NCBI GenBank assembly: GCA_017548125.1
Contig: JAFYNK010000031.1
Coordinates: 1-34,664 of the forward strand
Direction: 5' to 3'
Origin: Bacteroidales bacterium
GTDB lineage: Bacteria; Bacteroidota; Bacteroidia; Bacteroidales; F082
Length of the DNA: 34,664 nucleotides
Shown: piece after piece, positions 1-34,664 of the stretch
How the letters are laid out: each line of letters opens with the position of its first letter
Position numbering within the stretch: the stretch's first letter is position 1
The notes under the pieces: generated by a model
Databases searched by the model: none
The model's input: only the letters and a program-made list of their open reading frames with translations
What the model was told of the DNA's origin: nothing
Program-made: the position numbers and the translations under genes

Positions 1-1760
<1,760 letters not shown>

Positions 1761-1798
1761 TTAAATTATACATTTTCCCCATTATAAAAAAAACATCG

Positions 1799-1830
1799 CG
1801 AAGATACTTATTTTTTTAGTCATAATCAAA
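1799..1830 (-). promoter_or_regulatory. Promoter for the GH2 beta-galactosidase gene
   Basis: On the minus strand TATCTTCG (1799-1806) is one base from the Bacteroidota -7 consensus TAnnTTTG. A TTG -33 element at 1827-1829 sits 20 bases upstream of it. The predicted leader is about 40 bases. Assigned by pattern only. Confidence 0.5.
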
Positions 1831-1842
1831 TTAATTAAGCTA

Positions 1843-1871
1843 TTGTTTTTAAGATAAAAATGTTATCTTTG
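1843..1871 (+). promoter_or_regulatory. Promoter for the lipoprotein-ligA pair
   Basis: TTG at 1843-1845, an 18-base spacer, and TATCTTTG at 1864-1871 match the Bacteroidota sigma-ABfr consensus. The start codon at 1892 is 20 bases downstream. No other clear promoter precedes ligA, so both genes probably share this one. Confidence 0.65.
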
Positions 1872-1891
1872 CACATTAACTTTGAAGAAAA

Positions 1892-2104
1892 ATGAAAAAG
1901 ATCATAAAACTTTTTTTTGCCACAGCTGTTATCGTAATAATGACTTCGTCATGCGAAAAAGCATGTATTTGCAGAAATGTTGACAACGGCTCATCTGATA
2001 TTCTTTACGGCGTTTATTCTAAAAAAGATTGCGAAGCCTACACTGATTATTATCAGACTGTGTATAACGTTGATAATGTTGACTGTTCTTACGAATGGAA
2101 ATAA
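1892..2104 (+). CDS. Small lipoprotein of unknown function
   Basis: A 70-residue protein. Residues 1-20 are a lipoprotein signal peptide: MKKIIK, a hydrophobic core, then the lipobox TSSC with Cys21 as the predicted lipidated residue. The mature part is about 50 residues, has four further Cys (CICRN, KKDCEAY, VDCSYEW) and ends YEWK. Together with the aromatic content this suggests a small disulfide-bonded domain in the periplasm. No family was recognised. It is 15 bases upstream of ligA and shares its promoter, which probably reflects genome packing rather than a shared job. The start is supported by the signal peptide and by the promoter 20 bases upstream. Confidence 0.75.
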   Translation: MKKIIKLFFATAVIVIMTSSCEKACICRNVDNGSSDILYGVYSKKDCEAYTDYYQTVYNVDNVDCSYEWK

Positions 2105-2119
2105 GATTTAACGAGCTGA

Positions 2120-4243
<2,124 letters not shown>

Positions 4244-4293
4244 AGTGATTAGAGGGTTGATTTTTGTAAGTTTAACTTAAAAAAATATTGAGT

Positions 4294-4602
4294 ATGAGAT
4301 ACTACGGTTATTCACCAATGTGATATGCCACAAAACAAGAGGCTTATTTTGCTTGGCGCGATGATTACGACAAATGGAAATATGATAATTTCGGAATTCC
4401 ATGGGGATATAGAGATGCAGCTCCTCAATGGGAAGACTATTGGTGTGAAGTGGAATATGAGCCTTATGACAACATTGCACAAAATGCCAACAAAAATTTA
4501 AGTAAAGATTGCAATAATAATGATAATTGGGGCTGCTTATTGATTGCTTTATTATTATTTTTTATTCCTAGTATTCTTTTAATTTGGTATTTTGAACGCT
4601 GA
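4294..4602 (+). pseudogene. Small Trp/Tyr-rich membrane protein gene interrupted by in-frame TGA
   Basis: From ATG at 4294 the frame reads nine codons (MRYYGYSPM), meets TGA at 4321-4323, then stays open for 92 codons to TGA at 4600-4602. The downstream part looks like real protein: YATKQEAYFAWRDDYDKW, then WGYRDAAPQWEDYW, a short polar Asn-rich linker, and a C-terminal transmembrane segment (LLIALLLFFIPSILLIWYF). No usable ATG, GTG or TTG lies early in the downstream part, so re-initiation is unlikely. A single change TGG to TGA would explain the break, and Trp is frequent in this protein. TGA is a normal stop for ligA, aroC and mnmE here, so the genetic code is not changed. It is either a fresh pseudogene, a sequencing error or a readthrough case. 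Family unknown. Confidence 0.6.
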
Positions 4603-4704
4603 AATGTAAAAGCGGTGACTTGAAAAATGGTACTGAGCTTATGTCAGTACTCAGACATGCGACGTGGTGTTAAGCACGGAGTCCCTGCAAAAGAATTTTC
4701 TATT

Positions 4705-5703
4705 TCATATCAAGAAATCTGCAATCACCATTGCTGTCATGGCTTCTACTATAGGCATGACGCGAGGCAGCACGCAAACGTCATGTCGTCCTTCTATGTC
4801 ATAAACCACTTCTTTGCCATTGACATCTACGGTCTGCTGCGGCTGCATTATTGTCGGTATAGGTTTGAAAGCCACATTGAAATATATCTTTTCGCCGTTG
4901 CTTATCCCTCCTTGTATTCCGCCCGAATGGTTGGTCTTGGTCCTTATCTTGCCGTTGTCGTTGACAAATGCGTCGTTGCATTCGGAGCCTCGCATTGAGG
5001 CCGCATTGAATCCTTCGCCGTATTCGAATCCTTTCACGGCGTTGATGCTGAACATGGCTTGCGCCAATATGGCTTGCAGCTTTCTGAAATAAGGCTCGCC
5101 GAGTCCTGCTGGCATATTGTCGATTTCCACTCTCACGGCAGCGCCGACAGTATCTCTTTCTTCTTTGACTTTTTGAAGAAGCGCTTGTATTTCCTCATGA
5201 GTGAAAGAATCTTTTTTCACCTCACCGATTTGTGTCACAAAAGAGTGTATTTCAATGTCTTGAGATGAGAGTATTTGTTTGGCGAGGCATCCTGCCACCA
5301 CGCATGGCAGCAATGAGCGAGCCGAGCCTCTTCCGCCGCCGCGGTAATCGCGGATGCCGTATTTCTGCTGATAGGTGTAATCTGCGTGTGATGGCCGATA
5401 TATGTCTTTAACGCTTTCATAATCCGACGACCTGGCGTCTTCGTTTTTAACGATGAAAGCGATGGGAGTCCCTAATGTCTTTCCTTCAAAAACACCTGAC
5501 AGAAAAATCACTTTGTCCGACTCTTTTCTCTGAGAGCTCGTCGATGTGGAGGCTGTTTTTCTTTTTCTCAACTCCTCCTCTATCATGTTAAAATCTATTA
5601 ACAATCCAGCTGGACAGCCGTCGATGACGCCGCCAACAGCCTCACCATGCGATTCGCCAAATGTGGTGAGACAGAATTTCGTTCCAAAAGTATTTGCTCC
5701 CAT
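4705..5703 (-). CDS. aroC: Chorismate synthase
   Basis: Last step of the shikimate pathway: 5-enolpyruvylshikimate 3-phosphate to chorismate, needing reduced FMN. All three family signatures are present: GESHGEAVGGVIDGCPAG near residue 17, GRGSARSLLPCVVAG near 125, and GRHDVCVLPRVMPIVEAM near the C-terminus. The FMN/substrate-binding Ser-Ser-Gln-Arg-Lys stretch near residues 55-60 is also visible. At 332 residues it is a little shorter than typical family members (about 350-360), mostly at the C-terminus, with no motif lost. ATG at 5703 gives the standard N-terminus (MGANTFGTKF). The start codon follows directly after a terminator-like hairpin, so its transcription is a question (see findings). 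It is convergent with the interrupted gene at 4294. Confidence 0.97.
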   Translation of the reverse strand: MGANTFGTKFCLTTFGESHGEAVGGVIDGCPAGLLIDFNMIEEELRKRKTASTSTSSQRKESDKVIFLSGVFEGKTLGTPIAFIVKNEDARSSDYESVKDIYRPSHADYTYQQKYGIRDYRGGGRGSARSLLPCVVAGCLAKQILSSQDIEIHSFVTQIGEVKKDSFTHEEIQALLQKVKEERDTVGAAVRVEIDNMPAGLGEPYFRKLQAILAQAMFSINAVKGFEYGEGFNAASMRGSECNDAFVNDNGKIRTKTNHSGGIQGGISNGEKIYFNVAFKPIPTIMQPQQTVDVNGKEVVYDIEGRHDVCVLPRVMPIVEAMTAMVIADFLI

Positions 5704-5707
5704 ACCA

Positions 5708-5739
5708 ATAAAAAAAGCTGCACATTTTCAGTGCAGCTT
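5708..5739 (-). terminator. Intrinsic terminator after the DUF349 gene, abutting aroC
   Basis: On the minus strand a 9-bp perfect stem AAGCTGCAC / GTGCAGCTT with a 7-base loop is followed at once by a T-rich tail (5709-5716). It begins 11 bases after the DUF349 stop codon and its tail ends 5 bases before the aroC start codon. Confidence 0.8.
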
Positions 5740-5750
5740 CGTAAACTTAT

Positions 5751-7658
5751 TTACTGCTCGTTTAAGATTTTCAATTTAGCTTCCAAGACTTTAACTTCGT
5801 TCTTGGTTCTGTTGATTTTCTTTTCATATTCAGCTCTCATCAATTCTGACTGTTTGCTGCCTGAGAAGAATCCGATATTGTTTTCCAAAACGATTATTTC
5901 TTCACGTAATTTTGTGATTTTGTTTGTCAAGATATTACGTTCTCTTCTTACTTTTTCGCGTGATTCTGGATCGTCTTTCAATCCTTCTACCATGTTGCGA
6001 TATTCTGCTGTAGAGATTTCGTTTTGAGTTGCCTTCATCTTTTCAAACAAAGCATCTATTGAGTTACGGTATTCTTCTTGTGTTGCGTCTTTATATTTCA
6101 TTGGCACAAAACCGATAGCCATCCATTCTCTTTGGAATGCCTTGATAGCTTCCATGTTTTCAGAACGGTTTGCAGTGATTTCGTATGCCTTGATGCGTTC
6201 AAGGAGTTCTTTCTTAAGTCTGAGGTTTTCATCTTCAACACCTTTAATACCGCTGAAGTGTTCTGACTTGCTTGTGAAGAATGAGTCGCAAGCTGAACGG
6301 AAGCGTTTCCATATCTTGTCAGAATGACGTTTTGGAACTGGACCGATTTTCTTCCATTCTTCTTGGAGTTTCTTGATTTGGTCAGTAGCTTTTTTCCATT
6401 CTTTGCTTTCAGCGAGAGCTTCAGCCTCAACGCAAAGCTGGATTTTTCTGTTGTAATTGTCTATTTGTTGTTCTTTAAGTTTGCTGAAGAATTCTTTCTT
6501 GTTGCTAAAGAATGAGTCCATAGAGCTTTTGAAACGATTCCAGATGTCGTCGTTTTGTTTCTTTTGAGCTGGACCGATTGACTTCCAAACTTTAAAGAGT
6601 TCGTTTACTTCGTTAGATTTCTTTTGCCATGCGCCGATGCTGTTGATGCTGTCGTTCAATAATTCTTCAATCTTTTCGCATATTGCGACTTTAGCATCCA
6701 AGTTGGCTTGTTGTTCGTCTTGAATCTTAGAATAATGTTCGCGACGGATTTGGTTGATTTTATCTGTGGTGTTCTTGAAACGTTCCCAGATTTCATCTTT
6801 CTTTTCTTGTGGAACTGGTCCTATTTCTTTCCACTCGTCATGATATTTTTGTAATAATTTGAAAGCTTTTGTCACTGACTTTTCGAGAAGAAGTTCTTCT
6901 GTCTTTTCGCATAATTCAATCTTTGCTTCCAAGTTTTTCTTGAGGTCTAAATCACGTAATTCACGATTGATTTTAACTTTGTCGTAGAATTTTTCAATGA
7001 GGAAATGGTAGTTATTCCAAAGGTTTGTTATTTCGCTTGCTGGAACTTGGCCAATTTCTTTCCATCTGTCTTGAAGTACGCGGAATTCGTCGTATGTCTT
7101 TTTTAAGGTTTCTTCAGAGTTGATGAGTTGTTTGAGTTCTTCGAGGATAGCGTTCTTTAACTGAAGATTAGCCACCTTTTGTTCTTCGAGAGATTCGTTG
7201 AATTTGTTTTTGTTGTCTCTGAAAATATTGAAAGCTGCTCTGAAACGGATTTCGAGTGGGTCTTCAATATGTTCGTAGTTATCCTTGTCGCCGCCATCCA
7301 AAATGAATTGTTCCATTTCTTGGTCTCTTTCTTCTTTGCATATTCTCAAGAAGTTAGATTTGATAGAAACAACTTTGTCTTTTATTTTTACAACGTCCGT
7401 ATCTTGTACTGTCTCTTCAAGTATTTCTATCAGTTGCAATTTGTTACAACTTGAGAAATCGTATTCAGTCTCAGTTTCTTCATCATCATCTTCACCTATT
7501 TCGAGATTCAAATCGTTGTCGATATCTTCGTCTATTTCAACGAGTTGTGTCTCTTCTACAGGATTCACATCTGTCGCATTTACTTCTGTTTGGACAGTTT
7601 CAGGCAAAATGTTAAGCTCTTCAGGCTTTACCATTTCATTACGTTCGTTAGTATTCAT
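5751..7658 (-). CDS. DUF349 repeat protein
   Basis: A 635-residue, highly charged, mostly helical cytoplasmic protein. The first 80 residues are acidic (a run of Asp/Glu around DEDIDND and GEDDDEE). The rest carries at least five copies of the DUF349 unit, each marked by the motif W-x-x-I-G-x-V/A-P/Q: WKEIGQVP, WKEIGPVP, WKSIGPAQ, WKKIGPVP and WMAIGFVP, spaced about 70 residues apart. A coiled coil ends the protein. DUF349 proteins of this size are conserved in Bacteroidota; the molecular role is not settled and I do not assign one. The frame can be read from a TTG at 7664, but ATG at 7658 (MNTNERNEM) is the better start. It has its own promoter and terminator, so it is probably monocistronic. 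Confidence 0.9.
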   Translation of the reverse strand: MNTNERNEMVKPEELNILPETVQTEVNATDVNPVEETQLVEIDEDIDNDLNLEIGEDDDEETETEYDFSSCNKLQLIEILEETVQDTDVVKIKDKVVSIKSNFLRICKEERDQEMEQFILDGGDKDNYEHIEDPLEIRFRAAFNIFRDNKNKFNESLEEQKVANLQLKNAILEELKQLINSEETLKKTYDEFRVLQDRWKEIGQVPASEITNLWNNYHFLIEKFYDKVKINRELRDLDLKKNLEAKIELCEKTEELLLEKSVTKAFKLLQKYHDEWKEIGPVPQEKKDEIWERFKNTTDKINQIRREHYSKIQDEQQANLDAKVAICEKIEELLNDSINSIGAWQKKSNEVNELFKVWKSIGPAQKKQNDDIWNRFKSSMDSFFSNKKEFFSKLKEQQIDNYNRKIQLCVEAEALAESKEWKKATDQIKKLQEEWKKIGPVPKRHSDKIWKRFRSACDSFFTSKSEHFSGIKGVEDENLRLKKELLERIKAYEITANRSENMEAIKAFQREWMAIGFVPMKYKDATQEEYRNSIDALFEKMKATQNEISTAEYRNMVEGLKDDPESREKVRRERNILTNKITKLREEIIVLENNIGFFSGSKQSELMRAEYEKKINRTKNEVKVLEAKLKILNEQ

Positions 7659-7680
7659 ATTCAAATAATTTTAATTCTCC

Positions 7681-7775
7681 ATCTCTTGCGAGATTTCGAT
7701 TGGTGTTGATAACTAATGGATTGCAAGATATAAGTCAACACAATCCTTCTTATTTTTATTCGTGCTGCAAAGATA
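7681..7775 (-). promoter_or_regulatory. Promoter -7 element and structured leader of the DUF349 gene
   Basis: TATCTTTG on the minus strand at 7768-7775 matches TAnnTTTG; no convincing -33 TTG was found. The predicted leader is about 100 bases and can fold two hairpins: GTGTTGA (7703-7709) with TCAACAC (7735-7741), and ATCTC (7681-7685) with GAGAT (7690-7694). No known riboswitch class was recognised. Confidence 0.5.
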
Positions 7776-7807
7776 AAAATTATTTGACGTAAAATGAAGA
7801 ATGCCAT

Positions 7808-7860
7808 AAAAAAAATTAGAACTCCAGAACTTTAATTCTTTTTTAAAATTCTGGAGTTCT
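7808..7860 (-). terminator. Intrinsic terminator downstream of the PLP enzyme gene
   Basis: A perfect 12-bp stem (AGAACTCCAGAA at 7818-7829 with TTCTGGAGTTCT at 7849-7860) is followed on the minus strand by AA and T8 (7808-7815). It lies about 220 bases after the stop of the gene at 8080, beyond the long inverted repeat, and before the DUF349 promoter. Confidence 0.7.
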
Positions 7861-8068
7861 ATAGGTGATTTCTATAAATTGCTTTTCAATGATTTATGAA
7901 TTTTTCTTTGAGAAGATTTTTGGTTTTTCTTGAAAGAGCATAGCGAGCTATGTGATTGAAAGAAAGACAGAAAGATTCCATAAAAAAAACATAAATCATG
8001 AAAAAGTGTTTGTCTTGACTGTCAAAATATTTTCTAACGTGGAATTTATAGAAGTCACCTATAGTTCT
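7855..8068. repeat. Long imperfect inverted repeat filling the intergenic region
   Basis: The outer arms (7855-7880 and 8043-8068) are 26 bases each and pair at 23 positions; the shared core is CTATAGGTGA then TTCTATAAATT. The inner flanks also pair: ATGATTTATG near 7889 with CATAAATCAT near 7990. The centre has CATAGC-GA-GCTATG near 7940-7953. The whole segment could fold into one long hairpin of about 214 bases. It has no plausible gene. Candidates are a miniature inverted-repeat element or a long 3' untranslated hairpin of the PLP enzyme transcript. Confidence 0.6.
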
Positions 8069-8079
8069 AAAATTCAATG

Positions 8080-9258
8080 TCAAGCGTCGAGTGCGTTGCT
8101 GAGGTCAGCGATTATATCTTCAACGTTTTCAATGCCGACAGCGAGGCGAATCAAACCGTCGGTGATGCCAGCGCTTTCGCGAGCTTCCTTGCTGAGTTTT
8201 GAGTGTGTCATGCTTGCAGGATGTTGAATCAATGTCTCGATTCCGCCTAACGACACAGCCAACAATGCGAGGTGTACGTTGTTCATCATTTTCTTGCCTG
8301 CTTCCAGACCGCCTTTGAGGCTGAACGCTATTGTCGAGCCTGCGCCTTTCATCTGACGCTGCGCCAACTCGTATTGTGGATGTGACTTCAATCCTGGATA
8401 AAGCACCCACTCTACTTTTGGATGATTTTCAAGGAATTCTGCAACTTTCATTGCGTTTTCTTGCGCTCTTTCCATACGGATTGGCAATGTCTTCAAACCA
8501 CGACGTGTCAGCCATGCTTGATGTGGGTCCATGTTGAATCCGATGTTAACCATGATAGAACGTAGCTTTGTGTAGTTTTCCTTTTCTTTAGCAACTACGA
8601 TACCGCCTACGATGTCAGCATGTCCGTTGATGAATTTTGTAACCGAGTGTAAGACGACGTCTGCGCCAAGTGCCAATGGCTGTTGCAGATATGGGCTGCA
8701 GAATGTGTTGTCAACGCAAACTGGGATGTTGTGTTCGTGAGCTAATTTGCAAATCGCTTCAATGTCCATGATTCCCATTGTTGGGTTGGCTGGCGTTTCG
8801 AGATAAATCAACGCGGTGTTTTCCTTAATCGCGTTTTTAACATTCTCAACATTAGTGGCATCAACGAAAGTCGATTCAACACCGTATTTTGGATATATTG
8901 TTTCCATGACGCCTCTTGATGGGCCATATAATGAATTGTGCGCTACAAGATGCTTGCCTTGTGACAAGAACGCCATATAAACAGTGTTGACAGCTGCCAT
9001 TCCTGAGCTGACAGCGACACCGCCATAACCTCCTTCTAATGAAGCTACTGCGTCTTCTAATTCTGTGATTGTTGGGTTGCCTATACGTGTATAAATATAT
9101 CCGTTTTCTTCGCCTGAGAAGCAACGTGCGCCATGGTCAGCGTCTCTGAAACCGAATGTTGATGTCTGGAAAATTGGTGTAACTGCACTGCCTAAACAGT
9201 CGATAGCACCTGCGTGAACTGCTTTTGAGCCAAAGCCCATGTTTTCATCGATATGCAT
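8080..9258 (-). CDS. PLP-dependent Cys/Met metabolism enzyme (methionine gamma-lyase / cystathionine lyase-synthase family)
   Basis: A 392-residue fold-type I PLP enzyme of the trans-sulfuration family that acts on sulfur amino acids. The signature around the PLP lysine, LHSVTKFINGHADIVGG, gives Lys208. The phosphate/PLP-binding stretch SSGMAAVNT and the C-terminal HPASMTHSKLSKEAR block are present. The His-Pro-Ala-Ser-Met-Thr-His run resembles methionine gamma-lyase and cystathionine gamma-synthase/lyase. At the site where biochemically studied methionine gamma-lyases have YGCT it reads YGPS, so the reactive Cys is absent and I do not choose between lyase and synthase. TTG at 9267 opens the frame, but ATG at 9258 (MHIDENMGFGSKAVHAG) is preferred. 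It is divergent from the kinase/RapZ gene, with overlapping promoters. Confidence 0.93.
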   Translation of the reverse strand: MHIDENMGFGSKAVHAGAIDCLGSAVTPIFQTSTFGFRDADHGARCFSGEENGYIYTRIGNPTITELEDAVASLEGGYGGVAVSSGMAAVNTVYMAFLSQGKHLVAHNSLYGPSRGVMETIYPKYGVESTFVDATNVENVKNAIKENTALIYLETPANPTMGIMDIEAICKLAHEHNIPVCVDNTFCSPYLQQPLALGADVVLHSVTKFINGHADIVGGIVVAKEKENYTKLRSIMVNIGFNMDPHQAWLTRRGLKTLPIRMERAQENAMKVAEFLENHPKVEWVLYPGLKSHPQYELAQRQMKGAGSTIAFSLKGGLEAGKKMMNNVHLALLAVSLGGIETLIQHPASMTHSKLSKEARESAGITDGLIRLAVGIENVEDIIADLSNALDA

Positions 9259-9306
9259 GATATTCAATATTTTAAGTTAATATTCAAATGTTAAAAGTGA
9301 TAAGTG

Positions 9307-9336
9307 CAAAATTATATTATTTTTTGGCTTACACAA
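9307..9336 (-). promoter_or_regulatory. Promoter for the PLP enzyme gene
   Basis: Minus strand: TTG at 9334-9336, a 19-base spacer, TAATTTTG at 9307-9314. It fits the Bacteroidota consensus and overlaps the promoter of the divergent gene. Confidence 0.6.
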
Positions 9337-9357
9337 AAATTTTAATTTGTAAATTTG
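9324..9357 (+). promoter_or_regulatory. Promoter for the kinase/RapZ-C gene
   Basis: TAAATTTG at 9350-9357 matches TAnnTTTG. A TTG at 9324-9326 is 23 bases upstream, at the long end of the allowed spacing. The predicted leader before ATG 9379 is about 15 bases. Confidence 0.5.
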
Positions 9358-9378
9358 TAGTCATTCAATATTAATTAG

Positions 9379-10839
9379 ATGGAAAACTTAAAATCAATAA
9401 AAGATTCTATTATCAATTTGATAAATAGCACTTTATCAGAAAATATACTTGATGTTGTAATGCTGCCGGCATCAGGATCGTCGCGCGTCTATTTTAGAAT
9501 ATTCACTGAAAAGAAAACTTTTATAGCTACATATAATGCTAACGTGGAGGAAAACAATGCTTTTTTTGCGTTCACAAAACATTTCAGAAACGCAAATCTT
9601 CCTGTGCCTGAATTACTTGCGATAAGTAATGATAAATATTGTTATTTGCAATCTGACTTCGGCGATGTTTCTTTGTTCGATTATGTCAAAAAATGTGTTA
9701 AAAACAATAATTATGACGAAGAAACAATAAGCCTTTTCAAACAATCTATTGATTATCTTATTGATTTTCAGATAAAAGGAAATAAAAACATGGATTATTC
9801 TGCGGCTTATCCTACTCCTTCATTTGACAAAAATTCCATCATCAACGACCTTAATTATTTCAAATATTATTTCTTGAAAGTCAATGAAGAAATCTCTTTT
9901 AATGAAACAAGATTAAATGCTGATTTTCAAAAACTTGCAGATTATACAATGGATGCTCCTTCTGATTTTTTCATGTATCGCGACTTTCAGTCAAGAAATA
10001 TCATGGTAAAAGACGGTCATACTTATTTTATTGACTATCAAGGTGGAAGAAAAGGTTCACTGCAATATGACATCGTCTCTCTATTATATCAAGTAAAAGC
10101 TCAATTAAATGAAAATCATAGAAACGAATTGCTTCAGCATTATAAAAATAAATTAAACAGTCATCTTGATGTTGAAGAGATTAAGTTTGATAAATATTAT
10201 AACGCTTTTGTTTTGCTAAGATTACTGCAAGTCCTTGGAGCATACGGTTTTAGAGGCTTGATACAAAAAAAGCAGCATTTCTTGGAAAGCATTCCTTTCG
10301 CATTGAAAGAGTTGATTTCGTTAAGATCTAATCTTGATTTTCCTTTTGAAATGAAAGAATTGTTCAATGTTTTAAACCAAATGGATTTGCTTCTGAATAA
10401 GTATGAACATATTGATAATGAGAAGCTGACAGTAACCGTCAATAGCTTTTCATATAAAAACGGAGGAATACCTGAAGACAGAAGCGGCAATGGCGGAGGC
10501 TTTGTCTTCGATTGCAGAGCCTTGCCTAATCCTGGTCGATATGAAAAATACAAAAAACTTACAGGCGAAAATGTTGAGGTTCAAGACTATTTAAATTCAA
10601 TGGAAGAAGTGCATCGTTTCTTTGATATGACACAATCTATTGTTTGTCAATCTATTGACAATTATTTAGAACGTGACTTCAAAAATTTATTCATCAGTTT
10701 TGGATGTACCGGAGGCCAGCATCGTTCGGTATTCTTCGCACTAAAAACTGCCGAAATCTTGCACGAAAAATATCCTAACATCAAAGTTGTTTTGAACCAT
10801 ATCGTACAACACAAAAATTACGTTTATGAAACAGAATGA
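9379..10839 (+). CDS. AmgK-like sugar kinase (APH fold) fused to RapZ C-terminal domain
   Basis: A two-domain cytoplasmic protein of 486 residues. Residues 1-340 are an aminoglycoside phosphotransferase-type kinase. The catalytic loop YRDFQSRNIMV gives Asp202 and Asn207, and the metal-binding FIDYQGG gives Asp219. This version of the loop (DFQ...N) is that of AmgK, the anomeric MurNAc/GlcNAc kinase. Residues about 350-486 match the C-terminal domain of RapZ: GGIPEDRSGN, then FDCRALPNPGRY, KLTGENVEVQDYL and GCTGGQHRS (442-450). In E. coli that domain binds glucosamine-6-phosphate. The gene overlaps the next by 14 bases, and the next starts with a MurU-like domain, which supports a role in cell-wall amino-sugar salvage. 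The fusion could couple sugar sensing to kinase activity; that is inference. Confidence 0.85.
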   Translation: MENLKSIKDSIINLINSTLSENILDVVMLPASGSSRVYFRIFTEKKTFIATYNANVEENNAFFAFTKHFRNANLPVPELLAISNDKYCYLQSDFGDVSLFDYVKKCVKNNNYDEETISLFKQSIDYLIDFQIKGNKNMDYSAAYPTPSFDKNSIINDLNYFKYYFLKVNEEISFNETRLNADFQKLADYTMDAPSDFFMYRDFQSRNIMVKDGHTYFIDYQGGRKGSLQYDIVSLLYQVKAQLNENHRNELLQHYKNKLNSHLDVEEIKFDKYYNAFVLLRLLQVLGAYGFRGLIQKKQHFLESIPFALKELISLRSNLDFPFEMKELFNVLNQMDLLLNKYEHIDNEKLTVTVNSFSYKNGGIPEDRSGNGGGFVFDCRALPNPGRYEKYKKLTGENVEVQDYLNSMEEVHRFFDMTQSIVCQSIDNYLERDFKNLFISFGCTGGQHRSVFFALKTAEILHEKYPNIKVVLNHIVQHKNYVYETE

Positions 10840-13800
10840 AAGAAGAACGGCATTTATACTTGCCGCAGGACTAGGAACAAGGCTTAAAGAATTGACATCC
10901 GACAAGCCTAAAGCTTTGGTTGAGTTGAACAAACAGCCATTACTAGAAGTCATACTTGATAATCTCATTTCTCAAAATTTTAATCATTTTGTAATAAATG
11001 TTCATCATTTTGCTGATAAAATAATTGATTTTATTAAGTCAAAAAAATATCAAAATGTCGAAATAGAAATTTCAGATGAAAGGGATTTTCTGTATAATAC
11101 CGGCGGCGGAATTTTAAAGGCTCTCCCCTATTTTAAAGATAGCAAGGCCGTTCTGATTCATAATGTTGACATTGTATCTGATATTGATTTTCAATCTGTT
11201 TATAATGATTTTATAAAGTCAGATGACGCAGCTTGGCTGTTGACACAGGAACGCGACAACAAAAGGAAACTCGTTTTCGATAATAACGATTGTTATATTG
11301 GAAGATTTAATCTTGAAACAAATGAATACGATGGTGAGATTCCATTTAACAAAAATTTCAAACTCATGTCTTTCAGCGGATTACACATCATCAAGCCAGA
11401 ATATTTCAACGAGTTTGAACTAAAAGAATGTTACGTTTTTGATTTGTATAAGGAAATCGCAAAAAAATCTGTTGTTAAATCTAAATATATAAAACCTGAA
11501 TATTGGTTTGATCTTGGAACGCAGAAACAGCTGGAAGAGGCATCGGAATGGATTCTATCTCGAAAAAGTTTTATTTCAAGAATAAGTAGCTATATTACTG
11601 AAAATTACAATCTTTCTAAAGATTTGTTGACAATTATATTTCCGAACAAACGCGCCGCTTTGGAATTAAGAAAAGAGCTTGAAAAAGTTAAAAAAAACAT
11701 CTGGCTTCCTAATATTATCTCCATCCAAGAAGCCATGTCGATGTGGAGCGGAATGCAACTTCTTGATAATATTGACGTTATATTTGAACTCCTAAAAATC
11801 ATTAACGAAGATAATCTCTCAGCCGACAGTAACCTATTTGGTCTGGCATCGCAAATGGCAAAAGATTTTGATGAAATAGATCAATATAAAGTCTGCGCAA
11901 AAGACATTTTTGAATATGTCAAAGATGCAAAAGAAGCTGACACTTGGAATCCTAGCGAAGCGTTCTCTGAAACAGAAAAACGCTACCTGGCCTTCTTTGC
12001 CTCTCTTCTGAAATATTATGAAAAATTAAGAAAAGCATTGAATGCCAACAACTGGGGCTATTACGGAATGATTACCAGAAAATTATCCGAATTATCAGAT
12101 GAAAAACTTATTGAAACAGTTGGTAATAATAAAGTTATCTTCGCTGGCTTCAACGCCATGACAGCAACAGAAGAAGACATCATCGTCAGACTGGAAAGAA
12201 ACGGCAAAGCCGTGATACTCTGGGATTTGGACAAATATTATTTTGAAGACACAAAACAAGAAGCAGGATTGTTCGCAAGAAATTTTTTGGATAAATATAA
12301 AAATATTCAAAGGAATTTTATATGTGATAATTTTAATGGTAAGAAAATCAATATAATAGGTGCTTCCGGCTCAACAGTGCAGACTAATGCCCTAACGCTC
12401 CAATTAAGTAAAGAAGAGAAAAAACTCAATTCAAAAGAAGTGGTCGTGTTATCTGACGAAACATTGCTGCTGCCTGTATTGAATTCAATACCAACAACAT
12501 TTAGCGACATATATGTCACAATGGGTTACCCGTATTCAAAAACGGTTATTCATCAGTTTTTGAATCATCTGTTTTCTTTCCAAAGTAATATCAATGTTAA
12601 AGATGAAACAATTTATTTCTGGGGATTAAAAAGATTGCTGGAAACTGAATTGATAAAGATAATCTTCTCAAAAGACGAGTTGCTTTCATTGGATAATTGC
12701 TTGAACAAACTTGTTAAAAAATCCACATATTACTTAGAAATCAATGAGATAAAAGATTACTTCAATGGCAATATTTGTGATTTTATTTTATTGTTGTGCC
12801 AAAAATGGAATTCAGAAAACTGCGTCAGCATAATCAATTCAATATTAAGGTTTATAAGTCATTGTATATCAGACGACAGTCTGTTTGTAAAAAATCAGTT
12901 AAGCATAGCTGGTCGTATTTTCAACAAAATCGAACGACTCTCTTTAAAATATAAAAGTCTCGTTAAAATGACTGATATTGAGATACTTTACAAACAATCA
13001 GCAGCAGAGATGAGTGTCAAGCTGGAACATAATGATGATGCAGAAACGCCTTCCTCTCAGTCGCTTCAAGTAATGGGTCTTTTGGAAACAAGAAATATCG
13101 ACTTTGACATTGTAAATATTTTAAGTGTAAACGAAGGAATTTTACCGCAGTCTAAAAGCGCTAACAGTTTGATACCATACGACATAAGAAAACATTACAA
13201 ACTTCCTGTTTATAAGAACAAACAGGCTGTTTACGCGTACCACTTTTATAGATTGATGCAAAAAGCCAAGACGGTTAACATATATTATAATACCTTGGCA
13301 GATGGCATGGGTGAAGGTGAACCGAGTAGATTTATTCGACAGATTTTACATGAAATGCCTGTTAAAGCCAACGACATCAATATTATAAATACCGTTTATA
13401 AAAATCCTAATATCAACGTTAAAAATAACATCACATTCAAAATAAATAAAACTGATGAGATAATAGCAAAGATTGTTAAACGAATCACTGGCAAAAATGC
13501 TGACAACGAATTGATAGGCTTGTCTCCTACCTCAATAGCGTGTTATTTAAAATGTCCGATGCAGTTTTATTTGAAATATATTGAGGATGTGAAAGATAAC
13601 ACTCCTGAGGAAACGATACAATCTAATGTTATTGGCAGTATCATCCATTCTACTTTCGAAAATTTATATGAAGAATTTTCTGAAAATCATTCGGATACAA
13701 AAAAACATATAGATGTAGATTACGATAAATATGTGAGAATAGTTGAAAGCAAGAAAGGTGATGCCTATAATAAAGCATTGGAAACAAATAATTTCTCAAA

Positions 13801-14428
13801 AGGCTTGCCTGAAAATGGATTCAATTACCTTAGCAAAATCATGATAGATGAACTTATTGACAATTTCATTGAATATGAAAAGACGTATTTGTCAAAAGGC
13901 AACACGTTCAAGATAATAGGTTTAGAGAAGAATTTGCATCATACATTTAATATAAATGGTTTGGATGTTAACTTAATTGGTTTTGCCGATAGAATCGATA
14001 TGGTAAACAACCAGACCATAAGAATACTTGATTACAAAAGCGGTAGCGTAAATAACAAGGACGTTGAGATTTCTAAAGATGTCAAAGAACTTCGTGATTT
14101 GTCAGAAAAATCATTGCAACTGTTGATTTACAAGTATTTATACAAGAAAATGAATAATAACGTTGCTATTGAAAACATTGAACCTGCAATTTTGGGTCTG
14201 CTAAAAATGAACAAAGTGTTTTTCCCTCTCCAGAATTATAGCGATTTCTTCAACGACTATTCAGGCAATCAAGAAAATTTCATGAACAACTGCGATGTTC
14301 TTTTTACAGAACTGTTCACCGAACTTTTAGATATAGAAAAACCATTTGAACAGACCGATGATAATTCTGATTGTAAATATTGTAGTTTCATTGATATATG
14401 CAAGAGAAATTCAAAAGGCACATTTTAA
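10826..14428 (+). CDS. MurU-like nucleotidyltransferase fused to AddB-like PD-(D/E)XK nuclease
   Basis: One 1200-residue frame with two unrelated parts. Residues 1-245 are a sugar-1-phosphate nucleotidyltransferase: the loop LAAGLGTRLKELTSDKPKAL has the GxGTRL motif and KPK (27-29), then NTGGGILKAL, HNVDI, and YWFDLGTQKQLEEAS (from Tyr226) at the end of the domain. This is the MurU/RmlA type. Residues about 250-1200 resemble AddB/RecB-like repair nucleases: IIFPNKRAALELRKEL near the start, SPTSIACYLKCPMQFYLKY, the nuclease core GFADRID (Asp1055) with ILDYKSG (Asp1069, Lys1071), and a C-terminal Cys set CKYCSFIDIC typical of the AddB iron-sulfur cluster. In other Bacteroidota I know these as separate proteins. 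No stop or start codon is visible at the junction (11540-11590). An AddA helicase partner is not in the window. Confidence 0.88.
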   Translation: MKQNERRTAFILAAGLGTRLKELTSDKPKALVELNKQPLLEVILDNLISQNFNHFVINVHHFADKIIDFIKSKKYQNVEIEISDERDFLYNTGGGILKALPYFKDSKAVLIHNVDIVSDIDFQSVYNDFIKSDDAAWLLTQERDNKRKLVFDNNDCYIGRFNLETNEYDGEIPFNKNFKLMSFSGLHIIKPEYFNEFELKECYVFDLYKEIAKKSVVKSKYIKPEYWFDLGTQKQLEEASEWILSRKSFISRISSYITENYNLSKDLLTIIFPNKRAALELRKELEKVKKNIWLPNIISIQEAMSMWSGMQLLDNIDVIFELLKIINEDNLSADSNLFGLASQMAKDFDEIDQYKVCAKDIFEYVKDAKEADTWNPSEAFSETEKRYLAFFASLLKYYEKLRKALNANNWGYYGMITRKLSELSDEKLIETVGNNKVIFAGFNAMTATEEDIIVRLERNGKAVILWDLDKYYFEDTKQEAGLFARNFLDKYKNIQRNFICDNFNGKKINIIGASGSTVQTNALTLQLSKEEKKLNSKEVVVLSDETLLLPVLNSIPTTFSDIYVTMGYPYSKTVIHQFLNHLFSFQSNINVKDETIYFWGLKRLLETELIKIIFSKDELLSLDNCLNKLVKKSTYYLEINEIKDYFNGNICDFILLLCQKWNSENCVSIINSILRFISHCISDDSLFVKNQLSIAGRIFNKIERLSLKYKSLVKMTDIEILYKQSAAEMSVKLEHNDDAETPSSQSLQVMGLLETRNIDFDIVNILSVNEGILPQSKSANSLIPYDIRKHYKLPVYKNKQAVYAYHFYRLMQKAKTVNIYYNTLADGMGEGEPSRFIRQILHEMPVKANDINIINTVYKNPNINVKNNITFKINKTDEIIAKIVKRITGKNADNELIGLSPTSIACYLKCPMQFYLKYIEDVKDNTPEETIQSNVIGSIIHSTFENLYEEFSENHSDTKKHIDVDYDKYVRIVESKKGDAYNKALETNNFSKGLPENGFNYLSKIMIDELIDNFIEYEKTYLSKGNTFKIIGLEKNLHHTFNINGLDVNLIGFADRIDMVNNQTIRILDYKSGSVNNKDVEISKDVKELRDLSEKSLQLLIYKYLYKKMNNNVAIENIEPAILGLLKMNKVFFPLQNYSDFFNDYSGNQENFMNNCDVLFTELFTELLDIEKPFEQTDDNSDCKYCSFIDICKRNSKGTF

Positions 14429-14444
14429 CAAAAGCCAATAGCAA

Positions 14445-15488
14445 TCAGTTGTGCTTCAAGTCTATATATACTGGAAGATGATCGCTGTATCCGCCATAAT
14501 ATTTAGGACCGACATAAGTTCTGAATAGCTTTTTACCGCCGTATGTTTCATCATCAACGAATAGAAAATCCTGATGAAATATTTCGGCGGATTTCTTTAT
14601 ATAATGCAATGATTCTGAATTGTTATACAAAGAATTACTTATGATAATCTGATCAAAAATTTGCCATTTATACTGGTGCTTCAACGTGCCTTCCCATCCG
14701 AGAGATTTCTCATCTGCAAAAAGATTTATCAAGGTATCGTTATATGAAAACAAGTCTGGCGGTTTGGCATTCAATATGTTCAATATGCTGTTGTCCCATG
14801 GAGTATCGTTAAAATCACCCATTATAATAATATTAGGTATAGAATTGTTGATTCGTATTAGCGAATCGACCTTGGTTTTTAACAAAAGGGCTGTCATTTC
14901 TCTAAGATGAATGGTCTCTTTCTCGCCTCCATAGCGAGAACTCCAGTGATTTACGAAACAATGGATTGTATCATTTATTCTATCATAAAATTTGGCGTAT
15001 AAAATATCACGAGTCTTAAAATGTTTATTGTTTGGGTTTCTAACTTTAATCGCCTCGCTGTTAATCAGTTGCAGTTTATCCGTTGAATAAGCAAGAGCTA
15101 CATCAATGCCTCTTCTGTCATCCCCTTCGTAATGGATTATTCTGTAGTTGTGTTTTTTCAGTGGCGTTTCTTGAAACAACAATGTTGTGACAAAAGTATT
15201 TTCCACTTCGCAAATCCCTAAAATACCAAGAGGTTTACCTTCTGAAAGAGCCAAGATAGCTTTGTACATATTGTTTCTTTTTTTGTAAAAGCGAGAAACC
15301 GTCCAATGCTGTCCGCCTTTTTCTGTAAACTCGTTATACATCTTTGTTGTATCCGTAAATGGATCAAAGAAATTCTCGAAATTCCAAAATGCGACTCTGA
15401 AAGAATATTCTTCCTGCGAATGTGCTTTGTTGCTGATAAAATATTGAAATACAACAAATAAAATTGATAGTACAAATACTTTTTTCAT
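14445..15488 (-). CDS. Exported endonuclease/exonuclease/phosphatase (EEP) family protein
   Basis: A 347-residue metal-dependent hydrolase of the DNase I-like fold. Signature motifs are in order: WNFENFFDP, GICEVEN (metal-binding Glu), NHWSSRYGG (Asn/His), GDFNDTPWD, and YSDHLPVYIDL (the terminal Asp-His pair). The start at 15488 gives a signal peptide (MKKVFVLSILFVV..., cleavage after HSQ), so the enzyme is probably periplasmic. ATG at 15503 is an alternative. The longer frame up to 15572 would begin upstream of the -7 element at 15519-15526 and is unlikely. The substrate may be nucleic acid or a phosphoester and cannot be told from sequence. It is convergent with the MurU-AddB gene, with 16 bases between the stops. 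Confidence 0.88.
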   Translation of the reverse strand: MKKVFVLSILFVVFQYFISNKAHSQEEYSFRVAFWNFENFFDPFTDTTKMYNEFTEKGGQHWTVSRFYKKRNNMYKAILALSEGKPLGILGICEVENTFVTTLLFQETPLKKHNYRIIHYEGDDRRGIDVALAYSTDKLQLINSEAIKVRNPNNKHFKTRDILYAKFYDRINDTIHCFVNHWSSRYGGEKETIHLREMTALLLKTKVDSLIRINNSIPNIIIMGDFNDTPWDNSILNILNAKPPDLFSYNDTLINLFADEKSLGWEGTLKHQYKWQIFDQIIISNSLYNNSESLHYIKKSAEIFHQDFLFVDDETYGGKKLFRTYVGPKYYGGYSDHLPVYIDLKHN

Positions 15489-15518
15489 AATAAAAGGTTT
15501 CATTTTTAGTTTCGGAAA

Positions 15519-15526
15519 CAAAATTA
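15519..15526 (-). promoter_or_regulatory. Promoter -7 element for the EEP gene
   Basis: TAATTTTG on the minus strand matches TAnnTTTG. No TTG is found at the -33 position. It decides the start codon of the EEP gene, because it lies inside the longer frame. Confidence 0.45.
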
Positions 15527-15536
15527 TAGATAATTT

Positions 15537-15567
15537 TTGGATTGAAAAAATTTTCTGAGTATCTTTG
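15537..15567 (+). promoter_or_regulatory. Promoter for the TlpA-like gene and mnmE
   Basis: TTG at 15537-15539, a 20-base spacer, TATCTTTG at 15560-15567. ATG at 15592 is 25 bases downstream. Confidence 0.65.
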
Positions 15568-15591
15568 TTCACTTTTTAACGCAAATTAATA

Positions 15592-16896
15592 ATGAATTCA
15601 ATTTTTAAGCGAATTTTACTCATATTTTTTTTAACATTTGCTCCTATCGCATTGATGTCGCAAGTGAAAATTCGTGTTGAAATTGAAAATCTTGATGACA
15701 GCCTTTTCTATCTTCTAAAATATAAAAGCGACAAATCATCTATAATTATTGATACAACGTCTGTTTCCTTGAAAGGAAAAACCTTTAAAAACAAAACAAA
15801 TTATCCAGAAGGTATTTATATATTGGCAGACAATAGACGACAGCCTCTTTTCGAAATCCTCATTGGCAAAGACCAAAAGTTCTCGATTAAGGTTAGTGAT
15901 TTGATGAAAAACGACACCTATATGATAAAAGGTAGCAAAGAGACTTCTACATACTTCGACATTTACAGCAAAACCAATTATAACCAACTTTATATCAAAG
16001 CTTTAGAAAGCGAAATCGAATATTTTTCAGACAATATAAGAAAAATTGATTCCATAAAATTGAATCACAATAAATATCTAGAATCGATAAAAATTAAAGA
16101 TAGAAACTCATTTTTAAGAACATATATAGAATTCAACAAAGAAATCATTATACCACAAGAATATAAAAGCAACTCTGAGCAATATATAATAGACCATTAT
16201 TTTGATCATATTAGTTTTAGAGACGTTCGTATCTTAAATACTCGTCTGTTAAAGAATAAGTTAGACGATTATTTTAACAATTATATGTCGGAGCAAAGTA
16301 CAGATGTCATTCTTCAAAAAATCGATTATCTAATAAACAAACCAACAGCTGGATTTAGAGACTACATTCCTCAGGATTTATATAAAATAAGGGATTACAT
16401 CTTATGGTATTTATATTCCAAGTATTTTGATAACGATTTAATATACATACACTTATCAGACGTTTATTTTTCAAAACTGGAAATCAACAATTTAACGCAA
16501 AATATTAGAAATGAGATTGTTAAGAGAGCCGATATTTTAAGGAAAATCACTATTGGACACCTCTCTCCCACTTTCTCATATATCGATGATGAAGGAAATC
16601 AAATAGACTTATCGAAAATTGATAGTGAAAATACAATCTTATTTTTCTACAAACCTGATTGTCAGAAATGTATAAGAGAAAAACGTATTTTAGGATTGAT
16701 AAAGAACAGACAAGAAAATCTGACGATATTATATATCAACATAAGCGAAGAAAATTATTCTAAAGTAAGCCAAGATATTGCAGTTCAATACGATATAACT
16801 ACCACTCCATCTATTTATATTTTAGACAAGGAGAAAAGAATAATTGCAAAGAATATTAAAGCAGAAGATATTGAGTTTCATTTAATTAAAAGATAA
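15592..16896 (+). CDS. Exported TlpA/thioredoxin-like protein
   Basis: A 434-residue protein with an N-terminal signal peptide (hydrophobic segment 8-21, then MSQ). About 310 residues of an all-Bacteroidota type N-terminal region follow: a beta-rich start with a carrier-like DUF4369-type pattern, then a helical middle. The C-terminal third is a thioredoxin fold with IGHLSPTFSYIDDEG at its start, the redox pair C357-QK-C360 in FFYKPDCQKCIREK, and the cis-proline loop TTPSIYILD. Such proteins reduce or exchange disulfides in the periplasm; the partner is unknown. The CQKC dipeptide is not the standard TlpA or thioredoxin one. mnmE starts 4 bases after its stop codon, so the two are co-transcribed. 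Confidence 0.85.
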   Translation: MNSIFKRILLIFFLTFAPIALMSQVKIRVEIENLDDSLFYLLKYKSDKSSIIIDTTSVSLKGKTFKNKTNYPEGIYILADNRRQPLFEILIGKDQKFSIKVSDLMKNDTYMIKGSKETSTYFDIYSKTNYNQLYIKALESEIEYFSDNIRKIDSIKLNHNKYLESIKIKDRNSFLRTYIEFNKEIIIPQEYKSNSEQYIIDHYFDHISFRDVRILNTRLLKNKLDDYFNNYMSEQSTDVILQKIDYLINKPTAGFRDYIPQDLYKIRDYILWYLYSKYFDNDLIYIHLSDVYFSKLEINNLTQNIRNEIVKRADILRKITIGHLSPTFSYIDDEGNQIDLSKIDSENTILFFYKPDCQKCIREKRILGLIKNRQENLTILYINISEENYSKVSQDIAVQYDITTTPSIYILDKEKRIIAKNIKAEDIEFHLIKR

Positions 16897-16900
16897 AGAC

Positions 16901-18406
16901 ATGAGTTTTTTGAGTAAAGACACCATTTGCGCCATCGCTACAGCTTCAGGAACAGCAGCAGTTTCAATGATTAGAATGTCAGGTAACGACAGTCATAAAA
17001 TTGCACTTTCACGATTTGTAAGAAAGAAAAAATTAACAGAAGATGCTGTTATTCCAAACAGGATGTATTATGGTGAAATCTGCGATTTGAACTACCAAAT
17101 CATTGATGATGTGATGGTTACTTTCTTCAAGGCTCCACATTCATATACAGGAGAAGACTCTGTTGAGATAGTTTGTCACGGTTCTGTTTTCATCCAGAAC
17201 AAGATATTGGAAATACTGATTCAGAGCGGTGCGCGCTTGGCAGAAGCAGGTGAATACACCATGAGAGCGTTTGTCAACAACAAGATGGACCTCACTCAGG
17301 CAGAAGCAGTTGCCGACCTTATCTCATCACAGAACGCTGCAGAACACCGTGTGGCGATGAACCAGCTCAAAGGCGGATTCTCGAAAGAACTTCAAGTGTT
17401 GAGAAGCAAGCTGTTAGACCTCACCTCGTTGATGGAACTAGAACTCGACTTCAGCGAGGAAGACGTAGAATTTGCCGACCGCACAAAACTCAATAATTTA
17501 ATAGAAGAAGCCTCAAAACATATCAACAAACTCACTGATTCTTTTAGACTTGGCAACACTATCAAGAAAGGCACGCCAGTTGCTATAGTCGGTGACGCCA
17601 ACGCTGGAAAGAGCACACTGCTCAACGCCTTACTTGGCGAAGAGAGAGCTATCGTTTCAGACATTGCTGGAACCACACGCGACACCATCGAAGAGACACT
17701 GAACATTGGCGGAAAGACATTCAGATTCATCGACACTGCAGGCATCAGAGAGACCAACGACACAATTGAAAAAATCGGTATTGAACGCGCTTTCAAGAAG
17801 ATTTCAGAAGCCGACATCGTATTAGGACTCCTCGATTTAAATCAGAGTGCGAGCACATATTTTAAATCGGCTAACTTCATCATTGACAATGTTAACTTAT
17901 TGGAACAAAAGCTGATATTGATATTCAACAAAGTCGATTTGAACAATGAAGCGATGTGGATGGACACAGAATACATCATAGACAACTTGCGAGCTTCCAT
18001 TGAGAGAAACATAGAAGACAACGGCGGCTATATGATTGACGAATACAAATACAGCGTTACGGGACAAGACTGCCACGACATCAGAAACCTCGTCAAATAC
18101 GATTTCATCTCAGCAAAGAATGACGAACATATTGAGAAGTTAAAGAAAGATATAGCATTTTTCGGAAGAGACCTGACAGTAGGCGAAAACGAAGTGTTAG
18201 TCACCAACTTACGCCATTACGAAGCCTTGATAAAAGCTGCCGAATCATTAGTGAAGGTCCAAGAAGGCTTGGACATGGGCATCTCCACAGAGTTCGTCGC
18301 ACAAGACTTGAAGGAAGTTCTTTATTATTTAGGAAGCATCACCGGCGAGATCAGCAGCGGCGATGTCTTGAATAATATTTTTGGCAGGTTCTGCATCGGG
18401 AAGTGA
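16901..18406 (+). CDS. mnmE: tRNA uridine-5-carboxymethylaminomethyl(34) synthesis GTPase
   Basis: With MnmG it modifies the wobble uridine of several tRNAs. The N-terminal folate-binding domain begins DTICAIATASGTAAVSMIR. The G domain has GDANAGKS (P-loop, 231-238), TTRDTIEE, DTAG (278-281) and NKVD (343-346). The protein ends FCIGK with catalytic Cys498. At 501 residues it is longer than the E. coli protein (454). The extra length is mainly an insert in the G domain after NKVD (around IERNIEDNGGYMIDEYKYS). The last 18 bases (18389-18406) are the likely attachment site of the downstream element, so the final codons may have been supplied by the element while keeping the reading frame. It sits 4 bases after the TlpA-like gene. 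Confidence 0.97.
   Translation: MSFLSKDTICAIATASGTAAVSMIRMSGNDSHKIALSRFVRKKKLTEDAVIPNRMYYGEICDLNYQIIDDVMVTFFKAPHSYTGEDSVEIVCHGSVFIQNKILEILIQSGARLAEAGEYTMRAFVNNKMDLTQAEAVADLISSQNAAEHRVAMNQLKGGFSKELQVLRSKLLDLTSLMELELDFSEEDVEFADRTKLNNLIEEASKHINKLTDSFRLGNTIKKGTPVAIVGDANAGKSTLLNALLGEERAIVSDIAGTTRDTIEETLNIGGKTFRFIDTAGIRETNDTIEKIGIERAFKKISEADIVLGLLDLNQSASTYFKSANFIIDNVNLLEQKLILIFNKVDLNNEAMWMDTEYIIDNLRASIERNIEDNGGYMIDEYKYSVTGQDCHDIRNLVKYDFISAKNDEHIEKLKKDIAFFGRDLTVGENEVLVTNLRHYEALIKAAESLVKVQEGLDMGISTEFVAQDLKEVLYYLGSITGEISSGDVLNNIFGRFCIGK
18389..18406. other. Probable attachment site (attL side) at the 3' end of mnmE
   Basis: TTCTGCATCGGGAAGTGA encodes Phe-Cys-Ile-Gly-Lys-stop. The same codons of this gene (trmE/thdF) form the 18-base attB of SGI1-type islands. 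An integrase gene begins 235 bases downstream and all following genes are element-like. The second copy (attR) must lie beyond the window, so the site is inferred rather than shown. Confidence 0.6.
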
Positions 18407-18552
18407 TTCCCAATTTTTAAAAACGCAACAACAACAAAACAACCATAATAAAATATCAAGTAAAACGAAAACTATTAACAACTTACAAAAATACAAAAAA
18501 TACACCCCCTTTCGTTTTCTTGGTGATTATTTTACACTCTTTTAGTGTTTTC

Positions 18553-18601
18553 TTGTTACTATTTTGTTACTCAAATACACGCAGTAACAAAATAGTAACA
18601 A
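18553..18601. repeat. Two inverted pairs of TTGTTACT upstream of the integrase
   Basis: Perfect 19-base inverted arms (18553-18571 and 18583-18601) are separated by 11 bases. Each arm holds two copies of the octamer TTGTTACT whose starts are 11 bases apart, about one helical turn. Outer flanks TTACACT (18532-18538) and AGTGTAA (18614-18620) also face each other. This is the pattern of a protein-binding site: recombinase arm sites, an excisionase site or an operator for the integrase gene. It lies between mnmE and ATG 18641. Confidence 0.8.
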
Positions 18602-18640
18602 AAAGCAACAAATCAGTGTAACCAATTAAAAAACAAAAAC

Positions 18641-19786
18641 ATGAAAGAAACTATCAGACTTAGAAAAAAAGCTACAGCTGGTAACACTGGTGTTATGTCA
18701 TTATATCTTGACATATACAGGAACGGTAAACGGGAATACGAGTTCTTAAAACTTTACCTCGTGCCAGAATTAACAAAAGCAGACAAGAAAAAGAATGATG
18801 AAACCATGAAGCTGGCGGAAGCTATCAAGGCGAAACGCACCGTAGAACTCATGAACGGCGAATACGGATTCAAGCAGCATTACAAGACGGATACGCCTTT
18901 CTTCGAGTACTACTCTGCAATGTGCGAGAAGCGTTTCAACAACCCTGAAAGCAGAGGCAACTGGGGAAACTGGTATTCCTGCCTTCATCATCTCCGCATC
19001 TACGAACAACGAGACAACATCACTTTTGCAGAGATTGACCAGAAGTGGGTGCAGGGATTCAAGGACTATTTAGAGACAAAAGCCCTTGCATGGAGCAATG
19101 ACAAGAAAAAAAGAACCAAGGAACAGCATCTGTCCCGAAACTCCAAAGTGTCATACTTCGCCAAACTGCGTGCATGTCTCAACCAGGCTTTTGAAGAGCG
19201 TATCATTCCCGTCAACCCATGCCGAGGCGTGACGAATTTCAAGACGGAGGAAGGAACGAGAATGTATCTGACAGTTGAAGAGCTGAAACGACTTGCAGAA
19301 ACTGACTGCATACAATACCCAGGCGTAAAGACAACGTTCCTGTTTTCTTGCCTTACAGGTTTACGAAGAAGCGATATTCTGAAACTGACATGGGGCGAAG
19401 TCCATCAGCAAGGCAATTTTACAAGACTTATATTTAAACAGAAGAAGACTGGCGGACTTGAATACCTCGACATAAACCAGCAGGCTGTAGAACTGATGGG
19501 ACCAAGAGGAAATTCAGACGACTTCATATTCTCTGACATGCTGCCCGACATGGACTGCACAAACAAGACTCTGCAATCATGGATGTACCGTGCCGGCATT
19601 GACAAGAAGATCACATTCCATTGCGGACGACATACTTTCGCCGTAATGATGCTTGACCTCGGCGCTGACATATACACCGTGAGCAAGCTGCTCGGACACC
19701 GGCAGCTAACCACCACACAGATCTACGCCAAGGTACTTGACAAGAACAAGCAGAATGCCGTGTCTCGTATTCCAAGTATTTTTTGA
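18641..19786 (+). CDS. Tyrosine recombinase (site-specific integrase)
   Basis: A 381-residue phage/transposon integrase of the Bacteroidota type. It has an N-terminal arm-binding region (1-90, starting with IRLRKKATAGNTG and a small beta sheet), a core-binding SAM-like domain (about 95-205), and a catalytic domain. The catalytic residues are Arg242 (TGLRRSD), His327 and Arg330 (HCGRH), His353 (LLGHRQL) and Tyr362 (QIYAKV). All are intact, so the enzyme should be active. It is the first gene of the element, next to the presumed attachment site, and is read away from mnmE. Regulation probably works through the TTGTTACT repeats directly upstream. A strong terminator follows the stop. Confidence 0.96.
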   Translation: MKETIRLRKKATAGNTGVMSLYLDIYRNGKREYEFLKLYLVPELTKADKKKNDETMKLAEAIKAKRTVELMNGEYGFKQHYKTDTPFFEYYSAMCEKRFNNPESRGNWGNWYSCLHHLRIYEQRDNITFAEIDQKWVQGFKDYLETKALAWSNDKKKRTKEQHLSRNSKVSYFAKLRACLNQAFEERIIPVNPCRGVTNFKTEEGTRMYLTVEELKRLAETDCIQYPGVKTTFLFSCLTGLRRSDILKLTWGEVHQQGNFTRLIFKQKKTGGLEYLDINQQAVELMGPRGNSDDFIFSDMLPDMDCTNKTLQSWMYRAGIDKKITFHCGRHTFAVMMLDLGADIYTVSKLLGHRQLTTTQIYAKVLDKNKQNAVSRIPSIF

Positions 19787-19791
19787 ATCAT

Positions 19792-19831
19792 AAAAACCTG
19801 CAAAAAACTTTTCTTTTGTAGGTTTTTCTTT
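19792..19831 (+). terminator. Intrinsic terminator after the integrase
   Basis: AAAACCTGCAAAA pairs with TTTTGTAGGTTTT (one G-U pair) across a short loop and is followed by TCTTTTG. It begins 5 bases after the integrase stop. Confidence 0.75.
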
Positions 19832-19925
19832 TGAAAATCCTATACCTATTTATTTTTTTATTATTTAGATTCGCACACGCCCGCAGTTGTAGTAGTAGAT
19901 TAATTAATTTACTTTTCTTTTATAG

Positions 19926-20262
19926 CCAGAATGTATGATTTTCCGCCCAAAATTCATACATTTTAATTTAAAATGATGTAATGATTCCTACATTTTGCCC
20001 CAAAATGCATACATAATCCATTACATAGGATAATCATATTTTATATACTAATTTGCCTGAAAATGGTGTTTTTTGCCCTTAAATGTTAAATAATTGTTAA
20101 AAAATAGCTGATTTTCGCTCCGTATTATGTAGGAATCATGTAGGAAAAACAGACCAAAATGTATGAATTTTGACGCAAAATGTTATAATTTTGGTTTAAA
20201 ATGATGTAATAATGCTGTAATAATCAACCAAAATGTATGAATTATGTAATATAAGTGTGTAA
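19926..20262. repeat. AT-rich iteron array built on AAAATGTATGAATT
   Basis: No gene is visible in this stretch. It holds many related short repeats in both orientations. AAAATGTATGAATTTTG is present twice without mismatch: inverted at 19948-19964 and direct at 20156-20172. AAAATGTATGAATT recurs at 20230-20243. Near copies are at 19926-19940 (CAGAATGTATGATT) and 20002-20016 (AAAATGCATACATAA). A second form, AAAATGATGTAAT, occurs at 19970-19982 and 20198-20210. A third, ATGTAGGAAT or its inverse, occurs near 19984-19996 and twice at 20127-20144. The copies share the core TGTA and vary in spacing, so this is not CRISPR. Plausible roles are a replication origin, a partition site or a cluster of operators. 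Confidence 0.75.
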
Positions 20263-20283
20263 TTATGTTTACAAGTACTGACC

Positions 20284-20336
20284 ATTTTCGCGAGGTCACG
20301 AAAATGATATTTTCTGCTAATCTTTGATAAATTAGC
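20284..20336. repeat. Two hairpins beside the iteron array
   Basis: ATTTTCG (20284-20290) pairs with CGAAAAT (20299-20305) over an 8-base loop. GCTAAT (20316-20321) pairs with ATTAGC (20331-20336) over a 9-base loop. Together with the terminator stem at 20345-20377 they make three consecutive hairpins within 95 bases. No ORF of note lies here. Confidence 0.6.
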
Positions 20337-20339
20337 AAG

Positions 20340-20377
20340 AAAAAAAAGAACGAAACCCTGGGAAGGAATCGTTCTTT
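20340..20377 (-). terminator. Intrinsic terminator for the minus-strand small-terminase-like gene
   Basis: A perfect 9-bp stem AAAGAACGA (20345-20353) / TCGTTCTTT (20369-20377) with a 15-base loop. On the minus strand it is followed by a run of T (20347-20340). It lies 72 bases after the stop of the gene at 20450. Confidence 0.65.
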
Positions 20378-20449
20378 GAGTAATAAACATTAATAAACTA
20401 TGAAAAAAAAGAATTGGCTTATCTAAAGTCTAAAGTAGAGGAAAATAGA

Positions 20450-20740
20450 CTATTTTCCCTCTTTCTCTCCCATCTCCCTTAATCTTGCAGATACAATATT
20501 AGTATTAGACTTCACTTCTGCATTGACATCAACACTCTGTAATTTTGGTACGACATAAGCAGCTAGCTTCTCCATTATATCTACCCTTTCTTTGGGTTTT
20601 AGTTGATAGATGTCTTCTAATAACGTTTCAGAATTATAATAATCGTTAACGATCTTAGATATTGCAGTGCGAAGCGTACTGGTAGTTTTGTTAGGTGTAC
20701 CTTTCTGTCTTCCTCCTGTTTTTTTTCCTTTGTTGTCCAT
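20450..20740 (-). CDS. Small basic phage protein, possibly small terminase subunit-like
   Basis: Ninety-six residues from ATG at 20740; the frame can be read further upstream, but the start after the -7 element at 20765-20772 is clearly better. The N-terminus is basic and Gly/Lys/Thr-rich (GKKTGGRQKGTPNKTTS), a signature I associate with small phage DNA-binding and terminase-small-subunit-like proteins of Bacteroidota phages. The rest is helical (LRTAISKIVNDYYNSETLL, then LKPKERVDIMEKLAAYVVPKLQSVD). It is the only minus-strand gene in the element and has its own promoter and terminator, so it is regulated apart from the plus-strand genes. Alternatives are a small transcription regulator or a partition-type DNA-binding protein acting on the neighbouring repeats. 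The palindrome GGAAAATAG-A-CTATTTTCC (20440-20458) spans its stop codon. Confidence 0.6.
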   Translation of the reverse strand: MDNKGKKTGGRQKGTPNKTTSTLRTAISKIVNDYYNSETLLEDIYQLKPKERVDIMEKLAAYVVPKLQSVDVNAEVKSNTNIVSARLREMGEKEGK

Positions 20741-20764
20741 AAGTAAAAAGTTAAACCAATGGTG

Positions 20765-20772
20765 CAAAATTA
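20765..20772 (-). promoter_or_regulatory. Promoter -7 element for the small-terminase-like gene
   Basis: TAATTTTG on the minus strand matches TAnnTTTG. A TTG lies only 14 bases upstream, shorter than the usual spacing, so the -33 element is uncertain. The leader would be about 18 bases. Confidence 0.45.
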
Positions 20773-20819
20773 ACTGAATAGATTTGCAACCTAAGTTTAA
20801 CTTATAATCGATTACAAGT

Positions 20820-21389
20820 ATGATAACATTATGGATTGGTGCTGCTATTGGTGGAGGCTTGAGCGTTCTTGGCAGTGTCGCAGGCGGTATTGCTGCAAAG
20901 AATGCGGCGGATGACGCAGCCAACAAACTCGCAGAACAAAAACAAAAAAATCAGGAATGGTACAACAGGCGATACAACGAGGATGCCACACAACGTGGTG
21001 ACGCACAGCGTATGATTACCAGAACGGAAGAGCTTATAAGACAACGCAATAAGGCAGCGCAAGGCGCACAGGCTGTTATGGGCGGAACTTCAGAAAGCGT
21101 TGCAGCAGCCAAGGCGGCAAACAACAAGGCTATATCTGATGCTGCCGCCAACATTACAGCCAGTGCAGAGGCTCGTAAAGACGCTATCGAAGCTACATAT
21201 ATGCAGAACGACAGTGCTTTCAACCAACAGCAGATGGCTATTGACAATGCCAAGGCTCAGGCTATTGCAGGAGCTGTACAAGGTATTGCTAATACAGGCG
21301 CAGCCATAGCTGGAAGCGATTTTGAACTTCCTCAAGGCTTCAGAAAGAAAGATAAGAATACTACACAAACAGAAGCTTTAGGAGGATGA
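20820..21389 (+). CDS. Ala/Gln-rich phage protein with N-terminal membrane segment
   Basis: A 189-residue protein. Residues 4-27 form a small-residue hydrophobic segment (GAAIGGGLSVLGSVAGGIAA) able to cross a membrane. Long helices rich in Ala, Gln and Asn follow (NKLAEQKQKNQEWYNRR, then RMITRTEELIRQRNKAA, VAAAKAANNKAISDAAANI). A second small-residue helix is near 155-170, and a basic tail ends in QTEALGG. This design, a membrane-active start plus long Ala/Gln helices, resembles DNA pilot and internal virion proteins of Bacteroidota phages, so ejection or virion assembly is likely. No family can be named with certainty. The stop codon is 4 bases before the next start, so the two are co-transcribed. 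Confidence 0.7.
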   Translation: MITLWIGAAIGGGLSVLGSVAGGIAAKNAADDAANKLAEQKQKNQEWYNRRYNEDATQRGDAQRMITRTEELIRQRNKAAQGAQAVMGGTSESVAAAKAANNKAISDAAANITASAEARKDAIEATYMQNDSAFNQQQMAIDNAKAQAIAGAVQGIANTGAAIAGSDFELPQGFRKKDKNTTQTEALGG

Positions 21390-21393
21390 CAGT

Positions 21394-22530
21394 ATGAGCG
21401 TAAGAGATGATATTTTGAATCAGAAGGCGCAGAAAGGAACCAAGGCTTGGAGTGAAGAACATGACACTCAGAATGATTACACTCAGAAAGCGCAGAAAGG
21501 AACGTTGCAGTATGTTGACAGCACTGCTGCTTCCAATCCTGCTAAAGAGGAAACAGTTGAAGCGACATCTAAGCCAACTGATACTGCTGACAACAAGAAG
21601 ACTCTATCCTTTAAGGATCTGTATGAGATACTGACCCCAAAACCAGACCCGGAACAGCTGAAGAAAGACGCTAAGCGTGCGAGGACACGCAATATTATTG
21701 CTGCTCTCGGTGATGGTATTTCTGCAATAGCCAATCTGCACTATACGACTAAAGGTGCACCTAACATGTATGACGGGAAAAGTACATTGACTGCCAAATC
21801 GCAAGCGAGATATGACAAGTTAATGCAAGATTATAAGGATAACCTTGACAAATACAAACAAGGTCAGTTAAAAGCAGAGCAGCTTGACAAGGAGTGGAAT
21901 CACAGAGCTGAACGTGAAAAGGTAGCTGATGATCAGTGGAATAAATCGCACCAGTTAGGTTTAGACAAATTTGAGTACCAGAAAGGACGTGATAAAGTAG
22001 CCGATGATCATTGGGATAAGGATTATACATATCGAGAAAATCGTGATAAACAAAGTCAAGAAAACTGGAAAAAAACTTATGATTTGCAAAAACAAACCCA
22101 ACAAGATAATAAACAATTCCGACAAGACCAAATTGACGCACAAAATAGGCGTACGGAAGCTGCAAGAGCTAAAGGTGTAAGAGGCAAGGAAACTGTATTC
22201 TCCGATGGCAAAGGCAATAATGTAATTATTTATGACAATGTATGGAAAGGTTCCAAACAATCAATCATAAATGCATTGAGCGAGGACCCTCAATTTCAAG
22301 ATAATCTGCTTTTGAGAAAAATAAACAGAGGTATAGCCTCCAAAGACGAAGTTGATAATTTCATAAATCAAAACTGGTACAAATCTGATAAGGCAAAAGC
22401 GATCATGCTTACTTTATCACAACTTGATCCTGCGACAATGACATCTGAGATAGATAACGATTCTAATGAAGACTTTAGTCAATATGAAGTGACATCTGAT
22501 GATGATTTTAGTCAATATGAAGTAAAATAA
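21394..22530 (+). CDS. Probable virion-associated protein with repeated helical segments
   Basis: A 378-residue hydrophilic protein. The N-terminus repeats QKAQKGT (residues 10-16 and 32-38). A conserved-looking helical region follows (LSFKDLYEILTPKPDPEQL, then RNIIAALGDGISAIANL). Residues about 150-250 form a long charged helix with three repeats beginning REKVADDQWNKSHQL, RDKVADDHWDKDYTY and RDKQSQENWKKTYDL. A compact domain (KETVFSDGKGNNVIIYDNVW, about 270-350) comes next, and the tail carries DFSQYEV twice. An internal scaffold or ejected protein would fit; I do not recognise a family. GGAGG at 21381-21385, 8 bases before the ATG, is one of the few good Shine-Dalgarno-like sites in the window, though it also encodes the last two Gly codons of the preceding gene. 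The giant ORF begins 13 bases after its stop. Confidence 0.7.
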   Translation: MSVRDDILNQKAQKGTKAWSEEHDTQNDYTQKAQKGTLQYVDSTAASNPAKEETVEATSKPTDTADNKKTLSFKDLYEILTPKPDPEQLKKDAKRARTRNIIAALGDGISAIANLHYTTKGAPNMYDGKSTLTAKSQARYDKLMQDYKDNLDKYKQGQLKAEQLDKEWNHRAEREKVADDQWNKSHQLGLDKFEYQKGRDKVADDHWDKDYTYRENRDKQSQENWKKTYDLQKQTQQDNKQFRQDQIDAQNRRTEAARAKGVRGKETVFSDGKGNNVIIYDNVWKGSKQSIINALSEDPQFQDNLLLRKINRGIASKDEVDNFINQNWYKSDKAKAIMLTLSQLDPATMTSEIDNDSNEDFSQYEVTSDDDFSQYEVK

Positions 22531-22543
22531 ATAAAATACAACT

Positions 22544-25500
22544 ATGCCAATTTACACAGTAAACAACAAAACTTTCAATATACCAGATGATAAAGTGGAT
22601 GCCTTTGAAAAAAAATATCCCCATGCTTATATTGAATATCATACAGAAGATAAAAAGTATAATATTCCTCTATCTGCACGAGAGGGATTCCTAAAAAAGT
22701 ATCCTAATGCTACTTATTCAAAACAAGATGGTCCCTCCTCTCCTTCCGTTTCTGTTGAGCCTGCACAAGTTGCCAACCCTGTTTCTCAGGTAAAGCAGGA
22801 TTCGCTGAGCGTTGATGCAGACGAAGATACTGATGTCAAAGTCCAATCCTCACAAAGGACAATGAAACCTGAGACAACAGATGACCTGATTGCAAGAATA
22901 CAGAGAAACGGCAAGAAAGACAAGCAGGAAGAACTTCTTGAAGCACTTTCTCAAAGACAAGAACAAAAGACAGCACAGGACAGATATGTCAAAGGAATAG
23001 AAGATTCCATAGAAAAGAAAGCGAATGAACTGATAGAAAAAGACGTCAGTCTCAGCACTTTCAACAAAACCAAAGACAACGGATTGCAGTTCAACCCGTC
23101 AACGGGAAAATTAGAACGCTCCTACTCCACTCCATACGGCAATACGACTACCGACAGACATCTTGCTGATATGGAGAGTTCTCAATATGCAAGCAATATG
23201 ACTGTCAGCGGACAGCTCAGACAGGCACAACGTAAATTGGATGAACTTAAACGCATGAAGCAGGAAAGAGCCAACGAAGTTCACGATGAAACTGCTGATT
23301 TTATAGATAGTAAACTTACAGGTTTTGGCCAGGCTCTTATTGGAGGTAATTTTTATGTGTCAAAACAAATGAGCGATCCTGAAAAAAACACTCTGGACGC
23401 AGCCATTCTTGAAACCGAAGAACAAATCAAAATATTAGAAAGAGAGATTGACAGACAAAATAACAAACGTGTCGGATTTTGGAGAGGTTTTACGGATATT
23501 ACCGGTGATATCAATACCTGGGATTTTGGTTTAGGCGATGCAAAACACGCACTTACCTTGCTTGATGTAGGTAAAGATTATCCACATAAAAGCGATGGAA
23601 CAAAACAAGCCGAGCAAGAATTGCTTGAATCTGTGTATAAAAAGCAACAAGCACAGCAAAGCTACGGACGAAATGATAACTTCTGGTTCCGTGCAGGCAC
23701 AATGACAGGTCACATGCCTGCTTTCATGATAGACTTCGCTGTTACCGGCGGAGGATTTGATGGCATAAACGCATTGTCAAAGGCTGCGACAAAAGGCGCA
23801 ACAAAGGCAATCGGAAAAGAAGTCATCGAGGAAATGGCTAAACAGGGTTTTAAAAACTATGTAAAGGCTAACGGTGTTAAAGGATTCAGCCAATATGCAG
23901 GCAACTGGACCATCAAAGCACTCGGCACAATGGCTGACGACCTTATCATAAGAGCACCATTGATGACAAATACAGTTCAAGCGGCAAAGACCGCTTCTGA
24001 CATAATAGACAGAAAACTCGGAAGTGTTGTCGTCAATGAAGACGGAACATACGACTTCTCCAACGACAAGACATGGAGTAACGCCATCTGGCAAGGAGAA
24101 GCAAACGCCATCATTGAAAACTATTCAGAAATGTTCGGTGCGCACCTTGCTCCTGTCACATTAAAGAACATGTCTGATGTCGCTGCCGTATTCGGTGCAA
24201 AACGGCTAAGCGGTGTGCTTGCAAAGGCAGATGCAAGCGCAATAGGCGCAATCATGGGAAAAACAAACGAGATGTTTACCAAGCTCGGCGTCTCTGACTA
24301 CTTCGGCGAAGTCACTGAAGAATACTACGGACAGCTATGGCGTACAATGCTCAACCTTGATGACGCATACAGACAAAACCCGGACGGTTCAAGAACAAAC
24401 CTTCTGGCAACAGGACAATTCCATGGTGACATATTGGGTGGCATGGCTCTCAGCATGGGATTGATGGGTGCTGGCAAATACTCTCTTTCAGCAGCCAATT
24501 ACACTATGATGAAGCATGATGTCAACAAAGCTGATTCAAGAGCAAGAGAATTGTTTGGCAATGATATTTGGGAACCATTACGTCAGACAATAGATTTGAC
24601 AACAAATGATGATATTGGAAACTATATAGGAAGTGTTCTTATAGACGACAAATTAACCTTAGAGGAAAAAGAAGCTGTTTTAAACTATGTAGAAAGGTCC
24701 TTGTATCTAAGAGGCTTTAACCTCGCCACATTGGCTCAGTCACGCAATACTGATGAATCGGACAGCGACATCATCGATCAACAGAACAACGAATCATTCC
24801 TTGACGGATATAATGCAAGCACACCTCAAGAAATGAACGATGCCAAAAACATGCTTGAAATCAAAAAAGCAGAAATGATCCATACATTCGGTTTTACTGA
24901 TGAATCTGACATCGAAGCATTCCTCGGTGAAAATCCTATCGAGACTGTCGCACAAAGAAGACAGAATGGAGAAAGTCAGGAAAGCACACAGACTGTCATC
25001 GACTATCTCAACGCCAAAGCGACATACGTCGGCATGATACAGCGTGTCTGTGACGACATTGACGGACAGATAGAGCAAAGCAATGCGCTCATCGATTCTC
25101 ATACAAATAAGCATACAGGCAAGATTCACGGAGCTGTATCTAAAGAAGACGGCAGACTTGTTTATATCGTCTCAGGCAATGTCGTTCCTTATCAAGATGG
25201 TTCAGGCATCGACTTGCAGAATTCGGACGAAAACATCATCGTCAGAGATGCTGAGACTGGAGAATTGAAACAGATGTCACCTGAGTTCCTTTCTTCCTTA
25301 TACGACACACAGTACCCTAACGAGCAGAAGGAAATCAACGCCCAGCAGATAAGAGAAAAGATTCTTTCAGAAGAAAGCAACAAGATTGACGGCGTCGTTG
25401 ACTTCAACGACAAGGAACAGCTCCTTAACGAAATTGCAAACCAGATTGCCATTACAATGATACTCGCACAAAGAGGTCTTGACGCTGATTACATCAAGAC

Positions 25501-28500
25501 ATTCATTGGCAATGCTCAGATTGTCGAAAATCCTGACGGAACACTGACTTTCACTGACGGACAGAACGAGGTCGTTGTACCTAAACAGGAAATACAGCAG
25601 CAGGTTGACGCTAACAACATGCAACGTGCCGTTGACTTCAACGACAAGGCTAAAGAAATGCGCAATGCCATCCAACAGGCAGCAGCAACAACAACTCTTT
25701 CTTATGGAATGGGAGACAATATTTCATTAAGAGACGCTGACGGCAATATCATCAACGGAACTATATCTATGATAGAAGACGACACTTATGTCATAGATTA
25801 CAGTGACAATAACGGCACATGGCATACTCTTGACCTGACTCAACAAGAGCTTGACAATATGATTGTCGGCCATAACGGTTCAACATTGAACCAACCTGTT
25901 TCAGAACAGAAACAAGCTGATTGGAATTCGGATGAACAATATCAGTATGATGATGAAATGTCTTTCTATAACGGCCAGATTCATGGCACTCTAAATAGAG
26001 TAGAAAACGGAACTGCCATTTATGTTGACGACAAAGGCGAACCTGTAATACTGTTAGCTGCAAAAAACGACCATCAATTCATTGGAATATTCAGAGAGCC
26101 TAATTCCAATAAATGGTCAATAAAAATGGAAAACAAACAAGGTGACAAAGGTGCGTTTAAAGGATTGCTTTCATCTGCAATGTCAAAATTGCCTATCGGT
26201 GCTGAAATTTATGAAAGAACATCAATATCTCTTGATGGTTTAAGAATATTTTCACAACAACTTGAACACGGATTCGAAATAGGAAATGACACTTACGAGA
26301 CAGATGTGAATGGTGCCGACATGGCAAATGTCTTTGGTCTTAGCGAAGCTGACCAAGAATCAATGGCAAGTGTTCATATCTCTGAAAATGAACTTCCTAA
26401 AGTCAAGGAAATACTAAGACCATATTTAGAGAAATTCGGTGTAAAGAACATTGATAATGTAGTTTATTTGACCAATGGCAATACTCTTAGTATCAAACTC
26501 CCTATATTGGTAAAAACTGGCATAGGAACAAGCGTCCCTAAAAATAATATCGACAATACATCTTCAACAGAAGAAACGCATTCAACAAACGACAATGGTG
26601 TCCAAGAATGGTACAAGAACATTCATCTTAGCGGTGAATTAGACCAAAACAATGTTCCTTTTGTTCTGTCACCAGACGGCAATGTTGATTTCGGATATAT
26701 AGAATCCATGCACAATCTGCCAGAAGCACCTATAAGATTGTCTATGGGGGATATTTCTAATGGCTATATCCACATTAACAAAAGACATGGCAACGAAATA
26801 AAAAAAGCAGGATTCAATTCTATTGAAGAATTTATCAAATATGTTGCGGATAACTTTACAAGAATACAGGAAGGTTCAGCTTATGACAATTCCAACAATG
26901 ATAAAAACCAATCGTACCTGATACAATTACAAGACGGTCATAACAACACGCTCTTTGTTCAGTTATCTCGTGATGGCAAATACTGGAATGTTAATAGTGC
27001 CGGAGTTTTTGGCAAGTCATATGGTAACAAGAAGAAAAATATTTGGTCTGCCTCCGAAGTGCAGAGTGACAACTCGGCGGTTGTCAGTGACGGTTCGCAG
27101 TCCGAGCCTATCGCCGAAAACGGCTCTACCTCTAACGGAACTCCGTCCAAATCTTCTGAGCACAAAGATAATAATTCTTTTGATAATAACAACGAGTTAG
27201 AGGAAAAAGTTTACCAAGCAAGCGAAAACTTAAGAAAATATGTAGAATTCTTTAATTATAGGTATGGATATGAATTTACATCAGAAAGAGATTTCTACAA
27301 CTGGATAGTACGAAAATACAAAACAAAAAAAGACATTTATCTTTGGCTATCTGATAATCTTCCAAAAGAAAATGTTAGCTATGCGATGCGTGCTATTATA
27401 GATTACGGTATCGCAAGCAAACAATTAATTGAACAATCCTCCACTAACAAAGGAGATTTAACGCTACAATCTACCACTGACGAGACCGTTCCAACATCTC
27501 AATCTTCCCTTATTCCTAAAGACGAATCAGGCAATCCTATCTACGAGCAGGCTGACAGCGAAACGGCTTGGGACGCTCTTATGGAAGATGCTGAAGGCGA
27601 CGAAATAATGGCTGGCGAAGTTGCCAAATCAATGATCGCTGACAAAGAAGCGGAACTCAAGAAACTTGAAAAGACCAAAATCAAGGAAGGCAAGACTCCT
27701 GCCGAGAAAATGGCAGCTCTTAAAGAACGTAAAGCTGAAGTTGAAAAAATCAAGCAAGATATCGAAGCATGGAAGAAAATTGCGGCAGTTCCTATACAAA
27801 GACAGATTGCACAGCAGGAACGCATACGTCAGGAAGAAGCAGAAGCAGCCGCAAAACGTAAAGCTGATGAAGAAAGTTTGTTGGCGGAACGTCTTGAAGC
27901 ATTGCGCAATAAACAAGAATTGCACAACGGCATTCCTGACTATTCAGAAGACACTCCGCAGAACGCCCGTGCAAGAGGCTACAGACGTGTGAATGGTCAT
28001 ATAGAAGAACGCCAGCAAGCAATAGAAGCGGTACAAGGCAAGGAAACAGAAGTCGAGTTCAGCAACGATGTAAGACCTAAAGGTCATTATGCCGTGATAG
28101 ACGCTTCTCAACTCCAGCCAAGCCACATTCAAGGCAACCGCAATCCTTTGCACTTCCTTGACGAAGCACAGCCGAAGGAACGCAACGACAAGGCAAGCAT
28201 CGTTTCCGCACAGAAGATTGCAGGCAACATCAGACCGGCAACAATCACTACAGGAGAGACTGCATACGTCGGCACTCCTACTGTCAATACCCGTGGAGAG
28301 GTTATCCAAGGCAACAGCAGAAGCGACGCATTGAAACTCATGTACGGCAATCATAATGACCAAGCACAGACTTACAAGCAATACCTTATGGACAACGCAG
28401 AGCAGTTCGGATTGAATCCAGAAGATGTTTCCAATATGGAGAGTCCTGTTCTCGTCCGTATGCTTGATGTCAATGATGAGCAGGCAATCACACTCGGACA

Positions 28501-31500
28501 ATATGTGGCGCAAGACACCGAAAGCGGTGGTATAGAACGCATCAAGCCAAAGAACGCAGTCAAGAAGATGGGTGAAGACATAGGTTCTTTTGCAAATATT
28601 TTGTTAAAGAGCAACGACGAAGACGTATCTTTTGCTGAGCTTTTGGACCAGAATGGTGTCGAGGTGCTTAAATGGATGGCTCAGAAAAGCTACATCACAC
28701 CTACTCAATATAACAGCGCATTCGACACAAAAGGAAGTCTTACAGCAGAAGCAAAGAACGACCTTCGTGGCATTATGTACCAAAGCATATTTGAAGGCGG
28801 AAACACACGTCTCGAAGAGATGTTCAACGCTTTGCCTGCAAAGGCACAGAAAGCCATACTTGCTACAGCTCACAGAGACTTCAACAGTCCGAATAGCGAA
28901 CGCATGATTGAGGAAATACAGGACTCTATCCGTGCTTTCTATGCGCTTATGCAAGACGAACAGTTTGCTAAGGCAAAGAATTTAAAAGATGCAACAAAGG
29001 CTGTAGAAGCATGGCAAAAGCAATATCAGATGGACGATGTTACTGGAGAAGGTTATCTTCCTTCTGAAAAATTTAGTAACTTTGCATTGCACTTGGCGAA
29101 GCTGTATAAGGGTGAAAAACAATCAAACATCCAAGGTGTATTCGCTGAATTATACGACCTTATCCAAGGCACCAAAGAAGATAATCTGTTTGAGCAAGCA
29201 TACAAGACACCTCGCACGCTCGTACAGGCAATTAAGGAAGTTTTAAATATAGATTATAATGGACAACGGAGAAATAATGTATTGGGTGGCGATAATAAAA
29301 CAAGCCAACAAGGGCAACACGGACGCACAGGAGATGTTGCAAGCAGAGAACGAACTGAGAGCGGAGAACAATCTTCCAACGATTCAGGAAGAACTGATGA
29401 AGATAGTGGAAGCTCAGCCTTTGAAACTAATAGACAGACTGAAAATGAGAGCGGAGATATTAGGACCGCACAAACCGTACATCAATCCGGATCTGAACGA
29501 GAAGGATTTGAACAAACTCTTGATGGAAGACGGCAAACAGACAGCTCAGGAATGGCTGATGACAATGCCACAGTCTTGGAGAAAAGAACTTCCAGAAGCG
29601 ATATACGAGTGCTTGAAGAAGGGTTGGACGCTAAACGAGGGGACAATACTGAGCATAGCGAGAGAACTCGACGCACAGCGGAATCCGAAAGGCTGGTAAA
29701 TACTGCCAAACAGCACGGACTATTCATCCCTGCCGAAGTTATCATGACTTTGACAGGCAAGTATCCAAAACGCACAGGCGAGAGTGTTGTTTACATCGAC
29801 GCAGAAGCAGGTAAGGTAACAAAGGTTAAAGATCCATACGCCAAGTCTGCAATGAAAAGCGGTGTTCAGCCTGAAGATGCAATATTTGAACACCGTGTAC
29901 ATAATCTCCTTTTCCCCGAAACTGCCTACACATTGGAGGGTATCAGTGAGGAACTTGGCGATGTTCGCATTGTTCTCACTCAGGACTATATTCAAACCAA
30001 AGGACACCCTACCAAGGAACAGATTACTGAAGCACTTGCCAAACGAGGATTATTCCCGGAAGATAAATATTCTTTCGGAAATGAATTTGTGTCTGTAACG
30101 GATGTTGAAGGTGATAATGTTCTCTTAGGTGAAGATGGTACAGTTTACTTCATTGACCCTATCATACGTTTCAAGAAGCCGTTGAAAGAGATTCTTGACA
30201 ACTACAACAGAAACAATAACAGCACACTTGGCGAACAAATCAAATCAGCCGAAAAAGAAGTCAACACCTCTCCTACCGACAAACAGAAAGAAGCAGGCAA
30301 TTACAAGAAAGGTCATGTTCAGATAGGAACATTCAACATTACCATAGAACAGCCTAAAGGTTCTGTGCGTAGCGGCGTTGACGCTAACGGCAGGAAATGG
30401 GAAACCACAATGCACAACACCTACGGTTACATCCGTGGCACTGAAGGCGTGGACGGCGACCATATAGACGTGTTCTTATCCGACGACATTGACGGTTGGA
30501 ACGGTAACAATGTGTTTGTCGTTGACCAGTACAACGAAGACGGCACTTTTGACGAGCACAAGGTAATGCTTGGTTTCAACACCATTGAAGAAGCCGAATC
30601 AGCTTATCTTGACAACTACGAAAAAGGCTGGGAAAAGAAACATAAGATAGTGGTCTCTCCTATCCATACCGAGAATTTTGAGAAATGGATAGAGTCCTCA
30701 CATCGCAAGACGAAACCGTTTGCAGAGTACAAGAGTGTGAAATCGGAAGAAAATCGTACAAAAAACAACGAAAATCGTACAAAATCCACGGAAAACAGCA
30801 GTAAAGTTGAGGAAAGTTCAGCAAGCAACGATACATCTTACACTATTGAACCTGCACAATACACAACCAAGAAAGGCAAGGTTCTTGACATGCACCTTGT
30901 GAAATTTGACAAGCCTTTGTCTAAAGAACAACAGCAAGCCGCAAAAGAACTTGCAAGAGCAGAGAAAGGCTGGTATGACGCAAAACAAGGCGGTTTTATG
31001 ATGCGCAGCAACGAAAGTGCGAAAACATTAGCTAACACCATTCTTAATGATGAAAACGCTGTCGCTGACGCTCAGCCAGTATCAATGAACGACATCCAAT
31101 CTGTAAATGACGGAAACGTATTGTTTTCAGAACCACAACAGACTGAACAACCGAAAGCGCCTAAAAGCAAGAAGGTTCACACTCCTATATGGCAATATAT
31201 TATTCATGTTGACGATGACGGATATACCATGCTGTCCCGTGAAGATATAAGCGGAGAAATACCTATTCTTGACGACTGGGGATATTCTTCCGAAAGCCCA
31301 GAAGAAATGCTTGAGATACTCCGCAATCCTCAAAACAATATGCAGGAGGTTCTGAATGCCGTTGAAGTAACTCTTGAAAACAAAATCAAGACTCGTGATT
31401 TTGACCGCAAAATTAGAGAAGAACGTGAACAGAAGCGAATAGAACTACGAACAAACGGTGTCAATGGTTATAAAATTGGCGACAGGGTAATTTATACCCC

Positions 31501-34500
31501 GGTAAGTGGTACAAGAAAGCCTGTTGAAGCTACAATACACGATTTTGAAGAATACGGAGACAACAAGCCTGTGCTTGATACAGGATTGGCACCTGTCATG
31601 TATGAAGTTGTTGAGTGGGAAAATATCAAAAAAACTGAAAATTCTTCTGTTGAACGTCCGCAAAAGGGTGATGTCTATAAAAACAATATTGCAGGAGGTG
31701 ACGCTGTTGCTTTAATTCAAAGTGTAGGCAAAAAAGGATATGTCTTAGCCTTTGCGTCTAATTTGGAAGATGCACAAGGCGGTTTGTTCATGGGCGATAA
31801 AATTGTAGATTTTAAGGAAATGGACAGATGGCTTACTGATGGCAGTTTAACCAAGATAGAACAGCAACAATCGACAAACCCAAGCGGGAACCGTCTCGTT
31901 ACAGATGAGCGTTACGAAGAACTCAAGCAACGTATGCGCAGAAAGTTAGGCGGTCAGATGAATATTGGCATTGACCCTGAAATACTGGCTATCGGTACAG
32001 AAATGGCAGTATATCATTTGGAAAAAGGTGCCAGAAAATTCGCTGAATATGCCAAATCAATGATTGCAGATTTAGGCGATGTTATCCGTCCATATCTCAA
32101 AGCTTTTTACAATGGAGCGAGAGATTTACCGGAAATAGAAAGCAGCGATATCGCAAAGGATATGACTTCATACGACGAAGTACAGACTTTTGATGTAGCA
32201 AACTTTGACAAAAGCTCTGTCAATGCTATTGCTACAGCAGAGACAGTTATACGCGAAGAAGAAGTTGAAAAAGAGGTTAAGATTGCAAAAGATAGAATCA
32301 AAAAAAATCGTAACAATCACAATAATAAGAAAAAATCTGTAAATTCGCAAGGACAAACAGGAAGTCTGTTTGATGACTTATTCAATAACGAAAACTCTAA
32401 CGACAATGGATTACAAAGAAATGATGAAGTTCGCTCCGAAGGATTGTCAGCCGACAACAATATCAACACCGGAACAGGAAGCAAAACTGGAAACAGCCAA
32501 GAAGTACAACAAGAAAGTGGAAGAACTGACGGAAACAGAGATGGCGGAAGCCAAAGAACTGGAAGAGAGATACAGAATGGCAACGTACGATCCTCTGGAC
32601 GCATACAGGGGCTGACAGAAAAGAAAAACACTCGCAACAACCGTTCTGAACGTGGACAGAACCATGCTCCTACATCCGTTGATGCCCGTATTGAAGCAAA
32701 CATCAAAGCAATCGAACTGGCTAAGCGACTGCTTGAAAACGGAGAGCAAGCCACAAAAGAACAGATGGAAGTGCTCCGCAAGTTCAGCGGTTGGGGCGGT
32801 TTGGGCAAAGCTTTCAATGAACGTGCAAGCTATGTTCACGAAGGAAGACATTACTACAACGAGCCTACCGTAGAAAACAAGAAAATCCGTGAGTTATTAG
32901 GGGAAGAAGCTTACCAACAGGCTGAAAATAGTAAATATAGTTCCTTCTACACTCCTGCTTATATTGTAGATACACTTTGGGACATCGCAGAACAGATGGG
33001 ATTTAAAGGTGGTAATATTCTTGAAGGTTCAGCAGGTATAGGTAATATCTTAGGACAAATGCCTGCACATATCAGCGAAAACAGCGACATTCATGCCATA
33101 GAGATTGACAACACCTCCGGAGGAATACTTTCTCTCCTCTACCCTGACGCTAAAGTAGAGGTACAAGGATTTGAGGAAACTCACATCACCAACGGTAGCG
33201 TTGATTTAGCTATCACCAATGTTCCGTTTATTACAGATTGGCATGTAAAAGATACTTCAGGCGACAAAGACCTTTCAAGAAAATTCCATAATATTCACGA
33301 CTTCTGTATTGCTAAAAATGTACGCAAACTACGAGAAGGAGGCATTGGCATCTTCATTACATCTAACGGAACACTCGATAGCAGCAAGAAACTTCGTGAC
33401 TGGATTGTAAGCGAAGGTAATTCCGACTTTGTCGGTGCTTTCCGTATGCATAACAAGACTTTTGGCGGCACAAGCGTAACATCTGACATTATTGTAATCA
33501 GAAAACGGGTCAATGGACAAAAGTCCGTCAATGCTATTGACGTAAGCACCGTAAGCGGTGAACGTACGACAAACTTTGATACCGGCGAAACCCGCAAGGT
33601 TAAAGGTGTGGAAACATCTGTCACCAAGCAGCTTTCAATGGACTACAACAGATACTTCATCGAACATCCTGAAAGAATGGCTGGAGAAATGCACTTTGCC
33701 TTTGAAAAAGGCGACACATATCGTCCTACAAGCAAAGGTCTCTATCCTTCACAAGACAAGAACCAGGAACAGATGTTGACAGAATTTGTCAAGTCATTCA
33801 AGGAAGAAGAAGTCGGAAACAAAGCAAGCAATGATGTAGAAGTTACTGACGCAATACCTGGCAAAAAAATCGGTGAAATGTTCGTAAAGGACGGAAAACT
33901 CTACATCAATGCCATCGGATCCGCTCAACCTCTTGATGTCAATGCCAATAAGGTCAAAGGACACACGAAAGCAGAATGCTTTAAAGCATATTCATCTATC
34001 AAAGACGCTCTAAAAGAGGTCCTTGACTATCAATCCAACCATGAGAGTGACAACGGATTAAAACCATTGCTTGAAAAGCTCAACAAGGCTTATAACGACT
34101 TCGTTTCCACTTACGGGCATTTTAACAAGAATACATCTATCGCATTCCTGCGCAATGACGTTGACTATGCCAACGTAGCTTCCGTAGAGACATACAAGGA
34201 GACTGGCGACGGCAAAGGCGGCATAAAACAGACATTCGGCAAAGCTGACGTGTTAACGAAACGTGTTATTGAAAAAGAGAAAGAACCTACACCTACAAAT
34301 GTAAAGGACGGCATTGTTGCAAGCATGTTCAAGCATGGACGTATCGACATTCAATACATCGCAGAACAACTTGGCAAAAGTGAAGCGGATGTCAAAAAAG
34401 AGATTATCAGCAAAGGATATGGTTTTGAAGACCCGATAACACGACAGATTGAAGTTTCATATCAATATTTAAGCGGCAATGTCAGAGAAAAGCTTCTTCA

Positions 34501-34664
34501 AGCACAAGAAAACAACGAAAACGGAGAGTTTAACAGCAATATCAAAGCGTTGCAGGAAATATTGCCTATGAACATACCTGCCCACTTGATTGATTTCACA
34601 CTCGGCAGTTCATGGATTGACTCTCAGCTATATGATGATTATGTAAAGGACCGTACAGACGTGG
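22544..34664 (+). CDS. Giant polyvalent protein (BECR RNase-like, ParB-like, kinase-like, PPase-like, N6-adenine MTase domains); continues past the window
   Basis: One frame from ATG 22544 stays open to the window end, 4040 codons. I checked the frame at ten points along it. Visible parts in order follow. Residues 3-56: two copies of a motif (NNKTFNIPDDKVDAFEKKYP and KKYNIPLSAREGFLKKYP). About 380-660: helices with hydrophobic patches. About 1403-1503: a BECR/barnase-like domain with HINKRHGNEI. 1683-1787: a charged coiled coil. 1844-1982: a ParB/DdrB-like domain with VIQGNSRSDAL. 2385-2546: a domain like the kinase of polyvalent proteins. 2585-2716: inorganic pyrophosphatase-like, DGDHIDVF at 2637-2644. 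3136-3198: a conserved helical domain with GQMNIGIDPE and KAFYNGARDLPE. From about 3376: a DarB-like N6-adenine methyltransferase with GWGGL, motif I GSAGIGN (3495-3501) and motif IV NVPF (Asn3559); the spacing suggests an SNF2 helicase follows outside the window. Such proteins are known from phages and conjugative elements as multi-tool factors delivered with the DNA, for example P1 DarB against restriction. Ser/Asn/Glu-rich linkers separate the domains; two of them carry nested ORFs. The preceding genes point to co-packaging in a virion, which is inference. Confidence 0.88.
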   Translation, partial: MPIYTVNNKTFNIPDDKVDAFEKKYPHAYIEYHTEDKKYNIPLSAREGFLKKYPNATYSKQDGPSSPSVSVEPAQVANPVSQVKQDSLSVDADEDTDVKVQSSQRTMKPETTDDLIARIQRNGKKDKQEELLEALSQRQEQKTAQDRYVKGIEDSIEKKANELIEKDVSLSTFNKTKDNGLQFNPSTGKLERSYSTPYGNTTTDRHLADMESSQYASNMTVSGQLRQAQRKLDELKRMKQERANEVHDETADFIDSKLTGFGQALIGGNFYVSKQMSDPEKNTLDAAILETEEQIKILEREIDRQNNKRVGFWRGFTDITGDINTWDFGLGDAKHALTLLDVGKDYPHKSDGTKQAEQELLESVYKKQQAQQSYGRNDNFWFRAGTMTGHMPAFMIDFAVTGGGFDGINALSKAATKGATKAIGKEVIEEMAKQGFKNYVKANGVKGFSQYAGNWTIKALGTMADDLIIRAPLMTNTVQAAKTASDIIDRKLGSVVVNEDGTYDFSNDKTWSNAIWQGEANAIIENYSEMFGAHLAPVTLKNMSDVAAVFGAKRLSGVLAKADASAIGAIMGKTNEMFTKLGVSDYFGEVTEEYYGQLWRTMLNLDDAYRQNPDGSRTNLLATGQFHGDILGGMALSMGLMGAGKYSLSAANYTMMKHDVNKADSRARELFGNDIWEPLRQTIDLTTNDDIGNYIGSVLIDDKLTLEEKEAVLNYVERSLYLRGFNLATLAQSRNTDESDSDIIDQQNNESFLDGYNASTPQEMNDAKNMLEIKKAEMIHTFGFTDESDIEAFLGENPIETVAQRRQNGESQESTQTVIDYLNAKATYVGMIQRVCDDIDGQIEQSNALIDSHTNKHTGKIHGAVSKEDGRLVYIVSGNVVPYQDGSGIDLQNSDENIIVRDAETGELKQMSPEFLSSLYDTQYPNEQKEINAQQIREKILSEESNKIDGVVDFNDKEQLLNEIANQIAITMILAQRGLDADYIKTFIGNAQIVENPDGTLTFTDGQNEVVVPKQEIQQQVDANNMQRAVDFNDKAKEMRNAIQQAAATTTLSYGMGDNISLRDADGNIINGTISMIEDDTYVIDYSDNNGTWHTLDLTQQELDNMIVGHNGSTLNQPVSEQKQADWNSDEQYQYDDEMSFYNGQIHGTLNRVENGTAIYVDDKGEPVILLAAKNDHQFIGIFREPNSNKWSIKMENKQGDKGAFKGLLSSAMSKLPIGAEIYERTSISLDGLRIFSQQLEHGFEIGNDTYETDVNGADMANVFGLSEADQESMASVHISENELPKVKEILRPYLEKFGVKNIDNVVYLTNGNTLSIKLPILVKTGIGTSVPKNNIDNTSSTEETHSTNDNGVQEWYKNIHLSGELDQNNVPFVLSPDGNVDFGYIESMHNLPEAPIRLSMGDISNGYIHINKRHGNEIKKAGFNSIEEFIKYVADNFTRIQEGSAYDNSNNDKNQSYLIQLQDGHNNTLFVQLSRDGKYWNVNSAGVFGKSYGNKKKNIWSASEVQSDNSAVVSDGSQSEPIAENGSTSNGTPSKSSEHKDNNSFDNNNELEEKVYQASENLRKYVEFFNYRYGYEFTSERDFYNWIVRKYKTKKDIYLWLSDNLPKENVSYAMRAIIDYGIASKQLIEQSSTNKGDLTLQSTTDETVPTSQSSLIPKDESGNPIYEQADSETAWDALMEDAEGDEIMAGEVAKSMIADKEAELKKLEKTKIKEGKTPAEKMAALKERKAEVEKIKQDIEAWKKIAAVPIQRQIAQQERIRQEEAEAAAKRKADEESLLAERLEALRNKQELHNGIPDYSEDTPQNARARGYRRVNGHIEERQQAIEAVQGKETEVEFSNDVRPKGHYAVIDASQLQPSHIQGNRNPLHFLDEAQPKERNDKASIVSAQKIAGNIRPATITTGETAYVGTPTVNTRGEVIQGNSRSDALKLMYGNHNDQAQTYKQYLMDNAEQFGLNPEDVSNMESPVLVRMLDVNDEQAITLGQYVAQDTESGGIERIKPKNAVKKMGEDIGSFANILLKSNDEDVSFAELLDQNGVEVLKWMAQKSYITPTQYNSAFDTKGSLTAEAKNDLRGIMYQSIFEGGNTRLEEMFNALPAKAQKAILATAHRDFNSPNSERMIEEIQDSIRAFYALMQDEQFAKAKNLKDATKAVEAWQKQYQMDDVTGEGYLPSEKFSNFALHLAKLYKGEKQSNIQGVFAELYDLIQGTKEDNLFEQAYKTPRTLVQAIKEVLNIDYNGQRRNNVLGGDNKTSQQGQHGRTGDVASRERTESGEQSSNDSGRTDEDSGSSAFETNRQTENESGDIRTAQTVHQSGSEREGFEQTLDGRRQTDSSGMADDNATVLEKRTSRSDIRVLEEGLDAKRGDNTEHSERTRRTAESERLVNTAKQHGLFIPAEVIMTLTGKYPKRTGESVVYIDAEAGKVTKVKDPYAKSAMKSGVQPEDAIFEHRVHNLLFPETAYTLEGISEELGDVRIVLTQDYIQTKGHPTKEQITEALAKRGLFPEDKYSFGNEFVSVTDVEGDNVLLGEDGTVYFIDPIIRFKKPLKEILDNYNRNNNSTLGEQIKSAEKEVNTSPTDKQKEAGNYKKGHVQIGTFNITIEQPKGSVRSGVDANGRKWETTMHNTYGYIRGTEGVDGDHIDVFLSDDIDGWNGNNVFVVDQYNEDGTFDEHKVMLGFNTIEEAESAYLDNYEKGWEKKHKIVVSPIHTENFEKWIESSHRKTKPFAEYKSVKSEENRTKNNENRTKSTENSSKVEESSASNDTSYTIEPAQYTTKKGKVLDMHLVKFDKPLSKEQQQAAKELARAEKGWYDAKQGGFMMRSNESAKTLANTILNDENAVADAQPVSMNDIQSVNDGNVLFSEPQQTEQPKAPKSKKVHTPIWQYIIHVDDDGYTMLSREDISGEIPILDDWGYSSESPEEMLEILRNPQNNMQEVLNAVEVTLENKIKTRDFDRKIREEREQKRIELRTNGVNGYKIGDRVIYTPVSGTRKPVEATIHDFEEYGDNKPVLDTGLAPVMYEVVEWENIKKTENSSVERPQKGDVYKNNIAGGDAVALIQSVGKKGYVLAFASNLEDAQGGLFMGDKIVDFKEMDRWLTDGSLTKIEQQQSTNPSGNRLVTDERYEELKQRMRRKLGGQMNIGIDPEILAIGTEMAVYHLEKGARKFAEYAKSMIADLGDVIRPYLKAFYNGARDLPEIESSDIAKDMTSYDEVQTFDVANFDKSSVNAIATAETVIREEEVEKEVKIAKDRIKKNRNNHNNKKKSVNSQGQTGSLFDDLFNNENSNDNGLQRNDEVRSEGLSADNNINTGTGSKTGNSQEVQQESGRTDGNRDGGSQRTGREIQNGNVRSSGRIQGLTEKKNTRNNRSERGQNHAPTSVDARIEANIKAIELAKRLLENGEQATKEQMEVLRKFSGWGGLGKAFNERASYVHEGRHYYNEPTVENKKIRELLGEEAYQQAENSKYSSFYTPAYIVDTLWDIAEQMGFKGGNILEGSAGIGNILGQMPAHISENSDIHAIEIDNTSGGILSLLYPDAKVEVQGFEETHITNGSVDLAITNVPFITDWHVKDTSGDKDLSRKFHNIHDFCIAKNVRKLREGGIGIFITSNGTLDSSKKLRDWIVSEGNSDFVGAFRMHNKTFGGTSVTSDIIVIRKRVNGQKSVNAIDVSTVSGERTTNFDTGETRKVKGVETSVTKQLSMDYNRYFIEHPERMAGEMHFAFEKGDTYRPTSKGLYPSQDKNQEQMLTEFVKSFKEEEVGNKASNDVEVTDAIPGKKIGEMFVKDGKLYINAIGSAQPLDVNANKVKGHTKAECFKAYSSIKDALKEVLDYQSNHESDNGLKPLLEKLNKAYNDFVSTYGHFNKNTSIAFLRNDVDYANVASVETYKETGDGKGGIKQTFGKADVLTKRVIEKEKEPTPTNVKDGIVASMFKHGRIDIQYIAEQLGKSEADVKKEIISKGYGFEDPITRQIEVSYQYLSGNVREKLLQAQENNENGEFNSNIKALQEILPMNIPAHLIDFTLGSSWIDSQLYDDYVKDRTDV
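29259..29699 (+). CDS. Overprinted ORF nested in the +1 frame of the giant gene
   Basis: A 146-residue frame with its own ATG, entirely inside the giant gene. Its product looks like a normal soluble, mostly helical protein: MYWVAIIKQANKGNTDAQEM, LPTIQEELMKIVEAQPLKL, GPHKPYINPDLNEKDL, WLMTMPQSWRKELPEAIYEC, then LKKGWTLNEGTILSIA and a C-terminal PKGW. The giant frame over the same bases is a low-complexity Gly/Ser/Thr/Arg/Glu linker. Codon choice favours the nested frame as the constrained one: GAx, AAx and ATG codons are frequent, and hydrophobic and aromatic residues are well spread. No family was recognised. It may be translated from its own ATG or reached by a +1 frameshift from the giant frame. 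Confidence 0.6.
   Translation: MDNGEIMYWVAIIKQANKGNTDAQEMLQAENELRAENNLPTIQEELMKIVEAQPLKLIDRLKMRAEILGPHKPYINPDLNEKDLNKLLMEDGKQTAQEWLMTMPQSWRKELPEAIYECLKKGWTLNEGTILSIARELDAQRNPKGW
32406..32615 (+). CDS. Second overprinted ORF in the +1 frame of the giant gene
   Basis: Sixty-nine residues from ATG 32406 (an ATG at 32370 would add 12). The sequence is protein-like and mostly helical: MDYKEMMKFAPKDCQPT, then STPEQEAKLETAKKYNKKVE, TEMAEAKELEERYRMATYDP and LDAYRG. The giant frame over this stretch is a Gly/Ser/Asn/Arg/Gln-rich linker between the GQMNIGIDPE-type domain and the methyltransferase. It is in the same phase as the first nested ORF. Family unknown. Confidence 0.55.
   Translation: MDYKEMMKFAPKDCQPTTISTPEQEAKLETAKKYNKKVEELTETEMAEAKELEERYRMATYDPLDAYRG

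What the first reader, a model, noticed from the sequence alone, without database searches (positions are those of the whole stretch)
29259..29699. Protein-like gene hidden in a linker of the giant polyvalent ORF
The sequence shows two open frames over 441 bases. The nested +1 frame has the look of a folded helical protein with Trp, Tyr, Met and Pro in sensible places. The main frame is a low-complexity linker of Gly, Ser, Thr, Arg, Glu and Asp. That is what overprinting predicts: the linker composition is dictated by the nested gene. A small protein made only when the giant mRNA is translated could be a partner, an inhibitor of a toxic domain, or an anti-defence factor.
Basis: partly seen in the sequence, partly recalled or inferred. 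Interest (0 to 1): 0.78.

Follow-up and report, generated by a model that had tools for sequence, protein, structure and literature searches.

The report
Hidden partner gene inside kinase gene
A small protein gene is written in a second reading frame inside a giant prophage gene, exactly where a protein kinase begins, and the same kind of hidden gene accompanies almost every relative of that kinase we examined, so it is probably the kinase's overlooked partner or antidote.

Summary
The +1 ORF 29259-29699 (146 aa) lies in a giant prophage ORF and ends where the Kinase-PolyVal domain (PF18762) starts. Its openness alone is not significant (P 0.14-0.24); comparison is decisive. Of 99 distinct kinase cores, in giant ORFs or stand-alone genes, 98 have a +1 ORF of at least 40 codons, with an ATG, stopping within 60 nt of the core start. 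The one exception has an in-frame C-terminal tail matching the nested-protein profile (E=1.7e-4). Substitutions show constraint in the nested frame; in window-like loci none was detectable in the main frame. AlphaFold2 folds the nested product (mean pLDDT 83.7) and leaves linker residues 1-108 below 50. The ORF is two nested genes joined: one also found alone in Bacteroides phages, and the kinase-linked one. Two more conserved +1 genes lie in other linkers of such giants. Best explanation: an embedded kinase partner, most likely an antitoxin or immunity protein. Constraint is shown; translation and function are inferred. The searches listed found no earlier description.

The parts
22544..34663 (+). 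giant polyvalent ORF, runs off the window (4040 aa seen)
   Evidence: domains
29259..29699 (+). nested +1 ORF, 146 aa, the finding
   Evidence: conservation and phase tests; AlphaFold2
29259..29420 (+). nested gene 1 (codons 1-54), found alone in phages BS-TP4 and BKO1-TP3 and in L010, L131-L134, L140
29499..29696 (+). nested gene 2 (codons 81-146), the kinase-linked small protein, D type
29678..30175 (+). Kinase-PolyVal domain (PF18762) in the main frame
28076..28465 (+). ddrB-ParB domain (PF18763) in the main frame, before the nested ORF
30281..30694 (+). InPase domain (PF18823) in the main frame, after the kinase
32327..34660 (+). DarB-like antirestriction region (phrog_10089) in the main frame
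32406..32615 (+). second nested +1 gene (w3), 69 aa, in another low-complexity linker
18641..19786 (+). tyrosine integrase, start of the prophage part
20820..21389 (+). T7 gp14-like internal virion protein (27.8 bits, cut-off 27)

Best explanation
The ORF is real coding sequence: two nested +1-frame small genes joined end to end. The first (codons 1-54) sits after the ParB region in this family of giant phage proteins. The second (codons 81-146) is the embedded partner that goes with Kinase-PolyVal kinases. The stand-alone form is a compact two-protein module: a kinase gene whose 5' part also encodes, in the +1 frame, a helical protein of about 50-70 residues that ends at the kinase core. When the kinase was built into a giant polyvalent ORF the embedded gene came with it and stayed under selection, while the main frame across it became a linker that mainly has to stay open. 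Most likely the small protein binds the kinase and holds it inactive in the cell that makes it (antitoxin or immunity), so that the kinase acts only in a cell without the small protein, for example after delivery with phage DNA. Shown: conservation, frame-specific constraint, linkage to the kinase, a predicted fold. Inferred: translation, binding, inhibition, direction of transfer, the delivery scenario.
For: 98 of 99 distinct kinase cores have the +1 ORF, against 12 of 99 in +2 and 6, 6 and 13 of 89 in +1 at three places inside the core. Constraint in the nested frame: excess of nested synonymous changes at P<0.05 in 11 of 13 pairs for the C-terminal domain, main frame 0 of 13; phase pattern reversed between overlap and core; region recovered by a scan of all pairs of 15 giant ORFs, 11 partner giants. 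In stand-alone genes both layers are kept open: 71 of 74 loci, under 1 expected. The exception L059 carries an in-frame C-terminal tail matching the nested profile, E=1.7e-4 among 9779 ORFs. Nested frame still open in 6 of 6 inspected loci with a stop in the kinase frame, ATG kept in 5. Folded prediction for the nested product, unstructured for the linker. A giant ORF with two kinases has a nested ORF at each.
Against: No evidence of translation. Openness in the window alone is not significant. The D-type nested proteins, to which this one belongs, are not detectably related to the other nested types (<1%), and the L059 match (20.5 bits) is to those other types. L127 has the unit downstream of its kinase, where it may belong to the next domain. 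Nested gene 1 is not tied to the kinase and its signal is weaker (P<0.05 in 3 of 6 pairs). In more divergent window-like pairs the nested third position varies less (.427) than the core's third position (.600), so some main-frame constraint or saturation remains possible. The inhibitor role is inferred from architecture only; interrupted-kinase loci come mostly from MAGs and only six were inspected.
Confidence: 0.6

Rival explanations
1. The embedded protein is an activator, scaffold or substrate of the kinase, not an inhibitor.
For: Same linkage evidence. PF18762 kinases are described as lacking the C-terminal subdomain (PMC5512222, passages), so a helper subunit is plausible.
Against: The nested frame is still open where the kinase frame has a stop (6 of 6 inspected), which fits an antidote better than a helper, but these may be recent losses or assembly errors.
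Confidence: 0.25
2. Ribosomes read the nested frame and then slip -1 into the kinase frame, so that the nested product is an alternative N-terminus of the kinase and not a separate protein.
For: The nested ORF ends within -17 to +46 nt of the core start, and the frame relation is the right one for a -1 shift.
Against: The main frame is also kept open across the overlap (71 of 74 stand-alone loci, under 1 expected), which slippage does not need. In L059 the matching segment is C-terminal. By eye the ends listed share no slippery run; no systematic motif search was made.
Confidence: 0.07
3. The nested ORF is a leader whose translation couples or regulates kinase translation, with no function for its product.
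For: Overlapping starts: in 28 of 30 stand-alone D genes an open main-frame ATG lies 7-13 nt before the conserved nested ATG (recounted).
Against: Amino-acid level constraint in the nested frame, predicted fold, fused tail in L059, persistence about 2200 codons inside a giant ORF.
Confidence: 0.05
4. Chance ORF produced by the linker's composition.
For: In the window alone openness is expected in 14-24% of trials.
Against: 98 of 99 loci, frame-specific constraint and an independent scan.
Confidence: 0.02

Closest known systems
Lambda Rz/Rz1 spanin genes (PMC6139136, passages seen)
   Same: A small gene wholly inside a larger one in the +1 frame, encoding a functional partner of the outer gene's product.
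   Different: Spanins are membrane and lipoprotein lysis subunits, with Rz1 in the later part of Rz. Here the outer product is a kinase, the inner gene overlaps its 5' part, and the pair also occurs inside giant multidomain ORFs.
HipST part of HipBST toxin-antitoxin systems (PMC10627512, PMC9325769 and others: search listing with starts of abstracts only)
   Same: A kinase paired with a small separate protein encoded beside it that neutralises it.
   Different: No sequence link to HipS or HipT was found in Pfam, NCBIfam or PADLOC, and here the small gene is in another frame of the kinase gene. No HipB-like gene was looked for systematically.
Kinase-PolyVal domain of polyvalent proteins (PMC5512222, passages seen)
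   Same: The main-frame domain is a member; the paper mentions stand-alone versions in Bacteroidetes.
   Different: The paper's main text has no occurrence of 'overlap', 'frameshift' or 'alternative frame'; the embedded gene is not described there.
Overprinted bacterial genes such as those in E. coli O157:H7 (search listing only)
   Same: Protein genes wholly inside other genes.
   Different: Those listed include young or antisense cases; this one is in the sense +1 frame, conserved across genera of a phylum and tied to one enzyme family.

Membership tests
Kinase-PolyVal (PF18762), main-frame domain | Profile match over the curated cut-off | tested here: met
   Window segment 98.8 bits against a cut-off of 27
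Kinase-PolyVal (PF18762), main-frame domain | Conserved ATP-site and phosphotransfer residues, including a conserved glutamine | tested here: met
   K48, E70, Q101, D145, N146, D159 are invariant among 6 D-type cores; matching them to the residues described in PMC5512222 (passage) is my reading
Embedded-gene pair (Rz/Rz1-type architecture) | Inner gene wholly inside the outer ORF, +1 frame | tested here: met
   98 of 99 cores have the +1 ORF; main frame open across it in 71 of 74 stand-alone loci
Embedded-gene pair (Rz/Rz1-type architecture) | Inner frame under amino-acid constraint | tested here: met
Embedded-gene pair (Rz/Rz1-type architecture) | The two products form a complex | not testable with these tools
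   Needs bench work or a multimer prediction; the L059 tail fusion is indirect support
Type II toxin-antitoxin (HipST-like) | Two-gene module of kinase and small partner | tested here: met
   no third conserved neighbour seen by eye in 12 loci
Type II toxin-antitoxin (HipST-like) | Sequence or fold relation to HipS/HipT | tested here: not met
   No Pfam, NCBIfam or PADLOC match; Foldseek lists for the nested model and the first 50 rows for the kinase model name no Hip protein
Type II toxin-antitoxin (HipST-like) | Toxicity of one member neutralised by the other | not testable with these tools
   Needs expression in a laboratory strain

The most novel reading that the evidence does not exclude
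Giant polyvalent proteins of Bacteroidales phages are two-layered: frame 0 carries delivered effector domains, and the +1 frame of their linkers carries a second set of small proteins. The kinase-linked members are antidotes printed inside the kinase's own gene, so the effector cannot be cut out and moved without its antidote, and the delivered protein reaches the next cell without it.
Probability: 0.35. Interest if true: 0.95.

Novelty: new variant of a known kind. Interest (0 to 1): 0.86.

Why it matters
A protein family tied to a whole kinase family appears to have stayed unseen because it lies out of frame: in the two isolated phages checked, each giant is annotated as a single CDS over the nested genes. 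It gives kinases proposed to act in phage-host conflict a concrete partner to test, and suggests that low-complexity linkers of giant phage proteins can be coding sequence in another frame. It is also a clean natural case of dual coding: in stand-alone genes both frames stay open far beyond expectation, while in window-like loci only the nested frame shows detectable amino-acid constraint.

Tried and rejected
Chance openness: not excluded by the window alone, excluded by comparison. One family for all nested proteins: hhalign links A with C/F (77.8%), E with C/F (72.1%) and B with E (38.3%), A with B and with E 17-18%, but D with none (<1%); control nested-against-main pairs were <1% except A with its own main frame (10.5%), and main-against-main reached 8-11% for two unrelated-looking pairs. 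So I do not claim one family, and the lower values are within reach of the controls. Known families: Pfam, PHROGs, NCBIfam, PADLOC and PDB gave no accepted match for nested products; the best were T4 endonuclease V over 27 residues (E=0.018), phrog_6209 for w3 (E=0.029) and a Foldseek hit at E=3.8. P0001 has no relative in plasmids and three partial ones in phages. The D-type kinase of L100 has none in plasmids and one partial in phages; an E-type kinase has none in either, nor its N-terminus in phages. Viral scans with E-type kinases and with w3 found no relatives, and w3 none in phages. MT838015 (L130) has the nested gene and a kinase N-terminus, but no recognisable core follows; it is marked unverified and was left out. 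Rows dropped before the 89 and 99 counts: kinase hits whose profile match began after position 14, had domain E above 1e-5 or under 400 nt of sequence from the core start, and cores identical over that stretch; many of the remaining ones are close relatives, so they are not independent. L140 aligns with an indel and its ungapped N-domain comparison was ignored. In the giant scan, flags of 1-2 windows in L125/L126 near 7400-7600, L128 1129-1275 and L134 3120-3263 are in most cases interrupted by +1 stops, and two L124 flags are alignment-order errors; I take these as noise. All +2 flags overlap +1 ones and their +2 frames contain stops. The synonymous-excess P values are naive binomials with an assumed transition weight of 2 on related pairs. 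Loci with partial or interrupted kinases other than the six were not all inspected. Kinases outside Bacteroidota were not examined.

Full report
Setting. The window is a contig of an unnamed Bacteroidales genome; the closest named relative of its kinase, 88% identical, is in a sheep-rectum Bacteroidaceae MAG (L080). Host-like genes (NAD-dependent DNA ligase, a family 2 glycosyl hydrolase, a Cys/Met-metabolism enzyme) fill the left part. A tyrosine integrase (18641-19786), a T7 gp14-like protein (20820-21389) and the giant ORF from 22544 onward suggest that an integrated prophage begins in the right part. The giant ORF holds a ddrB-ParB domain, a Kinase-PolyVal domain, an InPase domain and a DarB-like region.

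Observation. The +1 ORF at 29259-29699 encodes 146 residues. Its stop codon begins 16 nt inside the conserved kinase core, which starts at 29681 in my profile. Taken alone its openness is not surprising: with the main-frame protein held constant it stays open in 14% of synonymous resamplings and 24% of codon permutations.

It is conserved. Searches with the nested product and with the kinase brought in giant ORFs from IMG/VR and stand-alone kinase genes from Bacteroidota genomes. PF18762 occurs in 49 of 99 genomes of the genus, 20 of 393 of the order sample and 12 of 395 of the phylum sample. After identical cores were removed, 88 of 89 loci had a +1 ORF of at least 50 codons stopping within 60 nt of the core start; +2 gave 4 of 89, and three windows inside the core gave 6, 6 and 13 of 89 in +1. 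With more loci the count was 98 of 99 (+1, at least 40 codons) and 12 of 99 (+2), with an ATG leaving at least 40 codons in all 98. The set includes stand-alone kinase frames of about 200-340 codons, divergent large ORFs (L048, L053, L063, L149, L150, L154-L156) and a giant ORF with two kinases, each with its own nested ORF (L147). Many loci are close relatives, so the counts are not independent trials.

The exception. The one core without an upstream nested ORF (L059, same as L148) ends with an in-frame tail that matches a profile built from nested proteins of types A, C, E and F plus L133 and L147, E=1.7e-4 (20.5 bits) in a search of 9779 six-frame ORFs. Every other hit to E 0.05 in that search lies at a locus with a complete or partial PF18762 kinase; most were in the training set, but L031, L049, L056, L057, L060, L068, L069, L072-L075 and L127 were not. 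I read L059 as a natural fusion of the two partners. L127 has a nested unit downstream of its kinase, which could also belong to the following domain.

Which frame is constrained. In D-family cores of closely related pairs (10 pairs) main-frame positions 1, 2, 3 differ at .099.064.317. In the overlap, nested positions 1, 2, 3 (main 2, 3, 1) differ at .082.081.182: the main third position is quiet and the nested third is the variable one. In the window-like subset (giants plus L002 and L084; 2 pairs) the values are .205.136.394, and in family C (1 pair) .157.098.490, so there the main frame looks nearly free; in families A and B all three positions are low, so both frames seem constrained. In more divergent window-like pairs (6 pairs) the nested third position (.427) stays below the core third position (.600), so weak main-frame constraint or saturation cannot be excluded. 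For the C-terminal domain, synonymous changes in the nested frame are in excess at P<0.05 in 11 of 13 pairs and in the main frame in 0 of 13; for the N-terminal domain in 3 of 6 and 0 of 6. A scan of all pairs among 15 giant ORFs (12113 informative windows) recovers the region independently, with 40 flagged windows and 11 partner giants for the window.

Both layers are used in stand-alone genes. The main frame is open across the nested gene in 28 of 30 D, 24 of 24 A, 10 of 10 B, 5 of 5 E, 4 of 4 C and 0 of 1 F loci; resampling the nested codons expects 0.14, 0.04, 0.41, 0.03, 0.05 and 0. In 28 of 30 stand-alone D genes an open main-frame ATG lies 7-13 nt before the conserved nested ATG (recounted; for L096 and L109 the conserved ATG is not the first one). 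L106 has that ATG too, but its main frame is then closed by a stop while the nested frame is intact; in L084, and in L047 of type F, the main-frame ATGs before the core lie only inside the nested gene.

Anatomy of the 146-residue product. Residues 1-54 are a nested gene found by itself in giants without an adjacent kinase: phages BS-TP4 and BKO1-TP3, L010 (same contig as L139), L131-L134 and L140; L133 has a kinase with its own nested ORF 3.4 kb further on. What follows it in the main frame differs between giants. Residues 81-146 are the kinase-linked protein. In the window, L006, L007 and L080 the two share the +1 frame and read as one ORF. The nested product is modelled at mean pLDDT 83.7 (pTM 0.50) with seven helices and 90-95 over residues 81-140. 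The main-frame model from the same DNA has residues 1-108 below 50 and the kinase core mostly at 80-95. Foldseek found no convincing solved relative of the nested model; the kinase model's first 50 matches are mostly protein kinases, none at E<=0.001.

More nested genes. Other +1 genes lie in linkers of these giants: n3 (L007, L010, L083, L128, L140; P<0.05 in 6 of 10 pairs, best 3.9e-9, main frame 0 of 10) and w3 (window 32406-32615, with L132 and L134; P<0.05 in 3 of 3, main 0 of 3; in L134 the stretch lies beyond the stop of its giant ORF). Two further candidates, in L082/L083 and a coiled-coil-like one in L010, L124, L126 and L140, rest on fewer flags.

Mechanism. Linkage to one enzyme family, a small helical product, two-protein modules between unrelated chromosomal genes (12 loci inspected by eye) and a nested frame still open where the kinase frame is interrupted (6 of 6 inspected, 5 with ATG) fit an antitoxin or immunity role best, with an activator or substrate as the main rival. 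Polyvalent proteins are proposed to act at the time of invasion (PMC5512222, passages); a resident inhibitor that is not part of the delivered chain would protect the producing cell. This last step is inference.

Novelty. PMC5512222 mentions stand-alone kinases; its main text has no occurrence of 'overlap', 'frameshift' or 'alternative frame'. Searches for Kinase-PolyVal, polyvalent proteins with overlapping reading frames, nested antitoxins and overprinting with small proteins listed no description of this; subscription journals and preprints are largely not held. The arrangement has a precedent in Rz/Rz1, hence 'new variant of a known kind'.

Noticed in passing
window 32406-32615 (+): A second nested +1 gene (w3, 69 aa from MDYKEMM) inside another low-complexity linker, with relatives in L132 and L134 and a nested-frame excess of synonymous changes.
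   Followed up: partly
L007 12246-12557, L010 11955-12278, L128 7541-7885, L083 10169-10513, L140 10450-10773: A third conserved nested +1 gene (n3, 104-115 aa) in giant ORFs, also in isolated phage BS-TP4; not found in the window.
   Followed up: partly
L082 5545-5745 with L083 from 5506; L124 10024-10203, L126 10690-10884, L140 8292-8504, L010 10160-10303: Two more candidate nested +1 segments flagged by the phase scan, one of them coiled-coil-like.
   Followed up: no
L131, L132, L134, L139, L140 after 6001; L133 after 276: Directly after nested gene 1 the main frame changes from giant to giant, as if this were an exchange slot for effector domains; the domains were not identified.
   Followed up: no
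L147 cores at 2010 and 6183: One giant ORF contains two Kinase-PolyVal cores of different types, each with its own nested ORF.
   Followed up: yes
L081 4555-5247 and 5806-6528 (same genome region as L002): Two stand-alone kinase genes of different types in tandem, each with its own nested ORF.
   Followed up: partly
L003 1477-1731 (-): A relative of nested gene 1 that seems not to lie inside a giant ORF, possibly a free or remnant copy.
   Followed up: partly
G000:C24:12337-12828 (L051): The window's own genome has a second, stand-alone kinase of type B with its own nested ORF.
   Followed up: yes
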